Assembly (NCBI GenBank): GCA_036504215.1
Contig: DASXVO010000086.1
Coordinates: forward strand, 1 to 64,000
Direction of reading: 5' to 3'
From: Vicinamibacterales bacterium
GTDB lineage: Bacteria; Acidobacteriota; Vicinamibacteria; Vicinamibacterales; Fen-181
DNA length: 64,000 nt
This document shows positions 1 to 64,000 of the stretch, piece after piece (positions within the stretch are counted from its first letter, which is position 1; every line of letters starts with the position of its first letter). The notes beneath the pieces were generated by a model, which was given only the letters and a program-made list of their open reading frames with translations, made no database searches and was not told the DNA's origin. Made by a program: the position numbers and the translations under genes.

Positions 1-14
1 CTCGGTTGAACGGG

Positions 15-39
15 GGGGGCGGGGCCAGGCCCCGCCCCC
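15..39 (-). terminator. GC-rich hairpin downstream of the TonB receptor gene
   Basis: A 12-bp inverted repeat (15-26 pairing with 28-39) made only of G and C lies about ten bases past the stop codon of the TonB-dependent receptor gene. Read on the minus strand it is a very strong hairpin. It has almost no spacer between the arms and no clear U-run after it, so it may act as a stem-loop barrier rather than a classical intrinsic terminator. Confidence 0.5.
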
Positions 40-49
40 GTGGTGATGC

Positions 50-3000
50 TCAGAAGACCAGCTTGACGGCGACCTGGAACTCCCTCGGCAGGTTGTCCTG
101 GGACGTGGCGATGCCAAAATTCGACGACTTCGGATCGAGGCTCACGCCACCCCAATAGATCTGGTTGAACGCGTTGAGGACCTCTGCGCGGAATTCGAGA
201 CGCATGCGGCCCTTGAGAGGCGTGCGCTTGATGAACGAGATGTTCCACTCGTTCAGCAGCGGCGTGCGCAGCCCATCGATGCGCTGCGGGAACGTGCGGA
301 CGTTGTTCGACAGGCTGATGCGCGAGTCGTTCCGCTGCTTCGCCGGGTCGACCACTCCGTTTGTCTGCACCGCCGCGTCGGCGAAGTAGAAACCGGTCGT
401 GTCGAATACCGGGAGCCCGCTCCTGGCCTGCGACCAGTCCACCTTCAACGAGTTGGGATCCCCGTTGAAGTAGAGGTTGCCCAGCGTGTCGGTGATCGGC
501 CGGCCGCGCTGGATCTGGAACGCGGCATTGACGCTCCAGCCGGCGACGAGCCCGTTCACCACCTTGTGCGACGCCTTGAAGGGCAGCTCCCACACGAAGC
601 TGCCGGCGACGCGGTGCGGCGTGTCGTTGCGCCCGACGTTGTGCTGGTAGTTGGGGTCGGTCGCGTTCAGCCGCAGCAGGTCTTCGCGCAGGCGGGAGAA
701 CGTGTAGTTGACGTCGACCGAGTAGCCCTTCGCGAAGCGCCTGGTGAAGTTCAGGAGGACGGAGTCGTACTGCGTCGTTCCGTCGTACAACTGCCCCGTC
801 ACGCCGGTGAACTGCGGGTACGCCCGCAACAACTGGTTGGCCTGAACGGTCTTGCTGTTCAGGCTCACGCCGGGGATCTGGTTCACGAACGGGTTGGTGA
901 CGTTGCGGCTCAACTGGTCGATGACCGCCTGATCGCGCACCTGGCTGGTGGACAGGAACTGGGCCGGAATCGCGTTCATGTCCAGGCTCGTCTTCTGGTC
1001 GTAGCCCCGGTTGGCGACGTACGACGCCTCGACGACCCAGCTGCCCCGCAGCTCGCGCTGCAGGCTCACCGCCCATCGCAGGGAGCGGCCCGTCTTTCGC
1101 GTCGTCGGTGTGAACGTGATGCTGCGGCCGAGATACGTCGCCACGCCCTGGCTGTTGCCGGCCGGCTGGAGCAGGCCGCCCGGCCACGGATTCTGCGCGC
1201 TGGCGTTGAAGGTCAGCCCGCTGTCGGGGGTCACCGAGATTTGCGTGGACTGCGCGTACCCGTACTGCTGGACGCCGTCGATGACGAACGGCATGCTGTA
1301 CAGGCCGATGCCTCCTCGGAGCACCGTCTTCTCGTCGATCCGATAGGCGAAGCCCGCCCGCGGCTGGAAGTTCGTCTTGTCCGGATTCCAGAACCTCGGG
1401 TTGTCGGCGCTCGTGTACTGCAGGCCACCCTGCACCTTGAAATCGCTCGCCGGCCGCTCCGGAATGGGGCTCGCCGCGTAAGCGGTCTGGACCGCGGGGG
1501 CGATGGCCTGCGCGGCGTTCGGATCGAAGCCGCGGATGTTCCGGTTCTGGATCTCCAGGGGAGCCAGTTCGTAGTCGTAGCGGAGGCCGACGTTCAGCGT
1601 CAGCTTGGGGCTCACCCGCCAGTCGTCCTGCACGAACATCGCGTGGTACCAGGACCTGGCGTCGCTGTCCGTGTCGATGTCGATGTTGTTGCCGTTTGGC
1701 AGGCCGAGCAGGAAGGCAGCCCACTTCTGTCCGATTGGCGCCGACGACGACGAACTGGTGGCCCGGGTGTAGTCGGCCGTGAAGTTCCACTGTCCGCCCG
1801 GGTTGCCCGCGGCCGCCGAGAACTCACGGTAGCGCCGGACGTCGTACCCGGCCCGAACCGAGTGGTTCCCGAAGATCTTCGTCATGGTCGCCTGCGCGGA
1901 GAAGATGTCGTCCTGGCTCCAGCTGCCCCAATTGTTGCCGAGGTCGCTCACGTCGCCGATTTGGAAGCGGGGCAGGTACGAGATGCCCTTCAGCTGGCCC
2001 ACCGTCTGCGCGGAGAACCCCAGCGATGCCATGTCGACGTTCCCCTGGGAGGGGCGGATGTCGTGCTGTTCGAACCGCGACCAGCCTCCGCGGACGTTGA
2101 GCAGCGTCGACGAGGTAATCGTGTAGGTGTGGTCGGCCGAAATGCCGTAGTTGGTCCGGTACAGGTTGTTGCCCGTCGGCACGATGCCGTTGACCGCGCC
2201 GCTCCACTGGCTCCGCTCTTCGTGGCGCTGGTTGTAGACGTAGCGCACGAAGACCCGCTGCTTGTCGGTCAAGGTGTGGTCGACGCGACCGGAGAACGAG
2301 TTGAACGCGTCGGTGCGCAGTTGCGGGCTGGAGAAGTTGTTGCGGCCCTGCGAGTCGCCCGCCTGGTTCGGCGCCGGAAAGTACTTCATGTACGCGAGGG
2401 CGACGGGGCTGATGCGATCCAGGGGGATCACGTTGTTCTTGAACGGCTGGCGCACGATGACCGACCCCTGCTTCTTCGCGGTGAAGGGGTCATAGATCTG
2501 GATGCCGAGCGGCAGCAGGTACGACAGGTCGCCGCGCCGCATGGCGTCGGTCGGAACGGTGAACTGGTCGGGCTCGGGGAACCGGTCGTTCAGCCGTTCG
2601 TACGACGCGAAGAAGAACGTTTTGTCCCGGCGGACCGGGCCGCCCGCGGTGCCGCCCCATCGGTAGTACGACATGTCGGCCTTCGGCTTGCCGGCCTTCT
2701 CGAGGAAGAAGTCGTTCGAGGCGAGCTTGTCGTTGCGCAGGAACGCGTAGGCAGTGCCTTTGAGGGCGTTCGTCCCGCTCTTGAGGGCGACGTTCACGGT
2801 CGCGCCGGCCGTGTGCCCTTGCTGGGCGTCGAACGTCGTCGTCTCGACCTTGAATTCCTGCACGGCGTCCGACGGCGGCACGTACGCCACGCGCCAGCCC
2901 TCGCCCGTGGTCCGGTTCCCGGTGTTGGGCGCACCGTCGAGCGTGAACTCGTTCCCGCCCGGAGCCCCTGCCGACGCGATCGCCGAGGTGCCGCTGTTGT

Positions 3001-3538
3001 CGAACGGGCGGGCGAACTTGAGGTCGCCGAAGAAGACCGTGCCCGGCGCGAGGCGGGAGAGCACGAACGGGTTCCCGTCGCCGAGCGGCAGCGAGGATAC
3101 GCGCCTCTCGTCGACGATCTGCCCGAGCGATCCGCTCTCGGTCTGGAGCAACTGCGTCTCCGCCCGGACCTCGATCGTCTCGGTGAGCCCGCCCGGATGC
3201 AGCTCGAAGTTCAGCTCCAGCCGGTCGGCGATCTGCACCTGCACCCGGCGCGCCTCCTTGCGGAAACCCATGAGCTCTACGTCCACCTCGTACTCGCCCG
3301 GCTGGAGGTACGAGAGGTTGAAGACGCCGTGGGCGTTGGTGACCGACGTCGCGGTGACGTTGGTGGCGATGTTGCGGGCCGTGACGGTCGCGCCGGGAAT
3401 GATGGCCTTGGTCGCGTCGGCCACGCGACCGCTGATCGACCCGCGGAACTCCTGCGCGTTGGCCGGGGCCAGGAGCAGGAGTGAGCAAACTGCGACGAGG
3501 GCGACGAACGCCGAGTGTCGGTACACATGACGGTTCAC
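50..3538 (-). CDS. TonB-dependent receptor, Oar-like, with N-terminal carboxypeptidase regulatory-like domain
   Basis: Outer-membrane gated channel of about 1162 residues, presumed to import large substrates using TonB energy. After a signal peptide ending near PANAQ there is a carboxypeptidase-regulatory-like beta-sandwich (about residues 30-115, SGRVADATKAIIPGATV), then a plug domain, then a long beta-barrel ending in VKLVF with the terminal aromatic residue typical of barrel proteins. The longest frame opens with TTG at 3544, but a run of six G sits directly against that codon; the GTG at 3538 has a 6-base spacing from the G-run and is preferred. It is the third gene of a minus-strand unit, 29 bp after the DUF6807 gene. 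This size and domain order is very common in Acidobacteria. The substrate is unknown; a sugar or glycan is inferred from the neighbours. Confidence 0.9.
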   Translation of the reverse strand: MNRHVYRHSAFVALVAVCSLLLLAPANAQEFRGSISGRVADATKAIIPGATVTARNIATNVTATSVTNAHGVFNLSYLQPGEYEVDVELMGFRKEARRVQVQIADRLELNFELHPGGLTETIEVRAETQLLQTESGSLGQIVDERRVSSLPLGDGNPFVLSRLAPGTVFFGDLKFARPFDNSGTSAIASAGAPGGNEFTLDGAPNTGNRTTGEGWRVAYVPPSDAVQEFKVETTTFDAQQGHTAGATVNVALKSGTNALKGTAYAFLRNDKLASNDFFLEKAGKPKADMSYYRWGGTAGGPVRRDKTFFFASYERLNDRFPEPDQFTVPTDAMRRGDLSYLLPLGIQIYDPFTAKKQGSVIVRQPFKNNVIPLDRISPVALAYMKYFPAPNQAGDSQGRNNFSSPQLRTDAFNSFSGRVDHTLTDKQRVFVRYVYNQRHEERSQWSGAVNGIVPTGNNLYRTNYGISADHTYTITSSTLLNVRGGWSRFEQHDIRPSQGNVDMASLGFSAQTVGQLKGISYLPRFQIGDVSDLGNNWGSWSQDDIFSAQATMTKIFGNHSVRAGYDVRRYREFSAAAGNPGGQWNFTADYTRATSSSSSAPIGQKWAAFLLGLPNGNNIDIDTDSDARSWYHAMFVQDDWRVSPKLTLNVGLRYDYELAPLEIQNRNIRGFDPNAAQAIAPAVQTAYAASPIPERPASDFKVQGGLQYTSADNPRFWNPDKTNFQPRAGFAYRIDEKTVLRGGIGLYSMPFVIDGVQQYGYAQSTQISVTPDSGLTFNASAQNPWPGGLLQPAGNSQGVATYLGRSITFTPTTRKTGRSLRWAVSLQRELRGSWVVEASYVANRGYDQKTSLDMNAIPAQFLSTSQVRDQAVIDQLSRNVTNPFVNQIPGVSLNSKTVQANQLLRAYPQFTGVTGQLYDGTTQYDSVLLNFTRRFAKGYSVDVNYTFSRLREDLLRLNATDPNYQHNVGRNDTPHRVAGSFVWELPFKASHKVVNGLVAGWSVNAAFQIQRGRPITDTLGNLYFNGDPNSLKVDWSQARSGLPVFDTTGFYFADAAVQTNGVVDPAKQRNDSRISLSNNVRTFPQRIDGLRTPLLNEWNISFIKRTPLKGRMRLEFRAEVLNAFNQIYWGGVSLDPKSSNFGIATSQDNLPREFQVAVKLVF

Positions 3539-3567
3539 AATCAACCCCCCTTTGGCGTGCAGTTCTG

Positions 3568-4636
3568 TTATCGATACGTCTCGATGAAGTCCTGATACGC
3601 CGCTTCCGCGCGGTCCGCGGTTGCGATGTCCGAGAGAACCAGCACGCGGTGCCGGAACGTCACGCTCGCGCCAGGAGCGAGCGCGAAATTCAGCGTCTCC
3701 TTCCCGTCACTGAGCGCCTTCTGCCCGAGCGGGTTCGCCGCGAACAGCCCGTAGCCCCGCGCGTGCCAGTACGTTGGAAAGCCCGGATTCGACGGATGAT
3801 CGAGGATGGCGATGGTGACGGGCTCGTCGCCCACCCGTCCGCTCAGCGTGCACCACCGACCCCGGGTGCCCCAGACGGCCTCACCCTTCTTGCCCTCGCT
3901 GGTCAGGTACATGCCGCTGACGCCGGTGTTGTCCATCGCCTTGACGGTCGTCGCGCGCCCGCTGGCGTCTGTGAACACGTCGGGCTTGTTCGACGGCAGT
4001 TCGAGCGCCCGCGCCACGCGGAGGCCGATCACTCCCTCCTTGTTGTCGGCCAGGGCCACGCGGTCGGCGAGCGCCTCGAGCCGCGTGATGCGGTCCACGC
4101 TCCGCCACCCAGGCCCTCCTCGGAAAACGAACCGCGCGTGCTCGCGGATGACGACCTTGCCGTCGTCCATGACCCAGTCCATGTCGGTTTCGAGTTCACC
4201 CCTGTCCGACCCGCTGCGAACCGCCGTGACGGCCCGGTGCACGATGGTGCCCATCTTCGGCCGATCCTGCGGCTTGATGGCGTCCGAGTTGTTCCAGAAG
4301 TCGATGCCGTTCACGTCGCCATAGTTGAACCACAGGCCGACGTGGTGCGGATGATCCACGCGCTCGCCCGGACGCGGGTCGAGCGGGAAGCCGCGCGTCA
4401 CCAGGGTTCCCTTCGCGCTGCGGAGCGGGTAGAGCACCGGCTTCTTGAGGGTCACCGGGTAGATGTACGACGTGAACGGCTGGCCATCCACCAACACATC
4501 CACCCGCTGCGTCGCGTCGTCACGGACCAGGCGGACGCCTTTTTCGTCGGCGGCCGAGCCGGCCGCGGCCACGCACCAGGCCACGACGGCGAGCAGGACG
4601 CCGAGGCGCATGGCGGTCCTGAGCGTCGATGTCTGC

Positions 4637-4644
<8 letters not shown>
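3568..4644 (-). CDS. DUF6807 (PmoA-family) secreted protein
   Basis: A 358-residue protein with a hydrophobic N-terminal signal segment (residues about 12-31). The HPHH histidine cluster at 98-101, followed by VGLWFNYGDVNGIDFWN, is the hallmark of the DUF6807 family, formerly annotated as methane oxygenase PmoA. In Acidobacteria and Planctomycetes these proteins are usually found beside Gfo/Idh/MocA oxidoreductases in sugar loci; the biochemical activity is not established. A longer frame starts at 4683, but the ATG at 4644 overlaps the end of the upstream gene by 8 bp (ATGGCTGA), indicating translational coupling, so this start was chosen. The old methane link should not be taken literally. 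Confidence 0.85.
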
Positions 4645-5989
<1,345 letters not shown>

Positions 5990-6227
5990 GCACTACCTCC
6001 TCCACGCATACAAGACGACAAACCACTGCCTGGCCGAATCGACCAGGCCAAGACCGTTCAGGGGCACGACGCTTCGCGGGCGTCGGACCGTGGGCCGCCC
6101 GCGTCTTCCAAGTCCCGCCGCCACTCAACGAGCAACGTCCGATTGATGTGAGCGACAGGGGACGACAACCGCCGGCAAGGGTTCGCGCGCGTTCGACGAC
6201 CAATCCGCGTATCCGGAACTCCGCCGT
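5990..6227. other. 238-bp intergenic region upstream of the oxidoreductase unit
   Basis: No convincing gene. It must hold the promoter for the minus-strand unit ending in the TonB receptor, and the 3' end of the alpha-galactosidase transcript. A 6-bp inverted repeat (GCCTGG 6028-6033, CCAGGC 6043-6048) lies in the leader of the oxidoreductase gene. No copy of the LacI-type palindrome from 9131 was seen here. Confidence 0.5.
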
Positions 6228-8096
6228 TCAATGGCACGAGAACACGCGCGCCGACCGTGGCGCGAGGTTCAACGACAGTACGTTCCGACGGCCGAGCGAC
6301 TCACCCGTCCACAGATCGGTTACCTCCGAGTGGCGAGGCAGCCTCGAGGTGATCGTCTGCGGGAGGTCATACCAGTTCAGGAAACAGACATGACGCCTGT
6401 CCGGAAAACGAATGACGCCAATCTGTAGCGAGTCGTCTTCGAACTCCGCGGCAAGACCAGTCGGCGGCAGCAGCCTCCGCAGAATGGCCAGGCGATCCGC
6501 GGACAGCCTCGTCAGATCGTCGCCGGACAGGACCATGCCGCCGCTCGCGTACACGACCGCCGCGTGGAACAGGAACTCATTCTCCGGGAGGTCCCCGATG
6601 AGAACGATGGCGTCCGGGTCGTTCCACCACAGGCGACCGTTCTGCCAGTTGCGGCTGAGGTTTTGGCGCCCGGTGCTCGCGATGCGATCCCAGGACCGCT
6701 TGATGTCGTTGGAGCTGCGCGAGCCGTGGATCGTCCCGATCGAAGGCCAGATCGGGTGATTGCAGCCCAGGAGGAACGCGTCGCCGGCGCCGCGCGCGAT
6801 GGCCTGCATACCGCGGCGGTAGGCCTCCACCCGCGTGGCACGCGGGTCGTGGAACCGCCCGCCGTGCATGGCGCCCCAGAAATTCGCGTCGAGCTTGAAG
6901 TACGTGCAGCCCCAGGCGTTGCGCATCGTGCGGAAGAGGCGCTCGAAGTGCTGTTGCACCTCGGGGTGGGTGCCATCGAGCGCATACCAGGGGCCGCGAC
7001 GCCACCCCCCGAACGTGACACGGTCGGCCCGCAGCGGCTCGCCGGCGTCGTCGGCGATGAACCAGCCGGGGTGCTCCTGGAAGACGTGCGAGCCGGCCTC
7101 CGCCACGAACGGCGCAACCCAGATCGCGGGCTCGAAGCCACGCCCGCGGATGTGCTCGAGCACCGTCTGCACGCCTCCCTCGAACGCGGGGCCCGATTCG
7201 AGCCAGTCGCCCATGGCGCGCTGGTACCCGTCGTCGATCTGGATGTAGCGCAGGCCCGGGACCGTCTTGGCGATCGCATCGAGATTGTCGAGAACCTGTC
7301 GGGCGGTGACCTTCGGCCCGAAGCAGTACCAAGAACACCAGCCCGTCGGCGGTAGGGGGGCCGGCGGGCGCGGGTGGTTCCTGGCCAGCCGCGCCGCGAC
7401 ATCGTCGAGCAGCCTGGAGCGGTCGGGCCCGACCGCAAACATGAACTCCTCGAGCGGCCACGCCTCACCCGGCCGGATCTCGAGTCCCTCGGCCTCGAGT
7501 ACCACCTGGACCGACGACGCCCGCACCTGGAGCCGCCCGCTGAAGCGGGCGCACGAGGTGAACGCGAGCACGCTGGTCGGCTGGCCGGGCGGCGTGAGGG
7601 TGATGAGGCCGTAGAAGGCGCGGGCCCCCTCCGGCTGCGGAATCTTGTAGTGGCCGACGTCGGTGTACGAGCTCAAGCCGACCGGGTGCCCGAGCGTTCC
7701 GCCGGTCTGCGTGAGCATTTGGAACCCCTCGCCGTAGAAACGCGTGTCGGGCGGCACGGTCAGCGGCACGTCGAACAGCACGATCTCGTTCAGACGAACC
7801 GCGGCCCGCCCGCGGTGAACGGCGCGCGCGCTGCAGAACGGTCCGTTCCAGTTGCGGACGACCTCGATCTCCGCCGCCTGCGTGCCGTCGATCCCGATCG
7901 CAGAGGCTGGCGAACGGACCAATGCCAGCCGATCGAGGCCAGGCCGGCCGGCGCGACCGACGCTGGCGAGGCCGGCGAGCGCCGGAGATGCCAGCGCAAC
8001 CTGGAGGAACGCGCGGCGCGACGGCTTGGCAGGCCGGCCGACGGCCCCATCCGCGGGGTCTGCCGGTACGGCAACACGCGCTCGTTCACCGGTCAC
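6228..8096 (-). CDS. TAT-exported alpha-galactosidase-like glycoside hydrolase (GH36/GH27 type)
   Basis: A 622-residue TIM-barrel hydrolase with a twin-arginine signal (SRRAFLQVALASPALAG, RR at 27-28). GWCSWY (252-257) and YIQIDDGYQ (284-292) are the substrate-pocket motifs of melibiase-type enzymes. The nucleophile is predicted to be D403 in YFKLDANFW and the acid/base D464 in SRSSNDIKRSW. It should release terminal alpha-galactose from oligosaccharides or glycans in the periplasm. Its start overlaps the end of the upstream lacI-type gene by 11 bp, so the two are almost certainly co-transcribed. Plant raffinose-synthase-like proteins share the fold, so another alpha-glycoside specificity is possible. 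Confidence 0.85.
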   Translation of the reverse strand: MTGERARVAVPADPADGAVGRPAKPSRRAFLQVALASPALAGLASVGRAGRPGLDRLALVRSPASAIGIDGTQAAEIEVVRNWNGPFCSARAVHRGRAAVRLNEIVLFDVPLTVPPDTRFYGEGFQMLTQTGGTLGHPVGLSSYTDVGHYKIPQPEGARAFYGLITLTPPGQPTSVLAFTSCARFSGRLQVRASSVQVVLEAEGLEIRPGEAWPLEEFMFAVGPDRSRLLDDVAARLARNHPRPPAPLPPTGWCSWYCFGPKVTARQVLDNLDAIAKTVPGLRYIQIDDGYQRAMGDWLESGPAFEGGVQTVLEHIRGRGFEPAIWVAPFVAEAGSHVFQEHPGWFIADDAGEPLRADRVTFGGWRRGPWYALDGTHPEVQQHFERLFRTMRNAWGCTYFKLDANFWGAMHGGRFHDPRATRVEAYRRGMQAIARGAGDAFLLGCNHPIWPSIGTIHGSRSSNDIKRSWDRIASTGRQNLSRNWQNGRLWWNDPDAIVLIGDLPENEFLFHAAVVYASGGMVLSGDDLTRLSADRLAILRRLLPPTGLAAEFEDDSLQIGVIRFPDRRHVCFLNWYDLPQTITSRLPRHSEVTDLWTGESLGRRNVLSLNLAPRSARVFSCH

Positions 8097-9123
8097 AGCA
8101 CTGCCCCCCAGGCGATGCGCCGCACGACTCTCGCACGACGAGGCGAGGTTCCACGATGACCCGACGGGTCCGGGTCTGCGACGGGTCAGCCAGATGGGCG
8201 AGGAGCAACGTCGCCGCGTGCCGGCCGACCTCCTCCCTGGACCAGCTCACCGTCGTCAGCGGCACGCGCAGCAGGTCCCCCAGCTTGATGTCGCCGGCCC
8301 CGACCACGGCAACGTCTCTCGGAACCCGGAGCCCGGCCTCCCAGATGGCCTTCAAGGCACCAATCGCGACCGGGTCGTTCACGGCGAAGACAGCGTCGAT
8401 CCTCGGACGGACGCCCAGCAGGCGCTTCATCGCCCGGTAGCCATCGATCTCCATGAACCCCGTCCGCTCCAGCCACACCCCGGCCGGCCGGACGCCCCGC
8501 GCGCGCAAGGCGTCGCGCCAGCCGCGCAGCCTGCGCCTGGCGTGGGCGAGCGGGGGGCCGCCGATGTGCGCGATGGCCCGGTGGCCGAGATCGAGAAGGT
8601 GCGAGGTGGCGAGGCGGCCGACGCGGACGTCGTCGGTCAGCACCCGGTGGCAGGGGATCTCGGGGTGGTCATCGCGGTCGATCATGACGAGCCCCGTGCC
8701 CCCGCGGGTGAGCTGGAGGAGGACGTCGCCGTTGTTCGACGCGCGGGCGGCGGCGAGCACGACGCCGTCCACCTGGCGGCCGCGCAGCAACTGGAGGTCG
8801 GCGCGCTCCTTGCGGGCGTCCTCGTTCGAGTTGCACAGCAGCACGCCGTACCCGCTGGCGCTGGCGATCGGCTCGATCCCGGCGACGATTTCGGCGAAGA
8901 ACGAGTGCATCAGCTCCGGCACGACGACGCCGAGGGTGTGGGTGCGGCGCAGGGAGAGGTTGCGCGCGAGAACGTTACGCTGGTAGCCGAGTTCCTCGAC
9001 CTTGGCGAGAACCCGGGCGCGGGTACCGGGACCGATATCCCCACGGTTGTTCAGGACCTTCGAAACCGTCGTGACCGAGACCCCGAGCGCAATGGCGACC
9101 CGCTTCATCGTGGGAGGCGGCAT
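8086..9123 (-). CDS. LacI family transcriptional regulator
   Basis: A 345-residue repressor-type regulator. The helix-turn-helix and hinge occupy residues 6-60 (MKRVAIALGVSVTTVSKVLN), followed by a periplasmic-binding-protein-like effector domain that probably senses a sugar. It lies between, and is co-directional with, the alpha-galactosidase and is divergent from the fucosidase-FucP-FucI operon. The start is supported by AAAGGAG seven bases upstream. A perfect palindrome (9131-9144) typical of LacI-family operators overlaps this ribosome-binding site, which points to autoregulation as well as control of the divergent operon. L-fucose or an isomerisation product is the natural inducer candidate (inference). 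Confidence 0.93.
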   Translation of the reverse strand: MPPPTMKRVAIALGVSVTTVSKVLNNRGDIGPGTRARVLAKVEELGYQRNVLARNLSLRRTHTLGVVVPELMHSFFAEIVAGIEPIASASGYGVLLCNSNEDARKERADLQLLRGRQVDGVVLAAARASNNGDVLLQLTRGGTGLVMIDRDDHPEIPCHRVLTDDVRVGRLATSHLLDLGHRAIAHIGGPPLAHARRRLRGWRDALRARGVRPAGVWLERTGFMEIDGYRAMKRLLGVRPRIDAVFAVNDPVAIGALKAIWEAGLRVPRDVAVVGAGDIKLGDLLRVPLTTVSWSREEVGRHAATLLLAHLADPSQTRTRRVIVEPRLVVRESCGASPGGQCCDR

Positions 9124-9130
9124 CGATCTC

Positions 9131-9144
9131 CTTTAGCGCTAAAG
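9131..9144. promoter_or_regulatory. Perfect LacI-type operator palindrome
   Basis: CTTTAGCGCTAAAG is identical to its own reverse complement over 14 bp and has the central CG step typical of LacI-family operators. It lies between the divergent lacI-type and fucosidase genes and overlaps the ribosome-binding site of the regulator. Confidence 0.75.
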
Positions 9145-9152
9145 TCCGTTCA

Positions 9153-9166
9153 CTTTAACGATGAAG
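9153..9166. promoter_or_regulatory. Second, imperfect operator-like site
   Basis: CTTTAACGATGAAG keeps the outer CTT/AAG arms and a central CG but has two mismatched pairs. Its centre is 22 bp from the centre of the perfect palindrome, about two helical turns, so two dimers could sit on the same face of the DNA. Confidence 0.5.
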
Positions 9167-9170
9167 TCGA

Positions 9171-9200
9171 TTGACTTGCTGAGCGGCGGCATGGTATCAC
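9171..9200 (+). promoter_or_regulatory. Candidate promoter of the fucose operon
   Basis: TTGACT (9171-9176) matches five of six positions of a sigma-70 -35 box and is followed after 18 bp by TATCAC (9195-9200), four of six of a -10 box. It lies just downstream of the two operator-like sites and about 215 bp before the fucosidase start, leaving a long leader. Confidence 0.4.
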
Positions 9201-9415
9201 ATCCGCCACCGTCGGAACCACGGGATAGTCGATGGGGGACGCCAGCCGGTCGGCCGGCGATTTCTCCTCGTGCGTCACGCGTTCACCCGCAACCGGGAAT
9301 TCATCATGAGCCGTTCTATGCGGCTCGCGCCGAGCGGCACCTCTCTTTCTCCGGCACCTGCGCCAAGGCCACAGCGGCCTGCACACACGGCTCCCGTGAC
9401 CATGGAGGACCACGA

Positions 9416-10771
9416 ATGATCGACCGACCCTCGCGACGCAGCGCACTGAAACTCCTGGCGGCATCCGGACTCGGCACGGCCGTCGCCGCGCGAGCCGCCG
9501 ACGCTCACCTGGCGGCGCAGGCGCCGACGCCAGCCCCGCCACCCGACTCGTCCGCGCAGGCGGCCGACCGGGATCGCCGTCTGAAGTGGTGGCACGACGC
9601 GCGCTTCGGCATGTTCATCCACTGGGGGGCCTACAGCGTCATCGGCCGCCACGAGTGGGCGATGGAGAACGAGGCCATCCCCGTCGGCGAGTACGAGCAG
9701 GTCGCCAGGCGCTTCCAGCCGAAGCCGAATGCCGCACGCGAGTGGGCGAAGCTCGCCCGCCGCGCCGGCCAGAAGTACATGGTGATGACGACGAAGCACC
9801 ACGAGGGGTTCTGCCTGTTCGACACGAAGACGACCGGGTACTGCGCCTCGAAGATGGGCCCGGGCCGCGACCTGGTCCGCGAATACGTCGATGCGGTGCG
9901 GGCCGAGGGCCTCCGGGTCGGCTTGTACTACTCGCTGATGGACTGGCACCACCCCGACGGCGCGCGCTGCGCCACCGACGAGGCGGCCCGGCGGCGCTTG
10001 GTCGACTATATCCACACCCACATCCGCGAGTTGATGACCAACTACGGAAAGATCGACGTCCTGTGGTACGACGTCGCCTGGCCCCTCGACGCCGCCGGCT
10101 GGGAGTCTGAGCGGATGAACGAGATGGTCTTCAAGCTCCAGCCCGACATTCTCGTCAACAACCGCAACAAGCTGCGCGGCGACTTCACCACGCCCGAGCA
10201 GCGGATCCAGGCGGCCGGGCAGGGCTACGCCTGGGAATCCTGCATGACGATGAACGGAAGCTGGGGCTACCATGCCGCCGACGACGACTGGAAGACGCCC
10301 AAGCAGATCGTGCGGAACCTGATCACGTGCTGTCGCGATGGCGGCAACTACCTGCTCAACATCGGTCCTCGCGGCGACGGCTCGGTGCCCGAACCGTCCA
10401 TCCGGACACTCGAGGCCGTCGGGTCCTGGCTGGAGCGCAACGGGGAGTCGATCTATGCGAGCGATCGATGCCAGCCGAGCCGGTCGGCGTATGCGACCTA
10501 CAGCCGGAAGGGGAACACCCTCTTCATGCACGTCCACGCGTGGCCCGGCGACACCGCGGTGATGGCGGGGCTCCTCGTCCGGGTCAAGTCGGCCAGGCTG
10601 CTCGCCACCGGCCGGGCGGTCGCGTTCGAGCAGGACCCGTTGCGGGTCCGGTTCACCGGGCTCCCGGTGCAGGCGCCGGACACGCCGGTCACGACGATCG
10701 CGATCGAGTGCGACGCGGAGCCGAAGCAGGACCAATACGTGGTGCGGAACGGGCGCGAACGGGCGACGTAA
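9416..10771 (+). CDS. TAT-exported GH29 alpha-L-fucosidase
   Basis: A 451-residue enzyme that hydrolyses terminal alpha-L-fucose from glycans, with retention. The TAT signal is PSRRSALKLLAASGLG (RR at 7-8). The GH29 barrel shows WHDARFGMFIHWG (59-71), TTKHHEGF (125-132) and DVLWYDV (214-220), with D219 the predicted nucleophile. The frame is open further upstream to 9161, but the ATG at 9416 has GGAGGA six bases before it and gives an intact TAT signal, so it is chosen. It is the first gene of an operon with fucP and fucI, so released fucose is presumably transported and isomerised by the next two products. The acid/base glutamate of GH29 is poorly conserved and was not assigned. Confidence 0.93.
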   Translation: MIDRPSRRSALKLLAASGLGTAVAARAADAHLAAQAPTPAPPPDSSAQAADRDRRLKWWHDARFGMFIHWGAYSVIGRHEWAMENEAIPVGEYEQVARRFQPKPNAAREWAKLARRAGQKYMVMTTKHHEGFCLFDTKTTGYCASKMGPGRDLVREYVDAVRAEGLRVGLYYSLMDWHHPDGARCATDEAARRRLVDYIHTHIRELMTNYGKIDVLWYDVAWPLDAAGWESERMNEMVFKLQPDILVNNRNKLRGDFTTPEQRIQAAGQGYAWESCMTMNGSWGYHAADDDWKTPKQIVRNLITCCRDGGNYLLNIGPRGDGSVPEPSIRTLEAVGSWLERNGESIYASDRCQPSRSAYATYSRKGNTLFMHVHAWPGDTAVMAGLLVRVKSARLLATGRAVAFEQDPLRVRFTGLPVQAPDTPVTTIAIECDAEPKQDQYVVRNGRERAT

Positions 10772-10868
10772 CGCTGTTCCTGCGCGTCGACGGAGCCTGG
10801 GGCGCCGAGATCACGGTATCCGGCGGCGATTCGGCCTCCGGCGGCCGGCGGGGTCGACAGAGACAATC

Positions 10869-12251
10869 ATGAGCGACACGAGAAGAGGCTTGTTCATCAC
10901 CGGCGACGGAAGAAACCTCGCCTTGACGTTCGTCCTCGTCAGCTCCCTGTTCCTGCTCTGGGGGCTCTGCAACGGGATGATCGACGTGATGGACAAGCAC
11001 TTCCAGACGGAACTGCACCTCAGCAAGTCGCAGTCCGCGTGGGTCCAGTTCGCACACTATCTCGGGTACTTCCTGATGGCGATGCCCGCTGGCTGGCTGG
11101 CGACCCGGCTCGGGTACAAGGGCGGCATCATCAGCGGTCTCCTGATGGTGGCGCTCGGCGGGTTCTGGTTCCTCCCCGCCACGCACATCAACGCCCTCGC
11201 CCAGGCGGGCAGCGTCTCTCCGACGACCGCGTTTGTCGGCTACCTCGCGGGCGTCTGCGCCATCGCCGCGGGGCTCACGTTCCTGGAGACCGTCGCCAAC
11301 CCCTACACCACGGTGCTCGGACCGCCGCAATTCGCGGCCACGCGCATCAACCTCGCGCAATCCTGCAACGGGGTCGGGTGGATCTTCGGCCCCATCATCG
11401 GCGGGATGTTCTTCTACTCGACCGACGCGGCGGGCCGGAGCACCGGCAGCGAGACGCTGTACATCCCATATGTCGTCGTGGCGATCGTCGTGGTCGTCCT
11501 GGCGATCGTCTTCGCGTTCGCCGACATCCCGGACATCGAGGCCGAGGACGACTACCATCTCGACGACGGCGCGGCCGGCCCGGCGCACTCAATCTGGCGC
11601 CACCCGCACTTCGTGATGGCCGTGGCCGCCCAGTTCTTCTACGTGGCCGCGCAGGCCGGCATCTTCAGCTTCTTCATCAACTACATGACGGCCGAAGTGC
11701 CGCCCATTCCCGCTTCCTGGCGCTCGGACCTCCTGCGGAGCTGGTTCGAGTCGGGCCAGGCAGGGGCCCTCCGTCTCAGCGACCGGGGCGCGGCCAACCT
11801 GGCCTCGATCGGCTTCGTGTGTTTCCTCGTCGGCCGGTTCACCGGCGCGGGCCTGTTGAAGAAGTTCGCCGCCCACAGGGTACTCGCGCTCTACGGTGTC
11901 CTGAACGTCGTCGCCTGCTTTCTGGTGTTCCTGAAGCTCGGCTGGCTGTCGGTGGCGTGCGTGTTCGCCAGCTACTTCTTCATGTCGATCATGTTCCCGA
12001 CGATCTTCGCGCTCGGGATCTTCGGCCTTGGCGCCCGTGCCAAGAAGGCCTCCGCCTACATCGTCATGGCGATCATGGGCGGCGCCATCCTGCCGAAGTT
12101 GATGGGGCACGTGGCCGACCAGTACGACATGTCGCGCGGCTTCATCGTGCCGATGGTGTGCTTCGCCTTCGTGGCGTTCTACGGGCACTGGTGGCCGAAG
12201 GTCAGCGGCGTGGAGTCGATGACGGCGCCGAAGCCAGACGCCGCCCGATGA
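10869..12251 (+). CDS. fucP: L-fucose:H+ symporter FucP (major facilitator superfamily)
   Basis: A 460-residue inner-membrane transporter with about twelve hydrophobic segments. The first helix region contains LLWGLCNGMIDVMDKHFQ, a signature of the FucP branch of sugar:proton symporters, and the fifth region LTFLETVANPYTTVLGPP matches the same family. A charged cytoplasmic loop of about 25 residues (IEAEDDYHLDDG) separates the two halves. Placed between the fucosidase and fucose isomerase genes, it most likely imports L-fucose. Related proteins carry glucose, galactose or N-acetylglucosamine, but the operon context favours fucose. Confidence 0.92.
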   Translation: MSDTRRGLFITGDGRNLALTFVLVSSLFLLWGLCNGMIDVMDKHFQTELHLSKSQSAWVQFAHYLGYFLMAMPAGWLATRLGYKGGIISGLLMVALGGFWFLPATHINALAQAGSVSPTTAFVGYLAGVCAIAAGLTFLETVANPYTTVLGPPQFAATRINLAQSCNGVGWIFGPIIGGMFFYSTDAAGRSTGSETLYIPYVVVAIVVVVLAIVFAFADIPDIEAEDDYHLDDGAAGPAHSIWRHPHFVMAVAAQFFYVAAQAGIFSFFINYMTAEVPPIPASWRSDLLRSWFESGQAGALRLSDRGAANLASIGFVCFLVGRFTGAGLLKKFAAHRVLALYGVLNVVACFLVFLKLGWLSVACVFASYFFMSIMFPTIFALGIFGLGARAKKASAYIVMAIMGGAILPKLMGHVADQYDMSRGFIVPMVCFAFVAFYGHWWPKVSGVESMTAPKPDAAR

Positions 12252-12326
12252 ATGCGGCGCGCGCCGCACGCCTCAGCCGGCGCCCGCGTCGTGCCCGGGC
12301 GTCGGAATTTCAGGAGGGTGTCAGTC

Positions 12327-14141
12327 ATGGGTGCCAATTTCCCGCTTCCCGAGGCCATCGCGAACACGCGCGCTACCGCCCGCCCGCCGAAGATCGGCAT
12401 CCGTCCGGTCATCGACGGGCGCCGCAGGGGCGTACGCGAGTCGCTGGAACACCAGGTCATGGCGATGGCCCGCTCCGCCGCAACGCTCTACGAGAGAGAC
12501 CTCCGGCATCCCGACGGGCGGGCGGTCGAGTGCGTGGTCGCGGACACGTGCATCGGCGGCGTGGCCGAGGCATCGGCGTGCGCGGAGCAGTTCGCACGCG
12601 CGGGCGTTGGCGTCAGCCTGACCGTCACGCCGTGCTGGTGCTACGGCACCGAGGTGATGGATGCCGATCCGGTGACGCCGAAGGGCGTGTGGGGATTCAA
12701 CGGCACGGAGCGGCCAGGCGCGGTCTACCTGGCGGCCGCGCTCGCGGGCTACGCGCAGAAGGGACTCCCGGCGTTCGGCATCTACGGGCGCGACGTCCAG
12801 GACAAGGACGACACGACGATTCCCGAGGATGCCCGGCGCAAGCTGTTGCTGTTCGCGCGCGCGGGCCTCGCCGTGGCGCGGATGCGGGGACAGTCGTACC
12901 TGAGCATCGGCGGCACGAGCATGGGCATCGCGGGCAGCATCGTGGACCAGGACTTCCTTCAGAGCTACCTCGGGATGCGAACCGAGGCGGTTGACATGTC
13001 CGAAATCGTACGCCGGATGGAGGAGGGCATCTTCGACCGCGCCGAGTTCGACGCGGCGCTGGCCTGGGTGAAGGCGCACTGCCGCGAGGGTGCCGACGCC
13101 AATCCAGCGTCGAAGCAGGCCAGCCGGGCACGCAAGGACGCGGAGTGGGAGACGTGCGTCCAGTGCGCGATAATCGTGCGCGACCTGATGGTCGGGAACC
13201 CCCGCCTGCGCGAGGCGGGATGGGACGAGGAATCGCTCGGCCATCACGCACTGGTGGCCGGATTCCAGGGGCAGCGGGCCTGGACCGATCACTGGCCGAA
13301 CGGCGATTTCCTCGAGTCGATGCTCAACTCCAGCTTCGACTGGACCGGGATCCGTCAGCCGTTCATCGTCGCGACCGAGAACGACTCGCTCAACGGCGTG
13401 GCGATGCTGTTCGGTCACCTCCTCACGGCGACGGCCAGCCTCTTCGCCGACGTGCGGACCTTCTGGAGCCCGGCGGCGGTCAGGCGGGTCACCGGATCCG
13501 AGTTGGCCGGCAGGGCGGCAGCGGGCGTCATCCACCTGCTCAACTCCGGTGCCGCGGCGCTCGACGCCAGCGGACGCCTCGCGCGAGGGGGCCAGCCGTG
13601 CATGAAGCCGTTCTGGGAGATCACCGAGGAGGAAGCCGACGCCTGCCTGCGCGCCACCACGTGGTGCCCCGCCGTGCGCGACTACTTCCGTGGAGGCGGC
13701 TATTCGAGCCGGTTCGTCACCTGCGGCGAGTGGCCCCTGACGATGATTCGGGTGAACATGGTGAAGGGCCTCGGCCCGGTGCTCCAGTTGGCCGAGGGCT
13801 GGACCGTCGATCTCCCCGACCAGGTCCATGCGGCCCTCGACGCGCGCACCGACCCCACCTGGCCGACCACGTGGTTCGCGCCGAAACTGACCGGCAGCGG
13901 GGCCTTCACCGACGCGTACAGCGTGATGGCCAACTGGGGGGCCAACCACGCGGCGGCCACCTACGGGCACATCGGCGATCAGGTGCTCGCCCTGGCGTCG
14001 ATGCTCCGCATACCGGTCAACATGCACAACGTCGAAGCCGGTCGAATCTTCAGGCCGGCCTCGTGGAGTGCCTTCGGCACCAGCGATCCCGAGGGGGCGG
14101 ACTACCGCGCCTGCGCCGCCTACGGACCGCTGTACGCCTGA
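12327..14141 (+). CDS. fucI: L-fucose isomerase
   Basis: A 604-residue cytoplasmic aldose-ketose isomerase converting L-fucose to L-fuculose; E. coli FucI has 591. Predicted metal ligands are E351 (ATENDS), D375 (LFADVRTF) and H541 (WGANHAAA), corresponding in order to the three Mn ligands of characterised enzymes. The frame extends upstream to 12252, but the ATG at 12327 is preceded by AGGAGGG with 8-base spacing and matches the family N-terminus. The family also acts on D-arabinose. No fuculokinase or fuculose-1-phosphate aldolase lies nearby, so the downstream steps must be encoded elsewhere or differ. Confidence 0.95.
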
Positions 14142-14154
14142 CGCGGGAGAAGGT

Positions 14155-16176
14155 ATGTTCATCCTCCGAACGTTCGCGTGCGTGGCGCTCGCCGCCTTCC
14201 CCGTTCTCGCCCAGCCCGCCCGGCCGACCCCGCCGACCGGGGCGCTGGCGGACTACCATGTCCACGTGAAGGGCGGCCTCACGCTCGACGACGCCCTCAG
14301 CCGATCGAGCCAGACCGGCATCCGCTACGGCATCGTCATCAACGGCGGCCTGGGTTTCCCGGTGAGCAGCGACGAGGGGCTCGAGGCCTTTCTTCGCGAG
14401 ATGCGCGGAAAGCCGGCCTTCGTGGCGTTCCAGGCCGAGGGCCGCGAATGGGTGCGCCTCTTCTCCAGGCGGACGCTCGAGAAATTCGACTACGTCTTCA
14501 CGGACGCGATGACGTGGACCGACGACAGCGGCAGGCGCATGCGGCTGTGGATCGAGGACGAAGTCGGCGCCATCGCCGACCCGCAGGCGTTCATGGATAT
14601 GCTCGTCAAGCGCGCCACGGGGATCTTCGACAACGAGCCGATCGATCTCTACGTCAACCCGACGTTCCTGCCGAAGCGGATCGCGGCCGGCTATGACTCG
14701 CTCTGGACACCGGCGCGCATGCAGCGAATCGTCGACCGCCTGGCCGCGAACGGCATCGGGATGGAGATCAACAACCGATACCGCATCCCGAGCACCGCCT
14801 TCATCCGTCTGGCGAAAAGATCCGGCGTCAAGTTCGCGTGCGGCACCAACAACACCGGGCCGGACGACCTGGGCCGCAACGAGTACTGCGCCGAGATGAT
14901 CCGGCAGTGTGACTTGCGCGAAGCGGACTTCTGGGTCCCGCCCGCCGACGGCAGGAAGGCGGTCCAGCGCCGGCCCTTCCCCCGTGGAGGCGACGGGCTG
15001 ACGCCCGCGCGGGTGGACGCACTGCGCGCCGAGATCCGCGCCCACTTCTTCGTGCCGGACCCGCTGCCGGCGCTCGATGCGCGCACTCACCGTCGGTTCG
15101 ATCCGGCGCCAGGTGTCACCGCAGAGGCTGTGAGCTATGCCACCGAGTTCGGCACGCGCGTGCCCGCCATCCTCTATCTCCCGACGCCGCTGCCCAGGGG
15201 AAGAATCCCCGCCTTCATCGTCGTCAACGGGCACGGCGGCGACAAGCACTCGTGGTACTCCTACTACACCGGCATCACGTTCGCGCGCGGCGGCGCGGCG
15301 GTACTCACTTACGATCAGGCCGGCGAGGCGGAGCGAAGCGCGCACCGCGCGTCGGGTACGCGGGACCACGATCGGATCGAGGGCGACCAGGTCCTGGCGC
15401 GCCGGCTATGCGGCCTGATGCTCACCGACGTCATGCAGGCCGTCTCGTACCTGTCGACGCGCACCGAGGTCGACCCGGCCCGGATTGGCGCCGGCGGGTA
15501 CTCACTCGGGTCCTTCGTGCTCGCGCTGGCCGGGGCGGTGGAGCCGCGGCTCCGCGCCTGCGTGATGGTCGGGGGCGGCAACCTCGACGGCCGTGGCGGT
15601 TACTGGGACAAGTCGAAGCCGATGTGCCAGGGACTGCCCTACCAGTCGCTCGGATTTCTCGGCGACCGGGCGGCGGTGATCTACGCGCTGCACGCGGCGC
15701 GGGGCCCGGCGCTCGTCTGGAACGGCCGCGCCGACTCGGTCGTGAACGTGCCGGCAACGCTGGAGCCGTTCTTCGACGATCTGCGATCGCGGGTCGTGGC
15801 GCTGCGCGGGACGACCGATGGCGTCTTCGAGTTCGGCTTCGTGCCGGACGGCAGCCATCGACCCTATTTCCTGACGCGCCCGGTAGTGCTGTGGCTGGGG
15901 CTGCGGCTTGGCTTTCCGAATTGGACCGACGCCTCGATTCGCTTGATGCCCGAGACGAAGATCGGCGCGTGGGTGCGGGCGACCGGCGTGGCGGTCGACA
16001 TGCAGTACGCGGCGGACGAGCGCGAGGGCGGGACGCTCGCCGTCGGCGACGGCGTCCCGGGCTACAGATGGGAAGACCTGTGCGTGTACACCCCGACCGA
16101 GTGGGAGCAGGCCAAGCGCCCGCTCGTTCTCGACACCTGGGTGGAGGCGGCGAGAGCAGCGGGCACCGGGCGCTAG
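14155..16176 (+). CDS. Secreted fusion: PHP-like metal-dependent domain plus alpha/beta hydrolase
   Basis: A 673-residue protein with a signal peptide (cleavage near VLAQ, residue 20). Residues about 30-265 look like a PHP (polymerase and histidinol phosphatase) domain: DYHVH (33-37) supplies the first metal ligands and EINN (204-207) a later conserved acid. Residues about 320-600 form an alpha/beta hydrolase, with NGHGGDKHSWY (358-368) as oxyanion region, GGYSLGS (448-454, nucleophile S450), D527 and H568 as the likely triad. The start is supported by GGAGAAGG before ATG 14155. It is the last gene of the fucose operon. A deacetylase or esterase of acylated sugars is a reasonable guess for the second domain; the PHP domain substrate is unknown. 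The two domains are normally separate genes. Confidence 0.8.
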   Translation: MFILRTFACVALAAFPVLAQPARPTPPTGALADYHVHVKGGLTLDDALSRSSQTGIRYGIVINGGLGFPVSSDEGLEAFLREMRGKPAFVAFQAEGREWVRLFSRRTLEKFDYVFTDAMTWTDDSGRRMRLWIEDEVGAIADPQAFMDMLVKRATGIFDNEPIDLYVNPTFLPKRIAAGYDSLWTPARMQRIVDRLAANGIGMEINNRYRIPSTAFIRLAKRSGVKFACGTNNTGPDDLGRNEYCAEMIRQCDLREADFWVPPADGRKAVQRRPFPRGGDGLTPARVDALRAEIRAHFFVPDPLPALDARTHRRFDPAPGVTAEAVSYATEFGTRVPAILYLPTPLPRGRIPAFIVVNGHGGDKHSWYSYYTGITFARGGAAVLTYDQAGEAERSAHRASGTRDHDRIEGDQVLARRLCGLMLTDVMQAVSYLSTRTEVDPARIGAGGYSLGSFVLALAGAVEPRLRACVMVGGGNLDGRGGYWDKSKPMCQGLPYQSLGFLGDRAAVIYALHAARGPALVWNGRADSVVNVPATLEPFFDDLRSRVVALRGTTDGVFEFGFVPDGSHRPYFLTRPVVLWLGLRLGFPNWTDASIRLMPETKIGAWVRATGVAVDMQYAADEREGGTLAVGDGVPGYRWEDLCVYTPTEWEQAKRPLVLDTWVEAARAAGTGR

Positions 16177-17036
16177 CGAACCCGACAGGCGAGTGCGTTC
16201 CTCAGCATCGCGAGCGATTCGGGCGCCTGCGCGGCGAAATCCGTCGTGGACGCCTCGATGCTGAGACGCCCGGCGTAGCCGATCTTGCACAGATTCCCGA
16301 AGAATCCCGCGTAGTTCGTCTCATCCCGGCTCGACGGGTACACGCGCCCGTTCGGGTTGGCCAGGTGGGTGTGAACGATTTGCTTTCCAGCCTCGAGCAG
16401 CACGGCCGGGCTCTCCCCCTCCTCGGCCAGGTGGTAGTAGTCCACGAGGAGCCTGATCTCGGGGCGATCGACCGCGTTGACGAGCGCCAAGCCTTCGCGC
16501 GCGGTGTTGAGGATGTTCGTCTCCTGGTGACGGAGCGGCTCGATCGCGATGGTGATGCCGCGTTCCCGGGCCAGGGGGGCGATGCGTCGGCAGAAGTCCA
16601 CGAGCTGGCCCACAGCCTCCTGCCGCGAGAACCCATCGGGCACGCGCCGCGCCCCGCCGCTGCCCAGGACGACCACCGACACGCCGAGCGTCTTGAGCCG
16701 GCCCAGGCACGCGCCGACGTACTCCTCCTGACGGCGCTTGTCGACATCGGGCCCGACAAGCTTGATGGCCGCCGGGATGAAGTTGTTGGCGGCGGCCACC
16801 GGGATGCGGAGGCCGGCGATGCGCGCGGCAAGCTGCCGGAACTCGTCGTCGGTCAGCGCGGCCACCTTCGACGCGGCGATCTCCACGTAGTCGAAGCCGG
16901 CCGCCTGGGCCGCCTCGAATCTGTCGGCGTCGAGGCAGACGCCGACCTGCACTCTCGACGGACCCTGCCCGAACGCCGTGCACGCCCAACACAACATCAC
17001 TGCGACCGCATGTTGGAGTTTCATGAGGAGCAGCAT
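16173..17036 (-). CDS. Secreted sugar-phosphate isomerase/epimerase-like TIM barrel (AP endonuclease 2 family)
   Basis: A 287-residue protein with an N-terminal signal peptide (MKLQHAVAVMLCWACTAFGQ) followed by a xylose-isomerase-like TIM barrel. Characteristic pieces are the VGVCLDADRFEAAQAAGFDYVEI start, IAIEPLRHQETN (metal-ligand glutamate), LLVDYYHLAEEG and VHTHLANPNGR. Family members isomerise or epimerise keto-sugars with a divalent metal. An exported member is typical of Acidobacteria and Planctomycetes glycan loci. The end overlaps the stop of the convergent fusion gene by 4 bp. The start could also be the second ATG at 17024; neither has a strong ribosome-binding site. Confidence 0.8.
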   Translation of the reverse strand: MLLLMKLQHAVAVMLCWACTAFGQGPSRVQVGVCLDADRFEAAQAAGFDYVEIAASKVAALTDDEFRQLAARIAGLRIPVAAANNFIPAAIKLVGPDVDKRRQEEYVGACLGRLKTLGVSVVVLGSGGARRVPDGFSRQEAVGQLVDFCRRIAPLARERGITIAIEPLRHQETNILNTAREGLALVNAVDRPEIRLLVDYYHLAEEGESPAVLLEAGKQIVHTHLANPNGRVYPSSRDETNYAGFFGNLCKIGYAGRLSIEASTTDFAAQAPESLAMLRNALACRVR

Positions 17037-17148
17037 ATCAAACCGGCCATCCTGGCGATCGACCGGACGGCGAGACGGGGGTCACCTGCGCCGCGACGTC
17101 GTTCGGCACCGCGAGCGATGGAGGCCGCATCGCAGAGGTATTGAACGA

Positions 17149-17802
17149 ATGGCGGCGTTACCATCCCAATCGTTGCTCCACCGGCTGGTTCCCTTGGCGC
17201 CGGTGGCTGGTGGTGCGCCACTCGTCGCGCATCAGACTGCCGATCTCTTTGGGCTCTGGACGACGTGGGAGGCGGAGTGCGGCGAACGATGCGGCCCACC
17301 GTTCTGGGCCGTGGTGTGGCCGGCGGCCAACGTGCTGGCAGGCTACCTGCTCGCGCACCCGGAGACGGTCTCGGGGCTTCGCGTACTCGACCTTGGATGC
17401 GGCGGCGGCATCGCCGGCATCGCCGCGGCGATGGCCGGGGCGCGATCGGTGATCGCCAACGACGTGGACGCGGTGGCCGAGCACATCGTCACGTTGAATG
17501 CCCGTGCAAACGCAGTCACCCTGACGCTCTCCGCGGAGGATTTGACCACGACGACCGAACGCGCGCCCGCGGACGTCGTCCTCGTCGCCGACATGTTCTA
17601 CGAGCAGGCCCCATCGCGCGGGATGATGGCCTGGCTGCGCGCGTCGGTGTCGGCTGGCTCGCGGGTCCTGATCGCCGACGGCGGACGCCCGTTCTCCCCC
17701 ACCAAGGGCCTGCTGGAGGTGTACTCCAAGCGCGTGACGGTATCGGCGGACGTCGAAGGCGTCCCGGAACGTCTCGTGCGAGTGCTCGAACTGCTCCGCT
17801 GA
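17149..17802 (+). CDS. Class I SAM-dependent methyltransferase, ETFB-lysine/nicotinamide-N-methyltransferase-like
   Basis: A 217-residue cytoplasmic methyltransferase. VLDLGCGGGIAGIAAAMAG is motif I, NDVD the acidic end of strand 2, and ADVVLVADMFYE the motif IV region resembling METTL20/PrmA-like protein lysine methyltransferases. The N-terminus (WAVVWPAANVLAGYLL) matches the ETFB lysine methyltransferase group. An open frame extends upstream to 16978, but that part overlaps the divergent epimerase gene, so ATG 17149 is used. The target protein is not known. Confidence 0.8.
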   Translation: MAALPSQSLLHRLVPLAPVAGGAPLVAHQTADLFGLWTTWEAECGERCGPPFWAVVWPAANVLAGYLLAHPETVSGLRVLDLGCGGGIAGIAAAMAGARSVIANDVDAVAEHIVTLNARANAVTLTLSAEDLTTTTERAPADVVLVADMFYEQAPSRGMMAWLRASVSAGSRVLIADGGRPFSPTKGLLEVYSKRVTVSADVEGVPERLVRVLELLR

Positions 17803-18052
17803 GCACCACCACACCATCGAAGCCGAGATTGGCGATGGCCGAGGACGAGCCGATCGTCCCTTACCGTGTAGCCCGTGATGCGATCGTCGTTGGCGGTACG
17901 GGCATCGTCCATGGGGTCTGCCGGAACGACTGCGACAGCCGGCCGCAGCTTGCGTACCAGCAGGGGACCATCTCGATATCGGGCTCGAAACGCCCGCCGC
18001 GCGTGTTGAGGCGCGAGGTGGAAGGCATCGCGGGGATCCAGACCAACCCTCG
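17803..18052. other. Intergenic region between convergent genes
   Basis: 250 bp between the methyltransferase stop and the COG2509-type stop. Several frames stay open on both strands, but none has a ribosome-binding site, a recognisable domain or a normal start. It may be decayed coding sequence. No clear terminator with a U-run was found. Confidence 0.4.
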
Positions 18053-19654
18053 TCAGTCCCCCCCAGGTGGCGCGTACTGTCCGATGATTGCCTCGGCCAC
18101 GCGGATGCCGTCGGCGGCGGCCGACGTGATGCCGCCGGCATACCCCGCACCCTCTCCCGCAGGGTAGATCCCTCCGATGCTCGCCTCGCACTGCGCCGAA
18201 CGGGTCATGCGCACGGGAGAGGAACTGCGGGTTTCCACTCCGGTCAGGACGGCATCGGGCAGATCGAATCCCGCGACGCGCCGGCCGAACGCGGGCAGCG
18301 CAAGGCAAATGGTGTCGATGACGTATGGCGGCAGACAGCGGCGCAGGTCCGCGGGCAGCACGCCCGGACGGTAGCTGGCAGACACCCTGCCCAGCGCCGC
18401 GCTCGGCACGCCGCGCAACAGATCACCAACCAACTGCACCGGAGCCGCGTAACCGCCGCCGCCAAGCGCAAACGCGAGCGCTTCCCAGTGTCGCTGGAAC
18501 TCGAACCCGCTCAACGGCGATTCGCCGGGGCAATCGAGCGGCGTCACGCCCACCAGCACCGCCGCGTTGGCATTGGCCGCCCCGCGGGCCGACAGGCTCA
18601 TCCCGTTGGTGACCACGCCCCCCGGCTCCGATGCCGCCGCAATCACCTCACCGCCCGGACACATGCAGAAGGTATAGGCGCTCCGGCCGTTGGGCGCATG
18701 GAAGGCGAGTTTGTAGTCGGCGGGTCCCAGGCGTGGATGCCCCGCGAAGCGGCCGTATTGCGACGCGTCGATCAGCGCCTGCGGATGCTCGATGCGCACG
18801 CCCACGGAAAATGGCTTCGGCGCCAACTGGAGGCCGCTCGCGTGGAGCATGGCCACCGTGTCGCGCGCGCTGTGGCCGATGGCCAGCACGCAGACCTGCG
18901 CGGGCAGCGCTTCGCCGTGGTGAAGCCGTAGCCCGGTGAGGGCACCGTTGTCCAGCGCGAGGCCGGTCACCCGCTGCCCGAACAACACCGCCGCGCCGAG
19001 CGATTCGAGCTGGCGCCTGAGATTGACGACGATGCCGCGGAGCCGGTCGGTGCCCACGTGAGGTTTGGCCGCGAACAGGATCGAGGGGTCGGCTCCCGCC
19101 GCGACGAACTCCTGCAGGACCTTGCGGCACCGCGTGTCGTTGATGAGCGTGGTCAGTTTGCCGTCGGAGAACGTCCCCGCCCCGCCCTCGCCAAACTGCG
19201 CATTCGATTCGGGGTCGAGCCCCCCGCCGTTCCAGAAGCCCTCCACGTCGCGGCACCGCTGCGGCACCGGTTTGCCGCGCTCGAGCACCATCGGCCGGTA
19301 GCCGGCCTGCGCCAGGATCAGCGCGGCGAACAGCCCGGCCGGACCGGTCCCCACCACCACGGGACGATGGCGCAGCCGACGCGATCCTGGAGTGACTGGC
19401 TTGTAGGTTTCATCGGGGGTCGGAATGACTTTCGGCGCGGAAGCCGAAGCGAGGATCTGGCGTTCGTCCGCCACCGTCACGTCAACGGAGTAGGTCAGCC
19501 GGATCGCGTGCTTCTTTCGCGCGTCGATCGCCTGCCGACGAACCTCGCAGTGCTGCACCGCCGAAGGCCTCAGCCCCAGTACCTGCGCCACGGCAGCCGC
19601 GATCGCATCGGGTGTGTGGTCGAGCGGCAGATGGATGTCGTGAACACGAACCAC
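18053..19654 (-). CDS. FAD-dependent dehydrogenase, COG2509 type
   Basis: A 533-residue flavoprotein. An N-terminal alpha+beta domain (about residues 1-80, RVHDIHLPLDHTPDAI) precedes the dinucleotide fold VVVGTGPAGLFAALILAQ (about 98-115). GGAGTFSDGKLTT and the C-terminal GEGAGYAGGITSAAADGI are conserved in this uncharacterised dehydrogenase group. No signal peptide, so cytosolic. It starts 3 bp after the COG2081-type flavoprotein gene and is presumably co-expressed with it. Substrate unknown. Confidence 0.85.
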   Translation of the reverse strand: MVRVHDIHLPLDHTPDAIAAAVAQVLGLRPSAVQHCEVRRQAIDARKKHAIRLTYSVDVTVADERQILASASAPKVIPTPDETYKPVTPGSRRLRHRPVVVGTGPAGLFAALILAQAGYRPMVLERGKPVPQRCRDVEGFWNGGGLDPESNAQFGEGGAGTFSDGKLTTLINDTRCRKVLQEFVAAGADPSILFAAKPHVGTDRLRGIVVNLRRQLESLGAAVLFGQRVTGLALDNGALTGLRLHHGEALPAQVCVLAIGHSARDTVAMLHASGLQLAPKPFSVGVRIEHPQALIDASQYGRFAGHPRLGPADYKLAFHAPNGRSAYTFCMCPGGEVIAAASEPGGVVTNGMSLSARGAANANAAVLVGVTPLDCPGESPLSGFEFQRHWEALAFALGGGGYAAPVQLVGDLLRGVPSAALGRVSASYRPGVLPADLRRCLPPYVIDTICLALPAFGRRVAGFDLPDAVLTGVETRSSSPVRMTRSAQCEASIGGIYPAGEGAGYAGGITSAAADGIRVAEAIIGQYAPPGGD

Positions 19655-19657
19655 GGT

Positions 19658-20929
19658 TCATCCCCTGCCCGCGCCGGCCGCGCCGTCTGCGCGCCCCGCG
19701 GTCCGCGCAGCCTCCACGCCAGCCACATGTCCGGACGACCACGCCCACTGCAGGTTGAATCCGCCGCAGTCGCCGGTGACGTCGAGCAACTCGCCGGTGA
19801 GGTACAGGCCGGGGACCGTGCACGACTGCAAGGTGACGGGATCGAGATCGGCGCAATCGATTCCCCCGTGCATGACATGCGCCTCGTTGTACGACAGCGA
19901 CCCGGTGACGGTCATCGTCCATGCCTTGAAGAGAACCGCCAGCCGGGACGCGAGTCCGCCACTGCCAACGGCTGGCGCGGTCTTCGAGATCCCGGCCATC
20001 GCCAGCAGGGGCAGGATCAGCCGCTTGTGGCACAAGCCGATGAGCGCCTGCTCGAGTGGTGCGTCACCCGCCCTCTCGAAACGCGATCGCAGGTGATCGG
20101 TCAGTGTCTGCTGGTCCCAGTCTGGAAACAGGTCGAGCATGAGTCGAACCCTGTCGCCGGATTGGAGCGCCGCCGTCGCTGGCACACTGAGTTGGATCAG
20201 CGGCGGTCCGGACAGGCCGTATTCGGCGAAGAGCACTTCGCCCGCCTGTGATCGCGCCGCGGCGCCAGCGATGTCGAGGGTGACGACCGCATCGATCTTG
20301 GTCCCCTTCAGTTGCCGGTTGTAGGGACAATCCGTCTTCAAGGGCACCAGGGCTGGATGGATCGGCACGACCCGGTGGCCGAGACTCGTCGCCAGACGCA
20401 TGCCGCTCTCGCTGCCGCCCAGTTGCGGCATGGCTTTGCCGCCCGCCGCCAGCACGACGGCCCGCGCTTCCGTCCTCGAGCCTTCGTGCATCAGAGCAAA
20501 CCCCTGCGCACCGGGCGCGAGGCGAGTCACCTCGGTGCTCACCATCGTCTGGACCCCGAGTCGCTGCACCTCGAAGCGCAGCACGTCGAGCACGGCTGAC
20601 GCCTGTGCACACCGGGGATACACCTCGCCGTCCGCCTCAACGGTCGTCAGAATGCCAAGGCTGTCGAAGAAGGTGAGCGTGTCCCGCACCGCGAATTGCC
20701 GCAACACCGAATTGGCGAAGCCAGGCGTTCTCCCGTGGTAGTGCTGCTCGGCGATGGAGGTGTTGGTCAGGTTGCACCGGCCGTTCCCCGTGGCGAGCAC
20801 CTTTCTCCCAACCCGGTCCTGGCGTTCGAGCAGACACACCGATGCGCCGGCTCGTGCGGCAGCAATCGCAGCCATCAGGCCCGACGCGCCGCCGCCCACC
20901 ACGGCAACGGAGTATTTCGCTCTGCTCAT
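19658..20929 (-). CDS. HI0933/YhiN-like NAD(P)/FAD-dependent oxidoreductase (COG2081)
   Basis: A 423-residue flavoprotein. AVVGGGASGLMAAIAAARAG near the N-terminus binds FAD ADP, GRKVLATGNGRCNLTN is the family hallmark, and GGFNLQWAWSSGHVAG is the C-terminal FAD-contact segment. Proteins of this group are widespread but lack a settled function; BaiN-type members were proposed to reduce bile-acid intermediates. It is followed after 3 bp by the COG2509-type gene. Confidence 0.88.
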   Translation of the reverse strand: MSRAKYSVAVVGGGASGLMAAIAAARAGASVCLLERQDRVGRKVLATGNGRCNLTNTSIAEQHYHGRTPGFANSVLRQFAVRDTLTFFDSLGILTTVEADGEVYPRCAQASAVLDVLRFEVQRLGVQTMVSTEVTRLAPGAQGFALMHEGSRTEARAVVLAAGGKAMPQLGGSESGMRLATSLGHRVVPIHPALVPLKTDCPYNRQLKGTKIDAVVTLDIAGAAARSQAGEVLFAEYGLSGPPLIQLSVPATAALQSGDRVRLMLDLFPDWDQQTLTDHLRSRFERAGDAPLEQALIGLCHKRLILPLLAMAGISKTAPAVGSGGLASRLAVLFKAWTMTVTGSLSYNEAHVMHGGIDCADLDPVTLQSCTVPGLYLTGELLDVTGDCGGFNLQWAWSSGHVAGVEAARTAGRADGAAGAGRG

Positions 20930-20975
20930 GCACCCGTGTCCAATGACGGACCGACCGGCGGACGTTCCGAGACGA

Positions 20976-21827
20976 TCACTTCGAGGACGTCGACCAGCTC
21001 TCCTTGGCCACCTTCCACGCGCCGCCCTCGTTGACCATCGTCACCGTCGCGGTGGACTTGCCCGCCGTCTCATTGAGGCCTTCAACCGTGACGGTGGCCG
21101 TGGCACCCGTGATCGTCGGCTTGCCGATGCGGATCTCGGCCGGGTTGCCCTTCATCAAATCCAGCAGCATGCCGCGTTTCTGCGCGTCGACCGCGTCGAA
21201 GTCCTTCCGGCGCTCCGCCACGAAGGCCGCCCGGATCTTCCCGACATCACCGGCCATGGCCGCGCGGTAGTACTCGGCGTAGGCCAGCGCGGGCGGCGAG
21301 GTGTCGCCGCTCACCTTGACGGCCACCGGCGGCGGCGCCGGCGCGGCGGATCCGAGGGGGAGGTTGAATGTCGCGTCGAACGAGTAGGTCACCTCGCTCA
21401 GCGTCACCGGGTTGGGCGTGAAGATCCGCCCCTCGATGCCTGTCGCGTCCAGGCGCTTCACCTGCAGCGTCGCCACGCCCTCCGCCATCCCGACAAACCC
21501 CATGTCGGTACCCGGGTAGAACACCCCTCCAAACGTCCGGACGATCGCGCGCTTGGCGCGGGAGACCGTGAAGGCCACCGCGTGGATCTTCAGTTTTCGC
21601 GCGACCTCTTCGCCGATGAATGGCACCACGTCGCGCGGCACTTCCTTGGAAGCCAGGACGACGATGATGTCCTCTGGCGATTCATCGACGTACGCCAGGA
21701 TGAGCGGTACCTTCTGGCCGTTCGTGGTGACCGAACCCATGACGGTGCCGGCCGCGCCCGCGTCGGCCACGGGGCCAGGTACGAATCCGAAAACCGCCAG
21801 ACCGACGAGCACCAGGAACCTGCGCAT
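20976..21827 (-). CDS. Secreted protein with a C-terminal DUF4878-like/NTF2-like region, function unknown
   Basis: A 283-residue protein starting with a signal peptide (MRRFLVLVGLAVFGFVPG, cleavage near ADAGAA). The middle part (about 30-160) is beta-rich and not recognised. The C-terminal 100 residues (AYAEYYRAAMAGDVGKIRAAF to GGAWKVAKESW) look like a small SnoaL/DUF4878-type cone domain. An open frame runs upstream to 22004, but ATG 21827 has GGGAGG five bases before it and gives a clean signal peptide. Divergent from the SNF2 gene. Confidence 0.7.
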   Translation of the reverse strand: MRRFLVLVGLAVFGFVPGPVADAGAAGTVMGSVTTNGQKVPLILAYVDESPEDIIVVLASKEVPRDVVPFIGEEVARKLKIHAVAFTVSRAKRAIVRTFGGVFYPGTDMGFVGMAEGVATLQVKRLDATGIEGRIFTPNPVTLSEVTYSFDATFNLPLGSAAPAPPPVAVKVSGDTSPPALAYAEYYRAAMAGDVGKIRAAFVAERRKDFDAVDAQKRGMLLDLMKGNPAEIRIGKPTITGATATVTVEGLNETAGKSTATVTMVNEGGAWKVAKESWSTSSK

Positions 21828-21973
21828 GAGGGCCTCCCAACCGTCCGCCGAGTCTCGCGCTGCACCGCACTTGGCCAGGACCGGGGACCGGCACAGCGTA
21901 GGGCGCCCCGGCGTCGGATTATCCCACGATTCCGGGGAGGCGGCGGGCCGCCGTTCGCGGTATCCTCGACGGG

Positions 21974-24703
21974 TTGAACAATCTCGAACCCGTCCTGACG
22001 CCACGCGGACACTTGCTGCTGACCGAGGCCGCCGACTCTTCGGCGATCGACGCCACCGTGGCCGCGCGTCTCGATGAGGCGTTCACCCGCAGCCAGGGCG
22101 ACGGCCTCCTGCAGCTTGGCGCGGGCGAGGTCTCCACACCGCTTCCGCCCGCGCTCGGATACTGGCGGGACTTTGCCGCGAGGTTCGTCACCGCGGTGTG
22201 CGCCCAGCCGGACGCGACCGCGACGCCCGTCTCCGGAGAGGCCGCGACAGATGTCCCCCCGCCGCCTGACGGGGACCTCGATGCGCTCGTTGCCGCTGCA
22301 CCGCCGATGACGGGCGCGGAGTATCTGACGCCCGACGTCCTGCGCACGCTCTGGGCGGCGCTCGGCCATGCCCTCGGCGCTCGGCTGGCCGCGTCGAAGG
22401 CGTCGGTCCAGGACACGTTGCGGAGCTTCAACCCGGCGTGGAACACGGTCGGGCGCGTGCACTTCCACCTCGCCGAGAACCGCAAGGATCCGGATGCACC
22501 GTTCGCGTTCCTCGCCACGTACACCCACGGGCTCTCGGCTCACGCCACGCCGCAGCACGTCCCGCTCGGCCAGGCGCTGCGCGAGTACGCCGGCGCCGCC
22601 AGCAACAGCCGGCTGCTGTCGCTGCTGCTCCCGGTGCAGCGCGCCGCCGAGCGTTGCGCCTGGCTGAAGACGATGGTGGACGATGGCGAGATCTTCCATC
22701 CGCTGCGCTGGACGCCGCGCGAGGCCGTCGCGTTGCTCCACGACGTCCACGTGTTGGAGCAGTCAGGGGTCGTCGTCCGGGTGCCGGCGAACTGGAAGGC
22801 GGGGCGTCCACCGCGTCCCACCGTGACGGCCACCGTCGGCACGAAGGTGCCGGCCGGCCTTGGCCTCGACACGTTGCTCGACTTCCGTATGGACGTGACG
22901 CTCGATGGCGAGGCGCTGACGCCAGCCGAGGTTCGCGCGCTCCTCGAGTCGGTCGACGGCCTGGCACTGCTTCGCGGACGCTGGGTGGAAGTCGATCGCG
23001 AACGACTGCGCGGCCTGATCGACGAGTTCCGCCGCGTCGATCGCGCCGCCGCCGACAACGGCCTCACCTTCGCCGAGGCGATGCGGCTTCTCTCAGGCGC
23101 CGACGCGCGTGCCGCCGGGACGACCTCCGACGAAGACCGCGCGTGGTCGGGGGCGGTCGCCGGGCCGTGGCTCGCCGGCGTGCTGCAAGCCCTGCGCGGA
23201 CCGGAGGCGCTGGCGCACGTCGATCCGGGCGATGCGCTCCACGGGACGCTGCGCCCGTACCAGCAGGTGGGCGTGCGCTGGCTCCACTTCCTGTCGTCGC
23301 TCGGCCTGGGTGCCTGCCTGGCCGACGACATGGGGCTCGGGAAGACGATCCAGGTCCTCGCACTGCTGCTCGTGCTCGAGCGCGAGAGGGCATCGCGCGC
23401 CGGCGCCTCGAGGGGGCAGCCGAGCCTGCTCATCGCGCCAGCCTCGTTGATCGCGAACTGGGCCTCCGAGATCGCCCGGTTCGCGCCCGGGCTCTCGGCT
23501 CTCGTCGCGCACCCCTCCGCCCTGACAGCCGAGGCGCTGAAGGCCATCGACGACACGCACGTGCGGGAGACGGACCTCGTCATCACGACGTTCGGCTCGG
23601 TGCGCACGCTACCCTGGATCTCCAGCCTCGACTGGAACCTCGTCGTCGTGGACGAAGCGCAGGCCATCAAGAACCCGGAGGCCAAGCAGACCCGGGCGGT
23701 GAAGGCGCTGCGTGCGAGAGCGCGCATCGCGCTGACCGGCACGCCCATCGAGAACCGACTCGGCGACCTGTGGTCGATCTTCGACTTCATCAACCCGGGC
23801 CTGCTCGGTTCCGCCAGGCAGTTCACCGCGCTGACCAAGCGTCTCGCCGATCGTCCGCACAACGCGTACGGCCCGCTGCGCGAGCTGGTGCGGCCGTACA
23901 TCCTGCGGCGGATGAAGACCGACCGCTCCGTAATTGCCGATCTGCCAGACAAGACGGAGGTCAACGCCTACTGCCTGCTCAGCCGCACCCAGGCGGCGCT
24001 CTACGAGCAGGCGGTGCGCGATCTGCGGGACCGACTCGCGGTCGCGGACGGAATCGAGCGGCGCGGTCTCGTGCTGGCGTCGCTGATGCGCCTGAAGCAG
24101 ATCTGCAACCACCCGTCGCAGTGGCTCGGCGACGGCGCATGGCGCCCGGCCGACAGCGGGAAGTGGGCGCGGCTGTCCGAGGTGGCGGAGGTCATCGCGG
24201 CGAGGCAGGAGAAGGTCCTCGTCTTCACGCAGTTCCGCGAGATCACCGGCCCGATTGCGGCGCACCTCGGCACCGTGTTCGGCCGGCCCGGGCTGATTCT
24301 CCACGGCGGGACGCCGGTCAAGTCCCGGCGTGATCTGGTGCGCCAGTTCCAGGACGACGAGCGTGTACCGTTCTTCGTGTTGTCGCTGAAGGCCGGCGGC
24401 ACCGGGCTGAACCTGACGTCGGCATCCCACGTGGTACACTTCGACCGCTGGTGGAACCCGGCGGTTGAAGACCAGGCGACCGATCGCGCCTTCCGCATCG
24501 GCCAGACCCGCAACGTGCTGGTACACAAGTTCGTGTGCCGAGGCACGGTGGAGGAGCGGATCGACGAGCTGATTGCCTCCAAGCGCGGCCTCGCCCGCGA
24601 TTTGCTCGAAGGGGGCGCGGACCTGCTGCTCACCGAGATGAAGGACGAAGACCTGCTGCGGCTCGTCGCCCTCGACGTGAATGCCGCACTCAAGGAGGGT
24701 TGA
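21974..24703 (+). CDS. SNF2-family DNA helicase/translocase with SNF2-associated N-terminal domain
   Basis: A 909-residue double-stranded-DNA translocase. The first ~400 residues correspond to the bacterial SNF2 helicase-associated (DUF3670-like) region. The SNF2 ATPase follows, with DDMGLGKT (Walker A, about 450), VVVDEAQAIKN (motif II, about 559), TGTPIENRLGDLWS (motif III) and, in the C-terminal RecA lobe, SLKAGGTGLNLTSA and DRAFRIGQT (motif VI, about 837). The frame begins with TTG at 21974 without a strong ribosome-binding site, so the exact start is uncertain. Its stop overlaps the start of the SWIM gene by one base. Such SNF2/SWIM pairs are common in bacteria and may act in repair or transcription recycling, but are poorly studied. 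Confidence 0.93.
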   Translation: MNNLEPVLTPRGHLLLTEAADSSAIDATVAARLDEAFTRSQGDGLLQLGAGEVSTPLPPALGYWRDFAARFVTAVCAQPDATATPVSGEAATDVPPPPDGDLDALVAAAPPMTGAEYLTPDVLRTLWAALGHALGARLAASKASVQDTLRSFNPAWNTVGRVHFHLAENRKDPDAPFAFLATYTHGLSAHATPQHVPLGQALREYAGAASNSRLLSLLLPVQRAAERCAWLKTMVDDGEIFHPLRWTPREAVALLHDVHVLEQSGVVVRVPANWKAGRPPRPTVTATVGTKVPAGLGLDTLLDFRMDVTLDGEALTPAEVRALLESVDGLALLRGRWVEVDRERLRGLIDEFRRVDRAAADNGLTFAEAMRLLSGADARAAGTTSDEDRAWSGAVAGPWLAGVLQALRGPEALAHVDPGDALHGTLRPYQQVGVRWLHFLSSLGLGACLADDMGLGKTIQVLALLLVLERERASRAGASRGQPSLLIAPASLIANWASEIARFAPGLSALVAHPSALTAEALKAIDDTHVRETDLVITTFGSVRTLPWISSLDWNLVVVDEAQAIKNPEAKQTRAVKALRARARIALTGTPIENRLGDLWSIFDFINPGLLGSARQFTALTKRLADRPHNAYGPLRELVRPYILRRMKTDRSVIADLPDKTEVNAYCLLSRTQAALYEQAVRDLRDRLAVADGIERRGLVLASLMRLKQICNHPSQWLGDGAWRPADSGKWARLSEVAEVIAARQEKVLVFTQFREITGPIAAHLGTVFGRPGLILHGGTPVKSRRDLVRQFQDDERVPFFVLSLKAGGTGLNLTSASHVVHFDRWWNPAVEDQATDRAFRIGQTRNVLVHKFVCRGTVEERIDELIASKRGLARDLLEGGADLLLTEMKDEDLLRLVALDVNAALKEG

Positions 24704-25722
24704 TGGCACGCCGGGGACCTCGAGGCGGTTATGGGCGCTACGACAGGTACAGCGACTATGGCTGGGGAGGGTTCGCACCGTACGTTCCCGTGGCGACGCG
24801 CAGAGCCCAGGCGAAGCAGAAACTCCAGACCCTGCGGAAGTCGGGTCAGGACGTGTCGCCCGTCGAGATCGCCGGCCGCAAGATCGCGACGACGTTCTGG
24901 GGTGGCGCGTGGTGCGACAACCTGGAGCGCTACTCGGACTATGCGAACCGCATTCCCCGCGGTCGCACCTACGTGCGCAACGGATCGGTGATCGACCTGC
25001 AGGTCGGCGCGGGCCAGGTGGATGCACTCGTCAGCGGGTCGAGCATCTACACCATCGCGGTGAAGGTCGCGCCGGTCCCGGCGCCCCGGTGGCGGGCGAT
25101 CTGCCGCCAGTGCGCGGGCGGCATCGACTCGCTCGTCGAGTTGCTGCAGGGGCGGTTTTCGACGGGCGTCATGGCACACCTCTGCAAGCAGGGCACGGGG
25201 CTCTTTCCGACGCCATCCGAGATCACGTTTGCGTGCAGCTGCCCGGACTGGGCCTCGATGTGCAAACACGTCGCGGCGGTGCTCTACGGCGTCGGTGCCC
25301 GTCTCGACCAGCGACCGGAATTGCTCTTCCGCCTCCGACAGGTGAACGAGCAGGAGTTGATCGCCCGTGCCGGCGCCGATGTGCCGCTGTCCAGGAAGGG
25401 GCCTGCGGCAGGCAAGGTCCTCGAGAACGCGGACCTTGCCGATGTGTTCGGCGTGGAGCTGGCGCCAACGGCCTCAGCACGAGCCGCTGCGGCCAGGAAG
25501 CCCACCAGCGCCGCGCCGCCTGCCAAGCCGGCCGCGACACCTCCCCGCCCGAGTCGCGGGCGGACGGCGAAAGCCGTGCCGCGGAGCGCCACAGCGGCAC
25601 CGCCGCCCGACGGCGAACCGGCGCGGCGGCGGAAGAAGAAGCCCGCCGGGATGACGGTGGCACAGAAGAAGGCCGTGTCGGAACGGATGCGGCGCTACTG
25701 GGAAGAGCGGCGGCGGCGCTGA
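24703..25722 (+). CDS. SWIM zinc-finger protein, partner of the SNF2 helicase
   Basis: A 339-residue protein. CSCPDWASMCKH (about residues 177-188) is a CxCx(n)CxH SWIM zinc finger, often found with SNF2 ATPases and thought to bind DNA or protein. The N-terminus is Gly/Arg/Tyr rich (RRGPRGGYGRYDRYSDYG). The last ~90 residues are a low-complexity Ala/Pro/Lys/Arg tail ending in MTVAQKKAVSERMRRYWEER, resembling small DNA-binding basic motifs. ATG 24703 overlaps the TGA of the SNF2 gene, with GGAGGG eight bases upstream. Confidence 0.9.
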   Translation: MARRGPRGGYGRYDRYSDYGWGGFAPYVPVATRRAQAKQKLQTLRKSGQDVSPVEIAGRKIATTFWGGAWCDNLERYSDYANRIPRGRTYVRNGSVIDLQVGAGQVDALVSGSSIYTIAVKVAPVPAPRWRAICRQCAGGIDSLVELLQGRFSTGVMAHLCKQGTGLFPTPSEITFACSCPDWASMCKHVAAVLYGVGARLDQRPELLFRLRQVNEQELIARAGADVPLSRKGPAAGKVLENADLADVFGVELAPTASARAAAARKPTSAAPPAKPAATPPRPSRGRTAKAVPRSATAAPPPDGEPARRRKKKPAGMTVAQKKAVSERMRRYWEERRRR

Positions 25723-25745
25723 TGGGCCGGCCGTTCGGCCGCGCG

Positions 25746-27026
25746 TCAGCCTCGTCGAAGCACGACGACCCGGTTGGTGTTCGTGCCGCGCTGGTTGTTG
25801 CTGACGCCCCAGCAGTTCGCGGTCTTCGTGAACGTCTGGGCGTTGACCAGGACCAGTTCCGGCTCGAACCCCACGCTGGCGGCGGCCGGAATGACGGTCT
25901 CTTCGAGCTTGACCGTGCCGGCGCGTACTTCACCGACCTCGAAGGCCACATGGCCACCCGGCCGAACAACGCGGTGCAGCTCCGCTAACACGCGAGTCAT
26001 GGCGTCTCCCCACCGGTCGACTCGCTTCGCGATCGTGATGTTCACGGCCCCAGCCTCGACTCCACAGAACCAGCATCGCAACCAGTTGTCCGCCGAGTAG
26101 TTGACGACGTCCAGGAAGGGAGGCGAGGTCACGACGAGATCGACCGAGCCGTCCTCGAGTGCCGGCGTGTGGTCCGCGGGACCGACCATCAGCAACGGCG
26201 CCCGACCGCCCAGGCTGAGCGTCCGCCGGGTCGCGGCGTCGCAATCGAGGAGCAGCGACTTCGTCTTCCGCGCGATGATGTGTTTGACATCGCGACGCGG
26301 AGGCACCTGCTTCCGGTCCGCGTTGATCTTGAGCTGCCCTTCAACCGACACGGCTTGGTTCGGCGGCAACGTGTAGACCGAGAAGAACCCTGGAGAGTGT
26401 CCCGTCAGACGGTTGACCGCGACCATCCTGATCCATCGATCAACCGGGTCGAGCGTTCCGGCTGCCTCTCCTTCGAGGAAGTAGTCTCGAAGGGCGCAGA
26501 TCTCGGACAGGGTCTCCGGATGAAAGAACGCCAGCAGGTCTCCGCGTGATTCCGCCGAACTCGACAAGTCCAGCCGCCGAAGCCGCTCGTCAACAGATGC
26601 GGCATCTGGAGGCTCGAGGCGAGGCCCGACGAGCACGCGGCTGAGCGGGTTGATGTCGTTCCCGGCAGGACGCCGGCCCAGGAGGGCCGCCTCGAGCGGG
26701 GTGGTGCCCCGACCCATGAACGGGTCGAACACGCAGGCCCCTGCCTCCGTCAGGCGCTCGATGAAGAACCGTGGCAGCTGGGGCTTGAAGCAGGCTCGGT
26801 AGGATACTTCCTGGAGACTGTGAGCGGCCCGCTGGCGGCTGGTCCAGAACTCGTTCGTGAACGTCGGCACCTGCACTTCACGGCCGTCGACCGCCATCGC
26901 CGCGGTCGTCGAGACGACCGTTGTCCGGCCATCGTAGACGAAGTCGGTCAGCTCGCCGGCCAGCGATCCTGGCTCGAGGCATCGCTCCGGAGGCTTTGTC
27001 TCAAACAAACCCAGCTGTTCGCGCAT
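25746..27026 (-). CDS. Orphan DNA methyltransferase (N4-cytosine/N6-adenine type, SPPF motif)
   Basis: A 426-residue DNA amino-methyltransferase. The SAM-binding motif is VFDPFMGRGTT (99-109) with NDINP (123-127) after it, and the catalytic motif IV is TSPPF (300-304); SPPF rather than DPPY suggests N4-cytosine methylation. About 190 residues separate the two motifs, an alpha-like order in which the middle could be the target-recognition part. No restriction endonuclease is adjacent, so it is probably solitary or regulatory. ATG 27026 was chosen over the upstream end of the frame because MREQLGLFET matches a normal N-terminus. It is convergent with the SNF2/SWIM pair, 23 bp apart. Confidence 0.85.
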   Translation of the reverse strand: MREQLGLFETKPPERCLEPGSLAGELTDFVYDGRTTVVSTTAAMAVDGREVQVPTFTNEFWTSRQRAAHSLQEVSYRACFKPQLPRFFIERLTEAGACVFDPFMGRGTTPLEAALLGRRPAGNDINPLSRVLVGPRLEPPDAASVDERLRRLDLSSSAESRGDLLAFFHPETLSEICALRDYFLEGEAAGTLDPVDRWIRMVAVNRLTGHSPGFFSVYTLPPNQAVSVEGQLKINADRKQVPPRRDVKHIIARKTKSLLLDCDAATRRTLSLGGRAPLLMVGPADHTPALEDGSVDLVVTSPPFLDVVNYSADNWLRCWFCGVEAGAVNITIAKRVDRWGDAMTRVLAELHRVVRPGGHVAFEVGEVRAGTVKLEETVIPAAASVGFEPELVLVNAQTFTKTANCWGVSNNQRGTNTNRVVVLRRG

Positions 27027-27079
27027 CGACCCACGCCTGCCTGCAGACTGATAATCACTCCGGGAGAGATTATAGCCCC

Positions 27080-27901
27080 CTACTCCTTCTCGGCCGTGAC
27101 CCGCCCGATGCGGCACAGCATGCCGCCCCACTCACTGCGGTCGACGACATCCTCGTAGTGGATCACGCGGAGGCCTTCGAACGACTTGAGGAGCGCGTTG
27201 GCAGGCCCGTTGTTGGAGGCCTTGTCTGGCGCCGCATTGAACTGCTCGACCACGACGATGCCTCCCGGCTTGAGCGACTCGCGGACCCGCCGGAGGAAGG
27301 CCGGGTCGTCCATCGGTGCGGCGGCGTAGGCCATCACGATCAGGTCCCACCGCGCGGTGCCGAAGTCGAAGTCGTCGTGTCCCGCGAGCACCGCATTCAG
27401 CGCGACACCCTGCCTGGCCGCCTGCGCACGGGCGGATGCGAGTCCACCACCCGACAGATCGTAGCCGGTGACCGTCCATCCTTTCGACGCCAGGTAGATG
27501 GCGTTCCGCCCCTGCCCCATCGCCACGTCGAGCGCCGTGCCCGGCGTGCGGCCCTCGACGGTGCGCACGAGGTAGGCGCTGGGCTCGGTCCGGAACGGCA
27601 CCATTGGACTGGCGTAGATCTTGTCGAAGTGGATGCCGGTGAGATCGCGCGAACGCGTCCTCGCAGTCTCGCGAAGAAGCGCAATCCGTTCGCCGACGGC
27701 TGCCTCGCCAAGGCCGTCGTGCTTCAATTTCTCGGCGTAGGCGGCAAACACCTTGCCCGGATCCGCGATCGCCGCAGCCTTGTACCAGGCGAGGAAATCG
27801 TCCCACGCCGGCGCCCCGGCGGTCTGGCCTTGGACGACGGAGACCGCAAGGAGGAGCGCCACGAACAACAGGCTGGCGCAACGGGCGAACGACCGGTTCA
27901 T
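27080..27901 (-). CDS. Secreted class I SAM-dependent methyltransferase
   Basis: A 273-residue protein with a clear signal peptide (MNRSFARCASLLFVALLLAV, cleavage near VQGQ) followed by a methyltransferase fold: ALDVAMGQGRNAIYLA (motif I), VTGYDLSGGGLASA and WDLIVMAYAAAP (motif IV). An exported methyltransferase is unusual because SAM is cytoplasmic; similar exported methyltransferases are annotated in Acidobacteria but none is characterised, to my knowledge. GGGAG precedes ATG 27901. It is the last gene of the unit that starts with the tricorn-like protease, 31 bp after the mutarotase. Confidence 0.8.
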   Translation of the reverse strand: MNRSFARCASLLFVALLLAVSVVQGQTAGAPAWDDFLAWYKAAAIADPGKVFAAYAEKLKHDGLGEAAVGERIALLRETARTRSRDLTGIHFDKIYASPMVPFRTEPSAYLVRTVEGRTPGTALDVAMGQGRNAIYLASKGWTVTGYDLSGGGLASARAQAARQGVALNAVLAGHDDFDFGTARWDLIVMAYAAAPMDDPAFLRRVRESLKPGGIVVVEQFNAAPDKASNNGPANALLKSFEGLRVIHYEDVVDRSEWGGMLCRIGRVTAEKE

Positions 27902-27932
27902 AGAACTCCCACGGGGAATTGGCAACGAGTCC

Positions 27933-28853
27933 CTACCCATTTCCCTCGAGTCCGGCGCAGCTGGCATTGGTCCGGATGGTGTGCGTGGTCAACGGCGCCA
28001 CGTTGACCGGGTTCTCACCGGTGTTGGCGGCCTCCACGCACACAAAGCCGCGCCACTCGCCTTCGCCGATGTCGGCCATCGAGGCGGCGCGCGTCGCCTG
28101 TGGGTTCCAGACCACCATGTCCTTGCAGCCAGCGTTGTTCACTGTCACGCGGCGGCCCCACGCCGGATCCTCGAGCACGGCCATCGAAGGGGCGTTGACG
28201 TAGATGCGGTTTTGGTACTCCTTGAACCTGAGCTCGCGGTCGAGCTGGACGGAATGCCGCATCTCCTTGACCTTGTCCACGTAGGACGCGTGTTGCAGGC
28301 CGGTCAGCAGGACCTGTTCCGAGTCGTGGACCCGGTAATACGTGTGCAGGGCCTCCGTGCAGACGAAAGCGTCCGGCCCGGAATTCTGGACGCTCAACTC
28401 GGCGTCCAGGCTCGTTCCGACCACGACAGTGTAGGTCAGCACGAAGTCATGAGCGAACAAGGCCCAGGACTCCGGGCTGGACACCAACCGCAGGACCACG
28501 CGGGTGCGGTCATCCGGAATCTGCGCCACGTCGAGCAGATCCCAGACCATGCGGCGCGCGAACCCGTGCTGGGGTTTGTCCTTGTCCGTTAAATGCTCGC
28601 CGAACCAGGGCCAGCAGATGGGAATGCCGCCGCGGATGGGCGTGTGGTCGGCAAAATGGCTCGTGCTGGACAGCCACAGCAGGGGTCGCTGCCCCTTGGG
28701 TCGAAAATGCGTGACGGTGGCGCCCTGGAGATAGATGTCCGCCTCGGCCAAGGGATTGCGCACCGTCACGCAAGCCATGCCGCCCAGGCCAGCTTCAACG
28801 GTGACCCTGCCGGGAACGTCGAAGCGGCCGTACTGCTCGGCGATTGTGCTCAT
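27933..28853 (-). CDS. D-hexose-6-phosphate mutarotase (YeaD-type aldose-1-epimerase family)
   Basis: A 306-residue cytoplasmic protein of the galactose mutarotase-like beta-sandwich superfamily. GGIPICWPWFG and HGFARRMVWDL (conserved His), ALHTYYRVHDSEQV (second catalytic His) and VWNPQA are the motifs of YeaD-like hexose-6-phosphate mutarotases, which interconvert sugar anomers. ATG 28853 follows the stop of the ABC-exporter gene after 1 bp and has GAGG five bases upstream; a start 21 bp earlier is possible but lacks a ribosome-binding site. Confidence 0.88.
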   Translation of the reverse strand: MSTIAEQYGRFDVPGRVTVEAGLGGMACVTVRNPLAEADIYLQGATVTHFRPKGQRPLLWLSSTSHFADHTPIRGGIPICWPWFGEHLTDKDKPQHGFARRMVWDLLDVAQIPDDRTRVVLRLVSSPESWALFAHDFVLTYTVVVGTSLDAELSVQNSGPDAFVCTEALHTYYRVHDSEQVLLTGLQHASYVDKVKEMRHSVQLDRELRFKEYQNRIYVNAPSMAVLEDPAWGRRVTVNNAGCKDMVVWNPQATRAASMADIGEGEWRGFVCVEAANTGENPVNVAPLTTHTIRTNASCAGLEGNG

Positions 28854-28854
28854 A

Positions 28855-31056
28855 TCAGCCTCGAGTGAGCTCATGGTCCTGACTGCGCCGCAACGTGCTG
28901 ACCCGCTCCACGATCTGCCTGATCTCAGGATGGACCTTCAGGAGGTCGTCGAAATCCCGCTTCGCCAGGCTCAGGAACGAGCTGGGCTGGAGGGCGCGCA
29001 CCGTGGCCGTGCGCGGCGCGTCGAGGAGCAGCGCCAGCTCGCCGAAGAAGTCGCCGTCTGAAAGCACCGTGAGGCGTTTCTCCGCCTGGCCGGCGGTCAC
29101 GAACGCCTCGGCCTTGCCGCGCGCGACGACGTAGAAGCGATCCCCGACTTCGCCCTCCCGAACCACGATCTCACCGGCCTCGTGCCGCACGAAGACGAAT
29201 CGCCGCGCCAGCGCTTCGAGCGATCCGGCGTCGAGCCCGGCCAGCAGCGGAACGCCGGCGAGCCGCGCCGGGCCGATGTGGCCGTCCCGTCCGTCGGGAC
29301 TGATCTCGATGCCGCTCTGCTTCTGCCACAGGCCATGGTAGAGCCCGCCGCGCGCCAGCAGCTCGTCGTGCGTCCCGCTCTCGATCACACGGCCACCGTC
29401 GAGCACGATGATGCGATCGGCGGAACGCGCCGAGGCGAGACGGTGCGTGACCAGCACCACCATGCGACCGGCCGCGAGGCGGTCGAGGGTGGCGTTGATC
29501 GCCGCCTCCGTCGCCGGGTCGAGCGCTGAGGTCGCTTCGTCGAGCAGCAGGACGGCGGGGTCGCGCAGCATCGCGCGCGCCAGTGCGACGCGCTGCCGTT
29601 GGCCGCCGGAGAGCCGGCCGCCCAGCTCGCCGACCGGCGTGTCGTAGCCCTCGGGCAAGGATGCGATCACCTCGTCGATCTCGGCTGCCCGGGCGGCCGC
29701 GCGGATCTCCTCGAAGCCGGCGCCCAGCTTGCCGAGCCCGATGTTCTCGCGGATCGTGCCGGCGAACAGGAAGCTCTCCTGGAATACCGCCGCCATCTGG
29801 CCGTGCAGCGAGTCGAGCGTGACGTCACGAAGGTCGTGTCCGTCGGTGGTCACGTGCCCCCTCTGCGGGTCGTAGAAGCGCAGCAGGAGCTGGAGCACCG
29901 TGCTCTTGCCCGACCCCGAGGGACCAACCAGGGCGACCCGCTCGCCGGGTGCAACGCTCATCGTCACGTCTGTCAGAACCGGACGATCGGCCACATAGCC
30001 GAAGGTCACGCCTTCGAGCGCGAGCGGACCCGCGATGCGATGCAGGGTCCGGGCGTCCACACGATCGGCAACGTCTTCAGGTTCGGCGAGCAGTTCCTCG
30101 ATGCGCTGCAGCCCTCCGGACGACGCGATGAGACTGGGAATGACCTTCTTGGTGAGGTCGTACGCGTCCTTGCTGACCACCGCGTGCAGGCTCAGGAACG
30201 CAACCAACGAGCCGGTCGTCAGATGGCCCGAGTACGCCATCCAGGCGCCGACGCCGAGCACCACGACCTGGGCCACCAGGACGCCCAGGCTCGACGCGCT
30301 GCCCACCAGTTCGGCCATGAACTCGGCACGGATGAACCGATCGGCCAGGTCGGACAGCTGCGTCTCGAACCGGTCCAGCAACCACCCGGCCAGACCGAAG
30401 ACCTTGACCACGGGCTGCGCTCGAACGGTCTCACCGACCGTACTGGCGATGCCCGCCTCTCCCTGCTTGAGCGCGTAGCGGGCCGCGCCAGCCCGGCGGC
30501 CAAACACCCGTGTCCCGAGCCCCGCCAGCGGCATGCCGAGCACGATCACGGTCGCGAGCCGCCAGTCGATTGCGAACGCCACCGGAATGTTGATCAGCAG
30601 ACCGAGCGTGGCAATCACCGCGTCGACCAGGCGGGTGGTCAGACTCTTCTGGATGTCCGCAAGGTCGCTCGTGAACCGCGCGACGATGTCGCCACTTCGG
30701 GCCCGGGCGTAGTAACCGACCGAGAGCCGCTGAAGGTGGTGGAACATCCGCAAGCGAACGGTGTTGAGAATGGCGGCGCCGATGCGGGCGCCGAGGTAGT
30801 CGGCGAGAATGCTCGCGGCGGTGGCGAGGACGAAGCTGATCGCGAGGGCAGCCAGCACGCGCACGAGCAGCGTGAAATCGTGGCGAATCAGCCCTTGGTC
30901 GATGATCAGGCGCTGACTGTAGGCAAAGAACGCCTTGAACCCCTGCGGAACGGCCAGCACCACGAGGAGGAGCAGGCCGATCCGCACGTGCGGCCGCCAA
31001 TAGCGCAAGGCGTGGCCAACCGTCGCGAGCAAACCGATGGGCTTGTGGTTCTCCAT
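28855..31056 (-). CDS. ABC exporter (MsbA-like half transporter) with C-terminal cyclic-nucleotide-binding domain
   Basis: A 733-residue inner-membrane protein. Residues about 20-310 hold six membrane helices of a type IV exporter; the ATPase follows with GPSGSGKST (about 375), LSGGQRQRVALARA (about 480) and VLLLDEATSALD (about 498). After residue 600 comes a Crp-like cyclic-nucleotide-binding barrel (GEIVVREGEVGDRFYVVARG, FFGELALL, RTATVRALQPS). The fusion suggests activity gated by a nucleotide or by redox/ligand state; whether cNMP is really bound is unknown. ATG 31056 has AGGGAGGA upstream. The gene lies 40 bp after the tricorn-like protease gene. Confidence 0.9.
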   Translation of the reverse strand: MENHKPIGLLATVGHALRYWRPHVRIGLLLLVVLAVPQGFKAFFAYSQRLIIDQGLIRHDFTLLVRVLAALAISFVLATAASILADYLGARIGAAILNTVRLRMFHHLQRLSVGYYARARSGDIVARFTSDLADIQKSLTTRLVDAVIATLGLLINIPVAFAIDWRLATVIVLGMPLAGLGTRVFGRRAGAARYALKQGEAGIASTVGETVRAQPVVKVFGLAGWLLDRFETQLSDLADRFIRAEFMAELVGSASSLGVLVAQVVVLGVGAWMAYSGHLTTGSLVAFLSLHAVVSKDAYDLTKKVIPSLIASSGGLQRIEELLAEPEDVADRVDARTLHRIAGPLALEGVTFGYVADRPVLTDVTMSVAPGERVALVGPSGSGKSTVLQLLLRFYDPQRGHVTTDGHDLRDVTLDSLHGQMAAVFQESFLFAGTIRENIGLGKLGAGFEEIRAAARAAEIDEVIASLPEGYDTPVGELGGRLSGGQRQRVALARAMLRDPAVLLLDEATSALDPATEAAINATLDRLAAGRMVVLVTHRLASARSADRIIVLDGGRVIESGTHDELLARGGLYHGLWQKQSGIEISPDGRDGHIGPARLAGVPLLAGLDAGSLEALARRFVFVRHEAGEIVVREGEVGDRFYVVARGKAEAFVTAGQAEKRLTVLSDGDFFGELALLLDAPRTATVRALQPSSFLSLAKRDFDDLLKVHPEIRQIVERVSTLRRSQDHELTRG

Positions 31057-31096
31057 GTCCTCCCTGCCCCTGATCGCCGTGGTCCAGTATGCGCCG

Positions 31097-34000
31097 CTAT
31101 TTCTTGCGCCGCTCCTGCGGAATGCTCCGCCACGCCGGCCGCTTCGGCTGCGCCGGCGGATTCTTCTGGAGTTCGTCCAGCACCACCCGGATCGCGCGCT
31201 CGAGCTGCGGGTCCTTGCCCGCCATGACGTCGGCCGGCGTCTGCTCGACCTCGATGTCCGGCGGCACACCGGTGTTCTCCACCACCCAGCCCTCCTCGGT
31301 CCAGATGGCCAGGTTGGGCGCCGTCACCCCGCCGCCGTCCATCAGCACCGGGAAGCCGAGGATGCCGACCAGGCCGCCCCACGTGCGCTTCCCGACAATC
31401 GGTCCCATCTTGAACTTGCGCCACATCCACGGGAAGAGGTCGCCGCCCGAGCCAGCCGTCTCATCGACCAGCAGCACCTTCGGCCCCTGGATCGACGCCG
31501 TCGGCGTCTTGATGTCCGCGCCGTAGCGCGTCGCCCAGAAGGCCCCGAGCGGCCGACGCAGGAGGTCGGTGTAGTAGTCGGCCACCGACCCGCCGCCGTT
31601 GAACCGCTCGTCCACGATGATGGCGTCGCGGTTGGCCTGCGGGTAGAAGTACCGCTTGAAGTAGGTGTGACCGAGCGTGCTCGTGTTCGGCACGTAGACG
31701 TATGCCACACGGCCCTTGGTCGCCTCGGTCACGCGTTTCAGATTGCCCTCGACCCAGTCGCGATTCCTCAGCGCCGACTCGTTGACCACGGGTACGACCG
31801 CCACGGTCCTCGCCCCCGTGCCGTCGGCATTCGGCCCCACGGTGATCTCGACGATGCGCCCCGACGTGTTCTCGAACGCGGCGAACAGGTTGGCTGGCGG
31901 CTTGAGGTCGTTTCCATTCACGGCCAGCAGGTACTCACCCGCCTTGACGTCCACGCCGGGCTCGGTCAGCGGCGACCGGAGTTCCGGGTTCCAGTTCAGG
32001 CCCCCGTAGACCTTTCGGAACCGGTAGCGGCCGTTCTCGACGGCATAGTCCGCGCCCAGCAGGCCGCCAGGAACCGTCGTCGGCTCGGTGCGCACGTCGC
32101 CTCCGCCCACGCGGTGGTGACCCACGCCGAGTTCACTGCACATCCACTGCATGACGCGGTTCAGATCGTCGCGCACCGCGAGGTCGGGCAAGAACACCGC
32201 GTACTTCTTCCGCATCGCCGCCCAGTCGACGCCGTGCATCGTCGGGTCGTAGAAGTAGTCGCGATTGATGCGCCAGGCCTCCTCGAAGATCTGTGGCCAC
32301 TCGGCCCGCGGCTCGACCTTCACCTCGATCGCCTCGACGTTCATCCGGCCCTGGCCGGGCTCGATCTTCCCCTTCGCGGGACCGGTCGCCCAGGTCGTGC
32401 CGCTGCGGTACAGGATCTTCTTCCCGTCCGCAGAAATGACGTAGGTCGCCACCTCGGGCAACAGGGTTTCGTCCTTGCGGGTGGCGAGGTCGTAGTGATG
32501 GAGGGCGGCCTTGTTGTCGATGGTCCTCAGGAAGAAGATCTGATTCGCTTCGCCGACCTCGAGGTTGCCGAGATCACCCGACGGCAGCGGCACCGCGAGG
32601 ATCCGGTTGGCGAGGCCCTCGAGGTCGATCGTGACGGCCGTTGCTGTCGGAACTGACGGCTTCTCGGCCGACTTGTCGGTGGGCTTCTCACCGGGCTTGT
32701 CTGCTGGCTTGTCGTCCTTCTTCTTCTCCTCGTCGCTCTCCTTGGCCAGGGGCGACGGCAGGTCTTTGCGGAGGACAGCCAGGTAGAGCGCGCTCGTCAC
32801 CTGCATGTCAGCGTTCGACATGGCGAACCAGTCCTTCACGGGACCGGCGTCGGTGGACCCGAAGAAGTAGAGATACTTGCCGCTCGCGTCGAAGACCGGC
32901 TCGGACACGTCGCTGAGACCATCCGTGACGGCGAACGACTTTTCCTGGTCGAGCGAGTAGACGTAGACCTGCTGGATGTAGGTGCGTGTATTGAGCGTGT
33001 AGGCCATCCACTTCGAGTCCGGCGCCCACGCGGGCGCGAGCGTGCCCAGGGGGCCGTAGATGGGCTCGGAAGCGACCTTCTTCGAGACGCCCGTCGCCAG
33101 GTCGATCCAGAACAGCGACCACGCATTGTCGGTGTACGCCACCTTCTTGCTGTCGGGCGACCACGCGGGCCGGCCGTAGAACCCAGCGCCAGGCAGCTTG
33201 TAGGCCTTCGCCTCGCCCTTGCCGTCTTGCGGCTCGACGACGAGGCGGTACTCGCCGCCGCCGTCGGAGAAGTAGGCGACCGAACGGCCGTCTGGCGACC
33301 ACACCGGCGACCGCTCGTGCACGCCCGGCGTGTTCGTCAGATTGCGAGGGTCGCCTTTCTCGGCAGGCACGGTCACGATTTCCCCGCGGAACTCGAACAC
33401 GGCACGGGCGCCGGACGGCGACAGCGCGGCCGCGCGAACGTAGCGGGCGCCCTTCACGAATCGGGGCCTCGTGTCCGGCAGATCGGCGGTCACGCCGACG
33501 GTCACCTTCGCGTGCTTCCCACTGGCCGGGTCGAAGATGTGCACGTAGCCGGCCTGCTCGTAGATGATCTTCCCGCCCCCGGCCGACGCCCACAGCACCG
33601 GGAAGTCGTCGTGGTCGGTGAGCTGCCTGATGGCTTTCGACTTGGTGTCGAACGAGAACAGGTTGAACTCACCGTTCCTGTCGGAGACGAAGTACACGGT
33701 GTCGCCGATCCACATCGGGTAGACATCGTTCGGGCGATCCGGCGGCTGCGGCAGCGACTCGACCGCCCGCGTCGCGGTTGTATAGAGCACGATGGTCGAG
33801 TGCGTGCCGCCCCGGTAGTGTTTCCACTGGGTGAACGCGTCGTAGAGCGGGTTGTAGGCGATGCGCTTGCCATCCGGCGAGAAGACGCCGCGGAAGGCGT
33901 TCGGCAACTCGATCTGCGTGGGGAAGCCGCCCCTGACAGGAACGGTGAACAACTGCGCGTACCGGTTGCTGAACACGGCGCGCGCCGACGTGAAGACGAC

Positions 34001-34375
34001 GGCCGAGCCATCGGGCGTGAACCCCTGGACCGCGTCGCGGCCCGGGTGCCACGTCAACCGGGTCGGGACGCCGCCGGCAACGGGCACGACGTAGACGTCG
34101 GCGTTCCCTTCGTACTGTGCGGTGAACGCCACCAGCGTCCCGTCCGGCGAAAAGGCGGGAGCGCTCGCCCCCTGGCCGCTGGTCAGCCGACGGACGTTCT
34201 TGCCGTCGAGTCCCGCGATCCACAGGTCACCCGCGTACACGAACGCGATGGCGGACTTGCTGATGGCTGGCTGGCTGAGCAGCCTCGTATCGGAGGTGTC
34301 GATGGCGTGAGTCGGCACGGCCCACAGGAGCGCGATGAGAAGCGCGCCGGAGGCGAGGCTGGATCGACGGATCAT
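31097..34375 (-). CDS. Tricorn-like S41 family protease
   Basis: A 1092-residue secreted protease. A signal peptide is followed by two WD40/PD40-type beta-propeller regions (repeats such as AFSPDGTLVAFT, WSPDGRSVAYFSDGG), a Lys/Asp-rich linker near residues 550-590, the C1 domain with ELGVGHHRVGGGD (catalytic His region), a PDZ-like domain, and C2 with VDERFNGGGS and DETAGSGGDLFPW, where the Ser at about 973 is the nucleophile. Tricorn proteins cut peptides delivered by other proteases. The start MIRRSS at 34375 has GGAGGGG upstream and gives a clean signal peptide. First gene of the unit with the ABC exporter. Confidence 0.92.
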   Translation of the reverse strand: MIRRSSLASGALLIALLWAVPTHAIDTSDTRLLSQPAISKSAIAFVYAGDLWIAGLDGKNVRRLTSGQGASAPAFSPDGTLVAFTAQYEGNADVYVVPVAGGVPTRLTWHPGRDAVQGFTPDGSAVVFTSARAVFSNRYAQLFTVPVRGGFPTQIELPNAFRGVFSPDGKRIAYNPLYDAFTQWKHYRGGTHSTIVLYTTATRAVESLPQPPDRPNDVYPMWIGDTVYFVSDRNGEFNLFSFDTKSKAIRQLTDHDDFPVLWASAGGGKIIYEQAGYVHIFDPASGKHAKVTVGVTADLPDTRPRFVKGARYVRAAALSPSGARAVFEFRGEIVTVPAEKGDPRNLTNTPGVHERSPVWSPDGRSVAYFSDGGGEYRLVVEPQDGKGEAKAYKLPGAGFYGRPAWSPDSKKVAYTDNAWSLFWIDLATGVSKKVASEPIYGPLGTLAPAWAPDSKWMAYTLNTRTYIQQVYVYSLDQEKSFAVTDGLSDVSEPVFDASGKYLYFFGSTDAGPVKDWFAMSNADMQVTSALYLAVLRKDLPSPLAKESDEEKKKDDKPADKPGEKPTDKSAEKPSVPTATAVTIDLEGLANRILAVPLPSGDLGNLEVGEANQIFFLRTIDNKAALHHYDLATRKDETLLPEVATYVISADGKKILYRSGTTWATGPAKGKIEPGQGRMNVEAIEVKVEPRAEWPQIFEEAWRINRDYFYDPTMHGVDWAAMRKKYAVFLPDLAVRDDLNRVMQWMCSELGVGHHRVGGGDVRTEPTTVPGGLLGADYAVENGRYRFRKVYGGLNWNPELRSPLTEPGVDVKAGEYLLAVNGNDLKPPANLFAAFENTSGRIVEITVGPNADGTGARTVAVVPVVNESALRNRDWVEGNLKRVTEATKGRVAYVYVPNTSTLGHTYFKRYFYPQANRDAIIVDERFNGGGSVADYYTDLLRRPLGAFWATRYGADIKTPTASIQGPKVLLVDETAGSGGDLFPWMWRKFKMGPIVGKRTWGGLVGILGFPVLMDGGGVTAPNLAIWTEEGWVVENTGVPPDIEVEQTPADVMAGKDPQLERAIRVVLDELQKNPPAQPKRPAWRSIPQERRKK

Positions 34376-34440
34376 GAGTGCCCCTCCAGGAAACGAGTTC
34401 ACCGTCCGAGCGGATGATAGCTCAAGGACGGCACACAGGG

Positions 34441-34461
34441 ATCGGGGATCGGGGATCGGGG
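34441..34461. repeat. Three tandem copies of ATCGGGG
   Basis: Three perfect 7-bp copies lie in the 128-bp divergent region between the tricorn-like and DJ-1/PfpI genes, about 45 bp before the latter. They could change promoter spacing if the copy number slips. Confidence 0.6.
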
Positions 34462-34503
34462 ACCGGCGTATGATGGAAGCCAGGGTTCACCAGGAGGCCC
34501 ACT

Positions 34504-35103
34504 ATGACGGGACGCAGAATTCTCTTGCTCGCCGGAGACTTCGTCGAAGACTACGAAATCATGGTGCCGTTCCAGGCACTTCAGGCCGTGGGCCACTCGG
34601 TGGACGCCGTATGCCCGGCGAAGAAGAAGGGTGACAAGGTCCGCACCGCGATTCACGACTTCGAGGGCGATCAGACCTACAGTGAAAAGCCAGGGCACAA
34701 CTTCACGCTGAATGCGACGTTCGACCAGGTGCACGAGCAGGACTACGATGCGCTCGTCATCCCCGGCGGCCGTGCGCCCGAGTACATCCGCCTCAACCCC
34801 CGCGTGCTCGACATCGTCCGACACTTCGCGACCGCGGGCAAGCCGATCGCCGCGATCTGCCACGGCGCCCAGTTGCTGGCCGCGGCAGGCGTGCTCGACG
34901 GGAAGCTGTGCGCGGCATATCCGGCGTGCGCGCCGGACGTCACCAGGGCCGGCGGCCGCTACGCGGACATTGCCGTGGACGATGCGGTGGTGGATGGAGT
35001 GCTGGTGACCGCGCCTGCCTGGCCCGCGCATCCGAGATGGCTTGCGGCCTTCCTCGAGGTGCTCGGTACGAAGATCGACCACGGCGCACCCGCGCGCGGC
35101 TGA
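34504..35103 (+). CDS. DJ-1/PfpI family protein
   Basis: A 199-residue cytoplasmic protein of the class I glutamine-amidotransferase-like superfamily. The nucleophile elbow is AAICHGAQ with C119 and H120, and the conserved acidic GDFVEDYE (11-18) supplies the partner glutamate. Members act as glyoxalases, chaperones or proteases in carbonyl stress. The ATG at 34504 is preceded by an AGGAGG box within ACCAGGAGGCCCACT. It diverges from the tricorn-like gene. Confidence 0.88.
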
Positions 35104-35146
35104 TGGACCATCCGGGCGTCTCCATCCTGCGGGGGCGCCCGGCCCA

Positions 35147-35350
35147 GTGTCAGCGCTGCTCGGCCGAATCGGGTACTGTCAGGCGGCCGTCGCTGATACG
35201 TCGGCCGCCCGTGCAATCCTGTCGGAGATGGAAGGACTGCTGTCCAAGGGGGACGTCGCGAACGTCCACCTCGCCGACGTGTGCGCGGGCCTTGGCGAGC
35301 GGACGATGGAGTACCTCGTGCGGTTGGGGCTCCAGTCGCCGGCCCGCTGA
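35147..35350 (+). pseudogene. Decayed C-terminal TPR fragment
   Basis: This frame reads SALLGRIGYCQAAVADTSAA, then a helix pair with ILSEMEGLLSKGDVANVHLA and DVCAGLGE. It closely resembles the last TPR units of acidobacterial winged-helix or kinase regulators (pattern: gaAlaiLdEmk.rs..gyV.p..lA.v.agLGe). There is no proper start, no ribosome-binding site and no upstream domain, so it is best read as a remnant of a larger gene, although a short GTG-initiated protein cannot be excluded. Confidence 0.45.
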
Positions 35351-35363
35351 CGGAGATGGCGTG

Positions 35364-35609
35364 ATGAGTGACCAACAGATCGTCCGCGACTGCAGGGCGG
35401 CACTGCAGGCGTCCATCGAGGGTTCGTTGGGCCTGCTGAAGCTGAGTCGCCAACTGTTGGAGAGGATGGAATCGGCCGACCCCCTGCCCGCGGAGATCAT
35501 CGGTGAGTACCGCTCGCATTTCAACGCGACCGAGGAGCAACTCCGGATGCTCCAGACGGTCCTCGATCGGTGGGCGTTCCTGGCCGCCACGCCCACACAG
35601 ATACAGTAG
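35364..35609 (+). CDS. Small hypothetical helical protein (81 aa)
   Basis: A short frame with ATG at 35364 and GGAG nine bases upstream. The product (MSDQQIVRDCRAALQASIEG) is predicted mostly helical and ends with a leucine-rich segment NATEEQLRMLQTVLDRWAFL. No known domain was recognised. Codon use is like its neighbours. It sits between the TPR remnant and the GcvT-like gene. Confidence 0.55.
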   Translation: MSDQQIVRDCRAALQASIEGSLGLLKLSRQLLERMESADPLPAEIIGEYRSHFNATEEQLRMLQTVLDRWAFLAATPTQIQ

Positions 35610-35735
35610 GTGCCGCGACCGGCGCCATTCGGGCGGCTGATGGTGTACGATCGCCCGGCGGAGCGACTGGGAAATCACTCCTGGAGTGTTCCTCCCACAA
35701 TCAATACGACTCGCCATCGAGAAAGGGACCGGCGG

Positions 35736-37004
35736 ATGAGCACGGAAAAGAAGAAGACACCGTTGTTCGACTGGCACAGCACGAACGGCGCCAACATGGT
35801 CGAGTTCGGCGACTACGTCATGCCCGTGTGGTACTCGAGTGCCAAGGACGAGCACATGGCCGTCGTCACGCATGCCGGCCTCTTCGACACCAGTCACATG
35901 GCCGTCGTACGCGTGCTCGGCCCGGGCTCGTTCGACCTCCTCCAGTGGTGCTTCACCCGGGATCTGACCTGCTGCGTGGGCAAGGACAACGCGCCACTCA
36001 CGCCGGGCAAGTGCGTCTACGGGGCATTCCTCAGCGCGCAGGGCGACGCCATTGACGACAGCCTCGTCTACAAGGTCAAAGACGACGAGTACGTGGTCGT
36101 CGTCAATGCCGGCATGGGCGGAGTCATCGCCGCGCACCTGGAAGCAAACAAGAAGGACCTCCGCGTCCAGTGCGTCGATCTGACCGACAAGCTCGGGAAG
36201 ATCGACATCCAGGGGCCGTTGGCCATCAAGACGATGCGGAAGGTGTTGAAGGCGCCCGACGCCACATTCGACAAGCTGACGTACTTCTCCTTCAAGGGGC
36301 ACTTCGACAAGAACGCCGAGTTCGCCCGTGACGTGCAGCTCCTGGATGGAACGCCTGTGCTGCTCTCCCGTTCGGGCTATACCGGCGAGGTGGGCTTCGA
36401 GCTGTTCGTCGAACGCGAGCACACCGTCAAGGTCTGGGAGACGCTGATGGCCGCAGGCCGCGAGTTCGGCCTGACGGCGTGCGGGCTGGCGGCCCGGGAC
36501 TCGCTGCGGACCGGCGCCGTGCTGCCGCTGTCACATCAGGACATCGGCCACTGGACGTACATCAACCACCCCTGGCCGTTCGCCCTGCCGTTCGGCCAGG
36601 CGGGGAATCGGTTCACGAAGAGGTTCCTGGGCTCCGACGTCCTCGAGAAGTCCGCCAACGCACCCTACACGCTGACCTTCGTCGGGAACGACCTGCGGAA
36701 GATCGATGCGCACGAGGGCGTGGTGCTCGACCTCGACGGGCAGGAGATCGGCAAGGTGCTCACCTGCGCGACCGACATGGCCATCGGCCGCCACGACGGG
36801 CGCATCTACAGCGTCGCGACGCCCGACAAGCCTGAGGGGCTGCAGATCAAGGGACTGAGCTGCGGGTTCATCAAGGTCAGGGCGAATCTGCCGCTCGGCA
36901 CGGTCGTCCAGCTCAAGGACCGCAAGCGGACGATTCGGGTATTGATCGAGAAGGATGTCCGCCCGGACCGTTCCGCCCGCAAGGCGCTGAAGAACTTCAT
37001 GTAG
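35736..37004 (+). CDS. GcvT-like aminomethyltransferase family protein
   Basis: A 422-residue folate-binding-fold protein of the glycine-cleavage T / dimethylglycine dehydrogenase family. AGLFDTSHMAVVRVLGPG, DDEYVVVVNAGMGG, IQGPLA and LSRSGYTGEVGFELF are the expected conserved segments, and a C-terminal barrel follows. It probably moves a one-carbon unit to or from tetrahydrofolate, but no other glycine-cleavage gene is adjacent, so it may be a stand-alone demethylase. ATG 35736 was chosen over upstream codons because MSTEKKKTPLFDWH is the normal family start. Fifteen bp separate it from the creatininase gene. Confidence 0.85.
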   Translation: MSTEKKKTPLFDWHSTNGANMVEFGDYVMPVWYSSAKDEHMAVVTHAGLFDTSHMAVVRVLGPGSFDLLQWCFTRDLTCCVGKDNAPLTPGKCVYGAFLSAQGDAIDDSLVYKVKDDEYVVVVNAGMGGVIAAHLEANKKDLRVQCVDLTDKLGKIDIQGPLAIKTMRKVLKAPDATFDKLTYFSFKGHFDKNAEFARDVQLLDGTPVLLSRSGYTGEVGFELFVEREHTVKVWETLMAAGREFGLTACGLAARDSLRTGAVLPLSHQDIGHWTYINHPWPFALPFGQAGNRFTKRFLGSDVLEKSANAPYTLTFVGNDLRKIDAHEGVVLDLDGQEIGKVLTCATDMAIGRHDGRIYSVATPDKPEGLQIKGLSCGFIKVRANLPLGTVVQLKDRKRTIRVLIEKDVRPDRSARKALKNFM

Positions 37005-37019
37005 GACGAGGAGAGGCCG

Positions 37020-37832
37020 ATGCGGCATCGCCGAGTCTTGGGAGCAGCACTCGTGGCGGTCGCGACCCTCGCGGCCGCCGCGTTCGGACAGTCGCCACCA
37101 GGCCGAACGAAGGGCGTGCTCCTCGAAGATCTCACCTGGAAGGAAGCCGAGACACGGCTGACGCCTGACACCGTCGTCGTCATCCCCATCGGCGCGCAGG
37201 CCAAGGAACACGGGCCGCACCTGAAGCTCCGCAACGACTTCACGATCGCCGAGTACCTGAAGCGCCGTCTCCTGGACCGCACGGACGTCGTGGTGGCGCC
37301 GACGGTCAACTACCACTTCTATCCGGCGTTCGTGGAGTATCCCGGCTCGACCACCTTGAGGCTCGAAACGGCTCGCGATCTGATCGTCGATGTCTGCCGC
37401 AGCCTCGCCCGCTTCGGGCCGCGACGCTTCTACGCCCTGAACACCGGCGTCTCGACCGTACGCGCCCTCACGCCGGCCGTCGAGGTGCTGGCGGCCGAGG
37501 GCCTCGTGCTGCGCTTCACCAACATCGGCACGATCGTCGGGGACGTCGAGAAGAGAGTGCAGCAGCAGGAAGGCGGCACGCACGCCGATGAGCTCGAAAC
37601 GTCGATGATGCTCTACATCGATCCCGCGTCCGTCGACATGAGGAAGGCCGTGAAGGACTATCACCCGGGCCCGTCGCCGCTGACGCGTGTCGACAACGGC
37701 CAGAACACGTACTCGGCGAGCGGCATTTTCGGCGACGCCACGCTCGCCACGCGCGAGAAGGGTCGGCAGATCGTCGAGGCCATGGTCGATCGCCTCGTGA
37801 AGGAGATTGCCGATCTCCGTACCGCCAAGTGA
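37020..37832 (+). CDS. Secreted creatininase-family amidohydrolase
   Basis: A 270-residue protein with a signal peptide (MRHRRVLGAALVAVATLAAA). The metal-binding site matches creatininase: GAQAKEHGPHLKLRND (E63, H64, H67, D73) and HADELETS (H188, E191, E193). Creatininases hydrolyse cyclic amides; most environmental members have unknown substrates, and export to the periplasm is common in Acidobacteria. Ribosome-binding site GAGGAGAGG. It lies between the GcvT-like gene and the PPK2 gene. Confidence 0.85.
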   Translation: MRHRRVLGAALVAVATLAAAAFGQSPPGRTKGVLLEDLTWKEAETRLTPDTVVVIPIGAQAKEHGPHLKLRNDFTIAEYLKRRLLDRTDVVVAPTVNYHFYPAFVEYPGSTTLRLETARDLIVDVCRSLARFGPRRFYALNTGVSTVRALTPAVEVLAAEGLVLRFTNIGTIVGDVEKRVQQQEGGTHADELETSMMLYIDPASVDMRKAVKDYHPGPSPLTRVDNGQNTYSASGIFGDATLATREKGRQIVEAMVDRLVKEIADLRTAK

Positions 37833-37848
37833 CAGGGTGGGGCAAACC

Positions 37849-39366
37849 ATGTTCGAAGCCGCCGAACTCGGACGCAAGGTGTCGAAGGAGGAGTACAAGG
37901 CGCGTGAGCCGGTCCTCCGCGGCGAACTGCTCGACGTGCAGAACCAGTTGCGCGCCGCCGCTGCCTGTTCGGTCATCGTGGTCTTTGCCGGCGTCGACGG
38001 TGCCGGCAAGGGTGAGACGGTCAACCTGTTGAACGCGTGGATGGATCCGCGCTGGATCGTGACGCAGGCGTTCGGCGAGCCGTCGGACGAGGAGCAGGAG
38101 CGGCCCGAATACTGGCGCTTCTGGCGTGCGCTGCCGCCCCGCGGGCGCATCGGCCTGTTTCTCAGCAGTTGGTACTCACGACCGGTGCTCGACCGCGTCT
38201 ATCGCCGCCTCTCGTCCGACACCTTCGAGCAGCATCTTCACCGCATCGTGGACTTCGAGCAGATGCTCGCCTCGGATGGCGCGCTCATCCTCAAGTTCTG
38301 GATGCACCTCGGCAAGGCCGAACAGAAGAAGCGGCTGAAGGCGCTCGAAAAAGACCCCCTGCTGCGGTGGCAGGTGGACGACCTCGCGTGGAAACACTGG
38401 CGGATGTACCCGAAGTTCATCGGCGCCGCCGAGCACGCGATCCGCGAGACGAACCGCGGAACCTCCCCGTGGACGATCGTCGAGGGCGCCGACGCACGCT
38501 ATCGGAGCCTGACCGTCGGCGAGGCGATTCGCGATGCCATCCGGGCGCACCTCGCCGAGATCGACGCGTCGAAGCCGCGGGGAGCCGGGGCCAGGTCGCC
38601 CGTCCGGCCGGCGACGGCCATGGCGGCCAAGCCCGCAACGGTCGTCTCGATCCTCTCGAGCCTCGACATGACGCAGAAGACGCCGCCGCCACGCGCGACG
38701 ACGGACATGGATCGGCAGCAGGGACGGCTGCACGAACTGGCAGCCAAGGCGCGGGCGGCAGGCGTCTCGACCATTCTCGTCTTCGAGGGCTGGGATGCCG
38801 CCGGCAAGGGCGGCGCCATCCGCCGCGTGACGGCGGCGCTCGATGCCCGCGACTACCAGGTCATCCCGATTGCCGCGCCCACCGACGAGGAGCGGGCGCA
38901 CCACTACCTCTGGCGATTCTGGCGGCACCTCGGGCGTGCCGGACGTGTCACCATCTTCGACCGCAGTTGGTACGGCCGCGTGCTCGTCGAACGCGTCGAG
39001 AAATTCGCCTCCGAGAAGGAGTGGATGCGTTCGTACGCGGAAATCAACCAGTTCGAAGATCAGCTCGCCGACCACGGCATCGTCCTCGTGAAGTGCTGGA
39101 TGCACATCACGCGCGATGAACAACTGCGGCGCTTCAAGCAGCGTGAAGCCACGCCACACAAGCGGTGGAAGTTGACCGACGAGGACTGGCGCAACCGGGA
39201 GAAATGGGCGACCTACGAACGCGCGGTCAACGACATGATCGAGCGGACGAGCACGCGCCACGCGCCGTGGACGCTCGTCGAGGCCAACGACAAGGCATTC
39301 GGGCGCATCAAGGTGCTGCGCACGCTGTCAGACCGCCTGGCGCGCGCGGTCAGTCGGCGCACGTGA
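37849..39366 (+). CDS. pap: Two-domain PPK2-type polyphosphate:AMP phosphotransferase
   Basis: A 505-residue protein made of two PPK2 modules. The first has GVDGAGKGE (48-56) and the second GWDAAGKGG (about 313-321), each followed by a lid region (FLSSWYSRPVLDRV and IFDRSWYGRVLVERV). This tandem architecture is that of class II PPK2 enzymes, which phosphorylate AMP to ADP using polyphosphate. The second module keeps the canonical residues better. ATG 37849 is 16 bp after the creatininase stop. The 3' end overlaps the convergent recQ by 17 bp. Confidence 0.92.
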   Translation: MFEAAELGRKVSKEEYKAREPVLRGELLDVQNQLRAAAACSVIVVFAGVDGAGKGETVNLLNAWMDPRWIVTQAFGEPSDEEQERPEYWRFWRALPPRGRIGLFLSSWYSRPVLDRVYRRLSSDTFEQHLHRIVDFEQMLASDGALILKFWMHLGKAEQKKRLKALEKDPLLRWQVDDLAWKHWRMYPKFIGAAEHAIRETNRGTSPWTIVEGADARYRSLTVGEAIRDAIRAHLAEIDASKPRGAGARSPVRPATAMAAKPATVVSILSSLDMTQKTPPPRATTDMDRQQGRLHELAAKARAAGVSTILVFEGWDAAGKGGAIRRVTAALDARDYQVIPIAAPTDEERAHHYLWRFWRHLGRAGRVTIFDRSWYGRVLVERVEKFASEKEWMRSYAEINQFEDQLADHGIVLVKCWMHITRDEQLRRFKQREATPHKRWKLTDEDWRNREKWATYERAVNDMIERTSTRHAPWTLVEANDKAFGRIKVLRTLSDRLARAVSRRT

Positions 39367-41269
39367 TCACGTCCAGGAAGCCCTTGCCGAAGCGCTCGGC
39401 CCTCGACGGTCCGATTCCATAGATGCTCTCGAGCTCCGAGAGCGTGCGCGGGCGGAACGTGGCGAGTTCGCGCAACGTCCGATCGCTCGCGACGAAGTAG
39501 GGCGGCACACCGAGGCCGCGCGCCACGTCGAGGCGATGCCGGCGGAGCGCCTCGAACAGCGCGTCTTCCGCTTCGCCCGTCGAGTCGCCGGCCGCCCGTG
39601 CTCCCGCCACGACCGTCGGGCGTGAGGCCGGACCTCCCCGCCGCGGCGTGGCCGCGCGGCCCGCCACGCGGTCGCGCCGCGTGGCTGTCGGTGGCAGGAG
39701 AAGCCGCGCGGGACGGTCGGCCTTCATGACCGCGCGCCCGGCGTCCGTCAACCGCACCACCGGCCGGTCACCCGTCGAGAAGTCGATCCAGCCGGCGGTG
39801 ACGGTTCGTCGCAGCAGCCTCAACAGCCACTCCTCCGAGTACTCCTTCAGGACGCCGAAGGTCGTCGTCCGATCGATGCCGGCGCGAACGAGGCGCTCGT
39901 CCGGCATCCCACGCAGGAGCTGGACCGCGGCCGTCATCCCGAAGCGACCGTGCACGCGCGCGACGCCGCTGAGCGCCTTGCGCACGATCAACGTGGCCGT
40001 CTCAGGGTCCTGATCGGACTCGCCGCCCGACAGCGCCTCGCACACGTCGCAGCGCCCGCAGCCAGCCAGCGTCTCGGCCTCGTCGCCAAAGTATCGGAGG
40101 ATCGCGTCGTGCCGGCAGCTCCCGCCCTCGGCCCAGCGCATCAGCTCGAGGAACAGTGTCCACTTGTGCTCGATCGTCTCGGCGCTGGCGCCTTCCGCGC
40201 GCTCGAGCAGTCGCCGGCGCAGCGCCATGTCGCCGGGAGAGACGAGCAGCAGCCCCCACGCCGGATCGCCATCGCGCCCCGCCCGCCCCACCTCCTGGTA
40301 GTACGCCTCGACCGATCCCGGCGGCGAGAGATGCACCACCGCGCGCACGTCCGGACGGTCGATGCCCATCCCGAACGCGACCGTGGCGGCAACGATGTCC
40401 ACCTGGCCGTCGATGAAGGATTGCTGCGCACGGGCCCGTACGTCGCGGTCGAGGCCCGCGTGATATGAGGTCGCACGCCATCCCCGAGCAGAAAGACGCT
40501 CTGCCTCCTCCTCGGCGCCTGCCCGCGTCATCGAGTAGACAATCGCGACGCCATTCGCGCCGCCCGGCCGCCCGAGAGCTTCGGCCAGCTGTCGGTCCAC
40601 GTGCACCGCTCGCTCGCGCGGTCCTGAGATCTCGAGGGCGCGCAGGATCAAGTTCGGCCGCGCGAAGCCGCGCAGGATCTGCGGTGTGTCCGCGCCGAGG
40701 CCGAGACGCTCGAGGATCTCGTCGCGAACCACCGGGGTGGCCGTGGCCGTGCACGCGAGCATCCGAGCCGGGCGCACGTCGCGCAGCAGGTCGCCGATCT
40801 GCAGGTACTCCGGCCGGAAGTCGTGGCCCCACTCGCTGATGCAATGAGCCTCGTCCACCGCGACGAGCGGGATCTGCAGGTTCCGGAGCAGGCCCTGAAA
40901 CCCGGGATAGGTCAGGCGCTCCGGCGCCACGTAGAGAAGTTGGAACTCCCCCGACGCCGCGCGCGCCATGCGCCGCCTCATCTCACCGGCCTCGAGCGTG
41001 GACGACAGGTACGTCACACGCACGCCGCGCTGCTCCAGCGCGTGCGCCTGATCCTGCATCAGCGCAATCAGCGGCGAGATGACCACCGTGGTGCCCGGCA
41101 GCAAGGTCGCCGGCAACTGGTAGATGAGGCTCTTCCCGCCGCCGGTCGGGGCGACGAGCAGGAGGCGTCCCACGGTGAGAAGGGTCTCGATCGCGTCGCG
41201 CTGGCCGGGCCGGAACTGCTGATACCCCAAGCGAACGAGGGCGTCATCGAGATTGTGGGACGGAGACAT
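39350..41269 (-). CDS. recQ: ATP-dependent DNA helicase RecQ
   Basis: A 639-residue 3'-5' helicase. APTGGGKSLIYQLP is Walker A, VDEAHCISEWGHDFRPEY the DEAH and aromatic-rich loop, TVAFGMGIDRPDVR and QEVGRAGRDG motifs V-VI, and four cysteines (CRHDAIL, CGRCDVC) form the RecQ zinc site. A winged-helix region follows, then a linker of about 60 residues and a C-terminal HRDC-like domain (LRELATFRPRTLSELESIYG). It acts in recombination and fork repair. The start is MSPSHNLDDALVRLGYQQFR, typical of the family. Confidence 0.95.
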   Translation of the reverse strand: MSPSHNLDDALVRLGYQQFRPGQRDAIETLLTVGRLLLVAPTGGGKSLIYQLPATLLPGTTVVISPLIALMQDQAHALEQRGVRVTYLSSTLEAGEMRRRMARAASGEFQLLYVAPERLTYPGFQGLLRNLQIPLVAVDEAHCISEWGHDFRPEYLQIGDLLRDVRPARMLACTATATPVVRDEILERLGLGADTPQILRGFARPNLILRALEISGPRERAVHVDRQLAEALGRPGGANGVAIVYSMTRAGAEEEAERLSARGWRATSYHAGLDRDVRARAQQSFIDGQVDIVAATVAFGMGIDRPDVRAVVHLSPPGSVEAYYQEVGRAGRDGDPAWGLLLVSPGDMALRRRLLERAEGASAETIEHKWTLFLELMRWAEGGSCRHDAILRYFGDEAETLAGCGRCDVCEALSGGESDQDPETATLIVRKALSGVARVHGRFGMTAAVQLLRGMPDERLVRAGIDRTTTFGVLKEYSEEWLLRLLRRTVTAGWIDFSTGDRPVVRLTDAGRAVMKADRPARLLLPPTATRRDRVAGRAATPRRGGPASRPTVVAGARAAGDSTGEAEDALFEALRRHRLDVARGLGVPPYFVASDRTLRELATFRPRTLSELESIYGIGPSRAERFGKGFLDVITCAD

Positions 41270-41425
41270 GGATCGGCTTCAGGCTCTGGACTCTGGGCGC
41301 ACGGCGCCGGGCCGCACACTCGGGCTGGCTGACGCCAGGCCTGCCGCGCCCGCAGTCCGACACCGCGGCAGTCACACCCATATCGTACGTCACAAACGCG
41401 TCCGGATGTTCGCGCACGGCCGGCA

Positions 41426-42271
41426 CTACGGCGTGAGAGGCCAAACCGTGAAGTCCCGCAACGCGCGCCGCTCGAGACCCGAGCCCATCGCATCGAGCGC
41501 CGCGTCGAGTTCGAGCAGGTGCGCGCGGCCGAGTTCGAGCGAGTGCTCGTCGGGCTGGAACGCGGTGCCCTCCGGGTAATCGAGAAACGGCGTGCGCCTA
41601 TTCTCGATGTGGGCGCCAAGAATGTGCGCCACTGGCCGGGTCCGGGTGAAGGCGACCAACCGTTTCACGCTGGCGAGAAATGCAGCGGCGTCGCGAACGT
41701 ACAGGCGGCCGGGATAGAGGAGATCGCCCGAAAGCAGGATGCCCGTCCGGCGATCGTAGAACGCGACCGAGGCCGCCTCGTGGCCGGGAATCGGAACGAC
41801 GTCAACGAGCCGACCGCCAAGATCGATTGACCCGACATCGTCCGGCCACCGCTCGATCCCGAAGAACTTCGAGACATCGACAATGGACGTGCCGACAAGC
41901 GTGGTGTCCGGCATGCCCGCGAACTGTCCGTCGCCAGCCACGTGATCGCCGTGTCCGTGCGTGTGCGTGACGATGAGCGGCCGAGTGGCGCGGGCGTCCC
42001 GCCCGAAGCCGAGCAGTCTCCGCACCTCCGCCCCCACCTCCACCCCAGGCGCCCCCGTGTCGACCAACATCGCCCGCTCCTCGCCAACCAGCAGGTAGAG
42101 AAACGGCTTCTCGAAGTGCGTGCGGCCAGACTGCCGCACGACGATCAGGCCTGCGTTGAAGAAATGCACGCGGAATGCCGGCCCGCAGCCGCCGACCGCG
42201 TCCCGCTCATCGGTCCACGCCGTCGGGAGGCAGCCCGACTCGAGATTGGCGCCATCAGTGTTGTTGGTCAC
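41426..42271 (-). CDS. Metallo-beta-lactamase-fold hydrolase
   Basis: A 281-residue protein with the zinc motif THTHGHGDHVAG and downstream ligands PGHEA, SGDLLY and ILGAHIE. The fold includes glyoxalase II and many thioesterase or lactonase enzymes; the substrate cannot be read here. The start is uncertain: the frame is open to 42430, but that part overlaps the divergent gene and contains no good start, so GTG 42271 is proposed. Confidence 0.8.
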   Translation of the reverse strand: MTNNTDGANLESGCLPTAWTDERDAVGGCGPAFRVHFFNAGLIVVRQSGRTHFEKPFLYLLVGEERAMLVDTGAPGVEVGAEVRRLLGFGRDARATRPLIVTHTHGHGDHVAGDGQFAGMPDTTLVGTSIVDVSKFFGIERWPDDVGSIDLGGRLVDVVPIPGHEAASVAFYDRRTGILLSGDLLYPGRLYVRDAAAFLASVKRLVAFTRTRPVAHILGAHIENRRTPFLDYPEGTAFQPDEHSLELGRAHLLELDAALDAMGSGLERRALRDFTVWPLTP

Positions 42272-42428
42272 AATTCGATCATACCCGTCGCTCGCCTTTC
42301 CCGTCCTCGGGGCGACCGCACCGGACGCCGCTTCGGCGGGGTACGTCCGCCTTCCCGCCTGTCCCCCCGTCCGCGTCTCAGCAATGATAGAGTACGCTCC
42401 TGTCCACTTTCCCTGAGGAGGCACTTCC

Positions 42429-42965
42429 ATGTCCGATCTTCGCGCGCCGCTCCGCCGTCTCGTGATCGAAGCCTTCGAACTGGCGCTCGAACGGCTTGCG
42501 TCCGGCGATCATCGCCCCTTCATCTTCTTCGCGGACGAGCGCGGCCGGAAGGCGCTCATCGATGTCGAAGCCGCCAGCGGTCGAATCGACGAGAAACTGG
42601 TCGCGGAAGCCCGTGAGATCGTCGCAAAGGGAATTGGCAAGGCCAAGCGGTACGCGTTGGCGTTCGACGGCCTCCTGACGTCCGGCAAGGAGAAGATCGA
42701 TGCCGTGCTGCTCGAGGCCGGTGAGCAGGGTGAACCTGAAGCGCTGCTCGTCGCGCAGCCCTACGGCGTCCAGAAGAAGGCGCTCACCACGCTCGGCGAT
42801 CCGGTCCTGCTCGGCCCGGTGAAGCAGCTGCTGAAGGCGGACAAGAAGCATGGCGTGAAGTCGGATGGGCGAAAGGGCGGAACGTCGGCAAAGCGGACCC
42901 TCGGGGCGACGAAGACCGCCGCCAGGAAGGCATCCACGAAGAAGCCGGCGCGGCGGACACGGTAG
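42429..42965 (+). CDS. Hypothetical protein with lysine/arginine-rich tail (178 aa)
   Basis: The first ~130 residues look like a small soluble alpha/beta domain (RLVIEAFELALERLASGDHR, ALAFDGLLTSGKEKIDAVLLEAG); the last ~45 are a basic low-complexity tail (KTAARKASTKKPARRTR) like histone- or HU-tail sequences in GC-rich bacteria, suggesting nucleic-acid or polyanion binding. GAGGAGGC precedes ATG 42429. It diverges from the MBL gene. No family was recognised. Confidence 0.7.
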   Translation: MSDLRAPLRRLVIEAFELALERLASGDHRPFIFFADERGRKALIDVEAASGRIDEKLVAEAREIVAKGIGKAKRYALAFDGLLTSGKEKIDAVLLEAGEQGEPEALLVAQPYGVQKKALTTLGDPVLLGPVKQLLKADKKHGVKSDGRKGGTSAKRTLGATKTAARKASTKKPARRTR

Positions 42966-43048
42966 TCGTAAGTTCTCTCATTCGGTGCAGAAGCAGGGCG
43001 CCGTACGTCACTCTCCTTCCTGCACCTGTCTTTCGACGAGGTCTCACC

Positions 43049-45919
43049 ATGCGTCTTCGCGCCTTCGTCCTGTTCGCTCTGGTTCTGCTCGTGCCCGCAC
43101 TCGTCATGGCCGCCGACACCCGACCGCTCAAGGTCGATGACCAGTTCGCCTTGAGAGAGGTGGGTGACCCTCGCATCAGCCCGGACGGCAAGTGGGTGGC
43201 CTACACCGTGACGCGGCGCGATCCAATCAAGGACAAGGCCGACACCGACATCTACACGGCCCCTCTCGGCGGGGGCGCGTCCATTCGGCTGACGACCAGC
43301 GACAAGCCGGAGCACCGGCCGCGGTTCAGCCCGGACGGCAAATGGCTGGCGTTCATCTCGGGGCGCGAGGGCTCCCACGCGCAGGTATGGTTGCTCAACC
43401 GCGCCGGTGGCGAAGCCTTCAAGCTCACCGACTACAAGGCGGGCGTCTCGGACCTCGCGTGGTCGCCCGACAGCACGCGCCTCGCGCTCGTCGTCTCGGA
43501 CGTCGACCCGGACGCACCGGGAGACGAGGCGCAGGCACCGACGGGCGACAAGAAGACCGAGAAGCCGATCGTCATCAACCGCCTGCAGTTCAAGCGCGAC
43601 ACCGAAGGCTACCTGCGGGAAATCAGGAACCACATCGTCGTCTTCGACATCCAGGCCAAGAGGAGCATGGCCGTGACGTCCGGGGCGTTCGACGATGGCG
43701 AGCCCGCATGGTCACCCGACGGAACTCTCGTCGCGTTCTCGAGCAACCGGACGCTGCCAGACCCTGACGTGAACCAGAACACCGACATCTTCGTGGTTCC
43801 CGCCAGGGGAGGCGTGCCGCGCGCAATCGCCAGGTCCGCGCGCGCCGAGTCCAGCCCTGTCTTCAGCCCCGACGGGAAGCTGATCGCGTACGTGGCGAGC
43901 GGCGACCCGAAGGACATGTGGTACGGGGCCAGTCACATCGAGGTGGCTCCCGTCGGCGGAGGGACGCCCAGGGCGCTGACCGACGCGCTCGACCGCAACG
44001 TCGCGAGCCCGCGGTTCTCGGCCGACGGCGGAAGCGTGTTCTTCATGCTCGAAGACGGCGGGAACCAGCATGTCGCGCGCGTGCCGGTGGGCGGTGGGAC
44101 CATCGAGCGCGTCGCGGCCGGGGAGCGCGAGATCTCGGCGTTCGATCTCGGCCCGAACGGCGAACTGGTGGTACTCGAGAGCACGTGGCTCCATCCCGAA
44201 GAGGTCTCGTCTGTCCGGGACGGTGCGCTGAGACGCATTACGACGGTCAACGATGAAGTGCTCGGGGGCGTCGCGCTCGGAAGGCTGGAGCGGTTCAAGG
44301 CGAAGAGCGCCGACGGCACGATCGTGGACGGCTTCCTGACGCTGCCGCCCGGCTACGCGGCAGGTGTGAAGCTGCCGGCCATCCTGCGGATTCATGGAGG
44401 CCCAACCTCGCAGTACACGACAGGCTTCAACTGGGAGTGGCAGATCCTCGCGGCGCAGGGCTACGCCGTCATCGCTGCGAACCCGCGCGGCTCGACCGGC
44501 TACGGGACGGCCTACAGCCGCGCGATCTGGGCCGACTGGGGCAACAGGGACTTCCAGGACGTGATGGCCGCGGTGGACCATGCGGTCGCCATGGGCGTTG
44601 CCGATCCCGATCGGCTCGGCGTGGGCGGGTGGAGCTATGGCGGCATCCTGACCGACTACGTCATCTCGAAGACCACGCGGTTCAAGGCGGCCACCTCCGG
44701 CGCGAGCGCGTCGAACATCCTGGCCGGCTACGGCACCGACCACTACCAGTATGAGTACGAGGTCGAGATCGGGCTGCCCTGGAAGACTCGCGACACCTGG
44801 CTGAGGCTGTCGTCGTTCTTCGACGTGGAGAAGGTCGTTACGCCAACGCTGTTCTTGTGCGGCCAGCAGGACATGAACGTGCCGTTGCTCAACACGGAGC
44901 AGCTGTATCAGGCCGTCCGGCGCGTCGGCAAAGCCGAAACGGAGTTGGTGATCTATCCGGGCCAGTGGCACAGCATCCGGACGCCGAGCTACCGCAAGGA
45001 CCTCGACGATCGCTACATCGCGTGGTACAACCGCCACCTGAAGCCGGCAACGCTGCTGGCCGGCGAGCGCAGGCCCGAGGCCACCTCCCTGGCCGGCGTG
45101 CCGCTGTACCCACCGGATCTCACCGCTGAAGCCAGGAAGGCCGCGGACGACAATCTGGCAAAAGCGCGGGAGGACTTCGTGCAGGCGCCCGACAGTGCCG
45201 ATGCGATCGTCTGGCTGGGACGCCGGGCCGCCGTGGCCGGTCACGTGCGCGAAGCGATTGACATCTTCACGCGCGGCATCGCGAGGTTCCCGAACGACGC
45301 GCGGCTGTATCGCCACCGCGGTCACCGGTATGTCACCGTGCGCGAGTTCGACAAGGCTGTCGCCGACCTGACGAAGGCGACGCGGCTCGTCGAGGGCAAG
45401 CCCGATCAACCCGAGCCCACCACGTCGGATCCGAAGGTGATGTCGAGCGAGACGCTGAACTACGCCATCTGGTACCACCTGGGACTGGCTCACTACCTGA
45501 AGGGAGACTTCGAGAGGGCGCTCGAGGCCTACCAACAGTGCCGGGCGGTGGCGCGGGGCAACGACGATCAGGTCGTCGGCGCGAGCGATTGGCTCTACAT
45601 GACGCTCCGTCGTCTCGGGCGGGCCGACCAGGCCGCGAAGGTCCTGGAGGCCATCGTCCCCGGCATGAAGGTGAAGGACGACCAGCAATACTATGACCGG
45701 CTGATGATGTACAAGGGCGCCTACGAGCCGGAGGACCTCCTGCGCGCCGGCGGCGACCCGGTCAGCGCGGCGACGTACGCCTACGGCGTGGCGAACTGGT
45801 ACCTCTACAACGGGCGCAAGGACGAGGCAAAGGCGCTGTTTGCCCGCATCGTGAAGGGGCCCAACTGGATGCCATTCGGCTTCATCGCCGCAGAGACGGA
45901 GCTGGCGCGCATGAAGTAG
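43049..45919 (+). CDS. Secreted S9 family peptidase with C-terminal TPR region
   Basis: A 956-residue protein. After a signal peptide (MRLRAFVLFALVLLVPALVM) comes a TolB/WD-like propeller (repeats such as RFSPDGKWLAFISG, WSPDGTLVAFSSN), then an S9 catalytic alpha/beta hydrolase with GGWSYGG (nucleophile S about 529), CGQQDMNVP (Asp about 608) and GQWHSIRTPSY (His about 641). From about residue 700 the protein continues for roughly 250 residues of TPR-like helical repeats (IWYHLGLAHYLKGDFERALE). S9 peptidases cleave short peptides, often after Pro or Ala. The TPR extension is extra to the usual 650-700 residue enzyme and may bind a partner. Confidence 0.9.
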   Translation: MRLRAFVLFALVLLVPALVMAADTRPLKVDDQFALREVGDPRISPDGKWVAYTVTRRDPIKDKADTDIYTAPLGGGASIRLTTSDKPEHRPRFSPDGKWLAFISGREGSHAQVWLLNRAGGEAFKLTDYKAGVSDLAWSPDSTRLALVVSDVDPDAPGDEAQAPTGDKKTEKPIVINRLQFKRDTEGYLREIRNHIVVFDIQAKRSMAVTSGAFDDGEPAWSPDGTLVAFSSNRTLPDPDVNQNTDIFVVPARGGVPRAIARSARAESSPVFSPDGKLIAYVASGDPKDMWYGASHIEVAPVGGGTPRALTDALDRNVASPRFSADGGSVFFMLEDGGNQHVARVPVGGGTIERVAAGEREISAFDLGPNGELVVLESTWLHPEEVSSVRDGALRRITTVNDEVLGGVALGRLERFKAKSADGTIVDGFLTLPPGYAAGVKLPAILRIHGGPTSQYTTGFNWEWQILAAQGYAVIAANPRGSTGYGTAYSRAIWADWGNRDFQDVMAAVDHAVAMGVADPDRLGVGGWSYGGILTDYVISKTTRFKAATSGASASNILAGYGTDHYQYEYEVEIGLPWKTRDTWLRLSSFFDVEKVVTPTLFLCGQQDMNVPLLNTEQLYQAVRRVGKAETELVIYPGQWHSIRTPSYRKDLDDRYIAWYNRHLKPATLLAGERRPEATSLAGVPLYPPDLTAEARKAADDNLAKAREDFVQAPDSADAIVWLGRRAAVAGHVREAIDIFTRGIARFPNDARLYRHRGHRYVTVREFDKAVADLTKATRLVEGKPDQPEPTTSDPKVMSSETLNYAIWYHLGLAHYLKGDFERALEAYQQCRAVARGNDDQVVGASDWLYMTLRRLGRADQAAKVLEAIVPGMKVKDDQQYYDRLMMYKGAYEPEDLLRAGGDPVSAATYAYGVANWYLYNGRKDEAKALFARIVKGPNWMPFGFIAAETELARMK

Positions 45920-46218
45920 GACGAAGACGGCCAGGAACCCACCCATGTCGGCACCGTCTGTTTGTCACTGACCATTTCCTTCAGGGTCCGCATGGGACAC
46001 CATCCTCGTCCGTCAGGACGTGTTGTGGCTGGACGGTACTCGTGCTGGGGTTGTCGCCCAGGCGGCCCGACACGTCGTCGATGGTGCTTCGGACAGCAAG
46101 GCCCCGCCTTGGCGCGTCAAGCCGCCATGCGGTCCAGGAAGTCGTCGAGGCGCACGGCAGCCGCGCGCACGGGACGCCGCGGGAAGGAGGTCGTGCGTGG
46201 CGTGATGAAAGCAGTGTG

Positions 46219-46242
46219 GTGCGGGAGTGCGGGAGTGCGGGA
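46219..46242. repeat. Three tandem copies of GTGCGGGA
   Basis: Three perfect 8-bp copies in the large intergenic region. No role is evident. Confidence 0.8.
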
Positions 46243-46278
46243 TCCGGCAAGCTGGCCCGCGGGGTGCAGAGACACGAA

Positions 46279-46325
46279 AGGCCCGCCGAGAGGCTCTATG
46301 ATGGAACCGACCTCTCGACGGGCCT
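46279..46325 (-). terminator. 15-bp inverted repeat, terminator-like on the minus strand
   Basis: Arms 46279-46293 and 46311-46325 pair over 15 bp with one mismatch that becomes a G-U wobble in minus-strand RNA, with a 17-base loop. On that strand the stem is followed by UUUCGU. It directly abuts the TAG of a 12-codon GTG frame at 46324-46359. Confidence 0.6.
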
Positions 46326-46359
46326 AATGAACACCCGGCGGTTGTGTGTCAGTCGTCAC
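46324..46359 (-). other. Possible 11-residue leader peptide frame
   Basis: GTG at 46359 opens a 12-codon frame (VTTDTQPPGVH, stop TAG) preceded by AAGGAGG, but the spacing is only two bases, shorter than normal, so translation is doubtful. It ends exactly where the terminator-like hairpin begins. Confidence 0.25.
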
Positions 46360-46392
46360 TGCCTCCTTCTGGTTCTGAGATGGAACATCTGA

Positions 46393-46408
46393 CGAGTCGC
46401 GCGACTCG
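46393..46408. repeat. Perfect 16-bp palindrome
   Basis: CGAGTCGCGCGACTCG is its own reverse complement. In minus-strand RNA it forms a six-base-pair hairpin with a GCGC loop, inside a wider pairing of TGAGAT/ATCTCA (46376-46381 with 46416-46421). Confidence 0.65.
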
Positions 46409-46753
46409 CCTGTCTATCTCACGTGCCTCCTTTCAACAGAACGTTTCCGTTGCTGGCACATCCTCGAGCCGTGAGCCGACGCGACCGGCGAGCGTGCCGC
46501 AGCCGCTGTGCCGGTGGCTTGGGGGGTCGAGATCCAGTGGATCCAGCCCCGGCCCGCAATCGGCTAACCGGACTTGAGTAACCCGAACATACGCCCCACG
46601 GTCCTCCGCGTCAAGCTGAGCCGTGGCTGCCGCGCCGGGCGTCGTCGAAGCGTGTTGACCGGTCCGCGACGCTGTCCCGCCGCCCCATGAGCCGGGCGGG
46701 ATGCCTGTGCCCACTCCGATCGGGGTATCATGCGCTCGCCCCTCGGAGGCTCC

Positions 46754-48190
46754 ATGAGAACCCGCCTGCTTCTCGTCGCGCTCGCCATACTCGTCCTCGC
46801 CGGAGGTCCCGCCGGCCAGCCGGTGTTCACCGGGCTCGAGATCTTCCCGCCCGAGGAGTTCGCCGCACGGCGCACGCGCGTCATGGATCGCATCGGCGAC
46901 GCGGTCGCGGTCCTGCAGGGCACCAGCGAACGCCCGGGCGAGCAGCCGCTGCGCCAGGCCAATCAGTTCTTCTATCTCACCGGTGTCGTCGAGCCGCGCG
47001 CGCTGCTCGTCATCGACGGCCACGCGAAACGGTCCACGCTCTTCCTCCTCCCGAAGAACGATCGCCGCGAGCGCAGCATGTTCGGCGTCGGCCTCGGACC
47101 CGGTCCGGACGCGGCACGCGCCACCGGCATCGAGTCCGTCCTTGCCCGCGACGCGTTCGCTGCCGCGATCGCTGAGGTCGGCCAGGACGGACGACGGATT
47201 GTGACGCCGTTCAGGCCGGAGGTGCTGGGTGAGGCGTCGTCTTCCGACCCTGCCGCGCTGTGGCGCGCCACGGCGAACGACCCATGGGACGGGCGCATGT
47301 CGCGCGAGCAGGCGTTCATCGCGAAGCTGAAGGCGGCCGCGCCGCGCTCCGAGATGACCGACCTCGACCCCATCCTCGACGCGATGCGCGTCGTCAAGAG
47401 CCCGCGCGAAATTGCCGTGCTGCGTCAATCGGGCCGGATTGCCGGACTTGGCGTCATCGAGGCGATGCGCGAGGCGAGCCCCGGGCTCTACGAATACGAA
47501 CTCCAGGCTGCCGCCGACTTCGTCTTCAAGAAGCACGGCGCCTACGGGCCGTCGTACTTCGGCCTCATTGCCACAGGGCCGAACACCTATTACTCCCACT
47601 ACCACAAGGGCACCGCGCGCCTGGCCGAAGGCGATCTGGTGCAGATGGACTACGGTGCGGACTACAAGTACTACCAGAGCGACATCACGCGGGTGTTTCC
47701 CGCCAACGGCCGCTTCACGCCGCGCCAGCGCGAGTACTACTCGATTTGCTTGGAACTCTATCGCGCGATGATGACATCCATTCGCGTCCATGCCGCGCCC
47801 GCCGCCATCCTCCGCGACGCCGTCGTGAAGATGGACCGCATCCTCTCGACGTTTGCGTTCGCCGATCCGAAGATCAAGGCCGCGGCGGTGGACTACGTGG
47901 AGCGCTTCCGGAAGAGCAGCGCCACCAGCCTGGGCCACGCCATCGGGATGGAGGTCCACGACGTCGGCGGCCCCGCGCAGTTCGCCACGCTCGAGCCGGG
48001 ACAGCTCTTCTGCATCGAGCCCGCAATGCGGCTCGAGGACGAGCACCTGGGGATTCGTATCGAGGACACGATCCTGATGACGGAGACGGGCTACGAGAGC
48101 CTCACCGGCTTCGTGCCGATCGAGATCGCGGACATCGAGAAAACGATGAAGAAGACGGGCCCGGGGAAGGGGAAATCGCTCCCGGAGTGA
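46754..48190 (+). CDS. Secreted Xaa-Pro aminopeptidase (M24B)
   Basis: A 478-residue metallopeptidase removing N-terminal residues before proline. A signal peptide (MRTRLLLVALAILVLAGG) precedes the creatinase-like N-domain (EFAARRTRVMDRIGDAVAVL) and the pita-bread catalytic domain. Dinuclear metal ligands are visible in VQMDYGADYKYYQSDITR, SLGHAIGMEVHD, FCIEPAM and GIRIEDTIL. ATG 46754 has GGAGG five bases upstream. Probably works on periplasmic peptides together with the S9 and tricorn-like enzymes. Confidence 0.93.
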   Translation: MRTRLLLVALAILVLAGGPAGQPVFTGLEIFPPEEFAARRTRVMDRIGDAVAVLQGTSERPGEQPLRQANQFFYLTGVVEPRALLVIDGHAKRSTLFLLPKNDRRERSMFGVGLGPGPDAARATGIESVLARDAFAAAIAEVGQDGRRIVTPFRPEVLGEASSSDPAALWRATANDPWDGRMSREQAFIAKLKAAAPRSEMTDLDPILDAMRVVKSPREIAVLRQSGRIAGLGVIEAMREASPGLYEYELQAAADFVFKKHGAYGPSYFGLIATGPNTYYSHYHKGTARLAEGDLVQMDYGADYKYYQSDITRVFPANGRFTPRQREYYSICLELYRAMMTSIRVHAAPAAILRDAVVKMDRILSTFAFADPKIKAAAVDYVERFRKSSATSLGHAIGMEVHDVGGPAQFATLEPGQLFCIEPAMRLEDEHLGIRIEDTILMTETGYESLTGFVPIEIADIEKTMKKTGPGKGKSLPE

Positions 48191-48231
48191 CAGCGCGGCG
48201 GCCTCGGCGGCCGGCTGCCGACACGGCAACC

Positions 48232-48251
48232 GGCCACCACTGTGGCCTTTT
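48232..48251 (+). terminator. Intrinsic terminator after the aminopeptidase gene
   Basis: GGCCAC, loop CACT, GTGGCC, then TTTT. It lies 41 bp past the stop. A second possible hairpin (GCCGG..TGCCG with CGGCA..CCGGC) just upstream overlaps its first arm. Confidence 0.75.
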
Positions 48252-48253
48252 CG

Positions 48254-48619
48254 CTACTTCTGCAGCGAGATCTCGGTGACACTCATCATGTCACCGTCGA
48301 TCGTGCCCGTGACGCTGACCTTCCAGCCGGTGTCCTTCTCGGTGTCCTTGATGAACTGGAGGACCTTCCGGTTGCTCTCGGTGTCGAACTTCAGGAACTT
48401 GCCCTCCTCGGTCAGCACGGCGTACCCGCTGGCGACGCACTTGTCCATCAGCAGGCAGTCCTTGTCATGGCCGTCCGCGAACCCCGCCTCGCCCCGATGC
48501 TTCGTGCCGCACGCGACATCGATCAGGTTGCCACTAATCGTCTTCGATTCGCTCGCGACCGCCAGCGTTGCGAGGCCGGTAACCAGCGCGAGCGTGAATA
48601 CCGCCGCCAGTTTCTTCAT
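48254..48619 (-). CDS. Small secreted protein with three conserved-looking cysteines (121 aa)
   Basis: A signal peptide (MKKLAAVFTLALVTGLATLA, cleavage near AVAS) is followed by about 98 residues containing C37, C55 and C61 with nearby histidines (VACGTKH, GHDKDCLLMDKC), then a beta-rich end. The Cys/His spacing could bind a metal or haem. Similar short proteins are often annotated as hypothetical in Acidobacteria. GAGGAG six bases before ATG 48619 decides the start. Confidence 0.8.
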   Translation of the reverse strand: MKKLAAVFTLALVTGLATLAVASESKTISGNLIDVACGTKHRGEAGFADGHDKDCLLMDKCVASGYAVLTEEGKFLKFDTESNRKVLQFIKDTEKDTGWKVSVTGTIDGDMMSVTEISLQK

Positions 48620-48724
48620 TGTCACTCCTCGTGTTCGAGCCAACCGCCATCTGCCAAGCCGTTGAAACGGGCGAGACCGAAGCGGGTCTCCGACGATCGA
48701 GACAGGCCAAGCCCTTCCGCGGCG

Positions 48725-48862
48725 ATGAGACACCATGCGTCGTTCGTGCCAACCCGCGGACCGCGTTATCCCGAGGAATTCCAGCCCCGCGCGGCCGATG
48801 TCGTCGCGAACGGTTACGCTGGAGGTAAGTGGTTCACCGCGGACGTAAAGAAGCGGCGTTAG
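48725..48862 (+). CDS. Possible short protein (45 aa) before the quinone oxidoreductase gene
   Basis: ATG 48725 opens a 45-codon frame ending TAG one base before the ATG of the next gene. The sequence (PRYPEEFQPRAADVVANGYA, ending KWFTADVKKRR) is protein-like in composition, but no ribosome-binding site is clear. It could be a leader peptide, a gene remnant or chance. Confidence 0.3.
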   Translation: MRHHASFVPTRGPRYPEEFQPRAADVVANGYAGGKWFTADVKKRR

Positions 48863-48863
48863 A

Positions 48864-49859
48864 ATGGCAGGCATGACGCTCCGAGCCTGTCGCGTGTACG
48901 AGAAGGACAAGGGTGTTGATGCCCGCATGGTCGAGATGGCCGTCGACGATCTCACGTCTGGCGAGGTCGTCATCCGCGCCGAGTGGTCGGGCATCAACTT
49001 CAAGGACGCGTTGGCGGTGACCGGCCGCGGGCGGATCTTCAAGCGCCTGCCGCTCAATGCCGGCATCGATGTCGCCGGCTGCGTCGAGTCATCGTCCGAC
49101 GGGCGGTTCGCGCCGGGCGACGAGGTGCTCGTCAACGGCATGGGGCTCGGTGAGACGCAGGACGGCGGCTTCGCCGAGCGCGTCCGCGTGCCGGCGGACT
49201 GGGTCGTGCCGATGCCCGCCGGCCTCGACACGCGGCACGCGATGATTCTCGGCACCGCGGGCTTCACCGCGGCGCTCGCCCTCCATCGCATGGAGACCAA
49301 CGGTCAGTCTCCGGACAAGGGCCCAATCGTCGTCACCGGCGCGACGGGCGGCGTCGGGTCGGCCGCCGTGTCGATGCTCGCGCGGCGCGGCTACCGCGTG
49401 ATTGCCGTCTCGGGACGCTCCGAGCACCACGCCTACTTGCGCGAACTCGGGGCCAGCGAGGTGACGACGGCGGACGGCCTCGGGCTTGGATCGAAATCGC
49501 TCGAGAGCGCACGGTTCGGCGGCGCCATCGACAACGTCGGCGGGCAACTCCTGCAGAAGCTCATCCCGCACGTCGCGCTCTGGGGGAACGTGGCCGCGAT
49601 CGGCAACGCCGGCGGAGCCGCGTTTGACGCCACGGTCTTCCCGTTCATCCTGCGCGGCGTCAGCCTGCTCGGCGCCAGCTCGGCAAACTGCCCGATGACG
49701 CTGCGGACCGAGATTTGGCACATGCTCGGCGACGACGTCCAGCCGGGTCGACTCGAACGGATCGTCGGAGGCGTCGTCCCGCTTGCCGAGGTGATTCCCG
49801 CCTGCAGCACGCTGATGAACAGAACGGCTCGCGGACGCGTGCTGGTCGACTGCCGGTAG
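48864..49859 (+). CDS. YhdH/YhfP-family quinone oxidoreductase (acrylyl-CoA reductase-like)
   Basis: A 331-residue zinc-independent medium-chain dehydrogenase. WSGINFKDALAVTGRG, AGIDVAGCV and the NADPH-binding VTGATGGVGSAAVSMLARRG are diagnostic for the YhdH/AcuI branch, whose characterised members reduce acryloyl-CoA with NADPH. Cytoplasmic. A second in-frame ATG lies at 48873. The context gives no hint of the natural substrate. Confidence 0.9.
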   Translation: MAGMTLRACRVYEKDKGVDARMVEMAVDDLTSGEVVIRAEWSGINFKDALAVTGRGRIFKRLPLNAGIDVAGCVESSSDGRFAPGDEVLVNGMGLGETQDGGFAERVRVPADWVVPMPAGLDTRHAMILGTAGFTAALALHRMETNGQSPDKGPIVVTGATGGVGSAAVSMLARRGYRVIAVSGRSEHHAYLRELGASEVTTADGLGLGSKSLESARFGGAIDNVGGQLLQKLIPHVALWGNVAAIGNAGGAAFDATVFPFILRGVSLLGASSANCPMTLRTEIWHMLGDDVQPGRLERIVGGVVPLAEVIPACSTLMNRTARGRVLVDCR

Positions 49860-49860
49860 T

Positions 49861-49881
49861 GCGCACGGGCGGGAGGCCCGT
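49861..49881 (+). terminator. 8-bp hairpin just after the oxidoreductase stop
   Basis: GCACGGGC and GCCCGTGC pair perfectly around a 5-base loop, starting two bases past the stop codon. There is no U-run, so termination is uncertain. Confidence 0.45.
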
Positions 49882-50094
49882 GCCACTCCGTGCGCGCGGC
49901 TTCCACGCCGTTCAGCTTCCAAACGGCGTCGTTGACCGGTGCCCGGCGCTCGGGCACAATCGAAACTAGGCAATCCACCGCATCTCGACCTGCGCACCCT
50001 CGCGACGGCGACCAGCCGTCCCCGCGAGTGGTCCGCGGGAAGTGTCACGACGCTGCCCCCGTTCGGCGGGCGCACGTTCGGGAAGGAGTGAGAG

Positions 50095-51210
50095 ATGAGC
50101 GCCGTGCGAGTACTCGTCGGGACGCGCAAGGGCGCGTTCGTTCTGGCGTCGGATGGCAAGCGCAAGCGATGGAAGGTCAGTGGTCCGCACTTCGCCGGCT
50201 GGGAGGTCTACCATGTCAAGGGCTCACCCGTGGACCCGGATCGGCTGTACGCGTCGCAGTGCAGCGGCTGGTTCGGACAGGTGATCCAGCGCTCGAACGA
50301 CGGCGGCAAGACCTGGGAGGCGGTCGGCAATCAGTTCGCCTACGACGGCGTGCCCGGTACGCACTTGTGGTACGACGGCACGCCTCACGCCTGGGAATTC
50401 GCGAGGGTCTGGCATTTGGAGCCGTCTTTGAGCGATCCGGACACGGTGTACGCCGGAATCCAGGATGCAGCCCTGTTCAAGACCTCAAACGGCGGCCAGA
50501 CGTGGCACGAACTCGCCGGCCTTCGCTGTCACGACACGGCGACCTCCTGGCAGCCTGGCGCGGGCGGGATGTGCCTGCACACAATCCTTCTCGACCCGAG
50601 CGATCCCCGGCGGATCTTCATTGCCATCTCGGCAGCCGGCGCGTTCCGGACAGACGATGGCGGAACGACCTGGCGGCCCATCAACCGTGGGCTGAAATCC
50701 GAGGGCATCGCGAAGCCTGACGCCGAGGTTGGCCACTGCGTGCACCGCATCGCACTGCACGGGTCGCGCCCGAACGTGCTGTTCATGCAGAAGCACTGGG
50801 ACATCATGCGCAGCGACGATGCCGGCGAGTCGTGGCACGAGGTGAGCGGGAATTTGCCGACCGACTTCGGCTTCGTCATCGACGTGCACGCGCACGAGCC
50901 CGACACCATCTACGTCGTGCCTATCAAGAGCGACTCCGAGCACTATCCAGTCGATGGCCGGCTGCGCGTCTACCGCAGTCGCGCGGGCGGTCACGAGTGG
51001 GAGCCGCTCTCCAAGGGCCTGCCGCAGCGGAACTGTTACGTCAACGTCCTGCGCGACGCGATGGCCGTCGACTCGCTCGATTCGTGCGGCGTGTATTTCG
51101 GCACGACCGGTGGCCAGGTCTACGCCTCGGCCGACGCCGGGGATACATGGTCGCCCATCGTTCGCGATCTTCCGGGCGTGCTGTCGGTGGAGGTGCAGAC
51201 GCTGCCATGA
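50095..51210 (+). CDS. BNR/Asp-box repeat protein (sialidase/VPS10-like beta-propeller)
   Basis: A 371-residue beta-propeller without a signal peptide. Asp boxes are visible as [39 protein letters not shown] and a weaker SRAGGHEW, at nearly even spacing. The sialidase catalytic Arg triad and Tyr/Glu pair were not identified, so the old label exo-alpha-sialidase is probably wrong; a binding or scaffold role is more likely. GGAAGGAG upstream of ATG 50095. Its stop overlaps the start of the MoaD-like gene (ATGA), showing strict coupling. Confidence 0.85.
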
Positions 51211-51503
51211 TCCGAATCGTGCTCCCGACTCACCTGCGAACGCTGGCTCGCGTCGACGACGAGGTGCGGCTCGAGGTCGCGGGTCCGGTCACGCAGCGGA
51301 CGGTCCTGGACGCGCTCGAGGGCGCCTACCCCACGTTAGGCGGCACGATCCGCGACCGCGTGACGCTCCGACGACGTCCGTTCATCCGGTTCTTCGCGTG
51401 CGAGCAGGACCTGTCCCACGACGCGCCCGACGCCCCCCTGCCAGACGCGGTGGCCGCGGGGGCAGAACCCTTCCTGGTCGTGGGAGCGATGGCTGGCGGC
51501 TAG
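51207..51503 (+). CDS. MoaD/ThiS-type ubiquitin-like sulfur carrier
   Basis: A 98-residue beta-grasp protein ending in Gly-Gly (VVGAMAGG), the C-terminus that is thiocarboxylated in MoaD, ThiS and relatives. [20 protein letters not shown] is the usual first strand-loop. ATG 51207 overlaps the TGA of the BNR gene. No molybdopterin or thiamin gene is nearby, so it may be a sulfur donor for another reaction or a protein tag. Only the BNR protein is linked to it here. Confidence 0.85.
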
Positions 51504-51522
51504 GAGGACGCTGAGCAGCGCG

Positions 51523-51548
51523 GCGCTTTCGTGTTTCGAAAGCGCTTT
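51523..51548 (+). terminator. Hairpin terminator after the BNR/MoaD pair
   Basis: GCGCTTTCG and CGAAAGCGC form a perfect 9-bp stem with a TGTTT loop, followed by TTT. Located 20 bp past the MoaD-like stop. Confidence 0.65.
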
Positions 51549-51679
51549 CGGCACGCTGGAACCGACGAGCCGTCATGTCGTCGAACGACGCCAGTTCGCT
51601 GACAAAACCCGCCGGAGCACCTGGCACCGCTGTTGCTCTCTTCCAGAGCGAGGCCTTCGCCTCGGACAAGGAACAGAAC

Positions 51680-52105
51680 ATGAAACTCCGGATCTTCAGC
51701 GGCGTCGCCATCGCCTTCGCACTTGCCGGGTGGGCCTGCAGCGGCGGCAGCAACTACTCAACCAGCCCGTCACCAACGCCGACCCCGGGTGGAGGAGGAG
51801 GCGGCTCGGCGTCCACAACCATCAGCATCGTCGGCAACCTCGGCGGTGGGTCGTTCACGCCGAACCCGGGCGACGCAGCGAACGGCACGACGATCGCGTG
51901 GATGAACAACGACTCGCTCACTCACCGCATCGTGATGAACGACGGTTCACTCGACACCGGCAACCTCGCCCCCGGGCAGACCAGCGCGGCGTTGACGATG
52001 AAGAGCAACGGCGGGAACTATCACTGCACGATCCACCCGTCGATGGTCGGTTCCATCAAGTCCTCCACCGGTCAGCCGCCACCGTGTCAGGGTTTGTACT
52101 GCTGA
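51680..52105 (+). CDS. Cupredoxin-domain (plastocyanin/azurin-like) secreted protein
   Basis: A 141-residue blue-copper protein. Copper ligands fit a type 1 site: His in SLTHRIV and the Cys, His and Met of NYHCTIHPSM. A signal segment ends at LAGWACSGGS; the Cys there could be lipidated but the lipobox (G-W-A-C) is not canonical. A Ser/Thr/Pro/Gly linker (STSPSPTPTPGGGGGG) follows. ATG 51680 has AAGGAA upstream. Probably a periplasmic electron carrier. Confidence 0.87.
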   Translation: MKLRIFSGVAIAFALAGWACSGGSNYSTSPSPTPTPGGGGGGSASTTISIVGNLGGGSFTPNPGDAANGTTIAWMNNDSLTHRIVMNDGSLDTGNLAPGQTSAALTMKSNGGNYHCTIHPSMVGSIKSSTGQPPPCQGLYC

Positions 52106-52124
52106 AAGTCGCAGCGTGCTGCGT

Positions 52125-52190
52125 GCTGAGTGCGCACCCAGCTCTTCTGCGCACTCAGCAACCGGCACTCAGCGCGCGGCTCTTCTGCGC
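52125..52190. repeat. Two adjacent palindromes sharing the sequence CTCTTCTGCGC
   Basis: GCTGAGTGCGCA (52125-52136) and TGCGCACTCAGC (52148-52159) form a perfect 12-bp stem with an 11-base loop. A second hairpin (GCGCGC arms) follows at about 52173-52192. CTCTTCTGCGC occurs in both (52142-52152 and 52180-52190). There is no U-run. The layout resembles REP/BIME-type palindromic units. Confidence 0.6.
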
Positions 52191-52276
52191 GCGGAGCACC
52201 CATCACTTCCCTCCGCCTCTCACACCACTCACTCGCCGCGATCTCGACGACAGTGGAAGAAGTGGGAGGGCGTTGA

Positions 52277-53107
52277 CTACTTCTGGGGCGTCGCGTTCTC
52301 GATGATCACCTGATACTTGTAGCCGGCCGTGAAGTCGCGGTCGGTTCCGACCCTGCCGGTGAACGTCACCACGTCGCCCATCTTCACCATCGCGGCGGTC
52401 GTGAGCGTGATGTCGTTCGTCCCGTCTGCCGCTTTGCCGCTGCCGTCCTGGATGTGGACCCAGTTGCGGTCGAGAATCTGCGCGTTGAACTTCACCACCG
52501 TGCCACGCACCGTCACGGTCTTGCCGTTCAGCGACGCGCGCTTCTGCCACACGTCTGCCACCGACATCCCCCCGGTCGGCGGCGCCAGCGGCACCACCGT
52601 CAACCCGGGCGGCACCCGCGTTCCGTGCGGACTCCCGCCCATGGCCGGTGGCATCTGGGCCTGCCCGTGTCCCACGGCCATCGGTGGTGCCACCTGCCCA
52701 CTGGCGGCGGGAACGTGGCCTTCGGGCGTGATGGCCGCCACGAAGTAGATGAGCGGGAAATCGCGGTTCAGCGACTGGCTGTGGAAGTTCTGCATCGGTG
52801 TCTCGAGCGGCACCGACACTCGGTCGCCGACCACCACCTTGAAGCGCGCGGACGCGGCCCAGAGCTCGCCCGACCCGGTCTTGACGCGCACGTAGGTGTA
52901 GTTCGAGGCATCCATCGTCTCTTCAACCCTGCCAGTCGCAATCTGCACGCCGCCTGCCGGCAGCGTGGGCTGCGCAGCCGCGGGCGCGCCGGCAGCCGAC
53001 TGCCCGGCAGCAGCGGTCGCGGCGGGCACCGGATGGTCGGTCGACACCCGCGAGCAGCCGAATGATGTGGCAGCGGTCAGAACGAGGCACAGCACGGTCA
53101 GTCTCAT
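52277..53107 (-). CDS. Lipoprotein-like protein with OB-fold nucleic-acid-binding-type domains
   Basis: A 276-residue exported protein. The N-terminus (MRLTVLCLVLTAATSFGCSR) looks like a lipoprotein signal with Cys 18. A Pro/Ala/Gly linker is followed by a first beta-barrel segment (GGVQIATGRVEETMDASNYTYVRVK) and a second, clearer OB-fold (VWQKRASLNGKTVTVRGTVV to DVVTFTGRVGTDR). Such periplasmic OB proteins are often of unknown function. A TTG nine bases upstream has better spacing from AAGGGGG, so the start could be 53116. Confidence 0.75.
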   Translation of the reverse strand: MRLTVLCLVLTAATSFGCSRVSTDHPVPAATAAAGQSAAGAPAAAQPTLPAGGVQIATGRVEETMDASNYTYVRVKTGSGELWAASARFKVVVGDRVSVPLETPMQNFHSQSLNRDFPLIYFVAAITPEGHVPAASGQVAPPMAVGHGQAQMPPAMGGSPHGTRVPPGLTVVPLAPPTGGMSVADVWQKRASLNGKTVTVRGTVVKFNAQILDRNWVHIQDGSGKAADGTNDITLTTAAMVKMGDVVTFTGRVGTDRDFTAGYKYQVIIENATPQK

Positions 53108-53224
53108 CTCGGTCAAGCAGATCACCCCCTTCGAACACGGTACTACAACTCCCACCCCGAATCCCACGGGGCCAGCCGTCGGTGTGCCTCAGTGGGACGT
53201 GGCACGCAGCACTCGGCACAGTCC

Positions 53225-54370
53225 TCAGAGTAACAACGCATCCACCCGGTGCGCATGCACCGTCTCGTCGCAGGGGGACCATGCAAAGACGGTGAAGCGG
53301 CCGTCCTGCGAGGCGACGAGGGCGAGGCCTTGCTGCTGGTCGCGGACGAACTGCGCGGCGGACAGATGCCGTGTCCCGCCGAGTTGGGACGGGACGATCG
53401 CCGTCGCCACGCTTCCCTCGATCGGCTCGGTCATCGTCACGCGATCCACCTGCTGGAACCCGTGCCGTCGCACGATCTTCGCACCGAACGCCAGGAGCTC
53501 GTAACGGTCCGTCACGACGGCCGCGCCATCGACTGCGGTCAGGCCAGCGATGGCGTCCACTGTCCGGTCGAGCGACTCGCGCCACGCCACGTCCCGGCGC
53601 CGCGACTCGGGCTCGTCGAGCAGGGTGCACAGCGTCGAGAACGGCGGGGCGAGCGCGTACGGGATCGGTCGGACGATTGATTCGCGCCACCTCTCGTCGC
53701 CGGCCGGGACCACGAGCAGCGTGCCGCCGCGGCCGTGAGCCCGCATCGAGACGGCGAGCTGGACGATGACGTTGACCGTGTCCACCCAGGTCGAGGGGGC
53801 CTCGAAGGCGAGTAGCGCCTGCAGCAGCGCCGGGCAATCCGGCAGGCTCGACGCGTACTCGTCCACGATCTTGATCTGGTCCCCCTCGAGCACGGCCACG
53901 TTGACGAACTTCCCGGACTCGTCACCGCGATGGTGCTTCACGACCAGCAGCCCCGGCGCGGCCACCTCGAGGACAAAGCACATCGCGGGAGTGCGTTGTG
54001 TGGTCCCCCATACCCGGAGTTCATCGCCGTCGCGCCAGACGCCGAGGTGGATACCGGCGCGCTCGACCGCCGGTGCCACCTTCGTGAGCGCCCCCGGCGT
54101 CAGCGGCAGCGGACGCTCGAACCGTAGCGGGTGGGGTGACTGGTCCGGCGCCAGGAACGCGAGCGAGATCTTGGGCACGTAGATCTCCTCGCGGCGGAGG
54201 CTGGCCCAGAAAGCGGCATCCACCATGGCCTCGATCGTGTGAACGTCGGGCAGCACGGCCGTGGCTTCGACGCCGTGCTGTCGCGCCTGATCCAACTGGT
54301 GCGCGAAGTGAGCCTCGAGCCGCGCCGCCACGAAGCGCGCGGCCGGGTACGCCGCCGGAGTGAGGGACAT
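53225..54370 (-). CDS. DACNV sensor-domain protein with DisA_N-like (diadenylate cyclase-related) domain
   Basis: A 381-residue cytoplasmic protein. The first ~110 residues (AAYPAARFVAARLEAHFAHQ, REEIYVPKISLAFL) fit the probable sensor domain named DACNV; the last ~110 resemble the DisA_N diadenylate-cyclase fold: AVDGAAVVTDRYELLAFGAK carries the DGA motif, and GGTRHLSAAQFV occupies the place of the catalytic RHR, here R-H-L. That change suggests altered or lost cyclase activity; nucleotide binding or sensing is possible. No c-di-AMP effector gene is adjacent. MSLTPAAYPAARFV gives a natural start. Confidence 0.75.
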   Translation of the reverse strand: MSLTPAAYPAARFVAARLEAHFAHQLDQARQHGVEATAVLPDVHTIEAMVDAAFWASLRREEIYVPKISLAFLAPDQSPHPLRFERPLPLTPGALTKVAPAVERAGIHLGVWRDGDELRVWGTTQRTPAMCFVLEVAAPGLLVVKHHRGDESGKFVNVAVLEGDQIKIVDEYASSLPDCPALLQALLAFEAPSTWVDTVNVIVQLAVSMRAHGRGGTLLVVPAGDERWRESIVRPIPYALAPPFSTLCTLLDEPESRRRDVAWRESLDRTVDAIAGLTAVDGAAVVTDRYELLAFGAKIVRRHGFQQVDRVTMTEPIEGSVATAIVPSQLGGTRHLSAAQFVRDQQQGLALVASQDGRFTVFAWSPCDETVHAHRVDALLL

Positions 54371-54556
54371 GGAGACAGTATGACAAAGGCGGGCGGAGAA
54401 AGGGGAACTCGCCCTGCAGAGCAGGCCCCATGGTCTGCTCCGGCCGAAGATCCCTCGCCCCGGTGTTGGTTCCTGGCCTCGGTCGCCGTGTTGCCAGCCT
54501 GCCCTGCGACACCGAGGCCGGCGGACGGAGCATGGCTTCAGCCATGCTCTGACAGA

Positions 54557-58042
<3,486 letters not shown>

Positions 58043-58053
58043 TCAGCGGGTAC

Positions 58054-58069
58054 GTTAACGCGCGATAAC
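58054..58069. promoter_or_regulatory. Operator-like imperfect palindrome before GH43
   Basis: GTTAACGC|GCGATAAC is symmetric at seven of eight pairs and has a central CG, as expected for LacI-family sites. It ends 15 bp before the GH43 start codon. It is not the same sequence as the site at 9131. Confidence 0.4.
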
Positions 58070-58083
58070 TGGTATTACCTGTC

Positions 58084-59688
58084 ATGCTCCCAGTGAGTCC
58101 TCGCTCTCGACTGCCGCTCCTGTCCGCGTTCGTCGTCGGGGTCGGCCTCGCCGCGCTCGTCGCACAGGCTCCTCCGCGACCGATCGCCTCCACCTGGGCG
58201 CGCGGCATCGAGGGCCAGCGCAGGGCCGACCTGGGAAACGGCGCGTATCTCAATCCGATCTTCGCCGGTGACCATCCCGACCCCACGATTCTCAAGGACG
58301 GCATCGACTACTACGTCACCTTCTCGTCGTTCGACGCCTACCCCGGCCTCGTCATCTGGCACTCGCGCGATCTCGTCAACTGGGAGCCGATTGGCCCCAG
58401 CCTGTTCAGGAACGTCGGCTCGGTGTGGGCACCGGATCTCGTCAAGCACAAGGGGCGCTACTACATCTATTTCCCGGGCCAGAAACGAACGGAAGGTGGC
58501 CAATCGTCGAACTACGTGATCTGGGCTGACGACATCCGAGGGCCATGGAGCGATCCCATCGACCTCAAGGTCGGTCGGATCGACCCCGGGCACGCCGTTG
58601 GACCCGACGGGCGCCGGTATCTCTTCCTGAGCGGCGGCTACAGGGTCACGCTGTCAGACGATGGCCTGGCGGCCACGAGCCCGCTGAAGAAGGTGTACGA
58701 CGGCTGGCGATACCCCGAGGACTGGGTCGTCGAGGGCTTCGCCCAGGAAGGTCCGAAGATCCTGAGGCGCGGGGACTACTACTACATGGTCCTCGCCGAA
58801 GGCGGCACGGCCGGCCCGCCGACGAGCCACATGGTGGTGGCGGCGCGGTCGAAATCGATCGAAGGCCCCTGGGAGAACTCGCCATTCAACGCGATCGTGC
58901 GGACCAGGTCGGCCGATGAGCGCTGGTGGTCCAAGGGACACGCCACGCTCGTCGAAGGCCCCGACAGCCGGTGGTACCTCGTCTACCACGCCTACGAGAA
59001 CGGATTCTACAACTTGGGACGCCAGACGCTGCTCGAACCGGTGGAATGGATGCCCGACGGCTGGTTCAGGGCTTCTGGAGCTGACGTGGCGGCTCCCATC
59101 GCCAAGCCGGCGGGTGCGGCTGTCCCACATGGCTTCGCCTTCTCCGACGACTTCACTCGAAACAAGATGGGCGTGCAGTGGAGCTTCTACAAGGGCACCG
59201 ACACCGACCGTGACCGCTATCGATACGAGAACGGAAGCCTCGTGCTGAAGGCCAAGGGCGCCACGCCCGCCGACAGTTCGCCGCTCTGGTTCGTGTGCGG
59301 GGATCACGCCTATGAGGTGGAGGTCGAAATCGACATCGACGCGGGCGCGACGGCTGGTCTGATCCTGTTCTACAACAGCCGTCTGTACGCCGGCCTCGGG
59401 TTCTCGGATTCAAGCCTCGTCATGCACCGCTACGGCACCGAGCGTGTGAGCGCCAAGCCAGCGCCGCTCGGGCGTCACGCGTTCATCCGCCTGCGGAACG
59501 ACAGGCACATCGTCACGATCCACACGAGCACCGATCGGAAGACCTGGCAGGAATTCGGGACGCGCATGGAAGTGTCGGGCTATCACCACAACGTCGCGTA
59601 CGACTTCCTGAGTCTGCGCCCCGCCCTCTACGCGGCTGGCGCCGGCGAGGTGCGCTTTCGCAACTTTCGCTACCGGGCGCTCGAATAG
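58084..59688 (+). CDS. Secreted GH43 family glycoside hydrolase
   Basis: A 534-residue five-bladed-propeller enzyme after a signal peptide (RLPLLSAFVVGVGLAALVAQ). The catalytic base is D66 in GDHPDPTI; SVWAPDLV and GRIDPGHAVGPDG fit the middle blades; the acid is probably E222 in AQEGPKI. The C-terminal ~190 residues form a beta-sandwich of the GH43 C2/DUF1349 kind. GH43 enzymes remove arabinose, xylose or galactose from hemicelluloses and pectic side chains. No strong ribosome-binding site precedes ATG 58084. Confidence 0.9.
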   Translation: MLPVSPRSRLPLLSAFVVGVGLAALVAQAPPRPIASTWARGIEGQRRADLGNGAYLNPIFAGDHPDPTILKDGIDYYVTFSSFDAYPGLVIWHSRDLVNWEPIGPSLFRNVGSVWAPDLVKHKGRYYIYFPGQKRTEGGQSSNYVIWADDIRGPWSDPIDLKVGRIDPGHAVGPDGRRYLFLSGGYRVTLSDDGLAATSPLKKVYDGWRYPEDWVVEGFAQEGPKILRRGDYYYMVLAEGGTAGPPTSHMVVAARSKSIEGPWENSPFNAIVRTRSADERWWSKGHATLVEGPDSRWYLVYHAYENGFYNLGRQTLLEPVEWMPDGWFRASGADVAAPIAKPAGAAVPHGFAFSDDFTRNKMGVQWSFYKGTDTDRDRYRYENGSLVLKAKGATPADSSPLWFVCGDHAYEVEVEIDIDAGATAGLILFYNSRLYAGLGFSDSSLVMHRYGTERVSAKPAPLGRHAFIRLRNDRHIVTIHTSTDRKTWQEFGTRMEVSGYHHNVAYDFLSLRPALYAAGAGEVRFRNFRYRALE

Positions 59689-59717
59689 CCACCGAGACAC
59701 GTGGCACCCGGTGTCTT

Positions 59718-60071
59718 TCACGCGTCAAGGAAGTCCTCGCGAACCGGCGTGAAGATGTCGATCAACACCACCTCCTCGTCGAGCATCGTTGCGCCGTGCT
59801 CGACGTTGGACGGGAAGTGCAGGACGTCCCCCGGACCGGCGATGCGCTCCTCGCGCCCGATGTAGAAGCGGACGCGCCCCTGTTCCACCAGGGTCATCTG
59901 TTCGTGCGGATGCGTGTGGACCGGTGTGACCACGTGCGGGTCGAACCGCAGGCGGCAAATCATCAGGTTGTCGCCGACCATCATTCGACGCTCGGCACCG
60001 ACAAGCGGCGACGCGACGGGAATGCTGGTCCAGGACGCGTGTTGATATCGCGGCGATTCGGTCTCGTTCAT
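59718..60071 (-). CDS. Small cupin-domain protein (117 aa)
   Basis: A single-domain cupin with the metal-binding motif HTHPHEQMTLVEQG and a second motif GDVLHFPSNVEHGA. Such proteins are sugar isomerases, dioxygenases or sensor-like binders; KdgF-type uronate converters have a similar size. AAGGAG seven bases before ATG 60071. It follows the large LamG gene by 27 bp on the same strand and is likely co-transcribed. Confidence 0.85.
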   Translation of the reverse strand: MNETESPRYQHASWTSIPVASPLVGAERRMMVGDNLMICRLRFDPHVVTPVHTHPHEQMTLVEQGRVRFYIGREERIAGPGDVLHFPSNVEHGATMLDEEVVLIDIFTPVREDFLDA

Positions 60072-60098
60072 CGATTCACTCCTTCGTCCTCACGATCG

Positions 60099-63000
60099 CT
60101 ACTCCCGGAATCGCACCACGTTGTTGCGGAGCGTCGTCTCGGGCGTCTTCCGCGGAGCCTCGATCGTCAGGCTGCCGCCCTTCCACGCCGAGCCGGCGGG
60201 CAGCGAGAGCGAGACGACCGCGGTCTTCGGCACGAGATCGACAGGCGCCCGCAGCACGGGCACGCTCGCGCTGGCGATGACGCGGCCGTCCCTGCCGCGG
60301 AGCACAAGCGTCGACGCGGGCGTGTCCACCGCCCCGAGGCTGTGGACAGTCACCTTCATCGTATGGCCCTCGACGCGCACGTCGGCGTCAGAGATTCCGA
60401 GATCCGGTCGCGACCAGTACGGCACGCCCTTCGTCACCAGGTTCAGCTCGATGATGGTCACCACCTTGGGCGGGAACACGATGTCGAGCCCGGACGACCG
60501 CTCGAACGCCACCGTCCGCGTCGTCTGCTCTCCGGCAATGGCCTCCCCGCTCTCCGCGCCCGTGCCCTGCGTCATCGACCAGATCCCGGGCTCGACGTCC
60601 CACCCTGTCATCCTCGCCTCGACGGGCGCCGAATCGAGATTGTAGGCGACGATGCGAAGGCGCGTGGGCGTGGGATCGCGAACCAGGATGGCCACGCGCT
60701 CAGCGGCATCGACGGGGGAGAAATCCCAGCTCACGGCGTGGCCCGGGTAGAACATGTTCCGCACGAGCGCAACGCCGCCGAGCCGCGACCGCTGGAGGTC
60801 CGCGTGGTCCACATTGACGCGGTCGATCCAGAGGCTGCCCTCGGTGTTGATGTACTCGCGAAGCGCAGCCGCTTCAGCCACGCGCGTGTAGAGCTCGGCC
60901 AGGTGCTGCCGGTCGCCGCTCACCTGCCATGCCTGGTGATGCAGGGCGTTCCCGCCGCGATCGGCGGGCCCTTCGACCAGCGCCAGCAGCTTCGGCCCCC
61001 ACTCCTGCCTCAGACCGGCAAGATCGAGCGCGTTCCCGCTGATGGCGGCCAGGTTCCGAGGCCCGCTCTCGAGCATCGGCTGCAGGTACTTCCGGTCGCC
61101 AGTCCACCGGTACACCGCCCAGAGCATCGGCCACGCACGATCAGACGGTTCGGGCAGGTCCTTGTCGGTGACGAAGTGAATCGTCGCGGGGAAGGAGGCG
61201 TGCCCGGCCGCATCCACCGTGCGATGCGCGAGCAGGCCGTCTGCGAGTTCGGTCACCCATTGGCGCACCCGCGGCGAACCATTGAAACTGGCCAGCAGCA
61301 AAGCGGGGTGCGTCACGAGATAGGAGTACGCCTTCGAGTAGCCCCACACGCTGTCCTCGGCGACCTTCGTCCCGCTGAAGTAGCACGACCTCACGTGGCG
61401 ATGGCCGGCCGCGTTCACGCCGGTCAGCTTCTCGACGGCCCTCGCCGTCTCCATCGCCCGTTCGAGCTGTCTCGGGCTCCCGTAGTCGAGCATCAGCGCC
61501 TGCCCGAGGACGGAGATGCCCTCCTCGTAGCTGTGCAGTTCGTCAGCCTGGATCGTGGCCAGTCCGTTGGTGAACATGCCTTGCGCGTAGAAGGCCTCCA
61601 TCTCGCGCAGCAGCGACTCCTTGACCTTCTCGGGCCGGCTGCCCATCAGCGCCGTCCCCGGCCACCAGTTCGTCAAGTCACCATCATCCGACAGGCCGCC
61701 GCCGAACTCGCCGTTGTCGATCTGTCGGTTGTCGATATACCAGTTGACGAATCGTCGGAGCGCACCGAGCGCCTCGACCTGGCGAAACGCCCACAGCGGC
61801 GCGCCAGCGGGCGGCTCTGCGAGCGTGACCGACGGACGCGGCTGTTCGCGGTTGTAGTCGGCCCAGTACTGCCGCCCCAGCTCGTGGTCCGGCTCGACTC
61901 GCAGCAGATCGGTGAGGTCGGTTTCGAACTGGGTGTAGAGGCTCAGGCGTCGGCTGTTCGGATGTTCCTCGACGATCTGCGCGTAATTGTCGCGGACCTG
62001 GGTGAAACGATCGAGGACGTGCTCGCGCGCCGCAGCCTGCCACTTCTTGAAGACGAGCCTGATCTCGGCGCCGTCGAGGGCCTCGGGGCCGAACTCCGCG
62101 CTGGATGCGGCGATGGTGATCCACAGGCTCTTGCCGTTCGGCAGGATGCGATCGCGCGTGTCGAGCCAGAGCGTGTGCGGCTCGCCCGGTTTCACCGAGA
62201 CGCTCACGTCCATCATCGTCCGGAGCGGCCAGATCGGATCGTGCACCTGCACGTGGATGGGAACGTACTGGCCGTGTGTCGGCTTCACGTTGAGCGCCGG
62301 CAGATCGATCGCGACACCGTCGAGCCCGGCCTGGATGCTCGTCCAGGTGTAGGAGAAGCCGCGCGGCGCCTGGCTGAGCGTGACGTCCCGGAAGTCGGCG
62401 GGGACAAGGACGTGGACGATCGGCAGACCGCGAGGCCCCGGCGCCCGCAGGGTCCGCGGCGCGCCTGCGGGCAGCGCGACGACCGTGCGCTGCTCGTCGG
62501 CGGGGAACCGGCCCGAGATGTAGTCCAGCAGCGGCTTCAGGCAGGGCTGGTCCGGCCCAGCCGACGCCTGCACCCGGTAGGTCAGCTTGGCGGTGCCCGC
62601 CGGCTCCGCGACATCCGCCACGTAGTAGGCGCCAAGCTCGCCGATCGGCGTCTCCTGCTCGACGTTGGTGAACCGCAGCGTCTGGCCGTGCACCGGCTGC
62701 GGCAGCCGGGTGGACGTGCGCTCCTGCCCCTTGGGCCGGTCGAACAGGTCTCTCGGGGCGACCGGCGTTTCCGCTGAATCGGCCGTCACGCTGAAGCGGC
62801 CAAACGCGGCGCCCGACACCTCGATCTGGTTCCAGGGCTCGGCCGGCATGACGAACCGAATCGATTTTCCAGACAGCGAATAGCAGTCCCAGTCCGGCAA
62901 CTGGAAGTAGTCGTTGCGGCCGGCCAGGCGCGATCGGTTGAAGACGCCCGGCCACGTGGTCTCGCGGATGCCGTCGGTTGCCTTCCACCACCAGCGCCTG

Positions 63001-63920
63001 ATGTCGTACACGTCGTGGATCTCGACCTTGCGAATGCTCGCGTGCCTGGTCGTGAGCGGCGCGGGGAACTCGCCCGTGCGATTCCAGCCATAGCGGTACC
63101 ACCATTCGCGCTGCCACTCGGGCGACTGCACATCGCGCTCGAGGGCCGGAATCGCGGTCGGTGCTTCGCCTCGTCCCAGCGACGACACGTTGTCATCCGA
63201 CAACATGCGGTCGTAGATGCGCAGTTCGTCGATGTCACCGCCGCGGACGAAGTTGTAGGCGCTCTGCACCTGCATCGGTCCGATGACGCGCGAGTGCGGT
63301 CCGAACTGGTCGAGGGCCGCGTCGAAGATCGCGACGCCGTCCTGCCGCGCAGCCAGCCGGCCGTCGACGTAGAAGCGGATGCCGCGGGTCTCGTCCCACG
63401 CGAGCGCGAAGTGGGTCCACTGGTCGGGTTTCGGGAACGCGGGCATGGCATAGCTCACGCGCGTGCGGGCCAGGCTCGCGTCCGTGACGAACGCATCGAA
63501 TCCGGGCTTGCCGTTGTAGTCGATCCGCAGGAAGACCATGTCCCAACTGGAGTGATCGGCGTACCCGACGCGGAAGATCGGGAATGGCGTCGGGCCCACC
63601 GGTTCGCGGGAGCGCCAGAAGAACGACACCGTCCCGCGCTGCGCGTAGACGTTGCCCGGCGCCCAGTAGGACAGTAACTGCGTGTGCGCACACCGCAGTC
63701 CCTGACCCTTCGCGCCGTCGTTGATCACGCTCACGCCGGCTTCGTAATTTGGCTCGGGCGTGCCGCCAGCCGAGACGTCGGCGGTCACCGCGTGGTCGCC
63801 CGACAGGTAGAACAGCAGGCCGGGCTCCTTGGTCGACTGCCCTCGAGCTGCCATCGCCAGCGTCAGCGCCAGAACGAAACACCCCAGCAGAAGTCCCCGC
63901 CGCCACGTTGCCGTATTCAT
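60099..63920 (-). CDS. Very large secreted LamG-domain protein, putative glycan-active enzyme (1273 aa)
   Basis: A signal peptide (MNTATWRRGLLLGCFVLALT) is followed by a LamG/concanavalin-like domain (about 30-250: ITHFALAWDETRGIRFYVDG-like strand, GDIDELRIYDRMLSDDNV). Residues about 270-650 are beta-rich (FAVWK-like and GLDGVAIDLPALNVKPTHGQ segments). From about 690 to 1050 the sequence is helical with FGGGLSDDGDLTNWWPG near residue 740, resembling six-hairpin (alpha/alpha)6 glycosidases. The last ~200 residues are again beta-sandwich. A catalytic pair was not identified. Likely acts on a plant or animal polysaccharide together with the GH2 and GH43 enzymes. Confidence 0.75.
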   Translation of the reverse strand: MNTATWRRGLLLGCFVLALTLAMAARGQSTKEPGLLFYLSGDHAVTADVSAGGTPEPNYEAGVSVINDGAKGQGLRCAHTQLLSYWAPGNVYAQRGTVSFFWRSREPVGPTPFPIFRVGYADHSSWDMVFLRIDYNGKPGFDAFVTDASLARTRVSYAMPAFPKPDQWTHFALAWDETRGIRFYVDGRLAARQDGVAIFDAALDQFGPHSRVIGPMQVQSAYNFVRGGDIDELRIYDRMLSDDNVSSLGRGEAPTAIPALERDVQSPEWQREWWYRYGWNRTGEFPAPLTTRHASIRKVEIHDVYDIRRWWWKATDGIRETTWPGVFNRSRLAGRNDYFQLPDWDCYSLSGKSIRFVMPAEPWNQIEVSGAAFGRFSVTADSAETPVAPRDLFDRPKGQERTSTRLPQPVHGQTLRFTNVEQETPIGELGAYYVADVAEPAGTAKLTYRVQASAGPDQPCLKPLLDYISGRFPADEQRTVVALPAGAPRTLRAPGPRGLPIVHVLVPADFRDVTLSQAPRGFSYTWTSIQAGLDGVAIDLPALNVKPTHGQYVPIHVQVHDPIWPLRTMMDVSVSVKPGEPHTLWLDTRDRILPNGKSLWITIAASSAEFGPEALDGAEIRLVFKKWQAAAREHVLDRFTQVRDNYAQIVEEHPNSRRLSLYTQFETDLTDLLRVEPDHELGRQYWADYNREQPRPSVTLAEPPAGAPLWAFRQVEALGALRRFVNWYIDNRQIDNGEFGGGLSDDGDLTNWWPGTALMGSRPEKVKESLLREMEAFYAQGMFTNGLATIQADELHSYEEGISVLGQALMLDYGSPRQLERAMETARAVEKLTGVNAAGHRHVRSCYFSGTKVAEDSVWGYSKAYSYLVTHPALLLASFNGSPRVRQWVTELADGLLAHRTVDAAGHASFPATIHFVTDKDLPEPSDRAWPMLWAVYRWTGDRKYLQPMLESGPRNLAAISGNALDLAGLRQEWGPKLLALVEGPADRGGNALHHQAWQVSGDRQHLAELYTRVAEAAALREYINTEGSLWIDRVNVDHADLQRSRLGGVALVRNMFYPGHAVSWDFSPVDAAERVAILVRDPTPTRLRIVAYNLDSAPVEARMTGWDVEPGIWSMTQGTGAESGEAIAGEQTTRTVAFERSSGLDIVFPPKVVTIIELNLVTKGVPYWSRPDLGISDADVRVEGHTMKVTVHSLGAVDTPASTLVLRGRDGRVIASASVPVLRAPVDLVPKTAVVSLSLPAGSAWKGGSLTIEAPRKTPETTLRNNVVRFRE

Positions 63921-64000
63921 CCGATTGCCTCGAGAAACACAGGGAACCGACGCGAGCTATCGCGCGCCCGGCACACTCAGCATCCGTTCCGGTGCCAGCG
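63921..64000. other. Upstream region of the LamG gene
   Basis: The final 80 bp are probably the leader of the LamG gene. No feature was recognised with confidence. Confidence 0.4.

Follow-up and report, generated by a model that had tools for sequence, protein, structure and literature searches.

A gene fusion that looks genuine, found so far in this one genome, is located at 14155-16176 (+) of the window, i.e. the whole 64,000-nucleotide stretch of Vicinamibacterales DNA analysed here. Its most likely product is a secreted enzyme that hydrolyses sugar esters and is fused to a PHP-fold domain repurposed within glycan metabolism. As a whole, we give a probability of about 0.6 to the explanation that this single-genome fusion yields a secreted protein in which a BT1017-like esterase and a repurposed PHP domain aid the GH29 fucosidase, FucP and FucI. 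It represents a clear case in which a gene of the lineage itself was joined to an esterase of foreign affinity, a decayed standalone relative being still visible. The PHP-like family is more interesting than the fused gene itself.

The fused open reading frame starts 13 nt after FucI. The fucosidase, FucP and FucI genes that precede it, in this order, are co-directional and separated by short gaps, as in an L-fucose catabolic operon. The sequence-only reading had proposed this context, and the identification of the three genes bore it out. The region is organised as follows.

8086-9123 (-): divergent LacI-family regulator.
9422-10771 (+): GH29 alpha-L-fucosidase, with which the operon begins (PF01120, E 4e-86).
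10869-12251 (+): FucP-like L-fucose/H+ symporter (TIGR00885, 267.8 bits, slightly below the cut-off of 280.4).
12327-14141 (+): L-fucose isomerase FucI (above equivalog cut-offs).
14155-16176 (+): fused gene for a 673-aa protein, a PHP-like domain followed by a CE19-like esterase (open reading frame, models of both halves).
16173-17036 (-): convergent xylose-isomerase-like TIM barrel, apparently exported (nearest model D-psicose 3-epimerase, below its cut-off).

Neither a fuculokinase nor an aldolase gene was found within the fucose operon (9422-14141), and promoter and terminator scans gave no signal above chance. FGGY kinase and class II aldolase genes occur elsewhere in the genome (G000:C86:140214-140948, C33 and C59). 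Beside the operon, a second, leftward and divergent cluster comprises genes for an oxidoreductase, a DUF6807 protein and an outer-membrane receptor; the Tat-signal oxidoreductase lies at 4640-5989 (-) of the window and is followed by the DUF6807 protein at 3571-4683 (-). The best model for the oxidoreductase was a glycoside 3-dehydrogenase of the BT_2158 type (E 4e-22, below the curated cut-off), and the oxidoreductase/DUF6807 pair is possibly part of an exported 3-keto-glycoside pathway.

Within the fused gene, the following elements were assigned; the protein length, DYHVH at 33-37, EINN at 204-207 and S450, D527 and H568 were all found where the sequence-only reading had put them.

14155-14214 (+): signal-peptide-like N terminus, residues 1-20, MFILRTFACVALAAFPVLAQ (by inspection; standalone PHP homologues have one too).
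14245-14949 (+): PHP-fold domain, about residues 31-265 (model, structural matches).
14251-14265 (+): D33-Y-H35-V-H37, the sole canonical metal motif kept (H35 in 22/23 and H37 in 23/23 sequences).
14431-14433 (+): Q93 in place of the canonical Glu ligand, invariant in 23/23 (placed by strand matching, probable).
14503-14505 (+): D117, acidic residue of the fourth strand, invariant in 23/23 (alignment).
14656-14658 (+): N168 in place of a canonical His ligand, invariant in 23/23 (probable, by strand matching; the profile alignment is gapped just behind N168).
14848-14850 (+): N232 where the Asp ligand of the canonical SDAH motif would be, invariant in 23/23 (profile comparison and alignment).
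14950-15003 (+): junction or linker, residues 266-283 (pLDDT below 50 for 272-278), from the PHP C-terminal tail to the mature esterase N terminus.
15004-16173 (+): CE19-like alpha/beta-hydrolase esterase domain, residues 284-673 (alignment, profile and structural matches).
15502-15504 (+): S450, nucleophile (aligned with the catalytic Ser282 motif of BT1017, PMC7939467).
15733-15735 (+): D527, triad (aligned with Asp352 of BT1017).
15856-15858 (+): H568, triad (invariant).

The C-terminal half had been read as an alpha/beta hydrolase, and structure prediction agreed with this. Its Pfam matches were of the Peptidase_S9/AXE1 type. The best structural match of the model, with Z 29.8 over 331 residues, was BT1017 (6GOC), the enzyme on which a family of pectin methylesterases (CAZy family CE19) was founded; the next match reached 25.4, putative acetyl xylan esterases scored about 25 and glucuronoyl esterases about 22. 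The predicted fold is thus an alpha/beta hydrolase closest to BT1017, and a profile match to 6goc was also obtained (7e-11). S450, D527 and H568 were invariant in all 21 esterase sequences, as for a Ser/Asp/His triad. BT1017 is a proven pectin methylesterase whose triad, Ser282/Asp352/His388, was shown by mutation (PMC7939467). Once the chain-numbering offset was allowed for, its Ser282 and Asp352 aligned with S450 and D527. The zinc ligands His201 and His244 of BT1017 matched the invariant H360 and H405; of the two others, Cys315 and Cys317, the former is replaced by K488 and one Cys (C491) is off by one residue.

The genes of the esterase relatives adjoin pectinesterase, GH28, GH95, GH29 and sulfatase genes, a GH29 gene being near just one of them (L062). 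Given the closeness of the domain to BT1017 and the position of its relatives next to genes acting on pectin or fucose, an acylated-sugar substrate is plausible, and the C-terminal half may act on esters of pectic or fucosylated oligosaccharides. Proteins of about 866 aa in which a glucuronoyl esterase (PF22244) is fused to this esterase were found in two genomes, at L063:8669-11266 (-) and L069:8037-10631 (+); both genes adjoin an MGH1-like glycosidase gene.

For the N-terminal half, an AlphaFold2 model based on an alignment of 15 sequences was obtained with a pLDDT of 88.1. This predicted structure has the distorted seven-stranded barrel of PHP proteins, as had been anticipated: the VIA Z scores were 21.8 with histidinol-phosphate phosphatase (2yxo), 20.4 with PolX (3au2) and 18.5 with YcdX (1m65). 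PHP structures ranged from 17.6 to 21.8, whereas RNase P Rpp30-type proteins gave about 13 and unrelated entries remained below 11. The link to the superfamily is weak by sequence, with no Pfam PHP match at E 1; the PRK08392 model matched 15 of 15 PHP-like members, at best with about 5e-8, far under the cut-off of the model.

The PHP-type metal site announced from the sequence was recovered in part only. The first-motif HxH of the superfamily is kept, but EINN 204-207 is the core motif of the sixth strand, also present in PolX and YcdX, and is no metal ligand. The full nine-ligand His/Asp/Glu site of catalytic PHP members is absent from this half, seven of the nine canonical positions being substituted or deleted and the first HxH alone being retained. 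When profiles were compared with those of a PolX of the same order, Asp225 of PolX aligned with N232 and His227 with T234. The ligands not set in this way were placed by one-to-one matching of the predicted strands, which would put G64 at the His of TDH, Q93 at the Glu, M119 at the fourth-strand His and N168 at the fifth-strand His. Q93, D117, N168, N232, E204 and W99 were identical in 23 of 23 family sequences. Because the substituted positions are themselves conserved, the altered pocket looks like a changed site under selection rather than the product of random decay. Canonical ligands replaced by invariant residues therefore indicate that the N-terminal half is no ordinary PHP phosphoesterase; it is probably a repurposed sugar-acting or sugar-binding domain.

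The 23 aligned PHP-like sequences came from Acidobacteria and Verrucomicrobia, and the family, which has no Pfam model, spans at least three phyla. In 13 of the 23 members a 3-keto-disaccharide hydrolase domain, PF06439 (DUF1080), absent from the 673-aa window protein, is fused in front of the PHP-like domain; four others (L010, L011, L012, L041) stand alone with no partner domain. PF06439 proteins include the 3-ketotrehalose hydrolase BT2157 and a putative 3'-ketolactose hydrolase (PMC9007349). From annotation and sequence inspected by eye, PF06439 also apparently precedes the PHP-like domain in two Parabacteroides distasonis proteins. These (L108:11314-12696 and L109:9308-10696) are annotated as a family 16 glycoside hydrolase and a DUF1080 protein, the PHP-like domain having been overlooked, and one of the two genes adjoins a sugar phosphate isomerase/epimerase gene. 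Xylose-isomerase-like TIM-barrel proteins adjoin the PHP-like gene in the window, in L010 and in Parabacteroides; as a single conserved partner they were rejected, not being close homologues of one another. In genome G041, the PHP-like gene (L007:7001-7933 / L012:882-1814) contains a near-exact repeat of about 52 bp, with PPKPFTEPLMAKAD units, behind its signal-like N terminus.

The pairing with PF06439 and, near the window protein, the genes resembling a glycoside 3-dehydrogenase and an epimerase-type TIM barrel point, short of proof, to exported sugar chemistry, and by association the PHP half may be tied to 3-keto-glycosides. Tentatively, and at somewhat less than even odds, this half might belong to a PHP-superfamily clade that is exported and as yet unnamed, and whose tri-metal phosphoesterase site would have been rebuilt with amides and one HxH for a sugar-directed reaction. 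It would be a catalytic module that moves between partners: 3-keto-disaccharide hydrolase domains in many bacteria and, so far here alone, a glycan esterase. The rebuilt site and this habitual pairing suggest an unexplored sugar chemistry.

That the two domains are normally separate genes, as had been stated, was supported by the relatives, in which the halves are encoded separately and most of the proteins begin with their own signal-like sequence. The same fusion was not found in 162 genomes of the order, 396 genomes of the phylum, 289 genomes of the phylum of the Verrucomicrobia relative or plasmid records, and it was absent from the eight relatives found in genome contigs by a non-exhaustive scan with six exact peptide patterns. 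Being confined to one genome so far, the fusion offers no conservation record by which to gauge its adaptive value. The two halves have discordant phylogenies, each placement being supported at 100/99: the PHP half clusters with standalone homologues from the host's own order, and the esterase half pairs with a sequence from a Verrucomicrobia MAG (71% identity). Codon use marks neither half as foreign. An internal start just upstream of the esterase half may exist. In the same genome, a decayed standalone PHP-like gene (G000:C54:199473-199686; L042:1393-1606; L081, about 9480-9690) keeps the gene start and pieces of 48 bp and 93 bp, most of its middle being deleted. No clear synteny was seen around this remnant, and it was rejected as the parent of the fused copy: its three pieces share 78-90% identity with a congener's gene versus 76-79% with the fused copy.

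An assembly artefact joining two separate genes might be suspected from a fusion seen in one genome only, and from the lack of a close homologue of the esterase half in the 162 genomes of the order. This is, in our opinion, the least probable explanation and a highly improbable one. The join is in frame; it retains the PHP C-terminal tail (..DGRKAVQRRPFPR) and runs straight into the mature esterase start, the esterase signal peptide being missing with no room for one. Furthermore, GC3 is similar on the two sides of the junction (0.915 and 0.887), and the gene immediately follows fucI within a contig of 165 kb. Very unlikely too is the proposal of the sequence-only reading that the protein is bifunctional, combining a metal-dependent PHP phosphatase with an esterase, its substrate being a phosphorylated or acylated fucoside. 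The PHP fold, the kept HxH and the fucose operon speak for it, and the part of it that holds two domains, a triad, a secreted character and a plausible acylated sugar agrees with our results. The phosphorylated fucoside found no support, because seven of the nine PHP metal positions are lost and secreted proteins rarely meet sugar phosphates. The neighbourhoods of the relatives also speak against it: across 28 large loci that were searched, neither fucI nor fucP was found next to a relative of the PHP half or of the esterase half.

The main rival, which we judge rather improbable, assigns a purely structural role to a catalytically dead PHP half, as a scaffold or sugar-binding module positioning the esterase. 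Most metal ligands are indeed gone, and E. coli Pol III offers a published example of a PHP domain with lost ligands and a structural role (PMC3666897). However, the pocket substitutions are invariant in 23 sequences of Acidobacteria and Verrucomicrobia, including the four partnerless proteins, a pattern that favours a site under selection. A sharper form of the preferred explanation makes the PHP half an active isomerase, lyase or hydrolase of oxidised sugars in an exported 3-keto-glycoside pathway. The frequent PF06439 partner, the TIM-barrel neighbours and the glycoside 3-dehydrogenase-like gene of the divergent cluster are consistent with it, but these are associations, the window protein has no PF06439 and the adjoining TIM barrels are not closely homologous; we find it doubtful, albeit a little less so than the structural role.

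According to the preferred explanation, a repurposed PHP domain joined to a BT1017-like esterase, the fused gene would give one two-domain protein, presumably secreted. Its C-terminal half, as a serine carbohydrate esterase of the CE19-like kind, would probably take a methyl or acetyl ester off a pectic or fucosylated oligosaccharide. Ester removal might then let exo-glycosidases proceed, for example the GH29 fucosidase of the operon, and the freed fucose would be taken in via FucP and FucI. The N-terminal half would act on or bind a sugar, the usual partner in its family being a 3-keto-disaccharide hydrolase domain. The case for a fucose-specific role is weak, since no searched relative lies beside fucI or fucP and GH29 is near L062 alone.

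Compared with known systems, the C-terminal half resembles BT1017 in fold across the whole catalytic module and in the aligned Ser and Asp of the triad, and its H360 and H405 correspond to the oxyanion/zinc and zinc histidines of that enzyme. It differs by an identity of about 18%, by the lost and displaced cysteines, and by a PHP domain in front and no DUF3826; esterase activity is proven for BT1017 and predicted here. The glucuronoyl esterase-esterase fusions of the same phylum (L063, L069) share the C-terminal esterase family, but their N-terminal partner is a glucuronoyl esterase instead of a PHP fold. With PHP phosphoesterases (histidinol-phosphate phosphatase, YcdX, PolX), the N-terminal half has in common the fold (Z 18-22), the HxH and the EIN core strand; unlike them, it is presumably exported, lacks a Pfam PHP match and has most of its metal positions replaced or deleted. 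The closest parallel in family is provided by the DUF1080-PHP proteins of Acidobacteria, Verrucomicrobia and Parabacteroides, with about 38-59% identity and the invariant residues in common; these carry PF06439 in front of the PHP-like domain, whereas the window protein carries an esterase behind it instead.
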